A DNA stretch of 64,000 nucleotides from Capsulimonadaceae bacterium (GTDB lineage: Bacteria > Armatimonadota > Armatimonadia > Armatimonadales > Capsulimonadaceae): positions 62,001 through 126,000 of the forward strand of contig JARLGU010000051.1 of the NCBI GenBank assembly GCA_031292625.1, read 5' to 3'. The first letter of the stretch is position 1. Each line of letters opens with the position of its first letter. This document shows positions 1 to 64,000 of this stretch, in pieces. A program made the position numbers and the translations under genes. The notes beneath the pieces are model-generated. The model was not told where the DNA came from, searched no databases, and was given only the letters and a program-made list of their open reading frames with translations.

Positions 1-719
1 AGATCGGCGTCCGCGGAAAGCCCTACGGTGACCACTCGTCCACCCGCCGCGCCGCGCACTTCGGGTGTGTGAGGGTCATCGGCGCTTAGCACGACGAGGC
101 GCGTGGTGGATGCCAGGAATTGGCAAAAGGCATCGACGATCGCGTTCAGCGTTCCGTAATGATCCAGATGGTCGGCTTCGATGTTCGTAACGATGGAAAT
201 TGTTGGGTGCAGCTCAAGAAACGAGCCGAACGCCTCGCAGGCCTCCGCGACGAAAACGCCGGAGTTGCCGACTCGAGCGTTCGCGCCCCATCCGACGACG
301 TCGCCGCCGATGAGCGCGGTCGGGTCCAGCCCGGCGTCCTCAAGGACGACCGCGAGCATGCCCGACGTTGTGGTCTTCCCGTGTGTCCCGCTGACCGCTA
401 TGCGGTCCGCATGCAGGTTCATGACGCGCCCGAGCATCGCCGCGCGGCTGATTACCGGGATGCCCTTTGCACGGGCGTAGACAAGCTCCGGGTTGGCGTC
501 CTTAATGGCCGCCGACGCCACGACTTCGGTCGCGTCTCCGACATTGGAGGCCTGGTGACCGACGGGAATGGGGACGCCGAGTTCTCGTTCAAGCGCGGCC
601 CGCGTAGGCGAGTCGGCCATGTCGCTGCCGCTGACGCTCTCTCCGCGAGCGGCCAGGACGCGCGCCAGTGCGCTCATTCCCGCGCCGCCAATGCCGACAA
701 AATGGTATCGCTGCTTCAT
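1..719 (-). CDS. murC: UDP-N-acetylmuramate--L-alanine ligase, N-terminal part (runs off the left edge)
   Basis: MurC adds L-alanine to UDP-MurNAc in the cytoplasm, the first step of the peptidoglycan stem peptide. The reverse strand from 719 reads MKQRYHFVGIGGAGMSALAR, the Rossmann nucleotide-binding start typical of MurC. It is followed by the ATP-binding SGTHGKTTT loop and the Mur-ligase central-domain motif EADHLDHYG. About 239 residues are present; the rest of the central domain and the C-terminal domain lie outside the window. No frame break is visible. It is transcribed away from the liv genes, so 720-1079 is a divergent promoter region. The call is firm because three independent Mur motifs occur in order. 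Confidence 0.95.
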   Translation of the reverse strand, partial: MKQRYHFVGIGGAGMSALARVLAARGESVSGSDMADSPTRAALERELGVPIPVGHQASNVGDATEVVASAAIKDANPELVYARAKGIPVISRAAMLGRVMNLHADRIAVSGTHGKTTTSGMLAVVLEDAGLDPTALIGGDVVGWGANARVGNSGVFVAEACEAFGSFLELHPTISIVTNIEADHLDHYGTLNAIVDAFCQFLASTTRLVVLSADDPHTPEVRGAAGGRVVTVGLSADAD

Positions 720-1079
720 GATGGATGTCCCTTATTGTACCACTCGCGATTCGCCGCTGTGCCGTTTTTTGGAAACCTTCCTTGTCACTTCGACGGCTGG
801 TTTCCGCCGGTCATGACCTCTCTCTTTGTCGAGCAAAGCGCGATGCTGGGGGGATGCCATCATTGAGCGAGGCGTGTTTAGAGGGTGGGGCGGGCCGGGA
901 ATCTCGCTCGCTGCGCGATGATGCGTACCCGCTCTTAAATATGCCGGGATATGCGCTCGATTATGTCATAATAGGTCGTGAATGTGCCTGGATACCCAGT
1001 ATGCTTGGCGCAGACGAGTTTTTTCCAGCGATGACGCCGGACCTGCAATAGGCCCGGCGTTTATTTAAAGGGGTGGAGC
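720..1079. other. Divergent intergenic region between murC and livK
   Basis: A 360-bp stretch with no convincing gene. It should hold the murC promoter (leftward) and the livK promoter (rightward). A CATAAT hexamer near 968 could be a -10 for livK, but I see no clear -35. Reading frames crossing the region have no ribosome binding site and no recognisable product. The livK-proximal end holds the hairpin listed separately. Confidence 0.5.
1034..1067 (+). terminator. Terminator-like hairpin in the livK leader
   Basis: ACGCCGG (1034-1040) pairs with CCGGCGT (1054-1060) and is followed by TTTATTT. It lies only about 13 nt before the livK start codon and just ahead of its purine-rich ribosome site (GGGGTGGAG). 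It could end an upstream transcript or attenuate the liv operon. I do not recognise a known riboswitch class in the preceding 150 bases. Confidence 0.45.
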
Positions 1080-2279
1080 ATGAACCTGAGCCGCACGGGG
1101 AAATGGATGAGCGTCGCGTTGCCTGCCGTCGCTGCCGCGCTCTTAATCGCGGGATGTCACGGCGGGGCTACGAAGTCGAGTGGCATTCTGATCGGCGAAT
1201 ATGGAGCGCTCTCGGGCGATACGGCGACGTTTGGGACATCGACCGATAAGGGTGTCCGGATGGCGATCGATGAGGTGAACTCTAAGGGCGGCGTTGGCGG
1301 CAAGAAGGTGCAGGTTAAGGTATATGACGATCAGGGGCTGCCGCCTCAAGCCAAGACCGTCGTCACGAAGCTGATCGAGCAGGACGGCGCCATCGCCGTT
1401 CTCGGGGAGGTGGCGTCTACCAACAGCATGGCCGCCGCGCCGGAGTGCCAGAAGAGCAAGGTGCCGATGATCACGCCGGCATCGACGAATGTCGCGGTGA
1501 CCAAGACCGGCGACTACATCTTCAGAACCTGCTTTATCGATCCCTTCCAGGGAGGCGTAATGGCCTCGTTCGCCACGAAGAGCCTTCACGCCAAGACCGC
1601 CGCCGTGCTGACCGATGTCAGTCAGGACTACAGCAAGGGCCTGGCGGCGGCGTTCAAGAACACGTTTACGCGCCTGGGCGGCAAGATCGTTGCGGAGGAG
1701 TCGTACGAGAAGGGTGCGGCGGATTACCACGCTCAGCTCTCCAGCATTCAGGCCGCCAAGCCGGATGTCGTGTTTGTTCCCGGCTACTACAACAACGTGG
1801 GCGCAATCGGCCGGACCGCGCGCAGTCTTGGGCTGACCGTTCCATTGCTTGGCGGCGACGGTTGGGATTCAGACAAGCTTTTCGAGGCGGCCCAGGGGAG
1901 TTTGGAAGGCTGCTACTTCAGCAACCATTACTCAATCGAGAACAAGGATCCGCGCGTCCAGGAGTTTGTGGCGGCATACCGGAAACAGAACGGCGGCGAA
2001 TCGCCCGATGCAATGGCGGCGCTGGCTTACGATGCCACGAAGATCCTGATTGCCGCGTTTGACAAGGCTGGGTCTCCGGCGGACGGAGATTATTCGAGCG
2101 AAGAGTATCGCGCCAAACTGCGCGACGCCATCGCAGCCACGAAGGATTTCAAGGGCGTGACGGGAGACATTACGCTTGGTCCGGATCGCGACGCCATCAA
2201 ACCCGCTGTCGTCCTGCAGATCCACGGTTCCGAACGTCGTTTTGTAGCCACCGTGAACCCGAAGGATATTCCCCTTTAG
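1080..2279 (+). CDS. Branched-chain amino acid-type ABC transporter substrate-binding lipoprotein (LivK/Peripla_BP_6 family)
   Basis: Extracytoplasmic solute-binding lipoprotein of the LivJ/LivK type, which captures leucine-like amino acids, amides or urea-type ligands for an ABC permease. The 399-aa product has a signal peptide ending in the lipobox LIAG-C (Cys26). The mature protein opens with the family pattern IGEYGALSGDTATFGTSTDK and shows VLGEVASTNSMAAAPECQKS and the late KGVTGDITLGPDRD segment typical of Peripla_BP_6. The ATG follows a strong GGGGTGGAG site. It is the first gene of a tight cluster with two LivHM-type permeases 4 nt and 0 nt downstream. The ligand cannot be read from sequence alone. 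Confidence 0.9.
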   Translation: MNLSRTGKWMSVALPAVAAALLIAGCHGGATKSSGILIGEYGALSGDTATFGTSTDKGVRMAIDEVNSKGGVGGKKVQVKVYDDQGLPPQAKTVVTKLIEQDGAIAVLGEVASTNSMAAAPECQKSKVPMITPASTNVAVTKTGDYIFRTCFIDPFQGGVMASFATKSLHAKTAAVLTDVSQDYSKGLAAAFKNTFTRLGGKIVAEESYEKGAADYHAQLSSIQAAKPDVVFVPGYYNNVGAIGRTARSLGLTVPLLGGDGWDSDKLFEAAQGSLEGCYFSNHYSIENKDPRVQEFVAAYRKQNGGESPDAMAALAYDATKILIAAFDKAGSPADGDYSSEEYRAKLRDAIAATKDFKGVTGDITLGPDRDAIKPAVVLQIHGSERRFVATVNPKDIPL

Positions 2280-2283
2280 CGCC

Positions 2284-3231
2284 ATGCAGCATCCTTTTGA
2301 GCATTTTCTACAACAGATCGTTTTCGGCTTGCAGGCAGGGTCGACGTACGCCCTAATCGCGCTGGGCTATACGATGGTCTATGGGGTGCTGCGCCTGATT
2401 AACTTCGCGCATGGCGACGTCTACATGGTCGGCATGTACATCACGGTGCTCTCGGTTCGCGCAATCTACCTGCACCATTGGATATCGCCGTCGTGGGAAA
2501 TGCTGTGCATTGTCCTGCTGCTCTCGATGATTGGTTGCGGACTGCTTGGCGTGATTATCGAACGGCTCGCTTACCGGCCGTTGCGCAAGGCCCCGCGTCT
2601 GGCGGCGTTGATTACGGCCATCGGGGTCTCGCTGCTGCTTGAAAACACGGGGAACCTGGACAGCGTGTTTGGCTCGTCGCCGCTCACCTGCAAGGATGTT
2701 CTGCCCGGCGGCCATACCGATTTCAACATTGGCGGCGTGCTGATCGAGCGCAACTACCTGGTGATTTTCGTCGCGACGATCGTGCTGCTTGCCATATTGT
2801 GGTTCGTCGTCAGTAAGACGCGGCTTGGCCGGGCGATGCGGGCGGTCTCCCAGGACGTGGATGCCGCGAGCCTGATGGGCGTCAACACGAATAAGGTGAT
2901 CAGCTTCACGTTTTTCGTCGGATCGGCTCTCGCGGGCGCCGCGGGCTGTCTGTTTGCGTCGATGACGCCGAACTCAATCAACCCGTATATAGGGATCCTC
3001 CCAGGCGTTAAAGCCTTTGTCGCGGCGGTGCTCGGCGGCATCGGCAATATACCTGGCGCGGCGGTGGGAGGATTCTTGATGGGACTAGCCGAATCCCTTG
3101 TGGTCGCTTACGGTCCGCTCATTCACCTTGGCAACGGTTACAACGATGCGGCGGCTTTCGCAATCCTGATCCTGATTCTCCTGTTCCGGCCGACTGGTTT
3201 GTTCGGCCGCGGTATCACGGAGAAGGTCTGA
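2284..3231 (+). CDS. livH: Branched-chain amino acid ABC transporter permease, LivH type
   Basis: Inner-membrane permease of the LivH family, which forms the translocation channel with LivM. The 315-aa protein is almost wholly hydrophobic helices. It carries the family signatures GLQAGSTYALIALGYTMVYG near the N terminus, SKTRLGRAMRAVSQD in the cytoplasmic coupling loop, and GLFGRGI at the C terminus. It starts 4 nt after the binding protein, and its TGA overlaps the ATG of livM by one base (TGATG), which indicates translational coupling. No ATPase gene (livG or livF) occurs nearby, so the energising subunits must be encoded elsewhere. Confidence 0.92.
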   Translation: MQHPFEHFLQQIVFGLQAGSTYALIALGYTMVYGVLRLINFAHGDVYMVGMYITVLSVRAIYLHHWISPSWEMLCIVLLLSMIGCGLLGVIIERLAYRPLRKAPRLAALITAIGVSLLLENTGNLDSVFGSSPLTCKDVLPGGHTDFNIGGVLIERNYLVIFVATIVLLAILWFVVSKTRLGRAMRAVSQDVDAASLMGVNTNKVISFTFFVGSALAGAAGCLFASMTPNSINPYIGILPGVKAFVAAVLGGIGNIPGAAVGGFLMGLAESLVVAYGPLIHLGNGYNDAAAFAILILILLFRPTGLFGRGITEKV

Positions 3232-4343
3232 TGAAGCGTACGCTGGTTAACATATTGATTGTCGCGGCAACCGTTGCGATAGTCTTTGGACTGGATAAGG
3301 TCGTGTCCCGGCTGCAGAACGATCCGTCGCTCCACGCGGGCTATCCGGTTCGGATTCTGATGCTGGCCTTGATCGCCGTCATCGCGGCGGTCAGTCTCAA
3401 TCTGGTCAATGGCTTTACGGGACAGTTCTCGATGGGCCATGCGGCGTTTTATGGGATTGGCGCCTATACGGGAGCGGCGCTGACGGTTTTTGCGCAAAAA
3501 CAGCTTTTCGGGCACATCCTCGCGATCGGCGAGGAGACCGGGTGGTGGTTGTCCAGCGGCGTATTGCTCCTCGCGATGCTTGTTGGGGGGCTTGCGGCGG
3601 CTCTTACGGGCTTTGTAGTCGGGCTGCCGTCTCTCAAACTGCGCGGCGACTATTTGGCGATCATGACGGTTGGCTTCAACATGATCGTCGTCGTGATCGC
3701 GAACAACTTGAAGGAGATGGGCGGCGCGGCGGGCTTTAATGGGGTGTACGTCGGCGACACGCTGATCGGCATTCCCCCGCTGACAACGTTTTTCTGGGTA
3801 GCCCTCGTGGCGATCGCCGTAGTTGTGCTCTCGATCAATTTGCGCCGGTCCGTGCACGGCCTCGCGTTCGAGTCGATTCGCGAAGACGAAATCGCCGCGG
3901 AGGCAATGGGCATTCCGACGACCCGGTACAAGGTCACGGCGTTCGTGCTCGCGGCCTTTATCGCCGGAGCGGCGGGGGCGCTTTACGTTCACTTTGATCT
4001 CAGGGTTTCGCCGGCGGATATCGATTTTATCGTCTCGATCAATTTTGTGGTCATGGTCGTTTTGGGCGGGCTTGGAAGCGTGAGCGGCGCCGTGATCGGA
4101 GCCATCTTATTGACGGTTCTTCCGGAAGCATTACGGATGAACGGATCTTACCGTCTAGTGATTTACAGTATCATGCTAATCGTGCTGATGCTGGTGCGGC
4201 CTCAAGGGATCTTTGGCCGCGACGAGATTGGGAGGGCCTGGATGCTCAAACAGGTACAGGGTACAAAGACGTTGCCCGCGCGAATATCGGGCTGGACAGC
4301 CTCGCTATTCGACCGGTTCGCGCACCGGAGGCTCTCATCCTAG
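3231..4343 (+). CDS. livM: Branched-chain amino acid ABC transporter permease, LivM type
   Basis: Second permease subunit of the Liv transporter. At 370 aa it has the LivM hallmarks: LNLVNGFTGQFSMGHAAFYG, the coupling-loop region SIREDEIAAEAMGI and the late membrane segment INFVVMVVLGGLGSVSGAV. After the usual RPQGIFGR end there is a tail of about 40 residues that ends one base before the next gene. It is translationally coupled to livH. In most genomes livG and livF follow livM; here a glycosyltransferase does, so the operon has been cut short or rearranged. Confidence 0.92.
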   Translation: MKRTLVNILIVAATVAIVFGLDKVVSRLQNDPSLHAGYPVRILMLALIAVIAAVSLNLVNGFTGQFSMGHAAFYGIGAYTGAALTVFAQKQLFGHILAIGEETGWWLSSGVLLLAMLVGGLAAALTGFVVGLPSLKLRGDYLAIMTVGFNMIVVVIANNLKEMGGAAGFNGVYVGDTLIGIPPLTTFFWVALVAIAVVVLSINLRRSVHGLAFESIREDEIAAEAMGIPTTRYKVTAFVLAAFIAGAAGALYVHFDLRVSPADIDFIVSINFVVMVVLGGLGSVSGAVIGAILLTVLPEALRMNGSYRLVIYSIMLIVLMLVRPQGIFGRDEIGRAWMLKQVQGTKTLPARISGWTASLFDRFAHRRLSS

Positions 4344-5078
4344 ATGGACAGGATCAGAATGCTAGGCCTCAACATCGATCGCGTCAACATGGACGAGGCG
4401 CTTGCCGTGATAGACCAGTTTATTGCGCGGCGTCAGCCGAGCCACGTGGTAACCGCGGACTCGTCGATGGTCGTCATCGCGAAGGAAGACCCGGAGCTCT
4501 ACGCCATCATCGAGCGCGCCGACCTGGTCACGCCCGATGGCGCGGGGGTCGTCTGGGCGTCGCGTCTACTTGGTCAACCGATCCGGGACCGGGTTTCCGG
4601 CGTCGATTTAGTTTCCCGGATCTGTGAGCGATCGGTTAACGGCGGTTCGTCGGTCTTCTTTCTGGGCGCAGCGCCTGGAATCGCGGACGAGGCGGCGGCG
4701 AGGCTGCGCGCTAAGTATCCCGGCGCTCAGATCGTCGGCACGCGCCACGGTTACTTCAGCGCCGCCGAAGAGCCGGCTGTCGTCGAAGAGATCCGCGCGG
4801 CGGCTCCCGACGTGCTGTTCGTCGCGTTCGGCATACCGAAGCAGGAGAAGTTCATCGATCGCAACAAAGCGGCGATGGGCGTCCCCGTTTGCATCGGGAT
4901 CGGCGGTTCGTTCGATGTCCACTCGGGCCGGGTGCGGCGCGCGCCGGTCTGGATGCAGCAAGCCGGATTTGAATGGCTTTTCCGGTTGATACAGAACCCT
5001 AGCAAGTTGAGCAAGGTCATGAAGCTGCCACGATTCGTTTTGCTCGCTTTGCGGGTAAAGTTGTTCGGCGCCCTTTAG
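4344..5078 (+). CDS. WecG/TagA/CpsF family glycosyltransferase
   Basis: Family GT26 enzyme, typically adding N-acetylmannosaminuronic acid or N-acetylmannosamine to an undecaprenyl-linked sugar in cell-surface polymer synthesis. The 244-aa product carries the family string of motifs: VVTADSSMVVIA (donor-site region), VTPDGAGVVWASR, FGIPKQEKFI and GIGGSFDVHSGRVRRAPVWM followed by GFEWLFRLIQNP. Its ATG follows the livM stop codon directly, so it is co-transcribed with a transporter that has no obvious link to glycan synthesis. The exact sugar is not predictable. Confidence 0.88.
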   Translation: MDRIRMLGLNIDRVNMDEALAVIDQFIARRQPSHVVTADSSMVVIAKEDPELYAIIERADLVTPDGAGVVWASRLLGQPIRDRVSGVDLVSRICERSVNGGSSVFFLGAAPGIADEAAARLRAKYPGAQIVGTRHGYFSAAEEPAVVEEIRAAAPDVLFVAFGIPKQEKFIDRNKAAMGVPVCIGIGGSFDVHSGRVRRAPVWMQQAGFEWLFRLIQNPSKLSKVMKLPRFVLLALRVKLFGAL

Positions 5079-5100
5079 GGCGCAATCGGGAGTACGTACG

Positions 5101-5838
5101 TTGCGCCGTTTGCCACTTGCTTTCCTTCGCTTGACTATCGCGGCCGTCGTGGTATCGATTGCTCCCGCCGGCCCCGTTGGGGCCGCTTCCAGGGCAAAGC
5201 TTCCAGCCGCTTACGCGAAAATGGCGGCAAAGGTGGACGCGCTCAAGTCGCTGAGCGTAATCGTGACGACCACCATAGAGATTACGCCGCTCGCGGGCGG
5301 CGAAGGGACCAAGTTGCAAAGCGGCGCGCGTATCGATTATTCGGCGCCGAACCGGCTCTTGATCGTTGCGGAAAGCATGGCCGGTCGCATGACGATCGTC
5401 TCGGACGGCAAGTCGCTTTATAAGTATATCGAGTCCTCCCGGCAGTACACGGCGGAGCCGGCGCCCGCGCGCCTTACGCACGGACTACTGAAGGAACTTG
5501 TCGTGGATTCGTTGCGTGCGGCCGGTTCCGGAGAATCCTCCGGGATCGCCGTGGACATCGTCAAAGGCGTTGCGCGGACGCCTCGGGGAAAGGCCGACAT
5601 TACCCTTGCGATCGGCAAGCAAGATTCGCTTCCGCGAAGCTGTGTATCGGTCGCCCAGGGTCTCGCAACGCAGCGTGGAACGTATCGTGTGACGAATACG
5701 CAGTCGTTCAAGTGGATTGGGACGAATCAGGCGATTCCGGCGGCGAAATACGCATTTAAGCCGGCCGCTGGCGCGTCCTTGGTGAAGTCGCTGCCAATGG
5801 CTGGACCGATGGGCGAGGGCGGCGTCGCAATTCCGTAA
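5101..5838 (+). CDS. Exported DUF2092-like protein (LolA-like fold likely)
   Basis: The 245-aa product starts at a TTG codon and has an N-terminal signal peptide (MRRLPLAFLRLTIAAVVVS, cleavage probably near PVGAASR). The mature part resembles DUF2092 and lipoprotein-carrier-like proteins: a helix (YAKMAAKVDALKSLSV), then alternating strands with RIDYSAPNRLLIVAES and SDGKSLYKYIESSRQYTAEP, a typical layout for a half-barrel that binds lipid or a lipoprotein. Function is unproven. It lies 22 nt after the glycosyltransferase and probably ends the liv-glycosyltransferase transcript. Confidence 0.7.
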   Translation: MRRLPLAFLRLTIAAVVVSIAPAGPVGAASRAKLPAAYAKMAAKVDALKSLSVIVTTTIEITPLAGGEGTKLQSGARIDYSAPNRLLIVAESMAGRMTIVSDGKSLYKYIESSRQYTAEPAPARLTHGLLKELVVDSLRAAGSGESSGIAVDIVKGVARTPRGKADITLAIGKQDSLPRSCVSVAQGLATQRGTYRVTNTQSFKWIGTNQAIPAAKYAFKPAAGASLVKSLPMAGPMGEGGVAIP

Positions 5839-6012
5839 GGCTTTTAGATAAAGGATTGCAACGATTAGCGAGAAATTGCGTGCCGGTGAGGAGGAAAGAA
5901 GTTCCTCGCCGTGTAAAATGTAAGTCAGGGCTGCAGGATCAGCATCGGTCGCTGTTCCAGTGCCAGGGATCTGTGTCTACATCAAAAGCAGAAAGGAGAG
6001 TTCAGAGGGATT

Positions 6013-6156
6013 ATGGAGGCATACTGCGTGAAATGTAAGGCAAAGCGCGAAATCAAAAATCCTACGAGCATTACCATGAAGAATGGTAAGCCCGCCACGA
6101 GTGGCACTTGCGCGACCTGTGGAACAAAGGTATTCAAAATCGGAAGCGCAAAGTAA
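6013..6156 (+). CDS. Small DUF5679-type zinc-ribbon protein
   Basis: A 47-aa protein beginning MEAYCVKCKAKREIKNP and ending in CATCGTKVFKIGSAK. Two CxxC pairs (C5/C8 and C33/C36) should bind one zinc ion. The MKNGKPATSGTC centre matches the DUF5679 family, small proteins of unknown function seen in Chloroflexota and related groups. A purine-rich AGAGGG precedes the ATG closely, with AAGGAG further up. An intrinsic terminator follows 22 nt downstream, so it is probably a single-gene transcript. The identity of the family is well supported; the role is unknown. Confidence 0.85.
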   Translation: MEAYCVKCKAKREIKNPTSITMKNGKPATSGTCATCGTKVFKIGSAK

Positions 6157-6178
6157 GCGCTTTCGTCGTCGAGTTTTG

Positions 6179-6214
6179 ACAGCGCGTCCAGACGCTCGGA
6201 GGACGCGCTGTTTT
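6179..6214 (+). terminator. Intrinsic terminator after the DUF5679 gene
   Basis: ACAGCGCGTCC (6179-6189) and GGACGCGCTGT (6201-6211) form a perfect 11-bp stem with an 11-nt loop, followed by TTTT. It ends the DUF5679 transcript. The convergent TIR-SIR2 gene ends about 40 nt further right. Confidence 0.85.
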
Positions 6215-6255
6215 GTTGCGTGGCGGCGGATGCTTACGGAGCGCGCCTTGCCCGT

Positions 6256-7644
6256 TTAGAGATCGTCGGCGAGCGAGTGCAGGACGTCTCCGATCTCGCA
6301 GAAGTCGTTTACCCAAATCAGGTTCAGCCCGAGCGCGTTGGCGTCCTTTTCCTCGAGGATCTCCGCCGTTTCCACCAGCCTCAGCGCATGTTCTTCCGCT
6401 CTCCCCTGGATCCCCGACGCCGCGATCGCTTGCGCGCATTCGTCCACGTCGTAGCGTTTGCGGAAGACGAAATGGTTCAGAGTCTTTTCTGGGTTCTTGC
6501 GCATCGAAACGTCCAGCAGGCGACGCAAGTTCGGGTCGGTCATGCTCAAGCCGACGAACAGACAGGTGTTTTGGCTCAGGTGATTGAGTTGCGTGAGATT
6601 CGACCAGCTGAACGGATCGATAAACTGGGTGTGGTAGGCATCGGAGCTGAACACGAGATCCTGAGTCTCATCGAGTGCGCCTTCACGTGGGAGAAACCCG
6701 TGAACATGGTAGATCGGGAGCTCGGATGAGACCGTGCGCTGGCCCTCGCGATAGATTGAACGGTAGCGGATCCGGTTGCGTCCAAGGTTTTGTTCGACGA
6801 GGTCATCGAAGTTGAACGTCACGATCGAGCTGAGAGACTTGCGTTCCCGCTGCGGCCGGCAAAGTTCACAGATAGCGTCAATCAGCGGGCTCGATGTCGG
6901 ATCGCCCGCGTAAAGAGCGCGGCGGACGGTTTCCTTGAAGTCGCGGCCCAGGCCGTTCTTGAGGTACTGGGCAATGACCACCGGCGGAAGGTTGAAGAAA
7001 TGCTGGTAGACATCGACCACGCTGCTTCGTGTGTCGATGGCGGTCTTTTCGCCGACGCGGCTGAAAAGCTGGCTGATCAGGTGCTTCAGCAGGACCGACC
7101 AGCCCGGGATGCCGGCGCTTATGGAGATCCCAGCGCCGCAAAATAGGCTCAGATTTCCCTTGGCGAACTCCTCGCGCAGCTTTTCGAGCTGATGGGCGCC
7201 TGTCAAGGTGCTGCACGGCTCGCGACGGCTTCGCGTCAGGCGCGCCGGGGATTCGCCTCGCTGCAGCGCATCGATAAGAGCCTGCAGCGCAGGCCCGAAC
7301 GCGCCGCCGCGCAGATCGAAATAGTCGCGGCCCTGCAGAAACGACGGCATGTCGATGGCATCGATCAGGACCGGTAGAATGAAAGGCCGGTCGCTGCCGA
7401 CTTCCTTCAGACGCCATGTTGCGAGTTCTTGCTGAGACCAGGCCGATTCGAGGTAGCTCGGGGAAAGCACGACGATCACGTAGTCCGCGCCGTCGACTCC
7501 CTGATTGATCCGCTCGATCAGGTTCTCGCCCCATTGCCCCCGATCCGCCTCCCGCGCCGTCTCGATCCCGGCGGCATCGAGCGCCGCCAGCAGCCGTTCG
7601 ACAGTTGCGAGATCCTTGCGGCTATAGCTGACGAAGACTTTCAT
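6256..7644 (-). CDS. TIR-SIR2 fusion protein (probable NAD-targeting defence effector)
   Basis: A 462-aa fusion of two domains that both act on NAD in prokaryotic immunity. Residues 1-130 form a TIR_2 domain: MKVFVSYSRKD start, WGENLIERI, then SPSYLESAWSQQEL with the conserved Glu73 that is catalytic in TIR NADases. Residues 155-400 form a SIR2-like domain: FCGAGISISAGIPGW (nucleotide loop), VTFNFDDLVE, YHVHG with candidate catalytic His315, and FVGLSMTDPNLRRLL. I start at 7644 because the TIR fold begins there; an ATG 8 codons earlier (7668) is possible. It stands alone between a convergent DUF5679 gene and a divergent Lrp gene, with no partner gene visible. Abortive-infection NAD depletion is inference from related SIR2 and TIR effectors. 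Confidence 0.88.
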   Translation of the reverse strand: MKVFVSYSRKDLATVERLLAALDAAGIETAREADRGQWGENLIERINQGVDGADYVIVVLSPSYLESAWSQQELATWRLKEVGSDRPFILPVLIDAIDMPSFLQGRDYFDLRGGAFGPALQALIDALQRGESPARLTRSRREPCSTLTGAHQLEKLREEFAKGNLSLFCGAGISISAGIPGWSVLLKHLISQLFSRVGEKTAIDTRSSVVDVYQHFFNLPPVVIAQYLKNGLGRDFKETVRRALYAGDPTSSPLIDAICELCRPQRERKSLSSIVTFNFDDLVEQNLGRNRIRYRSIYREGQRTVSSELPIYHVHGFLPREGALDETQDLVFSSDAYHTQFIDPFSWSNLTQLNHLSQNTCLFVGLSMTDPNLRRLLDVSMRKNPEKTLNHFVFRKRYDVDECAQAIAASGIQGRAEEHALRLVETAEILEEKDANALGLNLIWVNDFCEIGDVLHSLADDL

Positions 7645-7893
7645 ATGTCTATAGGATACCCGGACCATGGAGCGAGTTTAGCTGTGTGTTTGAGCAGGTC
7701 TCCGCGGATTAAAGTGCTTGCCGTTTGGGAAGCCTTGCCGCCTGGGACAGGCGTTCCGTTTACCATTTGCGCGGCTCGACGATTGGCGGATCGAACATTG
7801 AGCTTATTCTGTTTCGGGAGTTGGCTCGTCGTGGGGCGGTCGCTCGCTTGCGGCGGATGGGCATTTTGCGCGTTCGCTCAAGCAACCGTTTTC

Positions 7894-7922
7894 TTGACAT
7901 CCCTCGTTTGCGGTGCCATACT
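7894..7922 (+). promoter_or_regulatory. Sigma-70-type promoter of the Lrp gene, predicted leaderless
   Basis: TTGACA at 7894-7899, a 17-nt spacer, then CATACT at 7917-7922. Transcription should start about 7929-7930, at or one base before the ATG at 7931, and no Shine-Dalgarno site is present. This suggests a leaderless mRNA. Confidence 0.7.
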
Positions 7923-7930
7923 GACGCTTA

Positions 7931-8410
7931 ATGGACGAGATTCTCAGCATACTTGAAAACGATGCGCGGACATCGGTTGAGTCGATTGCGCGCATGACGG
8001 GCCGGAGCGAGGACGACGTGCGCACGAAGATCGAGCAGTTCGAGCATGCCGGCATCATTCGGAATTACAAGACGGTCATCGACTGGGAGCGCGCAGGCTC
8101 TCAGAGGGTGATCGCCTTTATCGATGTCAAAGTCGCGCCTGCCAGGGATGTCGGGTTCGATGACGTGGCCGAACGGATCTACCGGTTCCCGGAAGTTCAC
8201 TCGGTCTGGCTCGTATCGGGCGACTACGATTTGCGAGTCGTTATCGAGGGGACAACGGTTCCCGAGGTTGGTCTCTTTGTCGCGCGCAAGCTTTCGACGC
8301 TTGACCGGGTGCAGGCGACGGCGACGCACTTTCTATTAAAACGGTACAAAGAGAACGACGTTATTTTTGTCGACGCCGCCGAGGATGAACGTCTCTCGGT
8401 TACTCCCTAG
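7931..8410 (+). CDS. Lrp/AsnC-family transcriptional regulator
   Basis: A 159-aa regulator with an N-terminal winged helix-turn-helix (residues 1-50: ILENDARTSVESIARMTGRS, then HAGIIRNYKTVIDW) and a C-terminal RAM/ligand-sensing domain (FIDVKVAPARDVGFDDVAERI, VWLVSGDYDLRVVIEG). Such proteins sense amino acids and control their metabolism. It lies 27 nt ahead of an aminotransferase, a common pairing in which the Lrp protein controls its neighbour. The promoter reads directly into the ATG. Confidence 0.92.
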   Translation: MDEILSILENDARTSVESIARMTGRSEDDVRTKIEQFEHAGIIRNYKTVIDWERAGSQRVIAFIDVKVAPARDVGFDDVAERIYRFPEVHSVWLVSGDYDLRVVIEGTTVPEVGLFVARKLSTLDRVQATATHFLLKRYKENDVIFVDAAEDERLSVTP

Positions 8411-8437
8411 TCAGCTTGAACGCTGCATCGCAAGACC

Positions 8438-9649
8438 ATGCCACACATATCGCAAGCCGCCCAGGCACTGCCGCCGTCGGGCATCCGTAAGTTTTTCGAT
8501 CTGGTCGCCTCAACGGAGGGAGTGATCTCCCTTGGCGTCGGCGAACCCGATTTTTTCACGCCATGGGCCCTGCGCGAGGCTGCGATCTACAGCATCGAGA
8601 AAGGCCGGACGACGTACACGTCCAATTACGGTCTCCTCGAACTGCGCGAGCGGATCGCGGGCCATATCTTCGACCACTACCAGGTCGAGTACGATCCCGC
8701 CGAGGAGATATTAGCGACTGTCGGCGTATCCGAGGGCATGGACCTTGCGATGCGCGTGATCCTCAACCCTGGCGACGAAGTGCTCGTCCCGCAGCCTTGC
8801 TATGTCTCGTATGAGCCATGCGTCTTCATGGCGGGCGGCGTTCCGGTGGGCATTCCGACATCGCCCGCCGAGCAGTTCTTGCCGACGCTGGCGCAGCTCG
8901 AAGGGGCGCTCTCCCGGCGCACCAAGGCGATCCTCCTGGGCTATCCGTCGAACCCGACGGGCGCGATTATGCCGCGCAAGCGCATCGAGGAGATTGTCGC
9001 ATTCGCGCAGAAGCACGACCTGTATCTGATTTCGGATGAGATCTACGATCGCCTGACGTATGATGGGACGCACACCTGCGTCTCGTCCGTTCCTGGCGCG
9101 AAGGAGCGGACGATCTTGCTCAACGGCTTTTCAAAGGCCTATGCAATGACCGGGTGGCGTCTAGGCTACGCCTGCGCGCCTCGCGACGTGCTTGCCGCGA
9201 TGGTGAAAATCCACTCGTATACGATCATCTCCGCGCCGATCATGGCGCAGAGAGCGGGGATCGAGGCGCTCAAGAGCGGAGAGCCCGCCGTGCGGGAGAT
9301 GTTCGACCACTACAATCGCCGCCGCCGTCTCATCGTTGCGGGATTAAGCGACATCGGCCTCGAATGCCATCTGCCGCAGGGGGCGTTTTATGCGTTTCCC
9401 GAGATCGAAGTGACGGGCCTGACGTCCGAAGAGTTTGCTGAGAAGCTGCTATTCGAGGAGAAGGTCGCCGTCGTCCCCGGTACGGCCTTTGGCATGGGCG
9501 GCGAAGGGCATGTTCGATGCTCCTACGCGACGTCCATCGATAAGATCGAGACCGCCCTTGTCCGCATGCGCCGTTTCGTCGACAAGTACCGCGATGCGCG
9601 TACGTCGCATTCTACTCTGGCGCGGACCGTCGCGGGGGCGGCGAGGTAG
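8438..9649 (+). CDS. Class I/II pyridoxal-phosphate aminotransferase
   Basis: A 403-aa fold-type I aminotransferase acting on an amino acid and a 2-oxo acid in the cytoplasm. Visible features: ISLGVGEPDF near residue 30, YPSNPTGAI (N172 binds the cofactor), LISDEIYDRL (D200), and LNGFSKAYAMTGWRLGY with the Schiff-base Lys233, plus the late VRCSYATS Arg that grips the substrate carboxylate. It is close to the aspartate/LL-DAP/PatA-like subgroup, but the substrate cannot be fixed. It forms an operon with the Lrp regulator and ends before a strong terminator. Confidence 0.92.
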   Translation: MPHISQAAQALPPSGIRKFFDLVASTEGVISLGVGEPDFFTPWALREAAIYSIEKGRTTYTSNYGLLELRERIAGHIFDHYQVEYDPAEEILATVGVSEGMDLAMRVILNPGDEVLVPQPCYVSYEPCVFMAGGVPVGIPTSPAEQFLPTLAQLEGALSRRTKAILLGYPSNPTGAIMPRKRIEEIVAFAQKHDLYLISDEIYDRLTYDGTHTCVSSVPGAKERTILLNGFSKAYAMTGWRLGYACAPRDVLAAMVKIHSYTIISAPIMAQRAGIEALKSGEPAVREMFDHYNRRRRLIVAGLSDIGLECHLPQGAFYAFPEIEVTGLTSEEFAEKLLFEEKVAVVPGTAFGMGGEGHVRCSYATSIDKIETALVRMRRFVDKYRDARTSHSTLARTVAGAAR

Positions 9650-9709
9650 CTTCCCTTGCCCGCGTTTGGCCCTCTCTCTCGTAACGGGAGCAGCCCCATA
9701 ACGAACCTC

Positions 9710-9744
9710 ACAGAGCGCCGCCTTTATGGCGAGCGCTCTGTTTT
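9710..9744 (+). terminator. Intrinsic terminator of the Lrp-aminotransferase operon
   Basis: ACAGAGCGC (9710-9718) pairs with GCGCTCTGT (9733-9741), with further pairing of CC/GG inside the loop, followed by TTTT. It lies between the convergent aminotransferase and glycoside hydrolase genes and acts on the plus strand; no T-run is present for the minus strand. Confidence 0.85.
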
Positions 9745-9761
9745 GCGTAATTCCTTTTGGA

Positions 9762-12035
9762 TCAGATTCCTTTGATGCGTACCGCAATATCGGTTGCCAA
9801 GTCTGGGATTGCCAGCGGCAAACCGTCTTCTTCGGTGGCGTGTGCCGCCGCTTTGCCTGTGGTCGCGCCCGTTAGCGTGTCGACAAACTCAATTGAGTAG
9901 TTGCCGGATGGCAGATCGTGGATCGCGGTCCTGGCGTTGTGGATGGCGGGGATCGGCGTCCCGTCGTAGACGTTCTTCCAGTTCGAGTTCGTGTTTTGCA
10001 CCCAGAGCAGGGCAGTCCGGTTGCGAGCGATTCCGAGAACGCGGATGTTGGCGTAATGGCTTCCCCGGTAGTTCGTCAGCTTGTAGTAACTGACGCTCAA
10101 CCAGTCCCCCTTGACAACTTCCAGGTCGATCACGTGCTTGCCGGCAGGCACATCGATAGCGTAGTCCCGGTCGAAAATCGCCTGGTAGATGCTATAGACG
10201 CTGTTGAACTCGGTGGTCTTGTACTCCGGAGTGACTGCCGGATCCTTTGGCGGGTTCGCATCCAGCGCAAACGTTGCCGCTTCCTTGCCGTCGACGAGCA
10301 AGCGCAGCTGGGACGACTGGGATACCTGGTAGACGTGGACGACGAACTTGCCGGCGACGGGATAGTCGGCTATAAAGCGAAGCGGCGAGCGAAGGTCGGG
10401 TTTGCCGGGCGAGAAGAGGAACCCCGGATAGGTCTTCTTTGAATCGGGGCGCGCCGGGTCAATCTGGTACTCTGTCGCCGGAGCCTTGCCCCAGGGCGAT
10501 TGCGCGGGGAGCGTCAGATCGGTGAACGTTTCCGTCTTTACTGCGATGGTTGCCGGATCCGTCTTGATAGGCGTCCAAGGTCCAGATGTCCAGGGAATCT
10601 TGGCGGCGAATCGCGAGATCGCCGTGAACTGACCGTAGAGGTTTTGCGGGTCGACGTACGAGTCCCACCACCAGAGCATCGCGGTTCCCGCATTGCCGCT
10701 CATCGCGGACGACCACAGGCCGTTATGGAAATCGACTGCCTTGCCGTCCTTGTCGTATGGCGCATCCGCCTTATGCCAGTCGATTCCGAACTCGGATGTC
10801 TGATGCGGCTTGCCGTATTTCTGATGAGCCCACGCATCGGCGGCGATTGCCGGGGTGAGATCAGGGACGTCGCCGCTGCCATAGATGTGCGTCTGGCTCC
10901 AGTCGATCTCAGGGATCTTCCAGACTTCGTCATTGCCATACGTGGTTGTAACAAGGCGCCCAAAGGGATCGGCCGGATGTCCGGCAAAAGGACCGGCGCC
11001 TTTGAGCGCCTGCGCCATCGTGCGCACCCAAGGGGCTGGGGCGTCCACTTCGTTCCACAGTTCCCATGACTGGATCTCGGTGCGCCATCCGTAGCGCGCG
11101 CCAATGTAGCGAAGACGCCGTTCGTAATACTTCTGGGCGAGCGGATCGGTCCAGAAGTCTTCCGGTTTCTCACATGGCCCTCCGTTCGCTTTGTTGTACG
11201 GATTGATGGCCCAGAGCGCATTGCCCTTGAAATAATCTTCGCGGACGCCGAATTCGCCCTGGTATCCGAGAGCCAGTAGGCAGTAGATCCCGTTTGCGCG
11301 TGCGGTGTCGAAAATCGTGTCGAGTCGCCAGGCGTTGGCGAGGTTATAAGCGCCAAGTCCTCGGAATCCCTTGCCATGGAATTGCCCCGTGTCGGCCCAT
11401 TCGAGACCGTAATGGTGCGGCCAGCTCCAGATACGAACCCAGTTCCCGCCGGCGGCGTGCAGCTTGGGCATCCACTTATCGTAGGAGAAGGTTTCGTCGC
11501 GCCCGCCCCAGCACATGTCCTCGCCGACCGTGAAAAGCGGCTTCTCGCCATCGAATGCAAAGGCGGCCGGATTGCGTTTGCTGACGCGGACGAAGCCAGG
11601 ATTGTCGGAGGCGGCGACGCGGAACGTTGACACGGGAAGCGTCGTCTCGCCTGACGGATCCTTTGCTGTGACGGCATAGCGCCAGACGCCGGGCTTATCG
11701 GCGGCGAAGCGGATTTTCCAGGCGGGCGCGCCGGATTCGGTGAGAACCTCCGCGCCCCGGTCGTTCAAGGCACGCGTGTACGCCTGGTAATAGAAGGCGT
11801 TCACGTGGATCACGCGGCCGTCCGGACTGGTAAAATCCGCCCCCGCGTCAATCTGATCCGGATCGAACGGATTGGCGTAGGTTCCGCTCAAGTCGAGCGT
11901 GAGCTCGAACAGGCCGTATTGCGGTACGGCCGTCGTGTTCGGATCCGCTTTCGTCAGGGCGGGGGCGGCGTTGGCGATCTGGCCAAGCGAAAGCAAGAGC
12001 CCGAATACGATCGCGGCGTGCAGTTGATTCTTCAT
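9762..12035 (-). CDS. Secreted glycoside hydrolase with N-terminal DUF5060 domain
   Basis: A 757-aa exported enzyme. Signal peptide MKNQLHAAIVFGLLLSLGQIANA, then a DUF5060 beta-sandwich (about 25-140: YGLFELTLDLSGTYANPFDP, FRFAADKPGVWRYAVT-like strand pattern). A TIM-barrel catalytic domain follows (about 165-480): TVGEDMCWGG, SWELWNEVDAP (probable acid/base Glu) and QTSEFGIDW (probable nucleophile Glu). The last 250 residues are beta-rich, with a CBM-like strand set. DUF5060 proteins are usually plant-polysaccharide hydrolases related to GH5-like clan A. The start at 12035 is chosen because AAGGTGG sits 7 nt upstream and overlaps an earlier in-frame GTG. It is 36 nt downstream of a LacI gene and probably controlled by it. 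Confidence 0.85.
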   Translation of the reverse strand: MKNQLHAAIVFGLLLSLGQIANAAPALTKADPNTTAVPQYGLFELTLDLSGTYANPFDPDQIDAGADFTSPDGRVIHVNAFYYQAYTRALNDRGAEVLTESGAPAWKIRFAADKPGVWRYAVTAKDPSGETTLPVSTFRVAASDNPGFVRVSKRNPAAFAFDGEKPLFTVGEDMCWGGRDETFSYDKWMPKLHAAGGNWVRIWSWPHHYGLEWADTGQFHGKGFRGLGAYNLANAWRLDTIFDTARANGIYCLLALGYQGEFGVREDYFKGNALWAINPYNKANGGPCEKPEDFWTDPLAQKYYERRLRYIGARYGWRTEIQSWELWNEVDAPAPWVRTMAQALKGAGPFAGHPADPFGRLVTTTYGNDEVWKIPEIDWSQTHIYGSGDVPDLTPAIAADAWAHQKYGKPHQTSEFGIDWHKADAPYDKDGKAVDFHNGLWSSAMSGNAGTAMLWWWDSYVDPQNLYGQFTAISRFAAKIPWTSGPWTPIKTDPATIAVKTETFTDLTLPAQSPWGKAPATEYQIDPARPDSKKTYPGFLFSPGKPDLRSPLRFIADYPVAGKFVVHVYQVSQSSQLRLLVDGKEAATFALDANPPKDPAVTPEYKTTEFNSVYSIYQAIFDRDYAIDVPAGKHVIDLEVVKGDWLSVSYYKLTNYRGSHYANIRVLGIARNRTALLWVQNTNSNWKNVYDGTPIPAIHNARTAIHDLPSGNYSIEFVDTLTGATTGKAAAHATEEDGLPLAIPDLATDIAVRIKGI

Positions 12036-12071
12036 TGAGGCCACCTTCTCTAAAGTATCATGCCCAATAAT

Positions 12072-13157
12072 CTATGGCGGGGCTGTCGATCCCCGTATCG
12101 TCAAGCCGATCGGAGGTATCCAGGACCGGCAGCTTTCCGGATCAGCGCCATCCATGATCCGGATCAGAGCTTTCATCGCCTCCGCTCCGACCTTTTCGGT
12201 GGAGAGGCGAACGGTAGTGAGACGCGGGTTTGACATAAGCGCGGCTGGCGAGTCGTCGATGCCGACGATTGAGAGCTGCGCCGGAACGCTCACGCCGCGT
12301 TCCGCAGCCGCTCGCGATATGGACCGTGCGATCATATCGGAGGCGCAGAGTACCGCGGTAGGCGGCGCGGGAAGGCTGAGCCAGCGATCGAGGATGCGCG
12401 ACGCCTTGTCCTGGGGGATGCTCCACGAATTCGCGGGAGTGACGAGCATCGGATCGTGCGCTCCGCGTTGGCTGAGCCACTGTCCGAAGATCTCCATCCG
12501 CGCCAGTGCGATCTCGGTCGCGCCCGAGCACTCTTGGGGTGTTGGTCCGGCAACACGCTCAAAAGGACCGGCAACATGCGCGATCCTTCGATGACCGAGC
12601 GCCCAGAGATGCTCCAGCGCGATGTCGACGACCGCGCCTTCATCGGAACAGGCGGCTCCGCATCCACTGTGGATGCGTGCATAACGATCGGTCACAACGG
12701 TCGGCATTCCTGCTTCGGCCGTCTTCATTGGCCGGTCGTCGTCGAGGTCAGGGGTGAAGATCAGTCCGTCGACGCGGCCGTCGAGCAACGATGTATAGTC
12801 GTCGAGATTGTTGATGAGCGATCGGGAAAATGCAAAGAGGCCATAGTCGCGTTCATCCGCCTCGCGCATGATGCCTGCCCATAATCTCGCGGCGTACGTA
12901 AACCACGGATCGCTGCTGGCTTCCAGCGGCTTTGTGATCATGAGGCCAATCGCTTGCGTCTCGCGCTGACGGATGCCGCGAAGCGGAGCCGCGGGGACAT
13001 AATGCAAGTCGTCGATTGCGGTCCGGATGCGGGCGGCGGTCTCTTCCGAACAGGCGTGTTTACGTCCTGCGATATACGCCGAGACCGTGGTCATCGAGAC
13101 CCCCGCCGCAGCCGCAACATCTCGTATCCCTGTCTTTTGAAACCGTCGAGTTTTCAC
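12072..13157 (-). CDS. LacI-family transcriptional regulator
   Basis: A 361-aa repressor. The N-terminal helix-turn-helix reads GIRDVAAAAGVSMTTVSAYIAGR and is followed by the hinge region and a periplasmic-binding-protein-like sensor (IGLMITKPLEASSDPW, DGLIFTPD, AVLCASDMIARSISRAAAERG, SIVGIDDSP). I place the start at a GTG at 13157, preceded by GCGGA. A longer reading frame to 13202 runs through a palindrome that looks like the operator, so the longer start is less likely. First gene of an operon with the DUF5060 hydrolase, hence probably a sugar-responsive repressor of it and of itself. Confidence 0.88.
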   Translation of the reverse strand: MKTRRFQKTGIRDVAAAAGVSMTTVSAYIAGRKHACSEETAARIRTAIDDLHYVPAAPLRGIRQRETQAIGLMITKPLEASSDPWFTYAARLWAGIMREADERDYGLFAFSRSLINNLDDYTSLLDGRVDGLIFTPDLDDDRPMKTAEAGMPTVVTDRYARIHSGCGAACSDEGAVVDIALEHLWALGHRRIAHVAGPFERVAGPTPQECSGATEIALARMEIFGQWLSQRGAHDPMLVTPANSWSIPQDKASRILDRWLSLPAPPTAVLCASDMIARSISRAAAERGVSVPAQLSIVGIDDSPAALMSNPRLTTVRLSTEKVGAEAMKALIRIMDGADPESCRSWIPPIGLTIRGSTAPP

Positions 13158-13185
13158 GAAGTTTCCGCCATGCAGACCGTACGCA

Positions 13186-13200
13186 GTTAGAGCCTCTAAC
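13186..13200. promoter_or_regulatory. Palindromic operator candidate upstream of the LacI gene
   Basis: GTTAGAGCCTCTAAC is a perfect 15-bp inverted repeat centred on one base, 29 bp ahead of the chosen GTG. A related half site (TTTAGAG) occurs just before the hydrolase gene near 12047-12057. A self-regulating LacI operator is the simplest reading. Confidence 0.5.
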
Positions 13201-13445
13201 AAACCCCTTTACCCCATACTGGGCCCCCTTTTTCCCGTAACGGAGAGACTCGCGGAGTGGCCGTCCTCAACTTCGATTCTCCTCCCGTTTCGGGAGGAAG
13301 GGGCCCGCTTCTTAGCGGGAAGGTGGGTTCAGAACTGGTATTGTTAGAGACGCGAAGTAAAAGCTAGTGGCTTTCAGTATACCGTAATATTTCGGTTGGT
13401 CGATAACTACCGTTGAACACCTTGTTTCAAGCAGGTATTCCCTTA
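13201..13445. other. Intergenic region with two GC-rich hairpins
   Basis: No gene is seen. It holds two compact inverted repeats, CCTCCCG/CGGGAGG (13281-13297) and CCCGC/GCGGG (13304-13319), without T-tracts on either strand. It should also contain the LacI-operon promoter. It ends at the left TA of the first MITE-like element. Confidence 0.45.
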
Positions 13446-13699
13446 ATGTGTGTAATAGACTGGCGTACTGCGAGAAAGATTCAGGACGGCTCGTGCCGCC
13501 GGGGCAATTTTTTGCCCGCGCTCCGTTCACTGCGGTGATTTACGATGCTTCGTCAACACGCGTACGGCCTTTTGCCGCCAACGACCGATTGCAGCGCACA
13601 TGGTCAAGCAGTGAAAGCGCTATGACGGCCCTTTTTCAAAAACGGCCACGGCGGCCGGGGAGCCGTCCTACAAGACCTTTCGATTTGTACGCACGCCCT
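13446..13699 (+). mobile_element. MITE-like dispersed element, copy 1
   Basis: A 254-bp non-coding element flanked by TA on both sides (13444-13445 and 13700-13701); the flanks also share CCCTTA. Its ends are imperfect inverted repeats (left ATGTGTGTAA, right reading inward AGGGCGTGCGTA). The body matches copies at 21.8, 31.3 and 34.0 kb, for example GCGAGAAAGATTCAGG on the left and GGCCACGGCGGCCGGGGAGC on the right. No transposase is encoded. TA flanks suggest mobilisation by a Tc1/mariner or IS630-type enzyme, which is inference. Confidence 0.75.
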
Positions 13700-13911
13700 T
13701 AGCTACCTCGCGGTTGAAATATGTCTGTTGGACACGTTTTGACACTGTGTCCGTCGCGGCGAAAGGCGCTTGCTTCACGCGGGCAAGCAGGAGTCGCCCC
13801 CCTCCCGCGGTGAATACGATGGAACGCGGCCCCAGGCAAGCGCAACTTCGCGCCGCAGAGGGTGTCCGACGGAGTGACCGCCGCAATAAGCGGGGTCGAA
13901 GGGATTGCACA

Positions 13912-14628
13912 ATGAATCTGGCTCAATTTCGGACCGTTTTGGCATCGACCGCTTGCATTGCCGCAGCGGGAGTTTCGATTGCCGCGCCTTTAATGGCCGC
14001 GCCCGCGGCAGGTTACAGTGAACAATACACTTTTCGCATCAACGGCAAGGTCATCGGGAAACAAACGGCCGAACTGATCAGCCTCGATGGCGATTCTCAG
14101 AGATGGCGCTATCAATTGGATCTCAAGGTCCCCGGCGGCGGCAAGACGATTACGCTCTTGGAGAACGGAATCTTTGCGGTCACCGCGTCAGGCCAGCCCC
14201 TATCGTACGAGACATCCGCGTCCCTCGACGGCCAGAGTCAAAAAGAGGCGCTGACGTTTCGGACCGGAAATGTATCCGTCATCCTCGATCCGCCCCAGGC
14301 GGCTGTGCCCGGCAAGATCGCAATCGCCGGAACGCCTTTCTTGATCGCCAACAACAACCTCACGGCCTGGTCGATTATCTCTCGCGCGAACCGTCCGAAG
14401 ACCACCGGCGTTACGACATGGCAAATGTTCAGCGCCAACGCCTTACAACCCGTCGTGGCGACGCTCAGCGCAATGGGAGCGGAGACGGTGAAGATTGGCG
14501 GACAGGATGTCGCGTGTCACGTTTATAGCGTCTTCCCGATCGGCAACCGGTTTTGGATCGCCGACGTGACGGGAGAACTGGTTAAGGACGCGGATCCGAG
14601 CCAGAAGCTGGAAATCGTGAAGGAGTAG
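13912..14628 (+). CDS. Secreted protein of unknown function
   Basis: A 238-aa exported protein: MNLAQFRTVLASTACIAAAG signal peptide with cleavage near AAPAAG. The mature part is a run of amphipathic strands (QYTFRINGKVIGKQTAELIS, RWRYQLDLKVPGGGKTITLL, NRFWIADVTGELVKD), reminiscent of DUF3108/DUF6134-type periplasmic proteins, but I cannot name the family. Cys at VACHVYS is the only one in the mature chain. The start at 13912 is preferred over longer frame extensions because it opens the signal peptide and follows GAAGGG. Transcribed convergently with the mre cluster. Confidence 0.7.
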   Translation: MNLAQFRTVLASTACIAAAGVSIAAPLMAAPAAGYSEQYTFRINGKVIGKQTAELISLDGDSQRWRYQLDLKVPGGGKTITLLENGIFAVTASGQPLSYETSASLDGQSQKEALTFRTGNVSVILDPPQAAVPGKIAIAGTPFLIANNNLTAWSIISRANRPKTTGVTTWQMFSANALQPVVATLSAMGAETVKIGGQDVACHVYSVFPIGNRFWIADVTGELVKDADPSQKLEIVKE

Positions 14629-14645
14629 GCGGCGGCAAGGTGCGC

Positions 14646-15176
14646 TTAGCGCATGGAGGCTCTTCGGACGTGACGGCGAAGGCGGCGTTCGTAGGGCTCG
14701 CGCACGCGTTTCGGACGCAGGATCGGTTGCAGGAGCATGTAGGCCGGCAGGACCAGCGCCACGTTGTAGAGCAGTTCTCCCGCCGAAGTGACCGCCCAGT
14801 CACGCAGAGAGCCGGGCGCCATCAGGAATGTGACGACGCGCGAGGCCACGGTCGCGGCGGCCATGGCGGTGAGCGGCGCGAGAAGGCTCTCGCGGCTAAT
14901 TGTACGCGCGACCTGAGCGCTGACCCAGCCCGCGGCAATCCGGGACGCGATAAACGTACCGTAGTTGATCCCCGCGAGCGCCGCCATGACGATGCCCGCG
15001 AGCAATCCGGATGCGAGGCTAAAGACCGTGCTCGTCAGCAGGCCGATGCAGACGACCGTGAGCAGAAGGAAGTCCGGCCTGGCCGGGCCGACGGCGATGC
15101 GTACCGAGACGTCCGCTTGAAGGACGGCAGCGACGAGCAAGGCGGCGACGGCGGTGACGATCGACTTGAGTATCAT
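14646..15176 (-). CDS. mreD: Rod shape-determining membrane protein MreD
   Basis: A 176-aa inner-membrane protein with about five hydrophobic helices and the MreD-like opening ILKSIVTAVAALLVAAVLQA followed by ARPDFLLLTVVCIGLL. MreD links MreC and the cell-wall elongation machinery to the MreB cytoskeleton. Its ATG overlaps the end of mreC by 4 bases, indicating coupling. Sequence conservation in MreD is low, so the call rests on both topology and position. Confidence 0.88.
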   Translation of the reverse strand: MILKSIVTAVAALLVAAVLQADVSVRIAVGPARPDFLLLTVVCIGLLTSTVFSLASGLLAGIVMAALAGINYGTFIASRIAAGWVSAQVARTISRESLLAPLTAMAAATVASRVVTFLMAPGSLRDWAVTSAGELLYNVALVLPAYMLLQPILRPKRVREPYERRLRRHVRRASMR

Positions 15177-16003
15177 CGGCGAAGGAAGACCTTGCGGAGC
15201 GAATTGAAGTCGTTGATCGTTTCGATGGTTGCCGTCTTGAGCGATCGCGCCGGGTCCAGCTTGACGGATGTTACCGAGCCGATCGGGATGTCCTGAGGAA
15301 AGACCGTTCCCATGCCGGATGTTACTACGCTATCTCCAACCTTGATGTCGGCGTCCGCGGGCAGGTCGACGAGGTCGAGGCTTGAGCCGCGCGCTCCTTG
15401 CGCAATGCCGACGATCGCTTTGTGCGGAGCGGGCCGACCAACCTGAACGACTTTCGCGCCGACGCTCGATTGGGGGTCTGTAATGAGCAAGACGTCGCAC
15501 ACCGCGCCCGCGCGCACGACCTGGCCGGCCAGCGCGCCAGAGGGACCGATGACGATGTCCCGCTCTCGCGCCACCCATCCGTTGCCGAGGGTTACCAGGG
15601 CGTTGTCACGCTGCGATGATGGCTTGAGGGCGATTACCTCGCCTGCGCGGAGGATCGATGGGGCGACATCGGGCAGCATGAGCATCTTCCGCATTTCCTC
15701 CATTTGCTGCGCCTGCTCGCGAAGTTGCTCGTTTTCCACGGTCAGAGCGGCGACGCGGGCTCGTAGCTGCGTGTTCTCCCGGATCAAGCTGGCGGGATAG
15801 AACGGCGCGAAGCGGCGCCCGGGGGCCATCAGCCCGTGAATGGCGCGCGTTTCGGGCATGAGTACAAACCGCTGCACGAGCGTCGTTATCCGGTCGACGC
15901 GTCCTTGATGGGCTTCGTGCTTGTGGTAAAGCGTGAACGCGATGCCGAGTAGAACGATGATGATAACGGCTAGACTGGTTCGATCTTTGCGTGAGGTTCG
16001 CAT
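15173..16003 (-). CDS. mreC: Rod shape-determining protein MreC
   Basis: A 276-aa protein anchored by one N-terminal helix (SLAVIIIVLLGIAFTLYH), then a coiled coil (LRARVAALTVENEQLREQAQ) and the periplasmic beta-domains with the family motif RDNALVTLGNGWVARERDIV and GDSVVTSGMGTVFPQDIPIG. MreC forms filaments that organise elongasome enzymes. The start at 16003 (MRTSRKDR) is chosen because it directly precedes the membrane helix; 44 codons of frame upstream lack any family feature. Confidence 0.93.
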   Translation of the reverse strand: MRTSRKDRTSLAVIIIVLLGIAFTLYHKHEAHQGRVDRITTLVQRFVLMPETRAIHGLMAPGRRFAPFYPASLIRENTQLRARVAALTVENEQLREQAQQMEEMRKMLMLPDVAPSILRAGEVIALKPSSQRDNALVTLGNGWVARERDIVIGPSGALAGQVVRAGAVCDVLLITDPQSSVGAKVVQVGRPAPHKAIVGIAQGARGSSLDLVDLPADADIKVGDSVVTSGMGTVFPQDIPIGSVTSVKLDPARSLKTATIETINDFNSLRKVFLRR

Positions 16004-16038
16004 TGTGTTGCTGGTTCGCTCAAGCGCCCGGTAAGGCG

Positions 16039-16869
16039 CTATTCGTCGATTCCGTCCTCGCTTAACGCTCGCCACGTCTCCCGTTGAAGAAAGCTGTTTT
16101 CGACATTGGCCTCCATCTTCTGGAAGACCGGCCATGGGGCTGTAAACGAGACTACGTTCTTGCCGAGGGCGGCGCGCACCGTCTTGCGCGCCGATATGTC
16201 CATCAGGCCAACCACCGCGCGCGGATGCGGCCGGTCGAGTTCATTGTAGCCGAGGATCCCGGCAGCTTGACATCCCGCTGCCCACGGGATGATCACGTTC
16301 TCTTCGCCCGCATCGGCAAAGTTGGCCAATATGACGAGAGCGGAGAGACGGTCCGGATCCACGAAGAACGTGACGCTCTTGATGTCGTCGCCTTCCGGGT
16401 CCGCGAGCTCAAGCGGCTTGACGACGACGCAGGCGGCGGGAATATCCTGGGTAGGAAGCGCTTCGAGAAAGCGCCGAGTTTCGGATGCGTCTTTCAGAAA
16501 GCGCTCGCCGTGCACGAAGTCGTTAGCCATCCTCCGCTGGGGGCCTTCGGAGAGTTGCCGTCCGACTCGTCGGCCTTCCTCGGTTCCTTCATTGCCGTTC
16601 GCGAGAAAGCCGCAAAAGCCGTCAGCGCCGCCTGGAAAATGCTCGTAGCACGCCCCGAAGCCAAGGCCCACTCCGCCGCCGAAGCAGCCGTAGGTTTGCC
16701 GGTCGAATGCGCAGACGCGTCCCTTGGCGGCGGCGGATGCGAATAAGCTCATGACACAGCCCCATCGTCCCGGCAGGAAGCCCGCCGCTCCTTCGGGAGC
16801 GGCATTGGCCCAGACAAGCGCGACGGGCTGAGTTTTCAACTGAATGGCTTGCGCGATTTTGCTTTGCAT
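16039..16869 (-). CDS. DUF169 family protein inserted in the mre cluster
   Basis: A 276-aa cytoplasmic protein of the DUF169 family (YqfB-like beta sandwich, function unknown). It opens with the family pattern LKTQPVALVWANAAPEGAAG and contains GCFGGGVGLGFG and the AANDFVHGERFL-like block followed by VTFFVDPDRLSALVILAN. Five to six Cys residues near positions 38-85 may bind metal. It sits 29 nt after mreB and 35 nt before mreC on the same strand, splitting the usually contiguous mreBCD set. Co-transcription with shape genes may be incidental or may hint at a linked role. Confidence 0.82.
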   Translation of the reverse strand: MQSKIAQAIQLKTQPVALVWANAAPEGAAGFLPGRWGCVMSLFASAAAKGRVCAFDRQTYGCFGGGVGLGFGACYEHFPGGADGFCGFLANGNEGTEEGRRVGRQLSEGPQRRMANDFVHGERFLKDASETRRFLEALPTQDIPAACVVVKPLELADPEGDDIKSVTFFVDPDRLSALVILANFADAGEENVIIPWAAGCQAAGILGYNELDRPHPRAVVGLMDISARKTVRAALGKNVVSFTAPWPVFQKMEANVENSFLQRETWRALSEDGIDE

Positions 16870-16898
16870 GGAAGCCCTTTCCCGGCCTGTGTCAGTGC

Positions 16899-17930
16899 CT
16901 ATACGAATCCGAAGCGCGCCTCTTCCATCGCTAGCTCGCGCACGGAAGGATCCCTTTGCAGGCGCTCCAGAAACTTGCCAGCGCCCAGGGCGACGCAGGA
17001 GAGCGGATCGGCGGCAATATGCACCGGCATGCCGGTTTGCTTTGCGATCAGCGCGTCCAATCCCTTGAGGAGCGCGCCGCCGCCTGCCAGAACAATTCCG
17101 TGGCGCAGGATATCCGAGGCCAACTCGGGAGGCGTGGATTCTAGCGTGGATGAGACGAGGCTGACGATCGCATTAACGGGATCCTTGATCGCCTCGCGGA
17201 CGTCTTGCGAGCGCAACGTGATCGCGCGCGGCAGACCGGTCGTCAGATCGCGGCCGCCGACTTCGCGGATGAGTTCCGTGCCAAGCGGAAGCGCCGAGCC
17301 AATCTCAATCTTGGCGTCCTCCGCGGTCCGGTTGCCGATTAGCAATCCGAACTTGTTGCGCATGTAGTCGATGATCGCCTCGTCAATTTCATCGCCGGCG
17401 ATACGGATTGAGCCCTGCGCGACGATTCCACGCAGGGCGATAACCGCAACCTCGCTGGTGCCGCCTCCGATGTCGACGATCATTGAGCCGATCGGTTCCG
17501 TGACGGGAAGCCCGACTCCGATCGCGGCGGCCATTGGCTCTGCAATTAGATACACCTGGCGCGCGCCGGCCTTGCGAGCGGCTTCGATCACCGCGATTCG
17601 CTCCACTTCCGTGATGCCGCTCGGGACGCCGATGACGATCTGAGGGCTGAACAACATTCGCCGCCGCTGGACGCGCGCGATGAAGTAGCGGAGCATTTGC
17701 TCGGTCTGGTCGAAGTCGGCGATGACGCCGTCCTTGAGCGGGCGGGCCGCGATGATTGCGCCGGGCGTCCGGCCGATCATCCGCTTTGCCTCGACGCCGA
17801 TCTCGATCACGCGACCGGGATTTTCTTGCGAGACCGCGACGACGGAAGGCTCTCGCAAAAGGATGCCGCGTCCCTGGACGTGCACGAGCGTATTGGCCGT
17901 TCCGAGGTCAATGCCTAGCCCGGCCGACAT
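16899..17930 (-). CDS. mreB: Rod shape-determining protein MreB
   Basis: A 343-aa bacterial actin homologue that forms membrane-bound filaments steering cell-wall elongation. Actin-fold ATP motifs are complete: GIDLGTANTLVHVQGRG (phosphate 1), VDIGGGTSEVAVIALRGIV (phosphate 2), GIVLAGGGALLKGLD (adenosine). The usual amphipathic membrane contact would be at the short N terminus. I start at 17930 (MSAGLGIDLG); 18 further codons upstream are in frame but outside the family. First gene of the mreB-DUF169-mreC-mreD transcript; a TATAAT on the minus strand at 18044-18049 is a candidate -10. Confidence 0.95.
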   Translation of the reverse strand: MSAGLGIDLGTANTLVHVQGRGILLREPSVVAVSQENPGRVIEIGVEAKRMIGRTPGAIIAARPLKDGVIADFDQTEQMLRYFIARVQRRRMLFSPQIVIGVPSGITEVERIAVIEAARKAGARQVYLIAEPMAAAIGVGLPVTEPIGSMIVDIGGGTSEVAVIALRGIVAQGSIRIAGDEIDEAIIDYMRNKFGLLIGNRTAEDAKIEIGSALPLGTELIREVGGRDLTTGLPRAITLRSQDVREAIKDPVNAIVSLVSSTLESTPPELASDILRHGIVLAGGGALLKGLDALIAKQTGMPVHIAADPLSCVALGAGKFLERLQRDPSVRELAMEEARFGFV

Positions 17931-18271
17931 TTTGTTTCGAAACTCCTGGAAAAACCTGAACACGACGATGATCTCCCTCCGCAACGTCAGCCCGGTACGG
18001 GACCGTTGCCAGAGGCGGTGGAATAGCGTGGCGGAGCCCCACTATTATAGCACGATTCAAGGGAGGGCAGGCTCAGCCTGGCGGCGGAGTCGGCACAGGC
18101 GTAAAGATAGGATAGGACCGGTCAGTTTCGCTGGATTGGCCATCAAGGCGACCAATGGCTGCGCATTTGGATCAATTCCTAGGGAATATACGTGATATAC
18201 GATGGTTCCGCGAGTTCTCATTTGCAAGTTTTCCTATGGCTAAATATGGCAATTAAATTATTTAAAAAACA
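17931..18271. other. Divergent region between mreB and the Met/Cys-rich gene
   Basis: No gene is supported. The mreB-proximal side has TATAAT on the minus strand (18044-18049) without a clear -35. The right side becomes AT-rich (18220-18270: TTATTTAAAAAACAG) just ahead of the palindrome and promoter listed next, an UP-element-like composition. Confidence 0.45.
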
Positions 18272-18290
18272 GTTGTTGATATTCAACAAC
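18272..18290. promoter_or_regulatory. Perfect 19-bp palindrome, operator candidate for the Met/Cys-rich gene
   Basis: GTTGTTGATATTCAACAAC: 8-bp arms around TAT. It lies 3 bp upstream of the -35 TTGACA. I do not recognise it as a CopY, CueR, Fur or NsrR box. Position fits an activator or a repressor that contacts the -35 region. Confidence 0.6.
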
Positions 18291-18293
18291 CGC

Positions 18294-18323
18294 TTGACAT
18301 TGGGGCGAGGCGGGGGATATTAT
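18294..18323 (+). promoter_or_regulatory. Strong sigma-70-type promoter of the Met/Cys-rich gene
   Basis: Consensus TTGACA (18294-18299), 18-nt spacer, TATTAT (18318-18323). The predicted start near 18330 gives a leader of about 64 nt with a GGGAG ribosome site 10 nt before the ATG at 18394. Confidence 0.8.
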
Positions 18324-18393
18324 GGACGCGTCGCTACGATGGAATCCGTCAAGCCACGTCGGCGGCGTAAATTAACCTTAGGGAGAAAAATCA

Positions 18394-18867
18394 ATGGAAA
18401 AGACAATGACCATGAGCAAGCCTGGGATGATGGACGCCGGAATGATGATGCCTGGCATGATGATGCCAATGCCCTCAATGGGCATGGGCGCTGGCATGGG
18501 TATGATGGGCATGATGCCGAAGTGTACGATGACCATGGAAATGGTCGAAGGCGGCTGTTGCGTCAAGTGTGTTTGCGCCGACGAGATGTCGGCGATGATG
18601 CTTCAAAAAATGTGCGCCATGATGACGGGCGGCATGTGCGGCATGATGTGCACGATGAACGGCATGATGGTCTCGATGTGCAACATGATGATGGGAACCT
18701 GCAAGATGCAGAACATGGACATGGGCATCATGATGACATGCACGAGCGGCGACGCGAAATGCTGCGAGATGATCCAGTCGTGCTGCAAGTGCATGATGGA
18801 CTGCATGGAGGCCGGTTGCTGCTGCTGCATGACCATGAACGGCATGCCGATGTGCTGCACCTGCTAA
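18394..18867 (+). CDS. Extremely Met- and Cys-rich protein, probable soft-metal binder or sulfur store
   Basis: A 157-aa protein with, by my count, 51 Met and 24 Cys (about 48% of residues) and no His, Arg, Phe, Tyr or Trp. The N-terminal 45 residues are Met clusters (GMMMPGMMMPMPSMGMG); the rest alternates Met runs with Cys groups (GGCCVKCVC, KCCEMIQSCCKCMMDC, GCCCCMTM, MCCTC). There is no signal peptide or membrane helix, so it should act in the cytoplasm. Thioether and thiolate ligands without His suit Cu(I), Ag or Hg; storage of sulfur amino acids is an alternative. It has a consensus promoter, a palindrome just upstream and its own terminator, so it is a regulated single gene. Codon usage dominated by ATG makes the antisense frame His-rich, an artefact. 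I know no named family for it. Confidence 0.85.
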   Translation: MEKTMTMSKPGMMDAGMMMPGMMMPMPSMGMGAGMGMMGMMPKCTMTMEMVEGGCCVKCVCADEMSAMMLQKMCAMMTGGMCGMMCTMNGMMVSMCNMMMGTCKMQNMDMGIMMTCTSGDAKCCEMIQSCCKCMMDCMEAGCCCCMTMNGMPMCCTC

Positions 18868-18894
18868 TCGCGGGCTTGGGCTGTTTTCGCCTCG

Positions 18895-18923
18895 TCGCTC
18901 GGTCAACCATGACCGAGCGATTT
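18895..18923 (+). terminator. Intrinsic terminator of the Met/Cys-rich gene
   Basis: TCGCTCGGTCA (18895-18905) and TGACCGAGCGA (18910-18920) form a perfect 11-bp stem with an ACCA loop, followed by TTT. It lies 28 nt after the stop codon. Confidence 0.8.
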
Positions 18924-19009
18924 GCGGATCACCCGGTACGCTGGGCGCTGCCGATCCACCTGTCAACAGGAGACCGGTCAGCGTCTTTTCGTTTTGGGAT
19001 GGCTCGTCG

Positions 19010-19240
19010 TTAGTTCCGCCAAGAGCGAGGCATTTCGGCTGGATCCGCTTTGAACTCTGTGACCGTGGTTAGCTCACGCCGGGCTTGCAGCCAGACATAA
19101 CGCCAGAGCATCATCTGGTAGGCATACAGTGGAGCCATGGCGCAAGGGCAGGAGGCGAACGAAGCGGCGCATTGCGCCTGCGGAATGCCCGGTATCTTTT
19201 GCCCGGTTGCGGGGATCTCCGTAATATTCTTTTCTTCCAC
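19010..19240 (-). CDS. Small hypothetical protein in the Rrf2-YezD operon
   Basis: A 76-aa protein starting at GTG with a well-placed AAAGGAG 7 nt upstream, which makes it a credible gene. It contains a Cys cluster (AQCAASFASCPC, three Cys) and an aromatic helix (PLYAYQMMLWRYVWLQARRE). No known family is recognised and no signal peptide is seen. It is the last of three co-directional genes (Rrf2, YezD, this), 36 nt after yezD. Its short Cys motif and position make a role in sulfur or metal handling possible but unproven. Confidence 0.6.
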   Translation of the reverse strand: MEEKNITEIPATGQKIPGIPQAQCAASFASCPCAMAPLYAYQMMLWRYVWLQARRELTTVTEFKADPAEMPRSWRN

Positions 19241-19276
19241 TGTCAGCTCCTTTGTTGACGACCATTGCGCCAGCCG

Positions 19277-19474
19277 CTATACCAACCGGTTCTTTTCCGT
19301 CCGGTCGATTTGAACGACCTTGCCGTCCTGAACGATCACCTGTACGACGCCGTATCTAATTCCCGCGATCGCTTCACGGACCAACTCGATGGGATCCGTT
19401 TGGCGGCTGACCTCGGGCTCTTGTTCGCCTGCCCGGTCGATCTCGGGATTTCTGATTTTGCTATGCGCCGCCAC
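19277..19474 (-). CDS. YezD-like DUF2292 small protein
   Basis: A 65-aa protein whose C-terminal half, VREAIAGIRYGVVQVIVQDGKVVQIDRTEKNRL, fits the YezD/DUF2292 pattern (described here only by its positions about 31-64: a helix, then two strands and the ending RTEK). Starts at GTG with GAGGTG 8 nt upstream overlapping the regulator's stop codon. DUF2292 proteins often lie in sulfur-assimilation or cysteine-linked loci; function is unknown. Second gene of the Rrf2 operon. Confidence 0.75.
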   Translation of the reverse strand: MAAHSKIRNPEIDRAGEQEPEVSRQTDPIELVREAIAGIRYGVVQVIVQDGKVVQIDRTEKNRLV

Positions 19475-19486
19475 TTTTATCCCACC

Positions 19487-19939
19487 TCAAATGTAGTACA
19501 TCAGCTCTTTAACGACAGCGTCGGCGCGGGCCGGGGCGCCGGCATCTTCAGCGAGCACGTCTATGCTGGTCTCTTCGAGAATCGAACGAATGGATTCGCG
19601 CACCCTGCGCAACACGACGCCTACTGGTAGGCCATCGTCCGCATCGTCCGCCCACTGCGGAATGGGCATCAAAAGGCCTTCGAGATGCCGTAGAACCTCC
19701 GCAAGCGTGACCTTCTCCGGCGCGCTGTTCAGCCGGTAGCCGCCGTGCTGACCTCGCCGGCTTTCGAGCAACCCTGCCCGCGCCAGCGGCGCGAGCACCT
19801 GCTCCAGGTACTTCAGCGACGTCTTACACTCGCGTGCAAGCACGGCCACTTGAACAAAGTCGTTGCGACCCCCTTTGTAGTTTCGCACCAGCACGCTGAG
19901 GACTTTAAGCCCATACTGGCTCTTCGTGGTTAGTCGCAT
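19487..19939 (-). CDS. Rrf2-family transcriptional regulator, CymR-like
   Basis: A 150-aa winged-helix regulator: MRLTTKSQYGLKVLSVL opening, recognition region CKTSLKYLEQVLAPLARAG, wing RRGQHGGYRLN, and the dimerisation helix near VLRRVRESIRSIL. It lacks the three-Cys cluster of Fe-S sensing members (IscR, NsrR), so it resembles CymR, the cysteine-metabolism repressor. It leads an operon with yezD and a 76-aa gene, and its promoter reads directly into the ATG. Direct repeats just upstream are candidate binding sites. It may also control the Met/Cys-rich gene 1 kb away, which is conjecture. Confidence 0.85.
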   Translation of the reverse strand: MRLTTKSQYGLKVLSVLVRNYKGGRNDFVQVAVLARECKTSLKYLEQVLAPLARAGLLESRRGQHGGYRLNSAPEKVTLAEVLRHLEGLLMPIPQWADDADDGLPVGVVLRRVRESIRSILEETSIDVLAEDAGAPARADAVVKELMYYI

Positions 19940-19945
19940 GCTTCC

Positions 19946-19974
19946 ATGATGGCATCCCGTGAATTAATTGTCAA
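19946..19974 (-). promoter_or_regulatory. Promoter of the CymR-like regulator, predicted leaderless
   Basis: On the minus strand TTGACA (19974-19969), a 17-nt spacer and CATCAT (19951-19946), with the ATG at 19939. Transcription would begin at or next to the start codon and no Shine-Dalgarno site is seen. Confidence 0.6.
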
Positions 19975-19977
19975 GTG

Positions 19978-20028
19978 AATCCATGGGAATTATAGGCTAA
20001 TATTTCCTAAATCCATAGGGGAATTATA
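19978..20028. promoter_or_regulatory. Paired direct repeats upstream of the CymR-like gene
   Basis: AATCCATGGGAATTATA (19978-19994) and AATCCATAGGGGAATTATA (20010-20028) lie 32 bp apart, about three helical turns, just upstream of the -35. Likely regulator-binding sites, or alternative promoters, since each contains TATAAT on the minus strand. Confidence 0.45.
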
Positions 20029-20067
20029 AAATCCGTCGAGGGGATGACCGGATGCCCTGCTGTCCGC

Positions 20068-20116
20068 TATAATTTTCGAGGGATTCTTGACGCCCGGACT
20101 CTTGGCATCATGCCAA
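20068..20116 (+). promoter_or_regulatory. Promoter and palindrome ahead of the MOSC gene
   Basis: TATAAT at 20068-20073 (weak ATGACC 18 nt upstream) is followed by a perfect inverted repeat, TTGGCA-TCA-TGCCAA (20102-20116), in the leader 38 nt before the ATG. The palindrome could be an operator or an RNA hairpin. Confidence 0.45.
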
Positions 20117-20154
20117 CGCATTGATTCGCGAGAGACGCTAAAGGAACTGGTCTC

Positions 20155-20937
20155 ATGGCTTTCGTAAATACTATCTTGGTTTACCCGATCAAATCGCTCG
20201 AGCCTGTCTACGCCGGCCAGGCGACGCTTGCGCCAGGCGGCGGGCTAGCGGGGGACAGGACGATCGCGATTGTCGACGAGGCTGGGGCCTATGTCAACGG
20301 CAAGCGTCATGCGGCGGTGCACGGTCTGCGGGCAAGCGTCGATTTTGCGGCCGGGACCGTATCGCTCGCGCGACGGGGCGGCGAATCCGCGCGGGTATTC
20401 GCGTTTCCACGGGAACAGGCGGCAATCGAGGAGTGGCTGAGCGGCTATTTCGGTTTCGCGGTGCACCTCGTTAGCGATGAGGACAATGGCTATCCCGACG
20501 ACCGCCAGTCGACGGGGCCAACGGTTCTGGCGGAGGCGACGCTTGGCGAAGTGGCGCGATGGTTTCCCGGGCTGAGCGTGCCGGATCTAATCCTCCGTTT
20601 CCGCCCAAACATTATTATCTCCGGGACCGAGGCGTTCTGGGATGACCGCCTATACGGCGCTTCGGGCGAGGTCGTTCGTTTCCGTATCGGCGATGCGGTG
20701 ATCGAGGGGACGAATCCCTGCCAGCGCTGCGTTGTCCCGCCGCGCGATCCGCATACGGCGGAGTCGTGGCCGGATTTCTCGACCACATTTCGCGCGCGCC
20801 GGGAGGATACATTGCCGCCCTGGGCCAATCGCGAGCGCTTTAACCATTTTTACCGCCTCGCCGTCAACACGCGAACGCCAGCAGATCAGGTTGGGAAGAC
20901 GATCCGAGTGGGCGACGAGGTAACGATCATCGAATAG
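20155..20937 (+). CDS. MOSC domain-containing protein
   Basis: A 260-aa protein of the YcbX/mARC type. Residues 1-95 form the MOSC N-terminal beta-barrel (VYPIKSLEPVYAGQATLAPG, GGLAGDRTIAIVDEAGAYVNGK). The MOSC domain follows, with PNIIISGTEAFWDDRLYG and EGTNPCQRCVVPPRDP, whose first Cys is the conserved molybdenum-cofactor ligand. Such proteins handle molybdenum cofactor or reduce N-hydroxylated compounds with a redox partner; no ferredoxin domain is attached. AAAGGAAC lies 9 nt before the ATG. Single gene, convergent with the acetyltransferase. Confidence 0.88.
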   Translation: MAFVNTILVYPIKSLEPVYAGQATLAPGGGLAGDRTIAIVDEAGAYVNGKRHAAVHGLRASVDFAAGTVSLARRGGESARVFAFPREQAAIEEWLSGYFGFAVHLVSDEDNGYPDDRQSTGPTVLAEATLGEVARWFPGLSVPDLILRFRPNIIISGTEAFWDDRLYGASGEVVRFRIGDAVIEGTNPCQRCVVPPRDPHTAESWPDFSTTFRARREDTLPPWANRERFNHFYRLAVNTRTPADQVGKTIRVGDEVTIIE

Positions 20938-20967
20938 GCGTTGGAGGCTGGTAAACGCTGGGGGGCG

Positions 20968-21627
20968 TCAGGCTTTCGTTCCAGTGAGGTCTTTGAACAT
21001 GCGCCGCATGCCGGCGATCCCGTGCGAACGAAGGTAGGGCGATCCGGGACGTTCGCTTTCCGTTTGGTAGCCATTGCGTTCGTAGAACGAGATGGCGCGG
21101 GGGTTGTCGATCTCGACATCAAGGCAGATGGCCTGATCGCCTTCGTTGCGAGCGCAGGTTTCGGCGTGCCGAAGGAGTTTGGAGCCGATGCCCAGGGATC
21201 GCATGTCGGGGTGGACGGCGAGAATGCTGACATACGTAACATCGGCGGGAATCGGTTCCGAGCATCGCTGAAGCGCCAATGCGATCGGAGCCATTTGCAG
21301 CACGCGCCACCACCCGCGCTCACGAATTAGCACATCGGCAAGCGCTCTGGCCGTGAGCCTTTCGCGGGTAGATGGGTGAGCGATGACGACGGCGATGGGG
21401 TCGGGGCATGCGGGCGCTTCCGGGATCGCGACAGTCGCCATTTTGTAGCTAAACATCGTGCCCGAGGTTCGGCACAGCGCTTCGACTGAGATCAGCGCAT
21501 CGCGCCGGTTGCCGCCGAAGGCATGTGTGATGAGGTTTTCGCCGGAGTAGATTACCATCTCCGCGAGAACCGCAGTGTCGGTCACGAAGGCCGGCCGAAG
21601 CTGAATTGAGGAATGGTCATTGCACAT
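20968..21627 (-). CDS. GNAT-family N-acetyltransferase
   Basis: A 219-aa acetyl-CoA-dependent transferase. Motif A reads ILAVHPDMRSLGIGSKLL (acetyl-CoA pyrophosphate loop R/G-x-x-G-x-G/S), motif B ISFYERNGYQTES. The N-terminal IQLRPAFVTDTAVLAEMV is typical of Acetyltransf_1 proteins. The start at 21627 (MCNDHSS) directly precedes that strand; an upstream extension of 26 codons is uncharacteristic. Acceptor substrate unknown. Confidence 0.85.
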   Translation of the reverse strand: MCNDHSSIQLRPAFVTDTAVLAEMVIYSGENLITHAFGGNRRDALISVEALCRTSGTMFSYKMATVAIPEAPACPDPIAVVIAHPSTRERLTARALADVLIRERGWWRVLQMAPIALALQRCSEPIPADVTYVSILAVHPDMRSLGIGSKLLRHAETCARNEGDQAICLDVEIDNPRAISFYERNGYQTESERPGSPYLRSHGIAGMRRMFKDLTGTKA

Positions 21628-21788
21628 ACTGATTGAGTTCAGTTTACTCCAACGGACTTCAAGATAGGTCTCTTCGGTTGCCCGCTCCGGCAAGTCAGGC
21701 CGCATTTCTTTTGTTGCAATGCGGCGATCCGTGGGTGAGGGCGTTTGTCATGAGTGCATTCCGCTCGCTCCATGCACGGAACTGGGTA

Positions 21789-22010
21789 TCTGAGAGTGTG
21801 TAAAAAAATCGAAAGGCCGTATAAGACGGCTCCCCGGCCGCCGTGGCCGTTTTTGAAAAAGGGCCGTCCCAGTGCTTCCACCGCTTCACGATGTGCGCTG
21901 CGATCGGACGCTGGCGGCCAATGGCCGTATGCGTGTTGACGCGGCCTTGTCGCACTTTCGAGCCGCGGCTCTGATCCCGTCGGCAAGGGCGCGGAATTGT
22001 TACACATGCT
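21789..22010 (-). mobile_element. MITE-like dispersed element, copy 2 (inverted)
   Basis: A 222-bp copy in the opposite orientation, with TA at 21787-21788 and 22011-22012. The conserved half is on the left here (ATCGAAAGGCCGTATAAGAC, GGCTCCCCGGCCGCCGTGGC). The other half is diverged and shorter, although TTCC/CGTCAACACGC landmarks remain. Ends: GAGAGTGTGTAA on the left and, reading inward, AGCATGTGTAAC on the right. A foldback element follows within 17 bp. Confidence 0.68.
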
Positions 22011-22026
22011 TAAGGACAGTATTATA

Positions 22027-22228
22027 GAACCTTCGTTAGCTGTGCGTTAAGCGAGTATGCTAAATACGTCAGGATTTAGGAACGCTCTCAGGCCGTCGTG
22101 CCTTACTTTTCAAGCGCTTCGCATGCGGATTGCCAATAGGCCGCGTGTTAAGCGGCGAAAGAAAAATGGCCAGCCCGGCCATAGAGGGCATCTTAATCCT
22201 CATCTTGTCGAACAAAGCGAAAGTCCTG
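22027..22228. repeat. Foldback element, copy A
   Basis: About 200 bp, roughly 80% alike by eye to 34275-34480. The element is an imperfect long inverted repeat: left arm from CCTTCGTTAGC through AGGATTTAGGAACGCTC (22071 on), right arm ending ATCTTAATCCTCATC...GCGAAAG. The palindromic core ATGGCCAGCCCGGCCAT lies near 22166-22182. No coding capacity. It ends 10 bp before the amidase start codon, so it may contribute that gene's promoter region. Confidence 0.65.
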
Positions 22229-22237
22229 TACTGATAT

Positions 22238-22951
22238 ATGAACTCGTTTAAAATGTTGATTGGCGTCGTACTTCTCGCGTTAGCGATCTCGTCGCCGCTT
22301 CACGCGGCGCCGGTGGTTTGCGTCGATCCAGGTCATCCGTCGGAGATTTCCGCGGGCGCGAGCGCCGGGCGTCTCACGGAGCGCCATCTCGCGTGGGTGG
22401 TCGCGTTGAAACTGAAAGCGATACTGTCTTCGCGCGGCGTGTCGGTGGTGATGACGAAGACGCGCGAGCGGGAGCTGGTTACGAACCGTCATCGCGCCGA
22501 GATTGCCAACGCGGCGGGCGCTGCGGCAATGATCCGGCTGCACTGCGATGCAGGAGCGGGGCGCGGGTTTACGTGGTACTACCCGGATCACGCCGCGACC
22601 AAAGACGGAGTGACCGGCCCGCCGCCGGACGTGTGTGAGCATAGCAGGCTTCTCGCCGCGACGATGCGGGAGACGATGACGCCGCTATTGGCGGGACATC
22701 TGGCATCGAATCCGGTGAAGACGGATGCCGCGACGCATGTGGGGGCTGGGCAGGGGGGCGTGCTAACCGGATCGATCTTCGCGCGCGTGCCGACCGCGCT
22801 GATTGAGATGTGTTTTCTCAACCAGCGCGGCGATGCGGCGTATTTGGCATCGGAGGCCGGCCAGAACGAGATGGCGTCGGCTCTTGCGGCAGGCGTGATG
22901 GCTTATCTAGCGCGTACTCCGCGATCAGAAGACCTGAACGGTCCACGATAG
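22238..22951 (+). CDS. N-acetylmuramoyl-L-alanine amidase (Amidase_3)
   Basis: A 237-aa exported zinc amidase that cleaves the bond between MurNAc and the stem peptide. Signal peptide MLIGVVLLALAISSPLHAA follows a short N-terminal segment. Zinc-site motifs: VCVDPGHPSE (His), RLTERHL (Glu), IRLHCDAG (His) and the late catalytic Glu in TALIEMCFLNQRGD. A second ATG at 22253 starts the signal peptide itself and is an equally good start; neither has a clear ribosome site. The 3' end overlaps the convergent barrel protein gene by 27 bp. Confidence 0.88.
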   Translation: MNSFKMLIGVVLLALAISSPLHAAPVVCVDPGHPSEISAGASAGRLTERHLAWVVALKLKAILSSRGVSVVMTKTRERELVTNRHRAEIANAAGAAAMIRLHCDAGAGRGFTWYYPDHAATKDGVTGPPPDVCEHSRLLAATMRETMTPLLAGHLASNPVKTDAATHVGAGQGGVLTGSIFARVPTALIEMCFLNQRGDAAYLASEAGQNEMASALAAGVMAYLARTPRSEDLNGPR

Positions 22952-23587
22952 GACGGCGTATCCGTAGTAATTGTGCGGGTCGCCGTTCGAGTAGTACAGT
23001 GACGGATTAAAGGACAACGAGGGCGTTACCGCGTACGTAAAGCCGCCCGTCACCGAGTTGCTGTCGCCGGTTTGGTAGTCGAATTGGACCATCAGGCGAG
23101 GGCTTACGTGGTAGTCCGCGCCGAGAATGGCCTGTGTTTGCTGCTGGTTGAACGTCGATCCGCCTGGGCGGACGTTGGCGTTTTGAACCTGCTCAACACC
23201 GAGCATAAACCCCGCATTGCCGATGTAGTAGCCGCCCTCGAGATAGGGGGCGGGGTGCGGATAACGGCTGGAGTATCCCGCGAATCCGGTTGAGAGCAGA
23301 AAGTTCTGGCTCTGGATCAGCCCATATTCGACGTTGGCGATTTCTTCCGTTGGCTTGAAGCCCTGAAAATAGGCGATTTCGAAGCGCTTTGTTATGCCGA
23401 GCTCAAGCTGAAGCTCGGATGGGTTGGCGATGTTGGGATCCTGTTGCTGGTAGCTAATCGAGAGCGCCCCCTGCGGCTGGATATCCGGCGTCACGATCTG
23501 GTTGAGTCCCTTTGTCGTTGCATGCGCTGGCGCGGCAAGCAGAGAGAGTGCCGTCACCGCGAGGATGACGGAAAATGCTTTCTTCAT
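22925..23587 (-). CDS. Outer-membrane-type exported protein of unknown function
   Basis: A 220-aa protein with signal peptide MKKAFSVILAVTALSLLAAPAHA (cut here to its features: KK, a hydrophobic core, AHA). The mature chain is regular amphipathic strands rich in Tyr, Gly, Gln and Asn and ends in an aromatic residue (SWTVQVF), the usual barrel-end signal for outer-membrane insertion. Landmarks are QLELGITKRFEIAYFQGF, YLEGGYYIGNAGFMLG and LMVQFDYQTGDSNSV. Start at 23587 follows GGAG 7 nt upstream. No specific family recognised. This supports a diderm envelope. Confidence 0.72.
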   Translation of the reverse strand: MKKAFSVILAVTALSLLAAPAHATTKGLNQIVTPDIQPQGALSISYQQQDPNIANPSELQLELGITKRFEIAYFQGFKPTEEIANVEYGLIQSQNFLLSTGFAGYSSRYPHPAPYLEGGYYIGNAGFMLGVEQVQNANVRPGGSTFNQQQTQAILGADYHVSPRLMVQFDYQTGDSNSVTGGFTYAVTPSLSFNPSLYYSNGDPHNYYGYAVLSWTVQVF

Positions 23588-23801
23588 CGCGATCTCCATT
23601 CGTAAGCGACACCGAACGCAGATGGCCTGTACGGCCTCCGCGTTCGGTGTTCTGATGCGTATTCTTATCAAGGCTAACGTACGTCAAGCCAGGACGATTC
23701 AGAGGAAAATGCCGTCGCGTGCGCGAATACGATACGTCGTTGCCAGGTCGATACGACGAATGCGTCGCGAAATTTCCTCGATCTGGCGTTCAGAGGAGAT
23801 T

Positions 23802-24788
23802 ATGGCACATACATTCTCGCCTGGTCGATACGAATCGATGAAATATCGCAGATGCGGTCGCAGCGGTTTGCTGCTGCCGGCGATCTCTTTGGGGGCATGG
23901 GAGACGTTCGGAGGCTATCGGGGCGAGGAAGTAGCTCGCGAATGCCTCTATCGCGCGTTCGATCTGGGAATCACGCACTTTGATCTCGCCAACAACTACG
24001 GGACGCCGCCTGGGAACGCCGAGATCGTTTGCGGCAAGGTCATACGCGACATGCCGCGCGATGAGCTGGTTATTTCGAGCAAGGCGGGATATACGATGTG
24101 GCCCGGGCCTTACGGCGATTGGGGATCTCGCAAATATATCATCGCGAGCTGCGACCAGTCTCTCAAGCGAATGGGGCTTGAGTATTTCGACATTTTTTAC
24201 CATCATCGCCCGGACCCGAATACGCCGATTGAGGAGTCTCTTGGCGCGCTCAACACCCTGGTCGAGCAGGGCAAGGCGCTTTACGCCGGTGTCAGCAGCT
24301 ATAGAGGCATGCAGTATGCAGACGCCGTCCGTACGGTTGAGCAACGCGGATGGGCGCCGCTTACGATCCACCAACCCCGGTACAACATGCTGGACCGCTG
24401 GATCGAGGGCGAGCTACTGCCGCTCACATTGCGTTTTGGAACAGGCGTCATTGCATACTGTCCGCTGTCGTCGGGCTTGCTCACAAGCAAGTACCTGACC
24501 GGGACCATTCCCAGCGACAGCCGGGTCGCTCAGCGATGGGGGGAAGGTTGGATCAAGGGCAATTTAACCGAGGAAAAGCGCCAACGGTTGATCGCTCTTA
24601 ACGAGATCGCGGCAAACCGCGGGCAGACGCTCGCGCAACTTGCTCTCGTGTGGCTGCTTCGGCTGCCTTCGGTTACAAGCGCGTTGATCGGCGCATCGTC
24701 CGTCAAGCAGATCGAGGAGAACGTCGCGGCGCTCGACAATATGGATCTGACCGAAGAGGAACTTCAGAAGATCGAGGATCTCGTATAG
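23802..24788 (+). CDS. Aldo/keto reductase, YghZ (L-glyceraldehyde 3-phosphate reductase) type
   Basis: A 328-aa NADPH-dependent reductase. It opens with the YghZ-like YESMKYRRCGRSGLLLPAIS and has ITHFDLANNYGTPPGNAE (catalytic Asp and Tyr), ISSKAGYTMWPGPYGDWGSR (catalytic Lys), YFDIFYHHRPDP and the cofactor loop IGASSVKQIEENVAAL. This set is characteristic of the subgroup detoxifying glyceraldehyde phosphate and methylglyoxal. AGAGGAGATT directly before the ATG fixes the start; in-frame codons further upstream are not part of the gene. Confidence 0.9.
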   Translation: MAHTFSPGRYESMKYRRCGRSGLLLPAISLGAWETFGGYRGEEVARECLYRAFDLGITHFDLANNYGTPPGNAEIVCGKVIRDMPRDELVISSKAGYTMWPGPYGDWGSRKYIIASCDQSLKRMGLEYFDIFYHHRPDPNTPIEESLGALNTLVEQGKALYAGVSSYRGMQYADAVRTVEQRGWAPLTIHQPRYNMLDRWIEGELLPLTLRFGTGVIAYCPLSSGLLTSKYLTGTIPSDSRVAQRWGEGWIKGNLTEEKRQRLIALNEIAANRGQTLAQLALVWLLRLPSVTSALIGASSVKQIEENVAALDNMDLTEEELQKIEDLV

Positions 24789-24817
24789 GCAGTCCACGAC
24801 CGAAGAGGCAGACAAGT

Positions 24818-24852
24818 TTCAGGCCCGCTCTGGGTACGAGAGCGGGCCTGAA
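24818..24852 (+). terminator. Strong hairpin after the aldo/keto reductase gene
   Basis: TTCAGGCCCGCTCT (24818-24831) pairs perfectly with AGAGCGGGCCTGAA (24839-24852). No T-tract follows, so it may be a weak or factor-assisted terminator, or an mRNA-stabilising stem. Confidence 0.55.
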
Positions 24853-25333
24853 CGCTACTCCGCACCTTCGGCCTAGGGCGGTGTAACGACGGCGCATTGC
24901 TGGCAACTAACGCTTGGGAACTCATCCCATGTCCGCTAGATCGCACGGTCTGCAAATGCATCGCCCGCAGCCGAAGCCGAAGGCGCTAGATTTGCGCAAT
25001 GCCAAATAATGTGTATGATAGCGGCGTTTGCGCAGACCTGAGCAGTCGTTGCCATCGCAGCACGGAATAGCGTCGATCTTTCCGTGTCTGCTGTCGCGAT
25101 TACCGGAGGACCTCCATCAGCACGGTAGAGTCCGCTCCGTCTGCCTCACTCCGTATCGCGATAATGTTATTATCACCATCCGGCGTGACGAAACCGTATA
25201 CAAAACCGGCGCAAAAGCGTGACGAACTTGTTGCATGGTCGTTTGACGCCCTGTCTTTACGAGGATTGTTCGGTGGTCCAGCGCCGTGCCGCAGTCCGAG
25301 CGGAAAACAAGCCAGCCGGGTATACTTCGCGGC
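24853..25333. other. Intergenic region upstream of the DNA polymerase gene
   Basis: About 480 bp without a supported gene. Frames here have no ribosome site and no recognisable domains. An AT-richer patch around 25155-25205 (GATAATGTTATTATCACC, itself a near-palindrome) is the likeliest promoter or operator area. Confidence 0.4.
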
Positions 25334-27514
25334 ATGGAAAGCGCCATGCTTGACGATGTGCTTTACGGGGCGGATTCGACCGAACGGGTCGTTGCGGCTG
25401 AGCCGGATCTTGGGGCGGGGAGGTTCGTTCTATTCACGCGCAGCGCGGATGGGATCGTCGCAACCCAGTCGCGGCCTTTCGTCCCGTGGCTGCTCACTCA
25501 GAACGAGCGGCACTTCGCAGGCTCGCGGACCAGCCGCCTGAGCGGCGAGGGGCATTGCTGGCGGATCGATTTCGACGAAAGCGGGTGGGGCGGCTTTATC
25601 GAGGCGCGCAGGGCGTTGCGCGACGAGCACGCGGCGGTCGTCGCGCCCATGAACGCCAGCCGCCAATTTCTGACTGCCAGCGGAATCACCCTTTTCAAGG
25701 GCATGGCGTTCGAGGATCTTCTGCGCATGCAGGTCGACATCGAAACCGCGACCCTCAATCCATTCGACCCCGCCGCGCGAATCTTCATGGTGGCGATGTC
25801 GGATTCCACGGGGCGGCTCGATGTTGCCGCCGGGGACGACGAGCGCCAGTTACTCGAAGCGCTGATCGCGACGGTCGCCGAATGGGACCCGGATGTCATC
25901 GAAGGGCACAACATCTTCGGGTTCGACCTGCCTTATATCGCCGCTCGCTGCGCTGCGCTTGGCGTCGAGTGCCGTCTCGGACGGGGCGGTGCGCCAATGA
26001 CAGCGGGTGCGCCGCGAAACGCCGCGATTGGGCCGGGATCACGGACGTTTACGCCGTCGTATCTTTATGGACGCCACGTGATCGATACCTATTTTGCCGT
26101 CCAACGCTTCGATATCTCTCGCGGTCAGATTTCGTCCTACGGATTGAAGGAGTGCGCGCGCGTTTACAACATCGCGTCAGCCGATCGCGTCTATATCGAG
26201 GGCTCCAAGATCGCCGAAACGTACAAGCACGATCCGGACCTTGTGCGAACCTATGCGGGTCAGGATGTCGACGAGACGCGCGCGCTTGCAGCGCTGGTGA
26301 CGCCGACCGACTTCTATCAGACTCAGATGGCGCCGGATGTTTACCAGAACGTCGCGGTGGCCGGGACGGGCGAGAAGATCGACACGCTCTTCGTGCGCGA
26401 GTACCTTCGCCGGAATGTCGCCATCGCCGTTCAGAAGCAGTCGACTGGGTTTGGCGGAGGTTACACGGAGGTGCGCCGGACTGGCGTCATCTCGCCGATC
26501 GTGAAAGCGGATGTCGAGTCGTTGTATCCGTCGATCATGCTGACGCAACGCATCAAACCGGCAAGCGATACGCTGGACGTCTTCTTGCCGATGCTCGGCG
26601 AGTTAACCCGGCGGCGCTTGTCGGCCAAGGCCGAGATGAAGCGGCATGCGCCGGGGAGCCGGGATCATGCGTACTGGGACGGTTTGCAAGGTTCGTTCAA
26701 GGTGCTGATCAATTCGTTCTACGGCTATGTCGGCGGGCCGTTTCACTTCAACGACTACCGCGCGGCGGACGCGGTGACCGAGTCCGGGCGGGCGCTCGTC
26801 CAGAAGGTGGCGGATGAGCTTGAAGCGAGCGGCGCGAGCGTTGTCGAGATCGATACGGACGGCGTCTACTTCAAGCCGCCTGACGGCGTCGCGATGCTCG
26901 ACGACGAAATCGCCTATATCGATCGCGTCGGCTCGGTGCTTCCGGATGGCATCCGCCTGGCGCACGATGGGCGCTACCGGTCGATGCTCTCGCTCAAAAT
27001 CAAAAACTACGTGCTCGTGGAAGAGGACGGCCGCAAGATCCTGAAAGGCTCGGCGCTCCGCTCCCGTGCCGACGAGGCATATGGCAGGCGATTCCTGGAG
27101 CAGGCAATCGATCTACTGCTTGCCGGGCGCGCCGATGAGCTAACGGGGCTCTATCGACGCGGCCTCGACGCTATCGAATCCGGTGAAGTGAGCATCGATC
27201 AATTTGCGCGTCGCGAGCGGGTGACGGAGAAGATGCTTTCGAGCCAACTCAAGCGGCGCGCGGGCGATGCCGTGAAATCCGCCGGAATGAAACAGGGCGA
27301 TATTGTCCGCCTCTATCAGCGCGCCGACAAGAGCCTGGCGCTCGCCAGCGAATACTCGGGCGACGAAGACCGGGAATACTACGCTCTGAAGCTGTACAAG
27401 TTCGCCCAGCGGCTTCGGGAGGCGTTCACCGAAGGCGAGTTCGATCGCATCTTCCCGAAACCGGCGCCCTACTCGAAACGACCCGATCCCAACCAGGGTG
27501 CGTTCGAGTTTTAG
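25334..27514 (+). CDS. Family-B DNA polymerase with 3'-5' exonuclease domain
   Basis: A 726-aa B-family replicative-type polymerase. Exonuclease motifs: Exo I QVDIETATL (D135, E137), Exo II EGHNIFGFDLPYI (D198) and Exo III TYAGQDVDETRAL. Polymerase motifs: A KADVESLYPSIM (D393), B KVLINSFYGYVGG (K456, N460, Y463), C EIDTDGVYF (D507, D509). All catalytic residues are present, so it should be active in both activities, probably in damage tolerance or repair beside the main PolC/DnaE enzyme. It is distinct from enterobacterial Pol II in size. The start at 25334 is an estimate; another ATG lies at 25346. Single gene, no replication partners nearby. Confidence 0.9.
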   Translation: MESAMLDDVLYGADSTERVVAAEPDLGAGRFVLFTRSADGIVATQSRPFVPWLLTQNERHFAGSRTSRLSGEGHCWRIDFDESGWGGFIEARRALRDEHAAVVAPMNASRQFLTASGITLFKGMAFEDLLRMQVDIETATLNPFDPAARIFMVAMSDSTGRLDVAAGDDERQLLEALIATVAEWDPDVIEGHNIFGFDLPYIAARCAALGVECRLGRGGAPMTAGAPRNAAIGPGSRTFTPSYLYGRHVIDTYFAVQRFDISRGQISSYGLKECARVYNIASADRVYIEGSKIAETYKHDPDLVRTYAGQDVDETRALAALVTPTDFYQTQMAPDVYQNVAVAGTGEKIDTLFVREYLRRNVAIAVQKQSTGFGGGYTEVRRTGVISPIVKADVESLYPSIMLTQRIKPASDTLDVFLPMLGELTRRRLSAKAEMKRHAPGSRDHAYWDGLQGSFKVLINSFYGYVGGPFHFNDYRAADAVTESGRALVQKVADELEASGASVVEIDTDGVYFKPPDGVAMLDDEIAYIDRVGSVLPDGIRLAHDGRYRSMLSLKIKNYVLVEEDGRKILKGSALRSRADEAYGRRFLEQAIDLLLAGRADELTGLYRRGLDAIESGEVSIDQFARRERVTEKMLSSQLKRRAGDAVKSAGMKQGDIVRLYQRADKSLALASEYSGDEDREYYALKLYKFAQRLREAFTEGEFDRIFPKPAPYSKRPDPNQGAFEF

Positions 27515-27617
27515 GGCGGCTTGTGTATGCGGAGCGTGTGGAAGCTGAGCGCGAGGCCCTAGAAGCAGGTTATAACACGGCTTCCAAGACCGATTCCAGT
27601 CGCGCAAAGCGAGGCGA

Positions 27618-27647
27618 TATTGACAAACGGCTGCAATCGGCCATATA
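27618..27647 (+). promoter_or_regulatory. Consensus promoter of the glutaredoxin-hfq operon
   Basis: TTGACA (27618-27623), 18-nt spacer, TATAAT (27642-27647). The ATG at 27658 is only 10 nt past the -10, so the transcript would have at most a few leader bases. Confidence 0.8.
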
Positions 27648-27657
27648 ATGTATCGCC

Positions 27658-27978
27658 ATGAACGCACCGGAACATCGGAGCGGCCATCTCGCGCGCGTCG
27701 TATTATACGGCAAGCCTGAGTGCTGCCTGTGCGAAGAGGCCCTCGAAGTAATCGAGAGGGTTGCGACGCGAATTCCGTTCGATTTTACCGAGATCGACAT
27801 TCGGAGCGACCCTGCCGTTTACGCCCAGATGATCGAATCGATTCCTGTCGTCGAAATCGACGACGTCCGGTTTAGCGAGTTTCGCGTCGACGAGACGCTT
27901 TTCGAGAATAAATTAAAGGAGAATACAACGAATGCGAATCCGAGCCAAGGAAATCCGCCGAACCCAAAAGCGCGCTGA
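27658..27978 (+). CDS. Glutaredoxin-like thioredoxin-fold protein (DUF836 type)
   Basis: A 106-aa redox protein: VVLYGKPECCLCEEALEVIE carries the CxxC active site within ECCLC, followed by IPFDFTEIDIRSDP and the cis-Pro segment IPVVEIDDVRFSEFRVDE. This is the short DUF836/glutaredoxin-like fold. The last 25 residues are a polar tail (NANPSQGNPPNPKAR) that overlaps a small gene in another frame. First gene of a grx-(38 aa)-hfq unit under a very strong promoter, probably without a leader. Confidence 0.85.
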   Translation: MNAPEHRSGHLARVVLYGKPECCLCEEALEVIERVATRIPFDFTEIDIRSDPAVYAQMIESIPVVEIDDVRFSEFRVDETLFENKLKENTTNANPSQGNPPNPKAR

Positions 27979-28048
27979 AGAGCGACACCGCGAGTATGCC
28001 AAGGCAGCCAAGGCGGCTCTAGCTGCAAAGGCCAAGGCGATTAAGTAG
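27932..28048 (+). CDS. Tiny basic protein overlapping the glutaredoxin 3' end
   Basis: A 38-aa reading frame, MRIRAKEIRRTQKRAEERHR then Ala/Lys-rich to the end. An excellent AAAGGAG lies about 10 nt before its ATG, inside the glutaredoxin gene, which is the main evidence that it is translated. Lys/Arg/Ala make up most of it, suggesting an RNA-binding or ribosome-associated helix like the small DUF6800-type proteins. It overlaps glutaredoxin by 47 bp in another frame and precedes hfq by 20 nt. Reality likely but unproven. Confidence 0.6.
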   Translation: MRIRAKEIRRTQKRAEERHREYAKAAKAALAAKAKAIK

Positions 28049-28068
28049 TCTAGCTTCAGGATACGATT

Positions 28069-28302
28069 ATGGAAATCAGTCCGCAAAACGATGGAAGAAA
28101 CAGCGGCCGGGTCAGCGCGCGCGAAGTGGAGCTAATTCGCTTTCGCGACGGCAAAGTCCCCGTTAAGTTTCAGCTCATGACCGATGAGATACTCGAAGGA
28201 GTTGTCCTTTGGTATGACGACTTGTCCGTTCACATCGTGCGCCCGGACCAGTCCGAGGTGACAATCATGTTCAACGTCATCTCGACCTACGGCCGACGCT
28301 AG
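28069..28302 (+). CDS. hfq: Hfq/LSm-family RNA-binding protein
   Basis: A 77-aa short Hfq-like protein. Residues 18-77 form the Sm fold: VELIRFRDGKVPVKFQLMTD (Sm1), LEGVVLWYDDLSVHIVRPDQ, and Sm2 ending NVISTYGRR, which aligns with the Hfq HAISTVVPSR motif. It lacks the canonical KH dipeptide at Sm2, so RNA specificity may differ from proteobacterial Hfq. It probably forms a hexameric ring binding small RNAs and U-rich or A-rich tracts. Third gene of the glutaredoxin operon, followed by a hairpin. Confidence 0.82.
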   Translation: MEISPQNDGRNSGRVSAREVELIRFRDGKVPVKFQLMTDEILEGVVLWYDDLSVHIVRPDQSEVTIMFNVISTYGRR

Positions 28303-28330
28303 GTCGCCTCACCCGATCCTCTCATGAGCG

Positions 28331-28356
28331 CAGGGCTGCCCAAACGGGCAGCCCTG
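28331..28356. terminator. Hairpin between convergent hfq and hcp
   Basis: CAGGGCTGCCC (28331-28341) pairs perfectly with GGGCAGCCCTG (28346-28356) around an AAAC loop. No T-run on either strand; probably serves both convergent transcripts. Confidence 0.6.
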
Positions 28357-28381
28357 CATTCGATTCGATGCTCTCGCCCCG

Positions 28382-30031
28382 CTACTTGCCGGCCAGGATG
28401 GTCGCGAGATCCTGTTTCGCCGTCGTAATCGGCGTAAGTTGGAAGTTCTCGACCAGGATGTTCAGCACGCCCGGCGAAATGAACGCCGGCAGGCTCGGCC
28501 CTATGCGGATATTCTTGATCCCCAGGTGCAGCAGCGTCAGCAGAATCGCGACCGCCTTTTGCTCGTACCACGAAAGCACCAGCGAAAGCGGCAGATCGTT
28601 GACGGAGCAGTCGAATGCTCCTGCCAGCGCCACGGCGATCTTGATCGCGGAGTACGCATCGTTGCACTGCCCGATGTCGAGCAGGCGAGGCAGCCCCCCG
28701 ATTGTCCCGAACTCGTGCTTGTTGAAGCGGTACTTGCCGCAAGCAAGCGTCAGAATTACGCAGTCGTCGGGCACGGAGTCGGCCAATTCGGCGTAGTAGT
28801 CGCGGCCTGGCTTCGCGCCGTCACAGCCGCCGATTAGGAAGAAGCGCTTGATTGCGCCCGCTTTCACGGCGTCAATGACCTTGTCCGCGACTCCGAGCAC
28901 CGCGTTGTGACCGAAGCCGACCGTGATCGTGTCTCCAGGTCCATCCTCGGCAAAGCCAGGCGCGGCCAGAGCGGCATCGATCAGCGGCTTGAAGTTGCGA
29001 TTCGTGATATGCTGAGCGCCCGGCCAGCCAACCTGCCCGCAGGTAAACAAGCGGTTTTTGTATGTCTCACGCGGCTTCTGGATGCAGTTTGTCGTGACCA
29101 GGATCGGTCCGGGGAATTCATCGAACTCCCTGGATTGAATCTGCCATGCGCCGCCATAGTTGCCCGCCAGATGCGGGAATGCCTTCAGCGCGGGGTAACC
29201 ATGGCCGGGAAGCATCTCGCCGTGCGTGTAGACATTGATCCCCGTCCCCGCGGTTTGCTCCAAGAGCGCCTTCAGATCCGCCAGATCGTGACCGGAGATC
29301 AGGATTGCCTTTCCTTTGAGCGGATGGATGCGTACTTGCGTGGGAACCGGATGGCCCAATAGGCTCGTGTGCGCGCCGTCGAGCAACTCCATCGCACGCA
29401 GGTTTACCTCGCCGACCTTGAGGCACTTGCCGAGAACGTCCCCGAGCGCTACATCTGCGTGCGTCAGAAAGTCCAGCGCTTCGTGGAAAAAGGCATAAAT
29501 CTCGTCGTCCTCAACTCCCTGTACGAGGGCATGGTCGACGTAGGCCGCCAGGCCCTTTAGGCCGTAAACCAACAACTCCTGCGTCGCGGCAGCATCCTGG
29601 TCGAGCCGCTCTCGTCGCGCCAGAATCGAAAAAGTCTCCCCTTCGTTTACCATGCCGGCAAGATCGATCGGGGCCTTGTAAGCGGCCGGACCCGAGAGCT
29701 TCTCCGGTTCATGCCCGCTGCGGCGCGCGGCGTTCTCATACAGCGTTCGCGCATCGTCGCGAACGGAAGATGCTTGTTCCACGAGTGCTATGAAGCGCGC
29801 CGGGTCGAAGTTGACGTTGGTCAGCGTCGCAAATGTAGCGTCGACGACAAAGCGGTCGATCTTCCGGTCGCTTGCTCCGAAAAGGCGTGCACGGTGCGCG
29901 TACATTCCAATCCCTTTTAACTGATGGATCAGCAGATCCTGCAGCGCGGCGGTTTGTGCATCCTTGCCGCAATTGCCAATATCGAAGCAGCCCTTGCCAA
30001 GCTTCGTCTGTTCACACTGATAACAAAACAT
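28382..30031 (-). CDS. hcp: Hydroxylamine reductase (hybrid cluster protein)
   Basis: A 549-aa Fe-S protein that reduces hydroxylamine or, physiologically, nitric oxide. The N-terminal cluster motif is MFCYQCEQTKLGKGCFDIGN with C3, C6, C15 and C21. Hybrid-cluster ligands are in the usual blocks: NTHGEMLPGHGYP-like segment (VYTHGEMLPGHGYP), VTTNCIQKP, RLFTCGQVGWPG and VILTLACGKYRFN. Length and motifs match full-length Hcp. The start at 30031 is fixed by the first cluster motif. It overlaps the NsrR-like regulator gene by 20 bp, so both are one operon. Confidence 0.95.
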   Translation of the reverse strand: MFCYQCEQTKLGKGCFDIGNCGKDAQTAALQDLLIHQLKGIGMYAHRARLFGASDRKIDRFVVDATFATLTNVNFDPARFIALVEQASSVRDDARTLYENAARRSGHEPEKLSGPAAYKAPIDLAGMVNEGETFSILARRERLDQDAAATQELLVYGLKGLAAYVDHALVQGVEDDEIYAFFHEALDFLTHADVALGDVLGKCLKVGEVNLRAMELLDGAHTSLLGHPVPTQVRIHPLKGKAILISGHDLADLKALLEQTAGTGINVYTHGEMLPGHGYPALKAFPHLAGNYGGAWQIQSREFDEFPGPILVTTNCIQKPRETYKNRLFTCGQVGWPGAQHITNRNFKPLIDAALAAPGFAEDGPGDTITVGFGHNAVLGVADKVIDAVKAGAIKRFFLIGGCDGAKPGRDYYAELADSVPDDCVILTLACGKYRFNKHEFGTIGGLPRLLDIGQCNDAYSAIKIAVALAGAFDCSVNDLPLSLVLSWYEQKAVAILLTLLHLGIKNIRIGPSLPAFISPGVLNILVENFQLTPITTAKQDLATILAGK

Positions 30032-30494
30032 CGTGTTGATCCTTTTCGTGAGATGATGCGCCGGTCGGACCATCGATAGCAAGGCTATCGTCGGACGCCA
30101 GGCGGTCGACGGTCGTATTGACGAGAAAGCCACGCACCAGAGAGTTTACGGCGTCCGACATTTGCCCAAGCGCGCACGGAGATGTCGCGCACTTTGGCCG
30201 GCCGAGCAAACATTGGTGAGGCTCGAATGTTCCTTCCACCGCCTCAACCACTTCCATGAGCGTGATCGTGCTTGGATCACGCGCCAACCGGAAGCCGCCA
30301 GCCGGACCGCGCACTCCAACGAGGAGGCCGGCATGGACGAGGCGCTGATGCACCTTGGCGAGATGGTGAACGGAAACGCCGAGAAGCGAGGCGACATCTT
30401 GATTCGTCACCGAGCTGGACGGAGCAAGCGCAAGCACCCGGACCGTGTGAAGAGCAATGGCGCTCGCGTCGGACATTCTCAGAAACGAAAACAA
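30012..30494 (-). CDS. Rrf2-family regulator, NsrR-like
   Basis: A 160-aa Fe-S regulator of the nitric-oxide response. Winged helix ASLLGVSVHHLAKVHQRLVH, wing VRGPAGGFRLARDPSTI, and a Cys triad QCLLGRPKCATSPCALG (C95, C102, C107) that holds the NO-sensitive cluster in NsrR. I choose the TTG at 30494 because GGGAGG lies 8 nt upstream; the first ATG (30476) is too far from it. Overlap with hcp gives regulator-target coupling, and NsrR control of hcp is well known in other bacteria. Autoregulation is likely. Confidence 0.87.
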   Translation of the reverse strand: MFSFLRMSDASAIALHTVRVLALAPSSSVTNQDVASLLGVSVHHLAKVHQRLVHAGLLVGVRGPAGGFRLARDPSTITLMEVVEAVEGTFEPHQCLLGRPKCATSPCALGQMSDAVNSLVRGFLVNTTVDRLASDDSLAIDGPTGASSHEKDQHDVLLSV

Positions 30495-30724
30495 TATCGC
30501 AACCTCCCTTTTCGCGGCTAACGTTTATTTCGGTATTGCGGTACTATAATACGTGTTTACGGTCGTGTCGAATATCCGCAAAACGGCGTATTGAAATGAT
30601 TCGCGAAGCCGGCTGCCCACGTGCATGGTCTTCGCGGGCGCCTTTGCAGAATCGGCATTTGAAATTATCGATCCGGCAATCAGAGGAAGGAGAATTCCCG
30701 TACGCCTCGGGTATGCTTTAATTA

Positions 30725-31264
30725 ATGCCATCTTATTGCGAATTTGCCCCTGGACACTCTGTGCACGCAAGCTATCATGACGCCGAGTACGGATTTCCGT
30801 CGCGCGATGACAACGTCCTCTTGGAACGTCTCGCGCTCGAGATCAACCAGGCTGGTCTATCCTGGGAAACCATCCTGCGTAAACGCGCGGCGTTCAATGA
30901 AGCGTTCGCTGGTTTTGACGTCGACCGGGTTGCTGCATTCGGCGATGACGATGTCGCCCGGCTGCTTGGGAATGCCGGCATCGTACGCAATCGCCTCAAA
31001 ATTGCGGCCGTGATTGACAACGCGAGGCGTATACAGGCGATCCGTTCCGAGTGCGGTTCTTTCGCCAATTGGCTCGACGCCCGTCATCCGCTCTCGAAAG
31101 CAGAGTGGGTGGCGCTGTTTAAGCGGACATTTCGATTTACGGGCGGCGAAATCACGGGCGAGTTCCTGATGAGCCTTGGTTATCTCGACGGAGCGCATGA
31201 GCCATCTTGCCCGGTATACGCCCGCATACTCGCACAATGCCCGCCGTTTGCGCGCAAAACATGA
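30725..31264 (+). CDS. tag: DNA-3-methyladenine glycosylase I-like protein
   Basis: A 179-aa Tag-family base-excision enzyme that removes 3-methyladenine from alkylated DNA. Recognisable blocks are SYHDAEYGFPSRDDNVLLER, LEINQAGLSWETILRKR (the LSW motif), GNAGIVRNRLKI and the C-terminal GAHEPSCPVY with His and Cys that, with Cys5 and an N-terminal His, would bind the structural zinc. The Tag opening CxW is changed to CEF, so it belongs to a divergent subgroup. Divergent from the NsrR-hcp operon; a MITE follows. Confidence 0.85.
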   Translation: MPSYCEFAPGHSVHASYHDAEYGFPSRDDNVLLERLALEINQAGLSWETILRKRAAFNEAFAGFDVDRVAAFGDDDVARLLGNAGIVRNRLKIAAVIDNARRIQAIRSECGSFANWLDARHPLSKAEWVALFKRTFRFTGGEITGEFLMSLGYLDGAHEPSCPVYARILAQCPPFARKT

Positions 31265-31301
31265 ACGTATTGCGCATCCAAATTTGGGAGAGTGATCTTT
31301 A

Positions 31302-31553
31302 AGAGTGTGTGTAATCATGGGGCGTTGCGAGAAAGATTCAGGAGGGCTCGTGCCGCCGGGGCGTTTTTTCCCGCGCCTCGTTCACGGCGGTAATTTACGA
31401 TGCGTCGTCAACACGCGTACGGCCCTTTCCCGCCATCGTCCGATCTCAGCGCACATCGTTAAGCGGTGAAAGCGCTGCGCCGGCCCTTTCCCAAAAACGG
31501 CCACGGCGGCCGGGGAGCCGTCCTACAAGGCCTTTCGATTTTTTCACGCGCTC
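31302..31553 (+). mobile_element. MITE-like dispersed element, copy 3
   Basis: A 252-bp copy with TA flanks (31300-31301 and 31554-31555). Ends AGAGTGTGTGTAAT and, inward from the right, GAGCGCGTGAAAA. Body landmarks GCGAGAAAGATTCAGG, GTCAACACGCGTACGGCC and GGCCACGGCGGCCGGGGAGC match copies 1 and 4. It sits between the glycosylase and the pseudo-receiver gene, only 30 bp before the latter's ATG, so it may have altered that promoter. Confidence 0.75.
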
Positions 31554-31583
31554 TAACCGGCGTGTAGGAACACTGTAAGAGAA

Positions 31584-32531
31584 ATGACGATGCCTGAAAG
31601 TCCAACGGCAAGAGTCCTGATTATCGGCGACAACGACGACGTTAGAGCACGTATCGCGGTTTTTCTGATAGGCGCTGGATACGGAGTGCACGTAGCGGCA
31701 ACCGTCCATGAAGGAATCCAGCAACTCGCGGTTCCCCCGGCCCTCATTGTGTTTGCTTGCAACGTAAGCGATGCGGCGGCGTACAGGCGTCTCGGGATGC
31801 TGAAGGCTGACCCTCTGCCCGGCGAGCGTACCGTCATCATTGTTGCCCCCATCGGCAATAATCTCGATGAAAGTGCGAGAGCGAAGGCAGATACCGTTCT
31901 GCCGGCCAACTTCACGGTCACTGAGTTAATCGCCACGGTCCGGAGTCTTCTCGAAGAGCGCGAAGCACAAGAATCCGCGCAACAAGTCGCTTTCGTCCGC
32001 GAACTCCTGCGCGAAGCCACGAACAATCGCTTCAACCTTTGCGGCGAACCTGCCGACCTGCCCGGTGAACTGCCCCAGACGGGCGAAAGGCTAGCCCTGA
32101 CAAGCGCCTCGCTCTGCCGTCTGCGCGAACTCGTGCTTGTCGCAGCAATCCGTGCGCGATTCACGGCTGAACGAGCTCAGGATATTGTTACGGCCACGAG
32201 CGAAGCCGCCATGAACGCGGTCGTACATGCATCCGGCGGGGCGGCCACCGTAAGAACGGACGGCGAGGATACCGTCCAGGTCTGGATCAAGGATCGCGGC
32301 AAGGGGATCCCAATCGAAAACCTGCCTAAAGCCGCGCTCTCGCGCGGCTATACGACTGCCGCAACCCTCGGACATGGGCTCAAGCTCATGCTCCAAACTG
32401 CCGACGTCGTTTGGCTTTATACTGGAACCGCCGGAACCACCTTCGTCTTGGAGCAGAAGCGCACAACGCCTGCCGCAACCTTGCTGCCATCCCCCGTAAA
32501 CGCGTGGAGCGACGTAATCTCCGAAAGCTAA
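31584..32531 (+). CDS. Degenerate receiver fused to an RsbW/RsbT-like HATPase domain
   Basis: A 315-aa cytoplasmic signalling protein. Residues 10-125 have a response-regulator fold (VLIIGDNDDVRARI, with the acidic pair), but the phospho-acceptor Asp is replaced by Ala58 in LIVFACNVSD, so it is probably a pseudo-receiver. Residues about 190-300 are an anti-sigma-type ATPase: N box SEAAMNAVVHA (N211), G1 KDRGKGI, G2 LGHGLKLML. Such HATPase domains phosphorylate anti-sigma antagonists. A SpoIIE-type phosphatase 4 kb away is a possible opponent in partner switching. A second ATG at 31590 could be the start. The MITE copy lies immediately upstream. Confidence 0.82.
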   Translation: MTMPESPTARVLIIGDNDDVRARIAVFLIGAGYGVHVAATVHEGIQQLAVPPALIVFACNVSDAAAYRRLGMLKADPLPGERTVIIVAPIGNNLDESARAKADTVLPANFTVTELIATVRSLLEEREAQESAQQVAFVRELLREATNNRFNLCGEPADLPGELPQTGERLALTSASLCRLRELVLVAAIRARFTAERAQDIVTATSEAAMNAVVHASGGAATVRTDGEDTVQVWIKDRGKGIPIENLPKAALSRGYTTAATLGHGLKLMLQTADVVWLYTGTAGTTFVLEQKRTTPAATLLPSPVNAWSDVISES

Positions 32532-32602
32532 GAATGCGAGTCGCGCGCGAATTCGCATAACGGAAAGCCCGAAAACGACTGTCCACTCAGACGCCAGGCG
32601 GT

Positions 32603-32642
32603 TATAATCAGCATAACAAAGCCTGACGCCGTCCAAACGGCG
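32603..32642 (+). promoter_or_regulatory. -10 element and leader hairpin of the sialidase-like gene
   Basis: TATAAT at 32603-32608 without a good -35, followed by a small stem CGCCGT-CCAA-ACGGCG (32627-32642) directly before the GGAGGAG ribosome site. The stem could modulate translation. Confidence 0.45.
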
Positions 32643-32658
32643 CGGAGGAGACAATTCA

Positions 32659-33993
32659 ATGGCTAACGACCCCAACTTTATTGCCACGGCTGCAGACCTC
32701 AAAGCGCGAATCCCGTCGCAACTTCATATCACGAACCCGGATTATGTCGTGTACGTCCCGTCTGTAGACGATGATTCGGTTAGCGACACCGGCAACGAGC
32801 ACTTTCTCGTTTTCGACGGTCCCGGCGGATCGCTCATGGCAGTGTGGACACAGAGCTCACAGGAGTGCTACTCGCCTGACCTGCCGGCCGACCAGCACAT
32901 CGCGTTCTCGCGCAGCGACGACGAAGGCGTCACGTGGAGCAAGCCGCGCGCGATCGCCGGACCGGCGCGACCGAGCGCCGCTTATATGGCGAGCTGGGGC
33001 TATCCGCTTGTGAGCCGGTCCGGACGAATCTACGTCCTCTATAACCAGCACATCGGCAAGCACGATTCGTTTTATCACCATACGGGCTGGGTCCACGGGA
33101 TCTACAGCGATGATGGAGGCAACAGCTGGTCGGCGCCGCAAAACGTCCCGGTCGCCCGCTCGATCAACGACAACCCGGATCTCAGCTACCCGCCGAACAT
33201 GCTCTGTTGGCAAAAGCCCCTTCGCCTGGGCACGAACAATACATACTTCGCGGGTTTTACCCGCTGGTCAAGCAACGCAGTCCATCCCAATCCTACCAGT
33301 GATTGGCGCTCCCACGATGCCCGGGTGGAGTTCATGCGCTTTGAGAATGTCGACGACAACCCGGAGCCAGGAAACTTGAAGATCAGCTGGTTCGCCGCAA
33401 ACGAGAACGCCCTGAGCGTTCCGTTCCCAGGCCACCCTGAAGCGAGCGCATGCCAGGAGCCGACTGTCGTCAAGCTGCCTGACAGCCGCCTATTTGTCGT
33501 GATGCGCACGGCGGCGGGCAGTCCGTATTGGTCGCAAAGCAGCGATGGCGGCGAAACTTGGACTGCAACCCGGCCCCTGCTGCGCAAAGACGGCGGCGCT
33601 CCGCTGCTGCATCCACTGTCACCCTGCCCGATGTACGATGTGGGCGGCAACGAGGCGGGGAGCGGACGGTACGTTCTATTCATCCACAACCACGACGGAC
33701 ACTACAAGCAGTACGGTCCGGCCGACACAAGCAATCACCGTCGCCCCATCTACCTTACGGCGGGCCATTTCCAGCCCGGAGCCGATCAGCCTATCTGGTT
33801 CGACGAGCCCAAACTCTTCATGGACCATGATGGCGTCACGCTCGGCATGGTTGGGTCGCCAGGCCGCACAGACCTTGCGCTTTACGCAAGCTTCACGGTC
33901 CGCAAAGGCAAACCGGTGCTTTGGTATCCTGAGCGCAAGTTCTTCCTGCTTGGGCGGATCATTGGGGAAGAGTGGATGTATGAGTGTGAATAA
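32659..33993 (+). CDS. BNR/sialidase-fold protein, C terminus rewritten by a MITE
   Basis: A 444-aa six-bladed beta-propeller of the exo-sialidase/BNR superfamily. Asp-box repeats: SRSDDEGVTWSKP, YSDDGGNSWSAP and SSDGGETWTA. No signal peptide is visible, so it is cytoplasmic or exported atypically; the hydrolytic substrate, if any, is unknown. The last residues, MYECE and the stop, lie inside a MITE (from 33981). Removing the element and one TA restores a frame ending MYENASLD then TGA (34255-34257), so the original tail was probably replaced by two residues. GGAGGAG precedes the ATG. Confidence 0.82.
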   Translation: MANDPNFIATAADLKARIPSQLHITNPDYVVYVPSVDDDSVSDTGNEHFLVFDGPGGSLMAVWTQSSQECYSPDLPADQHIAFSRSDDEGVTWSKPRAIAGPARPSAAYMASWGYPLVSRSGRIYVLYNQHIGKHDSFYHHTGWVHGIYSDDGGNSWSAPQNVPVARSINDNPDLSYPPNMLCWQKPLRLGTNNTYFAGFTRWSSNAVHPNPTSDWRSHDARVEFMRFENVDDNPEPGNLKISWFAANENALSVPFPGHPEASACQEPTVVKLPDSRLFVVMRTAAGSPYWSQSSDGGETWTATRPLLRKDGGAPLLHPLSPCPMYDVGGNEAGSGRYVLFIHNHDGHYKQYGPADTSNHRRPIYLTAGHFQPGADQPIWFDEPKLFMDHDGVTLGMVGSPGRTDLALYASFTVRKGKPVLWYPERKFFLLGRIIGEEWMYECE

Positions 33994-34233
33994 ACTGGCG
34001 TATTGCGAGAAAGATTCAGGACGGCTCGTGCTGCCGGGGCATTCTTTCACTCGCGCCTCGTTCACGGCGGCGATTTACGTTGCCTCGTCGACACGCGTAC
34101 GGCCTTTTGTCGCCAGCGTCCGATCCCAGCGCACATAGTGAAGCAGTGAAAGCGCTGTGACGGCCCTTTTTCAAAATCGGCCCCGGCGGCCGTGGGGCCG
34201 TCTTACGAGACCTTTCGATTCTTACACACGCTT
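33981..34233 (+). mobile_element. MITE-like dispersed element, copy 4, inserted in the sialidase gene tail
   Basis: A 253-bp copy. TA at 33979-33980 and 34234-34235; the flanks share TATGAG. Ends TGAGTGTGAATAA and, inward from the right, AAGCGTGTGTAAG. The left end supplies GAG TGT GAA TAA to the sialidase reading frame. The body matches copies 1 and 3 over almost its full length, and a foldback element lies 41 bp beyond its right end. Confidence 0.8.
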
Positions 34234-34274
34234 TATGAGAACGCGTCACTTGATTGAATCGAGAGAGACATAAT

Positions 34275-34480
34275 GGGACCTTCGCTTACTGTGCGTTAAG
34301 CGAGTGGTTATGCTAAATTGGTCAGGACTTAGGAACGCTCCGTGGCGGCTGGGCCATTTTTCAAGCGCTTCGCGTGCGGCTTGCCAACAGGCTGCGTGTT
34401 GAGCGGATAAAGAAAAAATGGCCAGCCCGGCCATGGAGGGCATCTTAATCCTCATCTTCTCTTCTTAAGCGAAAGACCTA
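34275..34480. repeat. Foldback element, copy B
   Basis: About 205 bp. Left end GGACCTTCGCTTA and right end (reverse complement) AGGTCTTTCGCTTAA match, and pairing continues inward: AGGACTTAGGAACGCTC against GAGGATTAAGATGCCCTC, GGCCATTTTTC on both arms. Core ATGGCCAGCCCGGCCAT recurs as in copy A. Non-coding. The whole unit can fold into one long cruciform-like hairpin. Confidence 0.68.
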
Positions 34481-34797
34481 CATAAGACGGCGCGAAGGCC
34501 ATTCCTCGATCGTGCGCCTGTCTTTGACGATGTGGAGTGGTTTCGCCGCAACGCTCATAAACAAATGCGAATGCGAAGGCTGCACCGGGATGGAAAGATA
34601 AAGATCGAACGCTATCTTATTGCCTCGCCAGCGGTTTTGCGTGTGCGCCTTACTCGAGAATTGCGTCATTGTCTCATCGCTCTCCAGCTACGGATGTTTT
34701 TGGAGTATACTGACCGCATATCCGCGATTCCCCGACGAATTGGCCGCGTGGCTTGAACGACTGGCCTTGACGCGGCTGTCAATGAAGGAGCGACACG
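34481..34797. other. Intergenic region upstream of the repeat-domain membrane protein
   Basis: About 317 bp with no supported gene. TATACT near 34706 could be a -10 for the gene at 34798, with no clear -35. Short open frames here have no ribosome site. Confidence 0.4.
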
Positions 34798-35649
34798 ATG
34801 ACCGAGCTTGAAGATCTCCAATCCCGCCTGCGACGCCTGGAGACACAATTGACGGAAATGGACCGCGAGCAATCGCGGCTGGTGTGGCGAATGAGAGTCG
34901 GCGTTGCCGTTGCATTTGGCCTTGCGGCGTTCGCGATTACGGCGTCGTGCGTACGAAGCGCCGATACGCCAGGGGTCGTGACGGCGCGGTCGCTCAATAT
35001 AGTGGACGACAAGGGGCGTCCGATGGTGACGCTCTCATCCAACGATCAGGGTGGGACGTTGTCGATTAATGCGACCAACGGGCAGATCCGCGTCCGGCAG
35101 GCCCTTGGGAAGCTGGGTCAGGGCGAGCTTGTCATGACCGGCAAAAACGATACCAAGCTGATTACTCTTTCGGCCGATGATGACGGCGGGCTTGTGCGCG
35201 TCGGCGGCAACGACGGCGAGACGCGCGTGCTGGTCGCCTGTCAGACGAACGAACCGAACGCGGGCCTGATCAATATTCGCGATGGGCACGGCAAGGAAAG
35301 AGTCAACATTGGCTCCGATATCAACGGCGGTCAGATCACAGTTGGCAATGATGGCGAGACCATCATGAGCCGCGTGGGGTCCGATAAGCGAGGCGGCTTC
35401 TATTACTCCTACGGTCTCGACCACAAGGCGCATATCGTCATGGCCACGGGTGAAGGCAATGTCGGGCTGCTCAATACGCGCGACGGCAACGGCAATAACC
35501 GCGTCATCCTTGGCTACGACAACCAGGGCGGACAGGTGATTGTCAACGGCGCAGACAGCAAACCGCGTGCAGGGCTTCTCGTCGGCGACAATGGCGCGGG
35601 GGTCGTGGCGACCTACGACAAGAACGGCAATCTTCCCGCGGCGCACTGA
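34798..35649 (+). CDS. Membrane-anchored protein with beta-repeat ectodomain, unknown function
   Basis: A 283-aa protein: coiled coil at residues 1-30 (LEDLQSRLRRLETQLTEMDR), one membrane helix at about 34-52 (VGVAVAFGLAAFAITASCV), then about 220 residues of repeats of 20-30 aa with the pattern GR/KxxVxL..DxxGGxxxV (for example GRPMVTLSSNDQGGTLSI, KERVNIGSDINGGQITVG, NRVILGYDNQGGQVIVNG). The repeats should form a beta-solenoid outside the membrane. AAGGAG lies 8 nt before the ATG. I recognise the architecture but no named family. Confidence 0.75.
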   Translation: MTELEDLQSRLRRLETQLTEMDREQSRLVWRMRVGVAVAFGLAAFAITASCVRSADTPGVVTARSLNIVDDKGRPMVTLSSNDQGGTLSINATNGQIRVRQALGKLGQGELVMTGKNDTKLITLSADDDGGLVRVGGNDGETRVLVACQTNEPNAGLINIRDGHGKERVNIGSDINGGQITVGNDGETIMSRVGSDKRGGFYYSYGLDHKAHIVMATGEGNVGLLNTRDGNGNNRVILGYDNQGGQVIVNGADSKPRAGLLVGDNGAGVVATYDKNGNLPAAH

Positions 35650-35745
35650 GCCTGCGGGGCCGGCCGTCTTGCGACTTTTGGGTGAGAGGCGTGCTGCAGA
35701 GGCTGCCCTCACCCGGTCCCAAATCCGATCCGCCGCTCGCGGCAG

Positions 35746-37524
35746 CTATTCGATGCGCGCAAGCACGAGGCAGGTGTCGTCGTGGAGTTGACCGCCGACG
35801 AAGCTGCGCGTGTTGTTCATGATCGTCTCCGCCATTTCGGAGAGCCGGGTTCGCCGGCTTGCCATCTTCGCCAGCAGCATCAACCCGTCGTAGCCCAGCA
35901 CCGTGGTGCCGTTGCGGGCTTCGGTCATCCCGTCTGTCACGAGCAGCATCGTGTCGCCGGAGGCCATGGTTTCCTCCACCAGTTCGTATTTCTCGTCATC
36001 GAATAGGCCGATCGGTTTGCCGCCGAGTTCGACCGTATCTATCTTGCCGTTTGTGCGCAGGATCATTGCGGGTTCCATGCCGGCATTTGAAATCTTGACG
36101 GCGCCGCGGGCTGGTTCAATGACCGCGATGCTCATGGCGACGAACACGGTTGGATCACGGTCCAGCATGACGTGAGAGCGCAACGCGTACCGATTGAGCC
36201 GTTCGAGCGCCGTTGCCGGATTTTCGTCCTCGCTGAGAAAGGCTCTTGTCGCGAACTTGACCTCCGCCGTGTATTGAGCGGCCGCCAGCCCCTTCCCCGA
36301 AACATCGCCGACAAGGAGCGCGACGAGCCCTTTTCGGAGCTCGAAGACATCGTAAAAGTCGCCTCCGACAAGCGCTTCGTCCCACGCCGCCTGATAGATT
36401 GGGGCGACCGAAAGGCCGTCGAATTGTTTGTCGCGAATATCGACCAGCATCGAACGTTGCAGGGCTTCCGCGATTTTGTGTTCGCGTTCGTAAGCTTCGC
36501 GAAGCTGCCGCTGCGCCCGTTGGTGCTCGGTGATATCGGTTCCGACTTCCATAAAAGCCGCTGGTTCGCCGATCGCGTTGCGATAGAGGTACATTCGGTT
36601 GGCGCAAACCACGCGGGTGCCGTCGCGGCGGAAGTTGACGATCTCTCCCGCCCAGCGTCCGTCGCGCCGGACTGCCTCAAGCAGACGGTCGCGAGATAGG
36701 GGGATTTCCGTTCTGAGCAGCAGGTGGATCGCCTGGCCGATTGCCTCGTCTCGCTTCCAGCCGTACGTCTTTTCGGCCGCGCGGTTCCAGTAGACGATCA
36801 GGCCGCTTAAGGACGTCACGATGATGGTTTCGTCCGTCAGGTCGAGGAAGGTTGCGAGCGCGTCGCAACGCGACATCAGCATCGACGGGTCTAACTCGTC
36901 CGGGATGCGCGCGTCCTCCGCCGCGGGACGAATTCCGTCCAACCGTTCGTCCCTGTTGAGAGCGGCTCCGATAATTCCGGCGATCGATTCGACATCCGCG
37001 AGGTCTTCGTTTGTGAACGGAGTTGTATCGGCAGCGCGGATGAGGGTGATAACTCCCCGGCAGACATTGTCCCGGATCAGGGGGGTACAGATAAATGACC
37101 GAGCCCCCAGAAGCTTGAGTCGCTTTAAGTGCTCCGGGCAGGTCGCGATCGATTTGAGATCGGCGTCGGTGACCCGGTCGAACATAATGGACGCGCCGGT
37201 CCGGTGGATCTGCGCGGGGCCCGCGGGATCTTCGGAGTAGATGGGAAAGAGGCGAGCATTTTCCGCGGCGATTTCCGCCAGGATGGAACTCGGCGTTGCG
37301 ACGACGACCCTGCGCCACTCTCCGTCCGGCTGGATCAGATCAAAGGCGCAGAAATCGGCCATTGCCGTCGTTAGCAACCGGGCGACTTTCGTGAGCCCTG
37401 CGATCGAATCGTCGGAATCGTCAAGAAGACGTTTGACGGCTGTCCCAATGTCCTCATGCGTTGCCGATGGTTCGGCAGCGTCCGCAGCTAAATAATCGGT
37501 ACTGTATCTGTGCGCGCTATCCAT
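35746..37524 (-). CDS. GAF-PAS-SpoIIE (PP2C) serine phosphatase
   Basis: A 592-aa signalling phosphatase. Residues about 40-195 are a GAF domain (LTKVARLLTTAMADFCAFDL, FICTPLIRDNVCRGVITLIR). Residues 220-340 are a PAS domain (TIIVTSLSGLIVYWNRAAEK, YGWKRDEAIGQ, FMEVGTDITEHQRAQ). Residues 365-592 are a PP2C-type RsbU/SpoIIE domain (VGGDFYDVFELRKG, LLVGDVSGKGLAAAQYTAEV with metal Asp, MLLVTDGMTEARN, HDDTCLVLARI). It would dephosphorylate an anti-sigma antagonist. Start at 37524 is supported by GAGGG 7 nt upstream. It has its own promoter and follows the kinase gene on the same strand. Confidence 0.9.
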   Translation of the reverse strand: MDSAHRYSTDYLAADAAEPSATHEDIGTAVKRLLDDSDDSIAGLTKVARLLTTAMADFCAFDLIQPDGEWRRVVVATPSSILAEIAAENARLFPIYSEDPAGPAQIHRTGASIMFDRVTDADLKSIATCPEHLKRLKLLGARSFICTPLIRDNVCRGVITLIRAADTTPFTNEDLADVESIAGIIGAALNRDERLDGIRPAAEDARIPDELDPSMLMSRCDALATFLDLTDETIIVTSLSGLIVYWNRAAEKTYGWKRDEAIGQAIHLLLRTEIPLSRDRLLEAVRRDGRWAGEIVNFRRDGTRVVCANRMYLYRNAIGEPAAFMEVGTDITEHQRAQRQLREAYEREHKIAEALQRSMLVDIRDKQFDGLSVAPIYQAAWDEALVGGDFYDVFELRKGLVALLVGDVSGKGLAAAQYTAEVKFATRAFLSEDENPATALERLNRYALRSHVMLDRDPTVFVAMSIAVIEPARGAVKISNAGMEPAMILRTNGKIDTVELGGKPIGLFDDEKYELVEETMASGDTMLLVTDGMTEARNGTTVLGYDGLMLLAKMASRRTRLSEMAETIMNNTRSFVGGQLHDDTCLVLARIE

Positions 37525-37660
37525 CCTACTACCCTCGCGCGTACGGTTCATTTGAACCCTGTGCGTTTCCGAAGTCTTTACCGGTATATCTCGCGCCAGT
37601 CAGCGTTGCCTTGCGCGTCCGTGACCAAAAGCGCCTGTAGGGCCTGTAGGGCCACGTGGA

Positions 37661-37689
37661 ATTATAGCAGGAAATGCTCAGACGTACAA
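37661..37689 (-). promoter_or_regulatory. Promoter of the SpoIIE-type phosphatase gene
   Basis: On the minus strand TTGTAC (37689-37684), 17-nt spacer, TATAAT (37666-37661), about 135 nt before the chosen start. Independent expression from the upstream kinase gene is implied. The -35 lies close to the kinase gene's 3' end at 37703. Confidence 0.65.
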
Positions 37690-37702
37690 TCACTTGTAAT
37701 CG

Positions 37703-40396
37703 TTATTTTTCGGAATTGTGCGTGGATTTTTTCACAGGCTCAGTGATGAGCTTGCTTGCATCGGGAGGTTCTTCGCCGAGCTGCCGGGCGCGAATTGCAA
37801 GTGCGAGAACCGCAAAATCCCTTGCGCCGCCTCGAACCGTGTGGTTGCTGTACTCGGTTGTGACGGTAAATTCGGATGCGCCGATGTCGAATCCGACCGG
37901 AACCGAGTAGCCTTTTCGATAGACCGCGACTATTCGGGACTGGTAGCTGTCTTCGATGACAATCTTCTCAATTTCATCGAGCGAATGCTGCCATGTGTCT
38001 ACTTTGCTTGCGAAGATCATTCGCTGGTTTGTTAGGAAGAGCACGCCGCTTGTTTCGAATGTCCAGGTTCGATCGCCGCTGACACTCGTTCGTTGATTAC
38101 GCTTAGCGGGACTTTCCCAGTAAACGATTTCGCCTTCCAGCAGGAAGATACTGGTATCCTTGAGAAGAATCGGCACGTGGCCGGCCACAAAGGCGGCGTG
38201 GATGAGTTGGTCCAGTTCCTCGCGGAGCTCACCCTGGTAGCGCGCTTCCTCTTTGAAGTAGTGTTCTTGTTCCTCTTGCTTCTTAATATGAAGCTTCGTC
38301 AATTCATCGCGCAGGGCGGCTTCTTCCGAGCGAGTCGGCATGCCGAGCGCAATGCGGTGCCATCCTTCTCTCGAATGGCTTTCGCCTTCCCGTCCGGCCA
38401 GCGCCGCTGATCCTGCAAAGACCAACTTGAGCAGCTTCTCGTTTTGATCGAATTCAGTGCGGCAATTCGAACAAAGGTAGCCTGGCGTCGGGCTCCTCTT
38501 ACCGGCGTCGACGAGAAACCAGTTGCGGAAGGGAACCGGCTTATTGAGAATACGCTGGCTCCAAGGGTATTCCTGTGCGTTGACCTTAACCGCTTTGATC
38601 TCTTGCGTCTCCGGCGTCATCTCGAACTCGCTCCGGCATCCGGGGCAGGTTGCGTTGGGAGTTCGCGGCGATAAGCCGGCCGCTAGATTGGCCCACACGA
38701 GCCGCGGAAGCGCTTGGCGCGCGGCTTTTGCGGCGACGCCATGAGGATCCTCGCTGTACCAGCCAATCGCAAGCGCATGTTTGTCCGGGATGACATCGAG
38801 CTGCGCGTGGCAGTCTTCGCACTCAAGGTATTCTTGCGCGCGCCCTGAAATCTGCTGCCATTCGGGAAGCGTGAGCGCGTCGTCGTGGTGTTTTCGTCCG
38901 GCGCCGAACCGGTCGGCGCCAATCTTATCAAGCCGCAGTTTGCCGCCCAAAACAACCTTGAGCTCCGTCTGACAGTGCTGGCAGACGTGCACTTCCATCA
39001 TGGCGAAGCCGAAGCGCTTGCGCTGCTCCGATTTCATCGGAGCGCTGCGGCAGATCGGGCAGAACACGCTCGCGGGATCGAGTTGATGACGCGTTAGGCG
39101 GCCCTCGCGGCAGATCGGGCAGTGGGTAAGGCTGGTGTCGCGAATCACCATCTCGGTCTTGCGGCAAATCGGACAGTTCTTCGTGGGCGTGTCGCCCCTG
39201 AGCTCCTTGACGGTTGGTTGCGCGCATCCCGGGCACACCGGGAACGCCGGCACGGCGATCGACGTGATCGCGGATAATTGCGTCGCAATTTGGTCGATGC
39301 GCTGGTCGTGCGCGCCGCGCGGCGCCGCGGGAGTTCCCGCCGACAGTTCATCCAGGATTTGTTCGATGCGCTGCTTGTATGGATTGTCGTCCGATCCGGT
39401 CGCATCGAGCGCGTGCGTGGCTCTCCGCCGGCCTTTGGGACCCTCGATCTGCCCTTCAAGCGCACCAAGGAACTCGTCGATCGTCTGAGGACGCTGCGTC
39501 GAATCGGATTGCATCGCCCACATAACGGCGTCGCTGACGACGACGCTGACATCGCCGTTTAGCTGACGCGGCGGCACAAGAATCGCGCCGTTCGCCTGAT
39601 CGGTCGCGGCAATTGGCTGCTGGCCGGTGAGCATATGGTACACGGTGGCGCCGAGCGAATAGATATCGCTGTAGGGGCCGACTTTCCCGGAGCGCGTATA
39701 TTGTTCAAGCGGCGCGTAACCAGGCGTCAGCATCGTGGTCATCTGCTTTGCCGAGTCAACTGCGAACTCGCGCGCCGTGCCGAAGTCGATTAAGGTGACG
39801 CGTCCGTCGTCGGCGACGAGAACGTTGCCCGGTTTGATATCGCGGTGCAAGATGTTGGAATCGTGTAAATGGCGCAGCGCATCGGCGAGCTGCGTCGTGT
39901 AGTCGACCGCTTCGGGCTCCGGGATCGTCGTGAATTCGCGGATGAGCTGCTGGATGGTGCGCCCCTTAACGTACTCCATCACCATGTACGCCGTGTTGTT
40001 TTGCTCGAACGACGTGTAGACATGGACGATGTTGGGATGGTGAAACTGTGCGAGCACCCGCGCTTCGTTAAGGAACTTGTCCTTCGCGATGGCCAGTTTT
40101 TGCGCGGGCCACGACGGACCGGGCACCAGGGATTCGTTGTCCCGCTGGCAGCCGCTGGGGAAAAGCTCTTTGATCGCCACCGAACGCCGAAGATGAACGT
40201 CGCTGCCGAGGTACGTGACGCCGAATCCGCCCTTGCCGAGAAGGCGGCCGATCGTAAACTGCCCATCCTTGAGCGATGCTCCGACCGGCAGAGCGTACGA
40301 TGTCTTATCTTTCTTCTCGGGTACTACGGGAGCCCCGCAGCCGCGACAGACGGTTTCGTTGGGGCTGACATCGCTTTCGCAGATCGGGCAAATCAT
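37703..40396 (-). CDS. Ser/Thr protein kinase with ten CxxC knuckles and a C-terminal PH-like domain
   Basis: An 897-aa cytoplasmic protein. Residues 1-22: zinc ribbon CPIC/CRGC. Residues 47-315: Hanks-type kinase with GKGGFGVTYLG loop, Lys76 in VAIKE, HRD at 184-186 (ILHRDIKPGNVL), DFG at 204-206 and TPGYAPLEQY, all intact, so active. Residues 388-645 hold eight more CxxC pairs (388/391, 408/411, 426/429, 446/449, 472/475, 526/529, 584/587, 642/645). A coiled coil follows (about 690-730, KKQEEQEHYFKEEARYQGEL), then a PH/GRAM-like domain at 735-865 (VLFLTNQRMIFASK). No membrane helix. Substrates unknown; the neighbouring SpoIIE phosphatase could oppose it. Confidence 0.88.
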   Translation of the reverse strand: MICPICESDVSPNETVCRGCGAPVVPEKKDKTSYALPVGASLKDGQFTIGRLLGKGGFGVTYLGSDVHLRRSVAIKELFPSGCQRDNESLVPGPSWPAQKLAIAKDKFLNEARVLAQFHHPNIVHVYTSFEQNNTAYMVMEYVKGRTIQQLIREFTTIPEPEAVDYTTQLADALRHLHDSNILHRDIKPGNVLVADDGRVTLIDFGTAREFAVDSAKQMTTMLTPGYAPLEQYTRSGKVGPYSDIYSLGATVYHMLTGQQPIAATDQANGAILVPPRQLNGDVSVVVSDAVMWAMQSDSTQRPQTIDEFLGALEGQIEGPKGRRRATHALDATGSDDNPYKQRIEQILDELSAGTPAAPRGAHDQRIDQIATQLSAITSIAVPAFPVCPGCAQPTVKELRGDTPTKNCPICRKTEMVIRDTSLTHCPICREGRLTRHQLDPASVFCPICRSAPMKSEQRKRFGFAMMEVHVCQHCQTELKVVLGGKLRLDKIGADRFGAGRKHHDDALTLPEWQQISGRAQEYLECEDCHAQLDVIPDKHALAIGWYSEDPHGVAAKAARQALPRLVWANLAAGLSPRTPNATCPGCRSEFEMTPETQEIKAVKVNAQEYPWSQRILNKPVPFRNWFLVDAGKRSPTPGYLCSNCRTEFDQNEKLLKLVFAGSAALAGREGESHSREGWHRIALGMPTRSEEAALRDELTKLHIKKQEEQEHYFKEEARYQGELREELDQLIHAAFVAGHVPILLKDTSIFLLEGEIVYWESPAKRNQRTSVSGDRTWTFETSGVLFLTNQRMIFASKVDTWQHSLDEIEKIVIEDSYQSRIVAVYRKGYSVPVGFDIGASEFTVTTEYSNHTVRGGARDFAVLALAIRARQLGEEPPDASKLITEPVKKSTHNSEK

Positions 40397-40715
40397 CGGT
40401 ATCTTCCAGACGTAATGGACGATGGACGGAACCGAAGCGGAAAATTGACTCGCTCCAATCCCCCATTATTATACATTGGAAAGTCATGATCCCGCGAGCG
40501 CCCACGATGACCGGCATGTCTAAATCTGACGGAATTAACCATTAATTGAAACTTATGCCAATATCCCGTTGATTTTTATGGATCTGTCCGGTTGGAGAGC
40601 GTGACCGGGGATCGCGGGATCTGTGCCAGCCGCCGGCGCGGCGCAAGCCGATTCGTGCGCAGAGCTGAAACGCCCTGAACCGAACACATCCCTAAAATTC
40701 CGGGACCGAAATTCC

Positions 40716-40744
40716 TTGACATCTTATGGAACGCGTGCTACAAT
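40716..40744 (+). promoter_or_regulatory. Consensus promoter of the LacI-pilin-GH5 operon
   Basis: TTGACA (40716-40721), 17-nt spacer, TACAAT (40739-40744). The predicted start near 40751 lies inside the operator palindrome, so a bound repressor would block initiation. Confidence 0.8.
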
Positions 40745-40772
40745 TGAACCGGTTTAATTAAACCGGTTCAAT
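40743..40772. promoter_or_regulatory. Double LacI-type operator: 30-bp perfect palindrome
   Basis: The left half ATTGAACCGGTTTAA and right half TTAAACCGGTTCAAT are exact reverse complements. Each half contains AACCGGTT, itself a palindrome with the central CG typical of LacI-family sites, 14 bp apart. It overlaps the -10 and ends 3 bp before the lacI-family start codon. Confidence 0.75.
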
Positions 40773-40775
40773 CCA

Positions 40776-41855
40776 ATGCCTACAATCGACGACGTTGCAA
40801 AAGCCTGCGGGCTGTCGAAAGCGACCGTGTCGCTGGTCATGAATAAGAGCTCACTCAAAGTGAGCGCGGCGACGCGCACCCGGGTCATGCGGGTCGCCAA
40901 GGAGATGAACTACCAGCCGAGCGCTCGCGCTAGGAGCTTGTCGCGGCAACGCGCGGACATGATTGGGGTCGTGACCAGTCGCCGGGCGCACCTGTTGGCC
41001 GATGCCTATTTCGGCGCGCTGATCGACTCGATTGTTGAGTGCGCCGCTGAAATGGACCAGACAGTCGCGGTTTACAATGGACGTATCTGGGTCGACGATG
41101 AAAAGACGCAGACCGTGTTCGGGGACGGGCGTTGCGATGGCCTGCTTCTGCTCGTGGCGGAGGACGAACGGGCGCTGACGGCGGCGCTGTCCAAGAGCCA
41201 GGTCCCGTTCGTTACCGTGAACAGCTCAGGCATGGCCGATGACATCAATTCTATCGATATCGACAACGTGGATGCGGGCTACCGGATGACCCGGTACTTG
41301 CTGGACCACGGCCATCGTCGAATTGCTTGCCTGCGTACGGAGGATCGATTCTCCATTGAGCGTCTCGCCGGCTACAAGAAAGCCATGGCGAAGGCGGGCG
41401 AGGCATTCGACCCACGCCTCGATGTTACCGGCCACTACGCTCCGGAAGTGAGCGGGTATGTCCGCGCCCAACAGATGCTGCGCGAAAATCCACTCGGCAT
41501 CACCGCGATTTTTGCGGCGACGGATGGATTGGCGTGCGATGCCATACATGGCATCAAGGATCTCGGACTGCGGGTTCCGGACGATATCTCGATAGTCGGA
41601 ATTAACGATACGGTGGACGCTGTTCGTTGTAATCCGCCGCTGACGACGCTGCGCCAGTCGGTCGAGTCGATCGGCGTCGAGGCGGTGCGTCTTCTAATGG
41701 ATCTGATCCGAGACCCGAACCAGGAAGCGCGTCACATTATCTGGCCGACCCAACTCGTCGTCCGTGAAACGGTAGCGCCTCCAGCGCCGGCAATGTCGGG
41801 GGGCGAAATCAGGAACTCCCGGAAGACTGGAAACCAAGAGGAGATAAGAATATGA
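40776..41855 (+). CDS. LacI-family transcriptional regulator of the GH5 operon
   Basis: A 359-aa repressor. DNA-binding part [20 protein letters not shown] then [20 protein letters not shown]; sensor domain with [54 protein letters not shown] and [20 protein letters not shown]. No Shine-Dalgarno precedes the ATG. It overlaps the pilin gene by 4 bp and heads the LacI-DUF1559-GH5-GH5 unit. The palindrome over its promoter implies autoregulation, released by a sugar derived from beta-glucan or mannan breakdown (inference). Confidence 0.92.
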
Positions 41856-42559
41856 AGGCAAATAAGGGATTTACTCTAATAGAGCTTCTCGTCGTCATTG
41901 CAATTATTGCGATTTTAGCGGCAATACTATTTCCCGTCTTCGCGACCGCTCGCGAGAAGGCGCGTCAGTCCGCATGTCTCAATAACCAGAAGCAGATTGG
42001 CTTAGCGCTGATCCAGTATGTTCAGGATTACGACGAGTCCTATCCGATGCAGTACTGGAATAGCGGGTGGATTCCTGGGTCGACCAGTTGCTACTATGCA
42101 ACCTATCTTTACCCATACATCAAGAGTACTGCCGTATGGACATGTCCCGATCAGCCGGATCCGTCAAGCTGGGCGTTTACAGGCAACACGTATGCGCTGC
42201 CGGGGTCGGCCACGAGGAGCTATTACGATCAGTATGTGCTGAACCTCTATATCGCGTACCGTCTGGATAAGGCCGTGTTCACCCCGGTGATGCAATCCAG
42301 CCTCGGGACGCCTTCGACAACGTATGTTTTGTGCGACGGCAACGCCACGATGGCATCAAACGGTTCGATGACGATTATTCCAACAACAACCGGGCAATGG
42401 AGCGCCGCGGGCACTCCGCACGAAGGAACTTTGCACTCCAATGGGATGAACATCATCTTCGCGGATGGGCACACAAAGTGGGTTTCCTCAAGCTTCTACA
42501 TGAACCCTTCTGCATCAGGCGGCGCTTACTATAACTGGGATCCAGGTTACGTCAATTAG
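41852..42559 (+). CDS. Type II/IV pseudopilin-like DUF1559 protein
   Basis: A 235-aa protein with a class III (prepilin) leader: [18 protein letters not shown], cleaved after the Gly before FTLIE, then a long hydrophobic helix. The globular part has [20 protein letters not shown] and the H-x9-DG C-terminal hallmark near [11 protein letters not shown]1559 proteins are expanded in Planctomycetota and Armatimonadota and resemble secretion pseudopilins. Its placement between a sugar regulator and two secreted cellulases suggests a role in surface display or secretion of those enzymes. ATG overlaps the regulator's stop codon. Confidence 0.9.
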
Positions 42560-42600
42560 CCTGGGAGATTAAGCGATTGGCGTCAGGGCGAGGAAAAGCT

Positions 42601-44088
42601 ATGAACATATACCGGCTATTTGCGGCATTACTTGCGATTGTGGGGGCGGCGATCCCTTCGACGGCGGCCGATCTCGCGCCTCTGCGCGTCGACGGTCCCA
42701 ACATTGTCGCAAACGGCCGTCCGATTTGCCTGCGCGGCCTTAACTGGGGCTGGTGGCATTTATCCGGCACGCGCTACACGGAAGACGATATGAAGCGTCA
42801 GGCCCAGTGGGGCGCGAACGTCGCCCGCCTCGCGTTTTCGTATCGCGACGTGGAAGCTGCGGGGCAGCCGGGCGTGTGGAACGAAGCTGGATTTGCGAAG
42901 ATCGATCAGGTGGTTCAGTGGGGCGCGCGGTACGGGGTTTACGTGATCCTTGACATGCACGAGACGCCGGGAGGGCAGAACGGCGCCTTGTACGATGACG
43001 GCGGCGGCAACCGTCTCTGGTCAGACGCGGCCTGCCAGAAACGGTTCATTGCGCTCTGGCAAGAGATTGCGCGGCGATACCGCAATCATCCAGAGGTTGC
43101 GGCGTACGAACTGCTCAACGAACCGGACACGATCGAGCCGACCGCGGCTCGCCTGACGGAGCTAAGCAGCCGAACGATCGACGCAATCCGTCTCGTCGAT
43201 CCCAACAAGATCGTCGTCGTATGCGGGGACAAGAAGTCCGGTCCGTTAATGCTGAACGACGCCATGTATATCTCCAAGCCGAACTTGCTCTACACGATGC
43301 ACTTCTATGACGGCGGCGGCGACCGCTGGTTGCACAACCTAACGAACGGGCCGGGGATCTCGGGAACCCAGAACTGGACGCTGCTCACGCATACGTTTAC
43401 CGCGCCGCACGACGCGACCGGACTGCACATTATGTTTCGTTCAGCTGATAATAAGGGCGTCGCGTGGTTTGACGATGTGCGTCTGACGGACGCGTCCGGG
43501 CATATATTGGCGGCGGACGGTTTCGATACTGGCTCCGGTTCGTTCCAGGCCGAGCACGGACCGAGAAGCCCAATGACTTACGATCGAACGGTCGGTCACG
43601 ACCGGCCGGGAAGCCTGCGTGTAAGCGGGACGACATCGTATAACGGCTGGGCGGGTCCCAAGATCACGATTCAGCCCGGCGCGTCTTACACGCTTTCGGT
43701 TTGGGTTAAGCTGGAAGGAGCCACGGGAGATACTTATTTGACGGCCGCGTTTATTGGCGACTACGTCGTGCCTAAGGAGCAGTTGCGACCTCTTTTGCAG
43801 CCGTCGATCGACTTTTCGCGCAAACATAATGTTCCCGTGTGGGTCGGCGAGTTCGGTTGCGAAGCTTGTACGCTGGACAACGGTCAAGTGAATTGGGTCT
43901 CCGATTGTATCGCGCTTTTCGACGAAGCGAAGCTGAACTGGACTTATTGGAATTACCGGGAAACGACGAACCCAAACAGCATGGCGCTGCAAGCCGAGCA
44001 CAAGGACGGCAGCGACTTTCCGCTTAACGAGCCTTTGCTCGCCGTGTTGCGGAATGGCTGGGCGTTGAACGCAGCGAAGCCTCGTTAG
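42601..44088 (+). CDS. Secreted GH5 glycosidase with an internal CBM-like module, copy 1
   Basis: A 495-aa cellulase-family enzyme. Signal peptide to about residue 22 (STAA). The barrel begins LRVDGPNIVANGRPICLRGL; acid/base Glu174 in YELLNEPDT; nucleophile Glu417 in VPVWVGEFGCEA. Between the HFYD strand (234-237) and the nucleophile strand, residues about 250-388 form a beta-sandwich of CBM4_9 type whose halves are in swapped order: first TFTAPHDATGLHIMFRS and WFDDVRLTDASG, then GSLRVSGTTSYNGWAG and SYTLSVWVKLEG. So the module appears circularly permuted. GAGG sits 7 nt before the ATG at 42601. Operon with the pilin gene and a paralogous GH5. Substrate probably a beta-glucan or mannan. Confidence 0.88.
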   Translation: MNIYRLFAALLAIVGAAIPSTAADLAPLRVDGPNIVANGRPICLRGLNWGWWHLSGTRYTEDDMKRQAQWGANVARLAFSYRDVEAAGQPGVWNEAGFAKIDQVVQWGARYGVYVILDMHETPGGQNGALYDDGGGNRLWSDAACQKRFIALWQEIARRYRNHPEVAAYELLNEPDTIEPTAARLTELSSRTIDAIRLVDPNKIVVVCGDKKSGPLMLNDAMYISKPNLLYTMHFYDGGGDRWLHNLTNGPGISGTQNWTLLTHTFTAPHDATGLHIMFRSADNKGVAWFDDVRLTDASGHILAADGFDTGSGSFQAEHGPRSPMTYDRTVGHDRPGSLRVSGTTSYNGWAGPKITIQPGASYTLSVWVKLEGATGDTYLTAAFIGDYVVPKEQLRPLLQPSIDFSRKHNVPVWVGEFGCEACTLDNGQVNWVSDCIALFDEAKLNWTYWNYRETTNPNSMALQAEHKDGSDFPLNEPLLAVLRNGWALNAAKPR

Positions 44089-44185
44089 TAAGTTGCCAGT
44101 GAAATTCCCTGCAAGCAGTACAGGTCTTGGTCCAGGCTTAGCCTGGTTAGAAGTACGGCGCTTTGCGTCATTTTAAGGAACAGTC

Positions 44186-45688
44186 ATGACACACTTCAGG
44201 CTTATGCCTCTTCTCGTTGCTCTCATTGCGCTTGCGATTCCGGCAACGGCGGCCGATCTCGCGCCGTTGCGCGTCGACGGACCCAACATTGTTGCAAACG
44301 GCCATCCGATCCGCTTGCGCGGCCTCGACTGGGGCTGGTGGCATCTTGCCGGCACCCAGTACACCGAAGCGGATATGAAGAGTCAAGCGCAGTGGGGCAC
44401 GAACGTCGCTCGTTTGGCGTTCACGTACTCGGACCTTGAAGACGCGGCCCATCCGGGGACGTGGCGCGAGGATGGCTTCCGGCAGTTTGACGACGTAATT
44501 CGGTGGGCGAAGAAATACGGCATCTACGTGATTCTCGACATGCATGTGGCGCAAGGCGGTCAGGATCCATCGCTCTACGAGGACGGCGGCGGAAACAAGA
44601 TCTGGCGCGACTCGTCCGACCAGGAGCGATTCATCGCGCTCTGGCGCGAGATCGCGCGACGGTATCGCGACCGGCCGGAGGTCGCGGCATACGAGCTTAT
44701 GAACGAGCCCGATACGAGGCAATTCAATCCCTCCGTGCTGACGGCTCTTTACGAGCGGGCAATCGCTGCGATCCGAAAGGTCGATCCCGATAAGATCGTC
44801 GTCATGACCGGCGACCATTACTCGGGTGCGAAGAGCCTGAACGATGCCGTCAAGCTACCCGAGAGCAACATCTTGTACACGTTTCACTTCTACGACGGGA
44901 TGCCGGTCGGGGCGTGGCTTGGCAATGCGGCCGAAGGGCCGGGGATCGCGGGCACCCAGGACTGGAAGCGAATTGAGGTCGATCTGAAAGCTCCTGCCGG
45001 TGCATCGGCGATGAGCATCATGCTCCGCTCAACAAAGAACGCCGGCACTGCCTGGTTCGACGATGTCCGTCTCGAGGATGCGTCCGGCAACGTCGTGCGC
45101 TCAAACTCCTTCGATCTTGGCGCGGATCCCTATAGCCCCGAACGGCTTACAGCGGGAACCGTTTCATATGATCCCGTAGTCGGGCACGACAAGCCGGGCA
45201 GCCTGAGAGTCAGCGGGACGGACGCTTACAACGGCTGGACGTCCAATCCAATCAAGACGTCGCCTGGAAGAAAATACAAGCTCTCCGCGTGGGTTAAGCT
45301 TGACAACGCGACAGGAGAGACCTATCTGAGCGCGGCGTTCATGGGGACCCGTGGCGATGCGAAGGTCGATCCTGCCTCCTTGCGCCCTCTCATGCAGGGC
45401 GCGATCGATTTCAAACGCAAGTACAACGTCCCAGTCTGGGTCGGCGAGTTTGGTTGCGAGGCCGGCTCAAGCCAATCAGACTTACAAAAACGCTGGGTGA
45501 GTTCGTGCATCGACTTGTTCGAGGAAGCCGGCTTCGAGTGGACCTATTGGAACTACCGGGAGACGACCGGTCCCGACACGATGGCGGTTCATGCGGAGAA
45601 GAAGGACGGCAGCGACTACCCTGTTAACGAGGCGCTGGTTGCGACGCTGAGCAAGGGTTGGGCATTAAATGCGAGGAATACGAAGTAG
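44186..45688 (+). CDS. Secreted GH5 glycosidase with an internal CBM-like module, copy 2
   Basis: A 500-aa paralogue of the preceding gene with the same layout: signal peptide (LVALIALAIPATA), LRVDGPNIVANGHPIRLRGL, acid/base Glu174 in YELMNEPDT, nucleophile Glu421 in VPVWVGEFGCEA, and the same swapped-half CBM-like insert at about 250-390 (WFDDVRLEDASG before GSLRVSGTDAYNGW and YKLSAWVKLDN). The two genes clearly arose by tandem duplication and have since diverged, mostly in the insert. AAGGA lies 7 nt before the ATG. The 97-bp gap holds a small stem CCAGGC-TTA-GCCTGG (44132-44146). Last gene of the operon. Confidence 0.88.
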   Translation: MTHFRLMPLLVALIALAIPATAADLAPLRVDGPNIVANGHPIRLRGLDWGWWHLAGTQYTEADMKSQAQWGTNVARLAFTYSDLEDAAHPGTWREDGFRQFDDVIRWAKKYGIYVILDMHVAQGGQDPSLYEDGGGNKIWRDSSDQERFIALWREIARRYRDRPEVAAYELMNEPDTRQFNPSVLTALYERAIAAIRKVDPDKIVVMTGDHYSGAKSLNDAVKLPESNILYTFHFYDGMPVGAWLGNAAEGPGIAGTQDWKRIEVDLKAPAGASAMSIMLRSTKNAGTAWFDDVRLEDASGNVVRSNSFDLGADPYSPERLTAGTVSYDPVVGHDKPGSLRVSGTDAYNGWTSNPIKTSPGRKYKLSAWVKLDNATGETYLSAAFMGTRGDAKVDPASLRPLMQGAIDFKRKYNVPVWVGEFGCEAGSSQSDLQKRWVSSCIDLFEEAGFEWTYWNYRETTGPDTMAVHAEKKDGSDYPVNEALVATLSKGWALNARNTK

Positions 45689-45699
45689 GAATCTGACCT

Positions 45700-45721
45700 G
45701 GGCCGTCCGGCTGGCCCTTTT
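45700..45721 (+). terminator. Probable terminator of the GH5 operon
   Basis: GGGCC (45700-45704) pairs with GGCCC (45713-45717), followed by TTTT. Short but GC-rich stem 11 nt after the stop codon. Confidence 0.55.
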
Positions 45722-45754
45722 GTGGCTCGTCGCTGATTAGTATTTGCCGCGACG

Positions 45755-45920
45755 GAAGAATCAAGAGCGCTCGGGCCGCTGGGCCTTTACTCTCGCTTCG
45801 CTCCCGCTGTGGCAAAGCCATGGTTTTGGCTACCATCTTTGCAATAATGGCAATTGCTCGTGAGATAATCCCGCGAAGCGAAAGAAAAAGTGCCAAGCGG
45901 CCCAGAGCGTTCCTAAATCC
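45755..45920 (-). repeat. Foldback element, divergent copy C
   Basis: On the reverse strand GGATTTAGGAACGCTC is identical to copy A, followed by GGCCGCTTGGCACTTTTTC. The other arm, AAGAGCGCTCGGGCCGCTGG then GCCTTTACTCTCGCTTCGCTCCC, is its imperfect complement, with about 75 bp between arms. The rest of 45921-46128 holds no gene; it carries the lysA promoter area and a CGCGCGA/TCGCGCG stem (46096-46115). Confidence 0.55.
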
Positions 45921-46128
45921 CTCTCACTCAGTGCCGCCTCGGCGTGTTCGCTGTACGAGTTCGACCTGCGGGTTACCCAGAACTCTTAGCCAAGCGAACT
46001 TGTAAGCACGTCGGTACTCTTCCCAGTGCTGCAGAACAGCCCCAGCGAGTTTGACTTCGCGCCTGGAATTATGCTAGACTTAAACCCAAACTTCGCGCGC
46101 GAATCTGCTCGCGCGGATTGGGAGAATT

Positions 46129-47457
46129 GTGCTCTTAGGAACTCAGCGCGTCAACTCGCGCGGTCATCTGGAAGTTGGCGGATGCGACACCGTGGATCTG
46201 GCGCGCCGGTTTGGAACGCCCCTTTACGTAATCGATGAAGCGACGGTTCGTGCGAACTGCCGCAGCTATCGAGCGGCTTTCGAGTCGCGCTATCCTCGGA
46301 CGGACGTTTCGTTCGCGGGGAAGGCCTTCCTTACCACGGCGATGGCGCGCCTGGTTGCGCAAGAGGGACTCGGGCTGGATGTCGCCAGCGCGGGAGAACT
46401 CTACACCGCGATCAAGGCGGACTTTCCCGCTGAAAAGCTTCTTTTCCACGGGAACAACAAATCCGCCGCCGAGCTGGAACTCGCTTTCCAGTACAACGTC
46501 GGCCGGATTGTCGTGGACAACTTCCACGAACTTGCGATGCTTGCCGCCATGGCGCGCGATAAGAAATCGTCGCGAAAAATCTTGCTGCGAGTGGCGCCCG
46601 GCGTCGATCCGCATACGCATCGCTTGATCCGCACTGGGCAGGAAGACACTAAGTTCGGTTTCAATATCAAGAATGGCGACGCGCTTTCCGCCGTGCGACA
46701 GGCCCTTGAGGCCGCTCCGCACATCCAACTGGCTGGAATCCACTGCCACATCGGCTCGCAACTCCTGGATGCGTCGACGCATGTCGAAGCAATCGACGTG
46801 ATGGTCGGCTTTATTCGCAGTCTGAAGGATGCAACGGGCTGGAGTGCGCAGGAGTTGGACATCGGCGGCGGACTAGGCATCCGCTATCTGGCAGAACAAC
46901 TGCCGCCGACTCTGGACGATTTCGCAACAACGGTGATTGCGTCATTGAAAGATGCGTTCGCCCGCTACGACGTCGACGAGCCCGCTCTTTTGCTGGAGCC
47001 GGGACGCTCAATCGTGGGAGAAGCGGGGTTGACGCTCTACACGATCGGCGCGATCAAGACCGTGCCGATTCCCGAAGATCCCGGTCAGCGAATCTACGTC
47101 GCAATCGACGGCGGCATGTCCGACAACCCTCGTCCTCAGCTGTACGAGTCGGTCTACAGCGCGCTCGTCGCCAGCAAGGCGACGCTGCCGGCGGATACGG
47201 TTGCGACCATCGCGGGCAAGCACTGCGAGACGGACATCCTGATCTGGAACACGCCGATCGCCGAGCCCAAGCCGGGAGACGTTCTGGCGGTGCAGTCCAC
47301 TGGCGCATACAATTACGCCATGGCGTCCAATTACAATCGCTTCACGAAGCCGGCGTGCGTATTCGTTCTAGACGGGCAGGCGGATCTGGTCTCCGAGCGC
47401 GAGACGCTCGACGATGTGGTGCGGCTGGATCGAGTCCCGGAGCGGCTATGGACCTAG
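46129..47457 (+). CDS. lysA: Diaminopimelate decarboxylase
   Basis: A 442-aa PLP enzyme making L-lysine from meso-diaminopimelate. Signatures: DVSFAGKAF with Schiff-base Lys65, ELELAFQYNVGRIVVDNFHE, IHCHIGSQLLD, ELDIGGGLGIRY (phosphate loop), LLEPGRSIVGEAG and the partner-subunit catalytic Cys in KHCETDIL, all in LysA order. Starts at GTG with GGGAG just upstream. The 3' end overlaps the M50 protease gene by 10 bp; trpS follows 3 nt after that, so the three form a transcript. Confidence 0.94.
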   Translation: MLLGTQRVNSRGHLEVGGCDTVDLARRFGTPLYVIDEATVRANCRSYRAAFESRYPRTDVSFAGKAFLTTAMARLVAQEGLGLDVASAGELYTAIKADFPAEKLLFHGNNKSAAELELAFQYNVGRIVVDNFHELAMLAAMARDKKSSRKILLRVAPGVDPHTHRLIRTGQEDTKFGFNIKNGDALSAVRQALEAAPHIQLAGIHCHIGSQLLDASTHVEAIDVMVGFIRSLKDATGWSAQELDIGGGLGIRYLAEQLPPTLDDFATTVIASLKDAFARYDVDEPALLLEPGRSIVGEAGLTLYTIGAIKTVPIPEDPGQRIYVAIDGGMSDNPRPQLYESVYSALVASKATLPADTVATIAGKHCETDILIWNTPIAEPKPGDVLAVQSTGAYNYAMASNYNRFTKPACVFVLDGQADLVSERETLDDVVRLDRVPERLWT

Positions 47458-48062
47458 ACGTTCGCCACCTCGTGATGGTGTTGTTTTCGTTCGCAATCGC
47501 CAACACGCTGCATGAGTTTGGGCACGCGTTAGCTGCGACTGCGTTGGGTGACGACACGCCGCGCAGTCAAGGCCGGCTGACGCTCAACCCGATCGACCAC
47601 CTTGACCCAATGGGAACGGTCTTTCTGGTCATCAATGCTCTGATGGGCGGTTTGTTCGGCTGGGGCAAGCCGGTCGCGATCAACCCCGCCAAGTTCAAGG
47701 ATCCGCGTGCCGGCGACACGCTCGTGACGTTCGCGGGACCGTTCATGAACCTGGTTCTCGCATGCGCTTGTGCATTTGCACTGCGAGCGAACGTCTTCCA
47801 CCTCGCGCAGGATTCGCCGTTCGTCAACTTGCTTTCCATTGGGCTAGAACTGAACCTGGTGCTGTTCCTGTTCAACCTCATTCCGGTGCCTCCGCTGGAT
47901 GGCGCGCATATTCTTGCGAACCTCCTTCCCGAGAAGGCATCGCGGTCGTATGTCGATTTTATGAATCAATTCGGGATGCTCGCGCTCCTGGTCGTGATGT
48001 TCGGCGGCGGATATCTCATCTCCGGACCGCTGGGAATGCTAAGCAACCTCTTACTTGGGTGA
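47448..48062 (+). CDS. Site-2-protease-type zinc metallopeptidase (M50 family)
   Basis: A 204-aa polytopic intramembrane metalloprotease of the compact M50B type. Zinc motif HEFGH in ANTLHEFGHALAA, second-ligand motif NLIPVPPLDGAH, and the FAGPFMNLVLA segment typical of the family. No PDZ or CBS domain, as in YdcA-like proteins. Start at 47448 overlaps the lysA stop. Likely cleaves membrane-bound regulators; the target is unknown. Confidence 0.9.
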   Translation: MDLDVRHLVMVLFSFAIANTLHEFGHALAATALGDDTPRSQGRLTLNPIDHLDPMGTVFLVINALMGGLFGWGKPVAINPAKFKDPRAGDTLVTFAGPFMNLVLACACAFALRANVFHLAQDSPFVNLLSIGLELNLVLFLFNLIPVPPLDGAHILANLLPEKASRSYVDFMNQFGMLALLVVMFGGGYLISGPLGMLSNLLLG

Positions 48063-48064
48063 TT

Positions 48065-49069
48065 ATGGCGCAACGTAAAAGAATGTTATCGGGGATGCAG
48101 CCGACAAAGGGCGGGCATCTGCATATCGGAAACCTGGAGGGCGCACTGCGAGAGTGGGTGCGTCTGCAGGATGCGGGCGAGTTCGAGCAGTACTGCTTTG
48201 TCGCGGACTGGCACTCGCTGACGACGGTCAGCCGCGATCTGATGGACATCAAGGAGGCGTCGATCAACACGACGATCGACTTCCTTGCCGCGGGCATTGA
48301 TCCGGCCAAAACGGCCGTGTTTCGCCAGTCGGATGTCAAGCAGCACGCGGAACTGCATTTGTTGCTTTCGATGGTCACGCCGGTCGGCTGGGTTGAGCGC
48401 GTGCCGACTTACAAGGAGAAGCGCGAGCTCGTCTCCGAGAACAACGAGCAGGTCTCCTATGGCCTCCTCGGCTACCCGGTCCTGATGACCGCGGATATCC
48501 TGCTTTACCGCGCGCAGGCCGTGCCCGTCGGCCGCGATCAGGCGGCGCACCTTGAGATTTCCCGGGAGATCGCGCGCCGGTTCAACCGGCTGACGCATGT
48601 CGACGTCTTTCCGGAACCCGACGCGCATATTAGCGAACTGACCGGCGAGCTTCCGGGTCTTGACGGCCGCAAGATGAGCAAGTCCTATGGCAACGTCATC
48701 TATTTGAGCATGACGGAGAAGGAGACGGCGAAAGCGATCAACGGAGCATTCACGACGCCGTCGAAGATCCACGTCACCGATCCCGGCGTTCCGGAAGGCT
48801 GCGTCGTTTGCAAGCTGCGTCGCGTCTACGATCCCGAGCACTACAATACGCAGTGGGAAGAATGCCGCCATGGTCAGCGCGGCTGCGGGCAGTCCAAGAA
48901 GGAACTAACGGAGATTATCAATGCGTCGCTTGCGCCGATCCGCGCTCGCCGCAACGAATTGCTCGCGGACAAGGGATACGTCGAGAAAGTGCTGGCCGAA
49001 GGCGCGGAACGTGCGCGCGAGACGGCGGAAGAGACGCTGACCCTGGTGCGGAAGGCGCTGAAGCTGTAA
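48065..49069 (+). CDS. trpS: Tryptophanyl-tRNA synthetase
   Basis: A 334-aa class I synthetase. MLSGMQPTKGGHLHIGN holds the HIGH-type motif (HIGN), ADWHSLTT and PVGRDQAAHLEISREIA are TrpRS signatures, and GRKMSKSYGN is the KMSKS loop. Starts at 48065, 3 nt after the M50 gene's stop codon; a longer frame upstream is a shadow. Length is typical. Confidence 0.95.
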   Translation: MAQRKRMLSGMQPTKGGHLHIGNLEGALREWVRLQDAGEFEQYCFVADWHSLTTVSRDLMDIKEASINTTIDFLAAGIDPAKTAVFRQSDVKQHAELHLLLSMVTPVGWVERVPTYKEKRELVSENNEQVSYGLLGYPVLMTADILLYRAQAVPVGRDQAAHLEISREIARRFNRLTHVDVFPEPDAHISELTGELPGLDGRKMSKSYGNVIYLSMTEKETAKAINGAFTTPSKIHVTDPGVPEGCVVCKLRRVYDPEHYNTQWEECRHGQRGCGQSKKELTEIINASLAPIRARRNELLADKGYVEKVLAEGAERARETAEETLTLVRKALKL

Positions 49070-49118
49070 GCTAAGTTATTCTCGATACCTCCTTGCATCC
49101 TTTCTTGGGGTGGGGGCA

Positions 49119-49180
49119 TAGTAGGCAGATGCCCTGCATGGCCGGGCTAGCCGTTTTTCTCGCGCCGCTTCGCGGCGGCT
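49119..49180 (+). repeat. Solo arm of the foldback element (copy D)
   Basis: ATGCCCTGCATGGCCGGGCT then AGCCGTTTTTCTCGCGCCGC closely matches one arm of copies A and B (reverse strand there: ATGCCCTCTATGGCCGGGCT). The partner arm is absent; only a local GCCGCTTCGCGGC stem remains. It fills the 225-bp gap between trpS and the CNNM gene. Confidence 0.5.
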
Positions 49181-49294
49181 GTTGCGATTGGCCTTGTTGC
49201 GCTTCATTGGACGCTGACAGGTGGCGTCGAATTTCGGATTACTGTTGGGAGACAGTACGTTTGCAGTCCTGGGCGTTGCGCCTGGGAACCCCTT

Positions 49295-50629
49295 ATGGAT
49301 GAAGCTGCCAGTATTGTGATCGCGTTGCTCCTGATTGCCGTTACGGCCTTCTTCGTATCGGCGGAGTACGCGATCATCCGCGTTCGACGAACCCGGGTGC
49401 AGGAGATGGTCGAGCAGAACGTCTCCGGGGCACGCGCGGTCAAGCAATCGCTTGACCATCTCGACCGTTATCTTTCCGGGACGCAGCTTGGCGTCACGAT
49501 GGCGTCGCTCGGTCTGGGCTGGGTAGGCGAGCCGGCTGTGGCGTGTCTGCTTAACCCCGTGTTCAACTTCCTTCCAATCCACTCGGTTGCGATCAAGCAT
49601 ACCGTCGCCACGGTGATCGGGTTCGCGTTGGTGACGTTTATCACGGTCATTTTCGGCGAACTCCTGCCCAAGTGGCGCACGATCCAGAACACGGAGCGGA
49701 CGGCGCTTGCGTTGGGCGTCCCGATGCTGGTCTTCATGCAGCTGTTTTATCCTCTCATCTGGGCTTTGGAGCGCGGCGCGGGGCTGTTTGCGGGTGTAAT
49801 GGGGCTGAATCCATCGACGGTTGGGTCGCATGAGGCCGCGCACTCGGAAGATGAGATCATGGCGATCGTCGAAGCCGCGCACCGGAGCGGGACAATCGAG
49901 ACGAGCGAGGCGGAAATCGTCACGAACGTGTTCAATTTTGCGCATACGGCGGCGCGCAAGATCATGGTCCCGCGCGTCAACATCGTGACGTTGTCTACCC
50001 GATGGAGCATTGGCAAGAATGTCGAAGTCGCCGTGGAAAATGGTTTTACGCGATTTCCGCTTGTTGAGGAAAACGCGGACCACGTGATCGGGATGGTGCA
50101 CATCAAGGACCTGCTCGCGATCGCCGGAGACCCGAACGCGGATATCCGCTCAATCCGCCGCGAGATGCCCAAGGTGCCGGAGACGAAGCCGATCGACGAG
50201 CTTTTGCGGGAGATGCAGAAGAACCGCGCGCATCAGGTGATCGTTATGGACGAATACGGCGGGACGGCGGGGCTGGTGGCGCTTGAGGACGTGCTGGAAG
50301 AACTCGTCGGCGAGATCCAGGATGAATACGACCGGCCAGAACCGATCGAGCAATTAAGCGCCGACGAGTTTTTGGTCACGCCATCGGTTGCGATCTCGGA
50401 TATTCAAGAGCGCTTTGGAGTGGAGTTCGACGAAGAACCCGAGTTCGAAACGATCGGCGGCTACGCATTGCACAAGCTGGGCCTGACGCACGACGGCGGC
50501 GGAAAGGCTCGCCTGGACGGATTCGAGATCACGGTTGCCGAGAGCAAGGGCAACCGGATCCAACGTCTGCGCCTACGCCGCTGCGCCGATGCAGGCGAGG
50601 CCGCTCTTGGCGATCTCGGCCCCGCGTAA
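49295..50629 (+). CDS. CNNM/CBS-domain membrane protein (CorC/HlyC family)
   Basis: A 444-aa membrane protein. Residues 1-190: CNNM (DUF21) domain with about four helices and LGVTMASLGLGWVGEPAVA. Residues 205-335: CBS pair (RKIMVPRVNIVTLSTRWSIG, RFPLVEENADHVIGMVHIKD, VMDEYGGTAGLVALEDVLEE). C-terminal CorC_HlyC domain ends ITVAESKGNRIQRLRLRR. The family includes magnesium/cobalt transporters and was once called hemolysin-like. The ATG at 49295 directly opens the first helix. Confidence 0.9.
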   Translation: MDEAASIVIALLLIAVTAFFVSAEYAIIRVRRTRVQEMVEQNVSGARAVKQSLDHLDRYLSGTQLGVTMASLGLGWVGEPAVACLLNPVFNFLPIHSVAIKHTVATVIGFALVTFITVIFGELLPKWRTIQNTERTALALGVPMLVFMQLFYPLIWALERGAGLFAGVMGLNPSTVGSHEAAHSEDEIMAIVEAAHRSGTIETSEAEIVTNVFNFAHTAARKIMVPRVNIVTLSTRWSIGKNVEVAVENGFTRFPLVEENADHVIGMVHIKDLLAIAGDPNADIRSIRREMPKVPETKPIDELLREMQKNRAHQVIVMDEYGGTAGLVALEDVLEELVGEIQDEYDRPEPIEQLSADEFLVTPSVAISDIQERFGVEFDEEPEFETIGGYALHKLGLTHDGGGKARLDGFEITVAESKGNRIQRLRLRRCADAGEAALGDLGPA

Positions 50630-50714
50630 CGTCCGCCCCCCCCGATCGCCGCTCGCGTCGCCGCACCGGCGGCTGGTTGCGGAACGATGCTTGCCTGCTA
50701 CTCGCCCGGCGCGG

Positions 50715-52469
50715 CTAATCGTCCTCCGCCGGTTCGACATCCAGGGTTTTCTCGTGGCTGTAAGTCACCGCGCCTGGAGCGGCGCCTCGGGGTTTGCGGA
50801 CGTACTTCTTGAGCGTGTAGTCTACCGGGGTCAGTCGCGCATGCTTGGCGTCGCTGCGGCGAGCGACGTGTTCGGCGGCGAGGCGGAGGGCAGCGGACGA
50901 GACGGTGGCGGGACGGTTCTGAGAGCGAATGATCGCGTGCGCGGATGGGATCGCGCGGGCGTGAAGCCAGATGTCGTTTGACTTCGCGATCTTAGTGGTC
51001 AGGTAGTCGTTGCTGGTTGCGTTCTCTCCGACGAGGATCTCCCAGCCGTCCACCGATCGATAGCGGCGGATCTTGTAGCCGGCAAATGCGGGCGCTTCGG
51101 GAGTTTTGTCGACTGCGCCGTCGGCTTGCAGGCCGCTTTGTTGGCGCAATCTGCGCGCCACTTCCGCGCCCATTTCCTGAGACAGCGAGCGAAGTTCTTG
51201 GACGCTTTCGGATTTTTCCGCGATCTCGATCCCCCAGACAATCGTCCGCCCGATGGAAAGCAGCTCTTCGCGTCGCTGTGTGAGCCGGTCGTACGAATCC
51301 CGCGCCTTTTTATACTTTGCGTAGTAGCGCTTGGCATTGTCGGAGGCGCTGAGCTTGGGATCGAGCGGAATGGTCCGCGTTGCGGAAGGCTCGGAGGCGA
51401 AGTAATCGTCCACGGTCGCTTGCGATGCGCCGGCTGGGATTTCTTGTATTCGGGCGAGGATCAAGTCGGCATTTTGTTTGTACTCATCCGCGCGCTGTGC
51501 ATTTGCGATCCCTTCGTCGGCATCGATGATCTCCCGTTCGGATGTCTTATGCGCTCGCCGGAGCGCGGCTAGGATAGCGGCTCGTTCACGCGCGAAGGAG
51601 CCCGAAATGGCGTTTTTTTCGGCGGCATCGTCGACGGCGGTGTTAAAGCGCGTCCAGCGCATTTGGCGCTCTCGCGGGATGCTGAGCAGCGGGATTGGGT
51701 ATGCGTTGCGTTCGACCGAACCCGGTTCATCGTACTGAACCGGCGAATATTCGCCAAGTCTGGCGCAGTTTAGAAGATCGTTCAGCGAGAACCAGACGCT
51801 TTCGGCGGTAAGCGGCGCCTCTTTCGTTCGGAGCGCTGCTTCGCGGGCCATGAGCGGACTAAGCCCGGCGAAATTGGCGAGCAGCCATTCTTGCGCATTG
51901 TCGACGGTGTTCAGGTCAGCGGCCGGGAGATTGATGCCGGCGTCGCCCGCGAAAGCGTCGCGCTTGACGCTGCGCATGCGCGGCGGGCCGAAGTACTTGA
52001 TGCCGGGGCGCACCTCGCGGAATCGGCTGATTTGGGTAGTGATTGTCTTGATCGCTCCGAGGATGATGTTCTCCTTGGTGGTCAATACGACGTTGCTGTG
52101 CTTGCCCATGATTTCGACATAGAGCAGGCAGCGCATGCCTTCGTGGCCAAGGAACGTCATGCGAAGCACGCGCTCCCCAAGGCCGAAGGGGTGTTCGATT
52201 CCCTCGAGCCATGCGCCGTTCAGGTATTTGCGAAGGAGCATGCAAAAGCCCGGCGCGGCCGGGGGATTCGCCCGCGGAGCGCGAGTGAGATGGACGCGCG
52301 CGCTCATCGCATCGCAGCTGATCAGCAGGGCGCTTTTGCGGCCTTTCGCGTAGATCTGCAGGACGATCTCAAGCGCAGCCGGCTGAGTGATGCGGTCGAC
52401 GCGACCGGGAATAATCTCATCCTGCAGCTCGTTCGTTACGGCCGCCAACATCATCGAATCGAAATTCAT
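50715..52469 (-). CDS. rqcH: RqcH/Rqc2-family ribosome quality-control protein (NFACT)
   Basis: A 584-aa protein that binds stalled 50S subunits and directs alanine tailing of nascent chains. NFACT-N at the start (MNFDSMMLAAVTNELQDEII, IYAKGRKSALLISCD), a helix-hairpin and coiled-coil middle (YAKYKKARDSYDRLTQRREE), and the NFACT-R domain late (GWEILVGENATSNDYLTTKI, DIWLHARAIPSAHAIIRS). Older annotations call this fibronectin-binding protein A. Convergent with the CNNM gene, 85 bp apart. Confidence 0.93.
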   Translation of the reverse strand: MNFDSMMLAAVTNELQDEIIPGRVDRITQPAALEIVLQIYAKGRKSALLISCDAMSARVHLTRAPRANPPAAPGFCMLLRKYLNGAWLEGIEHPFGLGERVLRMTFLGHEGMRCLLYVEIMGKHSNVVLTTKENIILGAIKTITTQISRFREVRPGIKYFGPPRMRSVKRDAFAGDAGINLPAADLNTVDNAQEWLLANFAGLSPLMAREAALRTKEAPLTAESVWFSLNDLLNCARLGEYSPVQYDEPGSVERNAYPIPLLSIPRERQMRWTRFNTAVDDAAEKNAISGSFARERAAILAALRRAHKTSEREIIDADEGIANAQRADEYKQNADLILARIQEIPAGASQATVDDYFASEPSATRTIPLDPKLSASDNAKRYYAKYKKARDSYDRLTQRREELLSIGRTIVWGIEIAEKSESVQELRSLSQEMGAEVARRLRQQSGLQADGAVDKTPEAPAFAGYKIRRYRSVDGWEILVGENATSNDYLTTKIAKSNDIWLHARAIPSAHAIIRSQNRPATVSSAALRLAAEHVARRSDAKHARLTPVDYTLKKYVRKPRGAAPGAVTYSHEKTLDVEPAEDD

Positions 52470-52534
52470 GCCGTTCTTGGTCCTCGCGATTTACCCAGGA
52501 TACCATTCATTATAGACCGGCAACGGCCCTGGTG

Positions 52535-52581
52535 AAAACAAAATCCCCCGCCAACCGATTTGCGCGCCGGTTGGCGGGGGA
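52535..52581 (-). terminator. Intrinsic terminator of the polysaccharide export gene
   Basis: TCCCCCGCCAACCG (52544-52557) pairs perfectly with CGGTTGGCGGGGGA (52568-52581). On the minus strand it is followed by TTTTGTTTT (52543-52535). It ends the SLBB gene 18 nt downstream of its stop codon. Confidence 0.9.
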
Positions 52582-52598
52582 AGAAATGCTCCTCTGCG

Positions 52599-55500
52599 TT
52601 AAAGCAGCTTGTTAAGCACTGCAATGACAATCGCCACGTTCGAGAGCTGTCCGAGCGCATCGGACCACGCGCTCCGGTGCTTCTCGATGCTGGCCGCCAG
52701 AACCTTGGTTGGAACCAGGATAACGTCTCCAGGCTGCAGGCTGTAGCTCTTGTAGGCCTTTACGAGTCCGCCGCCAATGTGTATGATCTCGATGCGGTCT
52801 TGCGCCGCGTCGGGCGAGAAACCGCCAGCCTGATCGATATAGTAGTTGATCGTCTTGCCCGGAGCGAAGAGGACGCCGCGGGAGTTGAAGACGGCTCCAA
52901 TAACCTGAACGCTGGTCGGTCGCTCCGGCACGGTAATCGTATCGCCGTCCATAAGAGGCAAGTCGTCCCGGCCGCCTGGATGCTCGAGCGCGGCGCCGAG
53001 GTTGATCGCGAGATTGCCGTTGGGCACGAGTTCCTGCGGAGTCAGGATGCGCGCTTGGCTGACCAGCTCGCGCTGTTGCAGGTTGTTGGTTGCGCCGGCG
53101 GGAAGCGGATTCGAGCTCGTGCTTGCGGCTCCTCCAAGTAATCCGCCAAGCGCGGCCGGAGCCGCCACGGTTGAGCTGCCGCCGGACTGAATGGCCTGCA
53201 GCCTTTCAACGTCGGAGCGAGCTTGCTCCCTGCGGTACTCGGATTGGTTGAGCAGGTCGTTAAGCCGCTTAATCGTTTCCGTAATCGACTGTTGCGTCGC
53301 CGTCGTCATGAAGGTTGGGTTCCGTACGAACTCAGCGCCATTCGGGTAGGCGGCGGGCAGGAGGCCGCCTGCCAGCTTCACGGCATCGCTGATGCGCATG
53401 GTGGGCGTGATCGGCACGGGGCCGGGCCGGGCAACAGCGCCGCCGATCGTGACGACGCGCACGCTGGTGTAAATACCACCAATGCCCTGAACCGTCACGA
53501 CATCGCCATCCAGCAGCAGCACGTCCTTGGTCGCTGGAAGGTTGCGCTGACTGTCGAGGTTAACCATGATCGTCGATTGGGAGCCCGCTCCCGCGCCCGA
53601 TCCGTTTTCGGTTATTCGAGCTGGATGCGTCACCATCACCTGGAAGCCTGCTCCTTGCGTGTAGCCTCCCGCGAGCTGCAGGATGTCGTGGAGCCTCATG
53701 CCTTCGCCGCGCGGGTAGACGCCGGGGGCGTTGACGCGGCCGCGGATTGTGACCATATGATCGGGGGTGAATTGCGCCTCGCCCGTCTTGTAAACGGCCA
53801 GGATATCGTTGTCCTTGATCTCTGGACCCGCATCTCCGCCGTCTTTGAGCGTTTCGGCGATGCTGATATAATCGTAGCTGAATGAGCCATCCGGTCGCTG
53901 ATGCAGCAGGACCGCTCGATCGAGATAGGCGTCCGACAGCGTGCCGCCAGCCTGCAGTAAGAGGTCCTTGGCGTGCATGTTGTCGCTTCGGTAGTAGGAG
54001 CCTGGTCTCTGGACTGCTCCTCGAACCGTCACTTCACGCCGTCCAGTCCAGCTCACTTCCTCGCGTGTGTAGACATGAATTCTGTCCCAGCGGGCGAGTG
54101 CGACGTCGCTCGCCGTGTCATGCTCCAGCGCCTTCTCGATGTCGATCGGCAGGAGGGTCAACGTGTTGTCCTCGTTCCATCGATAGAGATCGGCTCGGGT
54201 CGTGTAGGCATCTTCGACAGGTCCTCGTGCGCGCAGGATCAGGTCGCTGACTCGCATACCCGGCGTCAACGCGTAATCGCCCGGCTGGTCGACGGCGCCG
54301 TCGACGGTCACGCGGTTCATGATGATGTTCCGGACGGAGAACACTTCAACATTATCGCCGTCGTAAACGGGCGTCGCCTTTTGCGCGTTGTTGTCGACGA
54401 GATCGACATCCTTGATCAAACGCGCTGCGCCCGGTTGGAAGGTGTTCAGCTCGATGCGCTGGCCGACGCCTGAGGGCTTTACGCCGCCCGCAAACTTGAC
54501 GACATCGGCGAGGCTTTCATCGTCTTTTACTTCGTAGATCGCAGGGTGGCGCACTTCCCCGCGGACGCTGACTCTGGAGACGCGCTGAGGGATGTAGATG
54601 ATGTCGCCCGGTTGCAACGAAATGTCAGCCTTGTCGCCGCCGCCGAGAATGAACCCGTAGAGGTCCACCTCACCCGCAATGAGGCCGTTGCGCCGCACTT
54701 CGATCCGTCGAAGCGATCCTTCAAGCGTCGGACCGCCGGCGGCATAGAGAAGGTTGAACGCGGACGTGCCTGCAGGAACGGTGTACGTTCCCGGCGCGAA
54801 CGCTTCGCCGCTGACCGTGACGGTCATTGTGCGCAACTCGCTCAAAGTGACCGCGACATCCATTCCCCGATATACGCGCTGCAGCTTTGCGCGGAGTTGG
54901 TTCTCGACCTGAGCGGCAGACAGGCCGCGTATGACCTGAGCGCCGATATCCGTTAAGTAGACCATTCCACGCGAGTCGATCGTGCGCGTGAACTCGCGCA
55001 TTGGGATCGTTGGGCTCCAGACGCGAATGGTCACGGTGTCGCCGGGGTTGAGCTGGTAGTTCGGCGGCAGGGATTGCTGAACGTTGCGGAAGAGTTGCGA
55101 TAGCGGATCCGCGATTTCGTGATAGGCATCGATCGACGACTGCGCTGTCTGCGGTGCGTATGCCTGCGTCTGTGCGCCGGATTGAGGCTGTACGATAGAC
55201 TGCGACTGGTCGTAATATGGCGCAGTCGTCTGCGCGACGCCTTGCGGCTGAGAGAGAGACGCGGCGCCGTTCATAACGGCCGTCCCGCTTTGGTTCGTCA
55301 ACTCGTTCCCGGGAGCAACAGGATTCTGCCCTCGATCCTGTCCCTGAGCCACGCTAGTTGTCGCGGCGGAATAAGGCGGTTGTTGCACGACCTGGGGATT
55401 CGCGTAAGAATATCGAGCGCTGCCTGGCGGAACGTTCTGTTGGGCCGTTGCATCGTGCGTCTGATAATAATAGGGGTCCAGGGTAGGAATCGTCTGGTCA

Positions 55501-56495
55501 AAGGCCGCAGGGGCGTAAGCGCCGGACGCGGCGGGCTGGTATGGGCGCTGTGGCATATCGTACGCGCCCGGAGCCGAATTGTTCTGCGGTATGCCCGATG
55601 TTTGCGACTGCGAGGACGGCTGACGCTGCGTGGCCTGCGGAGTTGTTCGCATGAAGGACTGCGCGTTGTCGCCTTGCGCGCTGTCCTGATCGCGCGAGGT
55701 CGCCGTTTGATCCGTCTGCCCTAGCGTTCCCGCGGATTGGGCTGCGGAGGTCTGGTTCGTTATGTCGGCGCTGTCCGATCCTGTTGTCTGGCGTCCGGTT
55801 GCGTCGACAGCGTACGCGCTCTGATTGTTACCCGGCGTGGAAAGTCCCCGGTATTGTTGGGCTGCGCTGTTTTGCGTAGCGTCGTAGGGTTCTCGTTGCG
55901 AAATCTCTGGGATCAGTGTATCGCTTGTGGCATAGGGCGAACGAAGTCCGGTTGTTGCCGTGGTATCCGGGGTTCCCGTGTATTGGCGTTGTTGCCGCTG
56001 CGGCGCGTAGACGGGAGGCGGCATGAATTGGCGCTGCAGCGCGAGCCGCCTGGCCGAGATAAGCTGGCGCGTGGCCGAAAAGAAGTCATAGCCGAACAGC
56101 GGGAGAAAACCCTTTCCGCGCGGCGTGTTTCTCAGCGCGGGATCGGTGAACGGGCTGTTTGCATCAGGATTGCCGTCGCCATTTCGAGACTCCGGCAGCC
56201 GGGGCGCGGTGTTGGTCTTGTTGGCATAATAAGCCGCCGGGTTGGTTGTCCGATTATTGTAGTCTTGAAGGATGAGCGGGTTTGACGGCTTGGGTGATCG
56301 CGGCGCATTCGGATCGACCGGAATGTAATTGGGGTCAGCCGCAGGCCTTTCCGTACTCTGATCCACTGGAGTGGTTTGTACGTTTGATTGGTTCGGCGTG
56401 TTCGAAATGTCCCGCGGATCGGGGCGAACGGCAACCGCCGTCACCGTGGCGGCCACGGCGAGCATGGAGACGGACAAGACAACGCGACGTTTCAT
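52599..56495 (-). CDS. Large polysaccharide export protein with multiple SLBB domains
   Basis: A 1298-aa exported protein (signal sequence KRRVVLSVSMLAVAATVTAV). Residues to about 470 are a disordered region rich in Gln, Asn, Ser, Thr, Pro and Tyr. A Wza-like Poly_export domain follows (NYQLNPGDTVTIRVWSPTIP). Then about seven beta-grasp SLBB repeats with the pattern V-x-G-x-V-x-x-P-G-x-Y (TVTVSGEAFAPGTYTV, RVSVRGEVRHPAIYEV, RVTVDGAVDQPGDYAL, EVTVRGAVQRPGSYYR, MVTIRGRVNAPGVYPR, VVTIGGAVARPG, SVQVIGAVFNSRG). Wza normally has two or three, so this is an outsized outer-membrane exporter. Start is uncertain (also 56516); neither has a ribosome site. No other polymer genes adjoin. Confidence 0.85.
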   Translation of the reverse strand: MKRRVVLSVSMLAVAATVTAVAVRPDPRDISNTPNQSNVQTTPVDQSTERPAADPNYIPVDPNAPRSPKPSNPLILQDYNNRTTNPAAYYANKTNTAPRLPESRNGDGNPDANSPFTDPALRNTPRGKGFLPLFGYDFFSATRQLISARRLALQRQFMPPPVYAPQRQQRQYTGTPDTTATTGLRSPYATSDTLIPEISQREPYDATQNSAAQQYRGLSTPGNNQSAYAVDATGRQTTGSDSADITNQTSAAQSAGTLGQTDQTATSRDQDSAQGDNAQSFMRTTPQATQRQPSSQSQTSGIPQNNSAPGAYDMPQRPYQPAASGAYAPAAFDQTIPTLDPYYYQTHDATAQQNVPPGSARYSYANPQVVQQPPYSAATTSVAQGQDRGQNPVAPGNELTNQSGTAVMNGAASLSQPQGVAQTTAPYYDQSQSIVQPQSGAQTQAYAPQTAQSSIDAYHEIADPLSQLFRNVQQSLPPNYQLNPGDTVTIRVWSPTIPMREFTRTIDSRGMVYLTDIGAQVIRGLSAAQVENQLRAKLQRVYRGMDVAVTLSELRTMTVTVSGEAFAPGTYTVPAGTSAFNLLYAAGGPTLEGSLRRIEVRRNGLIAGEVDLYGFILGGGDKADISLQPGDIIYIPQRVSRVSVRGEVRHPAIYEVKDDESLADVVKFAGGVKPSGVGQRIELNTFQPGAARLIKDVDLVDNNAQKATPVYDGDNVEVFSVRNIIMNRVTVDGAVDQPGDYALTPGMRVSDLILRARGPVEDAYTTRADLYRWNEDNTLTLLPIDIEKALEHDTASDVALARWDRIHVYTREEVSWTGRREVTVRGAVQRPGSYYRSDNMHAKDLLLQAGGTLSDAYLDRAVLLHQRPDGSFSYDYISIAETLKDGGDAGPEIKDNDILAVYKTGEAQFTPDHMVTIRGRVNAPGVYPRGEGMRLHDILQLAGGYTQGAGFQVMVTHPARITENGSGAGAGSQSTIMVNLDSQRNLPATKDVLLLDGDVVTVQGIGGIYTSVRVVTIGGAVARPGPVPITPTMRISDAVKLAGGLLPAAYPNGAEFVRNPTFMTTATQQSITETIKRLNDLLNQSEYRREQARSDVERLQAIQSGGSSTVAAPAALGGLLGGAASTSSNPLPAGATNNLQQRELVSQARILTPQELVPNGNLAINLGAALEHPGGRDDLPLMDGDTITVPERPTSVQVIGAVFNSRGVLFAPGKTINYYIDQAGGFSPDAAQDRIEIIHIGGGLVKAYKSYSLQPGDVILVPTKVLAASIEKHRSAWSDALGQLSNVAIVIAVLNKLL

Positions 56496-56685
56496 GGACG
56501 TATAGTGGGTTTTCATGGGTATCACAAAGCGCAACAAGATTGGCGGCATCGTACAGGAGATTCTTAATTGAGAAGTATACCACAACCGTAGTTTGCGCCA
56601 AAACAGAGGTTTCCGATTGTGAGATCTCTAATCGGAGATCAACGAGCGTACTCGATTTGCGTCGTATCCTTGCTAGGAGCCACAC

Positions 56686-57528
56686 ATGTTGTTTGCCGAA
56701 CTTGACTTGACTCCGCCAACCTCGGGCGGAGTGGCGCTTTATCCGGCCGGGGCGACGTTTGGCCCAAGGCGCATGCGTGAATGGGAGTTTGTCTGGATCA
56801 TGCAGGGGGATACTCGCTATTATTGTGACGGCGTGGCTGTCGATGCGCCAACCGGATCGATCGTGTTGTGCCGTCCGAGCACGACGGATTCCTTTCAGTG
56901 GGACCGCAAACGCGAGACTCGCCATGCCTATTTTCATTTTGGCGTGCGGTCTCTTCCGGCTGCGTGGGCGAACTCCGGCTGGCCGCTCTCGCGCGACCCG
57001 CTGGATGGCGACCTGTTGGTCGTATTGTTCCGGTACGTCCTTACGCGATTGGATCGAGGCGACCCGGATGAGGTTACGCTGGCAATTGCACAAATGCTCG
57101 CGGCGTATCGTTCCGGCGACCGGTCAACCGACCTGAGAGGACAGTCCGCCCATTCGACGGCGGTGACCATGGTTTGCGACTATATTCGCAGGCGGCTCGA
57201 CGAAGCGCCGTCTGAGCCGATTTCGCTGACGGACATGGCTGATGTCGCGCACGTGACGCCGGCGCACTTGTGCCGGTTGTTCCAGGCGGCGCTGGGGCAG
57301 CCTCCCGGGCGGCTCGTCCGGAGCGCCAGGCTCGACCGCGCGGCAACGCTCGTGACGCACAGCAACTATTCCATCACGGAGATCGCCGATCTGTGCGGGT
57401 ATGCCAATCCGTTCCACTTTTCCCGTCGCTTCAAAGATGCTTTTGGACAGTCGCCTACCGTGGTTCGGCAGCAGATCCGGGATGGCAGCCTGACGTCGCT
57501 TCCGTCCTTGCCGCGCGACAATTCGTAG
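56686..57528 (+). CDS. AraC-family transcriptional regulator
   Basis: A 280-aa regulator with an N-terminal cupin sensor (REWEFVWIMQGDTRYYCDG, HAYFHFGVRSL) and a C-terminal AraC double helix-turn-helix (about 170-265: ISLTDMADVAHVTPAHLCRL, GYANPFHFSRRFKDAFGQSP). Sugar-responsive type. TAGGAG lies 6 nt before the ATG. Divergent from the export gene, so possibly its regulator; the 190-bp region between contains the divergent promoters. Confidence 0.9.
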   Translation: MLFAELDLTPPTSGGVALYPAGATFGPRRMREWEFVWIMQGDTRYYCDGVAVDAPTGSIVLCRPSTTDSFQWDRKRETRHAYFHFGVRSLPAAWANSGWPLSRDPLDGDLLVVLFRYVLTRLDRGDPDEVTLAIAQMLAAYRSGDRSTDLRGQSAHSTAVTMVCDYIRRRLDEAPSEPISLTDMADVAHVTPAHLCRLFQAALGQPPGRLVRSARLDRAATLVTHSNYSITEIADLCGYANPFHFSRRFKDAFGQSPTVVRQQIRDGSLTSLPSLPRDNS

Positions 57529-57545
57529 CGGCGGCAAGTCGCCTT

Positions 57546-58919
57546 CTATTCCTCGCCGGACGCGTCGTCCGCGACCGTTGAAGGCGCCGGGGGGCGTCGC
57601 AACTTCGCTTCGTTCCCGAGATCAGGGTGATTCTCGAGGGCCTCCAGCGCGCGCGCCGCATACCGCCTTGCCTTTTCACGCTTGTCGCGGATGGAGACGT
57701 CCAGCGGCGGAATAATGCCCCAGTTGGAGTTCATCGGCTGGAAGTCCTTGCCTTCGTACGCCGAGACATAATCGCACAGCGAGCCAAGCATCGTCACGCC
57801 CGGCATCGCAAGCAGTGGAAGCGCCATTGCCAGACGCGCGGCGTTGCGGCCGGCCAGGATGCCCGTCGCTGCGGATTCGACGTACCCTTCGACTCCGGTG
57901 ATCTGTCCGGCGAAGAAGACATTGGGGCGATCACGCATCTGAAGCGTCGCATTCAGCAGGCTTGGCGAGTGGATGTAGGTGTTGCGGTGGATGACGCCAT
58001 ACCGGACAAACTCGGCGTTTTCGAGACCGGGGATCATCCGGAAGACGCGCTTCTGCTCGCCCCATTTCATCCGGGTCTGGAATCCGACCATCGAATAGAG
58101 CGTCGCCGCGAGGTTCTCCTGGCGAAGCTGCAGTACGGCCCAGGGGCGGCGGCCTGTTCGCGGATCGGTCAGGCCGACCGGTTTCATCGGGCCGAACGAA
58201 AGCGTCTTCGGACCGCGCGCGGCCAATACTTCGATCGGAAGGCAGCCCTCAAAGTACCGGGTCGACGCCTCGTGTTCGTGCGCGGGAGCAAGCTCGGCAT
58301 GGAGCAGCGCATCATGGAACGCCTCGTACTCCTCCCGGTTCATCGGACAGTTGAGATAGGCCGCGTCGCCCTTATCATAGCGGGATTGCACGAACGCCTT
58401 CTCGCGATCGATTGTTGAGGCATCGATCGTCGGCGCCACCGCGTCGTAGAAGAAGAGTTGCTGAGCTCCCGTCAGTTTGCCGATCGACTCGGCGAGCGCC
58501 TGGGATGTGAGCGGCCCCGTCGCGATAACCGTCGGAGCGCTGTCATCGATCTCCGTGCATTCCTCGCGAACGATCGTCAGTCTTGGATGCGCGGCAAGCC
58601 GCTCCGTCACCGCCTGCGAAAACAGGATGCGATCCACCGCGAGCGCTTCGCCCGCCGGGACCTGCGCCGCCTGCGCGCATTCGATGATCAACGACCCGAG
58701 GCGTCTCATCTCTTCTTTGAGGAGCCCCGCGCCATTTGTGAGCAGGCTGCTCTTGAGCGAATTGGAGCAAACAAGTTCCGCGAAGCGATCCGTCTCGTGC
58801 ACTCCCGTCGAGCGCGACGGCCGCATCTCGTAAAGCGTGACGTGCGCTCCCGCCTCAAGCGCCTGCCACGCCGCTTCCGCTCCCGCGAGCCCTCCGCCGA
58901 TGACTGTGATCCGATCCAT
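57546..58919 (-). CDS. trmFO: Folate-dependent tRNA (uracil-54-C5) methyltransferase
   Basis: A 457-aa flavoprotein that methylates U54 of tRNA with methylenetetrahydrofolate. FAD loop [20 protein letters not shown], the TrmFO signatures [39 protein letters not shown], and [18 protein letters not shown] are all present. Start at 58919 opens the Rossmann strand. The enzyme is typical of Gram-positive-like, deinococcal, cyanobacterial and several other phyla, absent from enterics. Convergent with the AraC gene, 17 bp apart. Confidence 0.95.
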
Positions 58920-58963
58920 TTGTTAGTGCTTTCAATACGAGAGTTCGACGGACCCGCTTGCCG

Positions 58964-60466
58964 CTACCGTCGTTTACCCAGATACGCCATCGTGACATCG
59001 CGGACGTCCTGGCCGGTATCCTGAATTGCGGTCGCAGGGATGCCGGCGGTCGAATGGGCTATGAAGTCGACGAGAGCGACCTTGTATGTCTTGTCGGGGT
59101 CGATCTCGTCGGGCTTGCCCGCGACGACCAGACCGGGGACGTGGTCGATAAGTCCCTTCAGCTGCCTCCCGCTCAGCGTCGCAATGACGACATCGTTGTG
59201 GAACGGCATGGCGGCGAAGATATCGCGCCGCGTGACGGCAATCTGATGGAAGGATGCGAACAGACCCGCGCCCGACGGATTGAGAGCATAGTCCGCGCCT
59301 GTCTCGGCCCGCATCGCGTCGACGATCGCACGCGTTGTCTGTCGCTGCCGGTCGGAGGGCGATTTGCCGATGGAACTCAAACGTCCGACGATCTGGTCGA
59401 ACGGCGCGACGTAGGGCGCAATGGCCTTCTCGACATCGCTCGCGGATGCGAGGGTGGGGCCGATGGGCAGGAGCTCGTATTCGTAAGCGCTCAGATGCCA
59501 TGCGCCGCCTTCGCCACGCGAGAAATGCAGGTCGAAGCGGCCCAGGTCCACGCCAAATTCGCCGTCCTGAACGATTGGAACCGCAACGCCATCGGTGTTT
59601 TTCGTGTCGATAGCCTTATAGAGAAACGTGTGCGAGTCGCCGCCGACAATGGCATCGATCCCGCTGGTTTTGGCCGCGAGCACTTGATCGTCATCTACGC
59701 CAAGATGCGTCACCGCGACAAGCACATCGCAGTGTTTGCGCGCCTCGGGAACCCATTCGCGCGCGGCGTCGACCGGATCGATGAATGTCAAGCCCTTCGT
59801 CTGCGGATAGCTGCTGGAGCGCGGAGTCGTGAAGCCGATGAACCCGACGCGGACGCCCTGGAACACGCGGACGACATACGGTTGCACGCCAGTAAGGAAG
59901 GCCTTCTTGCCGTCGACGACATTCGCGCAGATCCACGGAAACCGCGAGCGCTTGACGACCTGATCGAGGGCTTCTTGCGAGCCCGCCGCGTTTTCGCGGT
60001 CCACGCCGTCGAATGCCTTGAATTCGTTATTACCGATTGCCGCGAGTTCGTAGCCGACCGCGTTCATCGCCTCGACATCGGCGATCCCGAGGTAGGCGTT
60101 CCAGAACGGTCCGCGCGTGAAGATGTCGCCGCTATCGATGAGCATGGTCGGGTTATGGATGCTTGCGCGTAGCGAGCGCACGAGCGTCGCCCGCCGCGCC
60201 GCGCCGCCGCGAGACGGCTCTTCGGTGTTCGATCGGCCGGTCTCGGTGTATGGAAACGGCACGATGTGGCCATGCAAATCGTTGTCGTGCAGCAGGGTCA
60301 ACGTCAGCGAAGCCGGCTGAACGGGCGCGGAGACGGAGAGCGACGGCGCACCGGCAAGGCAGCCCGCTACACAGGCAAGCACGAGGAACAGCGTGCGCGC
60401 CCCGTGGCCGAACGGCGGCGCGGTGCGGCGGCTAATCGTATTGGTCGTGCGATCAAATGAAGGCAT
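58964..60466 (-). CDS. 5'-nucleotidase/UshA-like metallophosphatase with altered active site
   Basis: A 500-aa exported protein of the UshA family. Signal/lipoprotein-like helix TLFLVLACVAGCLAG, then a calcineurin-like domain (55-330) and a 5'-nucleotidase C-terminal domain (about 345-495, PFHNDVVIATLSGRQLKGLI). Metal motifs: LLHDNDLHGH (D63, H65), DSGD (D114), VTHLG, VGGDSHT. The invariant GNHEFD is here GNNEFK: catalytic His is Asn147 and the following Asp is Lys150; GGHS is GGDS. Start at 60466 follows GGGAGGGAG. Substrate or activity may differ from classic nucleotidases. Confidence 0.85.
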   Translation of the reverse strand: MPSFDRTTNTISRRTAPPFGHGARTLFLVLACVAGCLAGAPSLSVSAPVQPASLTLTLLHDNDLHGHIVPFPYTETGRSNTEEPSRGGAARRATLVRSLRASIHNPTMLIDSGDIFTRGPFWNAYLGIADVEAMNAVGYELAAIGNNEFKAFDGVDRENAAGSQEALDQVVKRSRFPWICANVVDGKKAFLTGVQPYVVRVFQGVRVGFIGFTTPRSSSYPQTKGLTFIDPVDAAREWVPEARKHCDVLVAVTHLGVDDDQVLAAKTSGIDAIVGGDSHTFLYKAIDTKNTDGVAVPIVQDGEFGVDLGRFDLHFSRGEGGAWHLSAYEYELLPIGPTLASASDVEKAIAPYVAPFDQIVGRLSSIGKSPSDRQRQTTRAIVDAMRAETGADYALNPSGAGLFASFHQIAVTRRDIFAAMPFHNDVVIATLSGRQLKGLIDHVPGLVVAGKPDEIDPDKTYKVALVDFIAHSTAGIPATAIQDTGQDVRDVTMAYLGKRR

Positions 60467-60614
60467 AACATCTCCCTCCCCGCCCGCAAGGCGGAACGCA
60501 AACATGATACCAGGTAGCGTGGCATGGAACGGAATGGCGGGCGGCCAGGCGTTTCGCGGTAAATGCCGCCTGGGTTTGCAGAGCGTCCTGCGGACCGGAT
60601 TGAAACCGGTCCTA

Positions 60615-61325
60615 TCAAGGGCGTGCAACCCTCCGCAAAGCCGTAGGGTTCGGCGGCGGCGGGGCGGCGACTATGAGCTTTGCAATTTCGTCCTGCTTTT
60701 CCCATCGCGCGTAGTCGAGAGCCGACCTTCCTTTGCGATCTGTCAGGTTGACGTTGGCTCGTCGAGCTAGAAGCAGTTTGACGCATTCCGTCTGGCCGTC
60801 GTCGGCCGCCTCCATCAATGCTGTACGACCGGTCGTGGATTCTTGCGCGTTTACGTCCGCTCCTGCATCGCAGAGAAGGCGGGCGACCTCTAAGAAGCCG
60901 CGTGGTGCGGCGTAGTTGAGCGCAGTGTAACCATATTTCGAGGTGCGTGCATTTACATTCGCGTGTGCGCCGCAAATGAGTTTGACGGGTACCGGCTCGT
61001 TATGAGACGCGGCAAATATCAGCGCCGTATATCCGGCGGGCGTTGCTGCGCTGACGTTCGCGCCGCGCTCGATCAAGACTTTGGCACACTCGGGGTGACG
61101 CCAGTTGATAGCATACATCAGGGCGGTATATCCGTGATGATCCTTTGCGTCTAGACCGCACCGAACTGTGGTGAGTGCCCTCACGCCCGTAATGCTGCCT
61201 CGCGCCGCGGCTGTCATGATCGGCGTCTCGCCCAACTCGACGTAACACGTCGCGGGCGGTGTCGCGCAGACTGCGATAAGCCCGATAACGAGTGTGACAA
61301 AAATGGCGCGTCGGTCTTTGCTCAC
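60615..61325 (-). CDS. Exported ankyrin-repeat protein 2
   Basis: A 236-aa protein with an N-terminal hydrophobic segment (AIFVTLVIGLIAVCATPPA; signal peptide or anchor) and about five ankyrin repeats (GYTALMYAINWRHPECAKVL, GYTALIFAASHNEPVPVKLI, GYTALNYAAPRGFLEVARLL, GRTALMEAADDGQTECVKLL, GRSALDYARWEKQDEIAKLI). GTG start at 61325 with AAGG upstream. It is 2 nt after ankyrin protein 1 and clearly its paralogue. Ankyrin repeats bind proteins; partner unknown. Confidence 0.85.
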   Translation of the reverse strand: MSKDRRAIFVTLVIGLIAVCATPPATCYVELGETPIMTAAARGSITGVRALTTVRCGLDAKDHHGYTALMYAINWRHPECAKVLIERGANVSAATPAGYTALIFAASHNEPVPVKLICGAHANVNARTSKYGYTALNYAAPRGFLEVARLLCDAGADVNAQESTTGRTALMEAADDGQTECVKLLLARRANVNLTDRKGRSALDYARWEKQDEIAKLIVAAPPPPNPTALRRVARP

Positions 61326-61327
61326 GG

Positions 61328-62233
61328 TTAGCTGCCTTTCTTTACTGTTTGTTTCTTTTCCGCGTCTGCCAGCGCCTTCGCAATATCTGGGCGGCGACTG
61401 GCCACTGCATAGTCGAGAGCTGTGTGCCCTGCGTGATCGCGCTGGGTAACATTCGCGCCGTGAGCGAGAAGAAGCAAGGCGCACGCGGTGTTGCCTCCAA
61501 TTGCCGAGCACATAAGCGCCGTCTTCCCTTCGTTTGTTAGAGCGTTTACATCAGCGCCGGAGCCAACGAGGGCGTTTGCGCAATCCGTCCTCCCGCGTTT
61601 CGCTGCGATCATGAGTGGCGTAACGCCCAGCTTGGTTTTAGCGTTCACGTTTGCTTGGCCCGCTATGAGTTCGTTCACGCTCGCGGAGCTTCCGCAGGCG
61701 ACTGCATATATAAGTGCGCTTCCGCCCTCGTCATCACGGGCGTTCACATTGGCGCCGCGTGCCAGAAGCGCTTTAACCATGCCGGGACTGCCCCCAGAGC
61801 CGGACGCGTACATGAGAGCCGTGTGGCCGCTGGCCGATGCATTTGGATCTGCCCCGCCTGCGAGCAGGGCTACGACGAAGGCCGTATGTCTGCGACTAGC
61901 AGCGACGATCAGCGCGCACATGTCATTTTGATCTCTTGCGTTAAGGGCGGCACCGTGCGCGATCAGGATCTTTGCACACTCAGGATTTCCGGTTACGGCT
62001 GCATAGCTTATCGGCGTGCCGCCGTTGCAACTTGTCGAGTTTGCATTCGCCCCTGCCGCAAGCAGAGCTTGCACAAGAAACGCATCGCCTGTCAACGACG
62101 CGGCAATGATTGGGGAGACGCCGAATTTGCTGGCGCTTTGGCTGGCGATTAGCAAAAATATCACGATGCCAATGAGCCAAGGTGACTGGACTATGCTGAT
62201 CAGACGTGCGGCGATAGTCTTTTCATTCATCAT
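61328..62233 (-). CDS. Exported ankyrin-repeat protein 1
   Basis: A 301-aa protein: membrane segment SPWLIGIVIFLLIASQSASK, then about seven ankyrin repeats (GVSPIIAASLTGDAFLVQAL, GTPISYAAVTGNPECAKILI, GHTALMYASGSGGSPGMVKA, GVTPLMIAAKRGRTDCANAL, GKTALMCSAIGGNTACALLL, GHTALDYAVASRRPDIAKAL). Start ATG at 62233 (or the next codon). It follows the nuclease by 59 bp and precedes a paralogue, so nuclease-ank-ank is one unit. The repeats may hold or inhibit a secreted partner such as the nuclease, which is inference. Confidence 0.85.
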   Translation of the reverse strand: MMNEKTIAARLISIVQSPWLIGIVIFLLIASQSASKFGVSPIIAASLTGDAFLVQALLAAGANANSTSCNGGTPISYAAVTGNPECAKILIAHGAALNARDQNDMCALIVAASRRHTAFVVALLAGGADPNASASGHTALMYASGSGGSPGMVKALLARGANVNARDDEGGSALIYAVACGSSASVNELIAGQANVNAKTKLGVTPLMIAAKRGRTDCANALVGSGADVNALTNEGKTALMCSAIGGNTACALLLLAHGANVTQRDHAGHTALDYAVASRRPDIAKALADAEKKQTVKKGS

Positions 62234-62292
62234 ATCTACTCGGCCTTGAGTTTCTTGGCCCAGGCCACGCCCGAAAGTTGCTCGCATCTCCC

Positions 62293-63261
62293 CTACGGCC
62301 AGATTGCGTCCAGGAGGGCGGCGAGGCGATACCCGGCCTTTTCGATCTGCACCTGCGCGACGGGGAGCATGCCGGCGTCGTAGGTTGGGGTGGTCGTGAT
62401 CTCGCAGCGCGTCACTTCGTTCTTGAAGACGTCGATATCGATGGGGCCGTAGCTGGCGATCCCGCCGTACGCCGTGCGCGCGGACGACAGCGTGTCGATG
62501 GCCCACTGCTCCGGCCAGGTGCGCGGGTCCCCGGAGGCGTTCCACGATGCCGCGTCGGCTGGTTTGATCGCCGCCTCCAGCGCATCGGCAGTTTGCTGGT
62601 CCGTGCGATGGTTCATGAGCTTCTTGACGAGCACGACGTCCCACCGCGCGTGCAACTCTTCGTTCTGCGTATAGAAGAGCTGATTGCCGCCGCGATCCGA
62701 TGCCGCGGTTTTGGCCTGGACTGGATCCGTGATCAGCTTTCCGTTGCCCTTGTCGTCCTTTGTGAAATAGCCGCTTGAAACGTGCAGAGGCTGGTGAATG
62801 TCGCCTGCGAAGTGGACGAGCAGCGCGAGGGCGTCGCGACGCGTGAGGGTATTCGATGGCGCTGCTTTTCCGCGCAGGGTATCGATGCAGCGGTGCATTG
62901 CCTGGACGATATCGTCATCGCTTGCGAAGTCGCCCGGATAAGCGTATGCCGTCGTCCCCAGCGGAAGGTCGACGAAATGCCAGTGGCCGCTTGACGGGAA
63001 TGTTTTGTTGAACGCGGCGGCTCGCGGATCGTTGGCCAGGGGACCCAAGTGACGTTTAGCTTCGCGGACTTCGTCTGCCCACGTCGAGACCGTGGCGAGG
63101 CTTTCGCCGGGAGCGAGGATCTGCGCGACGGCATCCTTGGCGTGCTGGTGAATGCGCGCCGTCGCAATCTGACCGACGATCACGTGGCCGTCGTGTCCCC
63201 ACGCCAGCGCGGCGGCCGGCAGCGTCAGCAAAACGAGCGTCGATAGAATGAGCTTTTTCAT
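62293..63261 (-). CDS. Secreted S1/P1-family nuclease
   Basis: A 322-aa zinc-dependent nuclease degrading single-stranded nucleic acids, and a 3'-nucleotidase. Signal peptide LILSTLVLLTLPAAALA is cut before Trp21, which becomes the N-terminal zinc ligand; WGHDGHVIVGQIA (H26) is the family motif, and HFVDLPLG and LVHFAGDIHQPLHVSSGYF hold other ligands. The C-terminal half is intact. Paired with ankyrin proteins and close to a nucleotidase-like gene, suggesting nucleic-acid scavenging. Confidence 0.93.
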   Translation of the reverse strand: MKKLILSTLVLLTLPAAALAWGHDGHVIVGQIATARIHQHAKDAVAQILAPGESLATVSTWADEVREAKRHLGPLANDPRAAAFNKTFPSSGHWHFVDLPLGTTAYAYPGDFASDDDIVQAMHRCIDTLRGKAAPSNTLTRRDALALLVHFAGDIHQPLHVSSGYFTKDDKGNGKLITDPVQAKTAASDRGGNQLFYTQNEELHARWDVVLVKKLMNHRTDQQTADALEAAIKPADAASWNASGDPRTWPEQWAIDTLSSARTAYGGIASYGPIDIDVFKNEVTRCEITTTPTYDAGMLPVAQVQIEKAGYRLAALLDAIWP

Positions 63262-63720
63262 GGGCGCCTCCGAGTTATTGTAGCGCCATGAGGGCAGGAA
63301 AACGATCCCGCCTCCCGTCGCGGCCGGGCAGACCGCTTGAGGGGGACCGCTTCGCGGCGTATTATCCGCGGGGTGCTTGGACGGTCCGGGGGATCGCATC
63401 TCCTAATATCAACGATTGTCACCGATATTGGCGCGGTTTCCGGCCGTGAACGACCGTCCTGAGATGTCAATCCCCATCAATGGGTCTGCCGCCTTACAAA
63501 ATGCAGGCCGTCTACCGATTAGGCCCGTTCACGGGCTTTCTCAACACAGGCCGGCCCTTTCAGGACCGGACTCGCGCCGCTGCTAACAGTTATAGATACG
63601 ATCGCCCTGCTTAGACGGTCGATAAATCGGCCTCCGGTCGAAGCATGGTGTATAATCGTCACAGAATCCGCATGCGCTTTATTCGACGCATAGCGTGGTG
63701 GTTTTGCAGGAGCGCTGAAC
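63262..63720. other. Divergent region between the nuclease and apgM
   Basis: No gene supported. It contains an inverted repeat AATATC...GATATT (63406-63437 area) and, for apgM, TATAAT at 63652-63657 lacking a good -35. The GC-rich part at 63290-63370 shows nothing recognisable. Confidence 0.4.
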
Positions 63721-64000
63721 ATGAAATATATCCTCCTCGTCCCGGATGGGATGGCTGATCTCCCGTTGGGCGAATTGGACGGACAAACGCCGTGGCAGGC
63801 CGCGAAGACGCCGAATTTTGATCGTCTCGCCAAAGATTCGCTTGTCGGAACCGTCCTCACCGTGCCATCGGGTATGTATCCGGGGTCGGATGCGTGCAAC
63901 ATGACGCTGATGGGCTATGATCCCAAACGCTATTACACCGGCCGCGGGCCGATCGAGGCGGCCGCGATGGATGTCCCGCTCGAAGCGCACGATGCCGCCT
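63721..64000 (+). CDS. apgM: 2,3-bisphosphoglycerate-independent phosphoglycerate mutase, archaeal type (N-terminal part)
   Basis: The first 93 residues of a cofactor-independent mutase that interconverts 3- and 2-phosphoglycerate. KYILLVPDGMADLPLGELDG carries the metal-binding Asp of the alkaline-phosphatase fold, TPNFDRLAKDSLVGTV and PGSDACNMTLMGYDP include the catalytic Ser (GSDACN), and YYTGRGPIEAAA follows. These match the ApgM rather than GpmI type. AGGAG lies 8-9 nt before the ATG. The gene continues past the right edge. Confidence 0.92.
   Translation, partial: MKYILLVPDGMADLPLGELDGQTPWQAAKTPNFDRLAKDSLVGTVLTVPSGMYPGSDACNMTLMGYDPKRYYTGRGPIEAAAMDVPLEAHDAA

Follow-up and report, generated by a model that had tools for sequence, protein, structure and literature searches.

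The locus raises the question of why a bacterium would maintain, under control signals of its own, a small protein of which almost half consists of methionine and cysteine. The gene lies in the window, by which we mean the whole 64,000-nucleotide stretch of DNA from a Capsulimonadaceae bacterium that was analyzed. The initial annotation counted about 51 Met and 24 Cys in the 157-aa product and saw neither His nor Arg nor any aromatic residue in it, and a recount gave 51 and 24, so that Met and Cys make up 47.8% of what is here termed the Met/Cys-rich (MC) protein, and H, R, F, W and Y are all absent. Among the 244 frames of at least 100 codons in the window it is the only one above 10% Met plus Cys (the runner-up has a fraction of 0.10), and the maximum among 1178 frames of at least 100 codons in control regions is 0.125. 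The gene and its flanking signals are:

18272..18290 (strand not assigned), perfect palindrome GTTGTTGA-TAT-TCAACAAC, candidate operator immediately 5′ of the −35 element
18294..18323 (+), sigma-70-type promoter TTGACA-18-TATTAT, 11 of 12 consensus matches
18380..18385 (+), Shine-Dalgarno sequence AGGGAG, 8 nt before the ATG, read from the sequence
18394..18867 (+), MC gene, 157 aa, from ORF translation, composition and homologues
18894..18921 (+), 12-bp hairpin past the stop codon, perhaps a terminator or the end of the mRNA (z −3.6)

The reading frame is real and under purifying selection, since dN/dS is 0.04–0.27 in the closest homologue pairs (Nei-Gojobori), and these values together with residue conservation rule out drift or a spurious frame. 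The earlier view of a regulated gene that had not arisen by drift is thus upheld by a conserved family, by dN/dS and by the promoter and palindrome, both of which were found as described: the promoter is near-consensus, and the palindrome, whose 3′ edge is 3 bp from the −35, is expected by chance 0.01 times in the window. Its position is compatible with either activation or repression of the MC promoter. The "clean terminator" previously assigned to the gene stands in part, in that the hairpin is very stable, but it is followed by ATTTG only, a poor T tract that denies it the status of a canonical intrinsic terminator, and it is absent from the list of the terminator scan. A role as a leader peptide or in attenuation was rejected on two grounds: the window has no co-directional gene downstream, and the fold is a conserved one.

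The core of the palindrome has no second match at up to one mismatch in the entire genome, which rejects an operator common to a whole regulon, and the next-best genome matches to the full palindrome carry two mismatches; at up to three mismatches there are 30 matches per strand vs. 7 for the reversed control. No copy was seen before the Rrf2 gene of the window (see below), and a GGGAATTATA repeat upstream of that gene was discarded because its frequency is at chance level for the window. At the MC promoters of Isosphaeraceae relatives a different conserved block occupies the place of the palindrome. In five Isosphaeraceae-like genomes the best match to this block is the MC promoter, with the exception of G335, where a site away from the MC promoter fits with fewer mismatches, and the other matches in these genomes are equal to, or a few times, the control count.

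To what family does the protein belong? The initial annotation knew of no described family of this composition, and none emerged: the window protein matched 0 families in NCBIfam and Pfam at E up to 10 and 0 in PHROGs at E up to 1, it matched no sequence of a solved structure, and the scanned relatives had no match near a curated cut-off in Pfam or NCBIfam, nor in PHROGs (searched with the window protein, the relatives L008 and L092, and one protein of the partner family sm76 described below). Homologues themselves proved to be many, in some soil and water bacteria, contrary to the complete lack of them that the initial annotation had listed among its grounds for refutation. An early search of 41 genomes gave two relatives beyond the window protein, a profile search of 291 Armatimonadota genomes gave five matches, two of them distant, and a species-genome scan gave seven loci that included Planctomycetota, one further bacterium, an Opitutia MAG and the Armatimonadetes MAG G004, which is of the same taxonomic family as the genome of the window. 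With a nine-row profile the MC protein was matched in 62/398 genomes of the class Planctomycetia and in 3/286 of the class Opitutia. Within Armatimonadota three genomes, of the window's family, have relatives, and a plasmid search gave no homologue. In a tree of uneven support the Armatimonadota copies group with a Phycisphaerae copy within the spread of Planctomycetia, and transfer of the gene between phyla is possible. One Opitutia copy (L016, about 6262) is broken by unread codons (XX) past KCCCDMI, probably at an assembly gap.

The composition of the window protein is an extreme of a broader pattern. The relatives contain 0–12 F/W/Y/H and 0–5 R, so the lack of His, Arg and aromatic residues is a trait of the window member and is not family-wide. 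Total Cys plus Met spans 22–48% and the two fractions are inversely related (Spearman −0.68), with the number of Met varying more than tenfold (4 to 57) and that of Cys remaining steady (21 to 35; 27.6 ± 3.1). A distant homologue of normal composition with a K/R/T-rich N-terminal tail (L008 in genome G190, 1495–2127, − strand) reaches 77 bits with the family profile, where 2000 shuffles peak at 10.4, and as a query it retrieves an MC protein at E 1.8e-5. Because this ordinary protein is homologous, the Met/Cys bias was probably layered onto an ordinary fold. The vicinity of L008 reads like phage tail genes. A weaker distant relative (L009, 1285–1998, − strand) apparently carries a signal peptide, ends in a YHS-like domain, and adjoins a gene that by eye reads like sulfide:quinone reductase.

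Two AlphaFold models agree on the predicted architecture, with pLDDT of about 75–91 over the folded part of both:

18394..18510 (+), residues 1–39, disordered Met/Gly/Pro-rich N-terminal tail, pLDDT under 50
18520..18684 (+), residues 43–97, repeat 1, beta-beta-alpha-beta-beta
18697..18861 (+), residues 102–156, repeat 2, beta-beta-alpha-beta-beta

The two tandem repeats are related to each other, as their profiles match with a probability of 96% (E 4e-9). No fold stood out in Foldseek searches of the PDB (best E 0.35 and 0.39) or of the viral BFVD (best E 0.14), and VIA-align gave Z of at most 6.2, for matches with no evident relation to the MC protein. In the family alignment about 19 Cys columns are conserved at 80% or more, many of them as CxC or CC in the predicted strands and helix. 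Mean conservation is 82% for Cys columns and 67% for Met columns, and in the latter Met is replaced by L, C, V, T or I.

Clues to what the protein does come from its neighbors, which in the window are:

19010..19240 (−), sm76, a 76-aa partner protein with a C-terminal Asn, convergent with the MC gene, from co-occurrence
19277..19474 (−), DUF2292/OscA-like small protein (Pfam PF10055, 3e-16)
19487..19939 (−), Rrf2-family regulator, CymR-like, ending ...ELMYYI (Pfam PF02082, NCBIfam Rrf2 superfamily)

A survey set 50 MC loci against 20 control regions from the same Planctomycetia genomes; its queries were drawn from the surveyed loci, the loci are related by descent and the controls are few. At least one cysteine or sulfur gene or sm76 accompanied the MC gene at 42/50 loci vs. 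0/20 controls. Within 2 kb, sm76 was found at 26/50, Rrf2 at 21/50, CysK/CBS at 12/50 and DUF2292 at 8/50 loci, each against 0/20, and gamma-type Cys/Met enzymes, absent from the controls, occurred within 4 kb at 5/50. Pfam and NCBIfam confirmed representatives as CysK, cystathionine beta-synthase, a Cys/Met PLP enzyme, cysteine dioxygenase, MsrA and DUF2292, and at L084 sulfate ABC genes, read by eye, adjoin the MC gene. The MC gene is divergent from its neighbors in Isosphaeraceae, convergent in the window and co-directional elsewhere (in some lineages with rrf2 and cysK), and since gene order thus varies among lineages, the association has survived rearrangement. The MC proteins form a new family that is conserved, regulated and part of the cysteine regulon. 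The initial annotation had preferred a cytoplasmic binder of Cu(I), Ag or Hg, which this context does not favor, as the recurrent neighbors belong to cysteine and methionine metabolism and to Rrf2, and metal genes are not among them.

The small neighbors add to this picture. sm76 is present in 47/396 genomes, 46 of which are MC-positive, and 46/54 of its copies sit within 2.5 kb of an MC gene, making it a near-obligate partner. Many of its copies show a CP motif and a helix of the YR.A..QA type, the C-terminal residue is Asn in 26/26 aligned rows, and sm76 matched no family in the Pfam, NCBIfam and PHROGs scans. The DUF2292 protein links the locus to the OscA/DUF2292 sulfur-starvation small proteins, with the reservation that the window copy scores 31 bits against NCBIfam OscA, under the cut-off of 85, and that the MC protein itself was unrelated to DUF2292 in every scan.

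The regulators resemble CymR of the CymR-CysK regulon of Bacillus and Staphylococcus in their C-terminal Ile and in the cysteine synthase nearby. The window Rrf2 is above the cut-offs of PF02082 (86 bits vs. 30) and TIGR00738 (81.9 vs. 73.3). Unlike CymR of those organisms, however, six MC-neighboring Rrf2 proteins score 61–92 bits against the NCBIfam CymR equivalog, below its cut-off of 195. C-terminal Ile motifs are reported to mediate docking to CysK, and CymR is listed among the partners (PMC12895370, PMC4961446). Of the 22 Rrf2 proteins beside MC genes, 19 have Ile and the other 3 have Leu as their last residue; examples of these ends are MYYI, DWTI, DYVI and GDGI. Away from MC, in 11 genomes (L157–L186), 10 of the 19 Rrf2 proteins with a readable end are Ile-ended. 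A C-terminal Ile is therefore common among Planctomycetia Rrf2 paralogues, and an Ile/Leu end is universal beside MC; the Ile-ended paralogues elsewhere suggest an expanded set of CysK-docking regulators. At two loci (L054 in G312 and L056 in G327) Rrf2 genes flank MC on both sides, and the downstream ones end in ADWTI. To our knowledge, the CymR-CysK regulons described so far include neither a Met/Cys-rich protein nor a partner of the sm76 type.

What, then, is the MC protein for? The reading we favor, tentatively and at somewhat less than even confidence, is that it holds cysteine and methionine in reserve in the cytoplasm, or buffers thiols there, under the control of a CymR/CysK-like sensor of cysteine. 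A cytoplasmic location agrees with the lack of an export signal noted earlier, a scan of eight N-termini having turned up no hydrophobic signal segment. More specifically, and more doubtfully, the system may be a bacterial store of sulfur amino acids in which the Met/Cys-rich protein, the Asn-ended partner and a CysK-docking Rrf2 fill and empty the store according to cysteine status. That the Rrf2 protein binds the palindrome and acts through CysK is our inference for such a store, and so are the sign of regulation, the role of the MC protein as a reserve and its mobilization by proteolysis. Ample cysteine, as reported by the CymR-like Rrf2 with cysteine synthase, would switch the MC promoter on, the protein would bank sulfur amino acids in non-toxic form, and under sulfur limitation it would be degraded, returning its Met and Cys to metabolism, where the adjacent cystathionine beta- and gamma-type enzymes of several lineages might help them re-enter. 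Bacteria bank nitrogen, phosphate, carbon and iron, and plants have Met- or Cys-rich seed storage proteins that are likewise rich in sulfur amino acids, a likeness of composition, in a different kingdom. We know of no bacterial protein described as a reserve of sulfur amino acids, and a narrow literature search on sulfur storage and on Met- and Cys-rich Planctomycetes proteins found nothing.

Storage of sulfur amino acids, which the initial annotation had offered as its alternative, fits the gene context better than metal binding does, but the roughly 19 individually conserved Cys positions exceed what a bulk store needs and leave room for metal or thiol chemistry. Total sulfur is also only loosely kept, given the range of Met counts, and this counts against a reserve. 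The weak point of the reserve is the sign of regulation, since CymR of B. subtilis, the well-studied case, is a repressor when cysteine is present (PMC3828012), and the same sign here would have the MC protein made in sulfur limitation, which would contradict a reserve. The co-directional arrangement with rrf2 and cysK would also fit expression at cysteine shortage. The main rival, though less likely, is a cytoplasmic buffer of soft metal, Cu(I) or another, that resembles metallothioneins or copper stores, with a conserved Cys array and Met as helper ligands, and whose tie to the cysteine regulon would reflect cysteine supply gating the synthesis of a protein of about 28 Cys. The dense CxC/CC columns and the constancy of Cys number, which Met number does not share, argue for it, as does altered copper sensitivity in S. 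aureus cymR mutants (PMC2869319). Small cytosolic Cys-rich Cu(I) stores do exist in bacteria (Csp3, PMC5171941). Csp3, however, folds as a four-helix bundle whose Cys residues face the core (PMC5171941), whereas the MC protein is predicted to be mostly beta, two repeats and a Met-rich tail, and lies in a context of cysteine metabolism that Csp3 does not share. It would be unusual for a cytosolic thiolate store to have a Met content as high as one third, the regulators that recur nearby are Ile- or Leu-ended Rrf2 proteins, and a motif scan (not a full annotation) of the 50 loci found no recurrent metal-transport or metal-sensor gene and one P-type ATPase motif.

The same conserved cysteines could instead serve thiol redox chemistry, or buffer and carry persulfide or sulfane sulfur for CysK and related enzymes, beyond a mere reserve. 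The neighboring CysK, cystathionine enzymes, cysteine dioxygenase and MsrA would suit this role, as would the sulfide:quinone reductase-like gene (by eye) beside the distant secreted relative L009, but redox carriers usually need few Cys, the Met enrichment is left unexplained and we know of no persulfide-transfer motif in the MC protein; we regard it as improbable. Far less probable still is a structural or cross-linked protein of the cell envelope, an idea that arises because the family is common in Planctomycetia and Planctomycetes possess Cys-rich YTV wall proteins (PMC8567305). The scanned N-termini have no signal segment of the kind that export would call for, the family extends to Armatimonadota and Opitutia, and its gene context is metabolic.

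If the reserve reading is true, the MC protein would represent a new class of storage protein with its own cysteine-sensing control, and if the metal reading is true, a new soft-metal buffer whose fold has no match among solved structures. As the family is widespread and the cultured planctomycete Aquisphaera insulae carries two copies of the MC gene, the question of function is directly testable.
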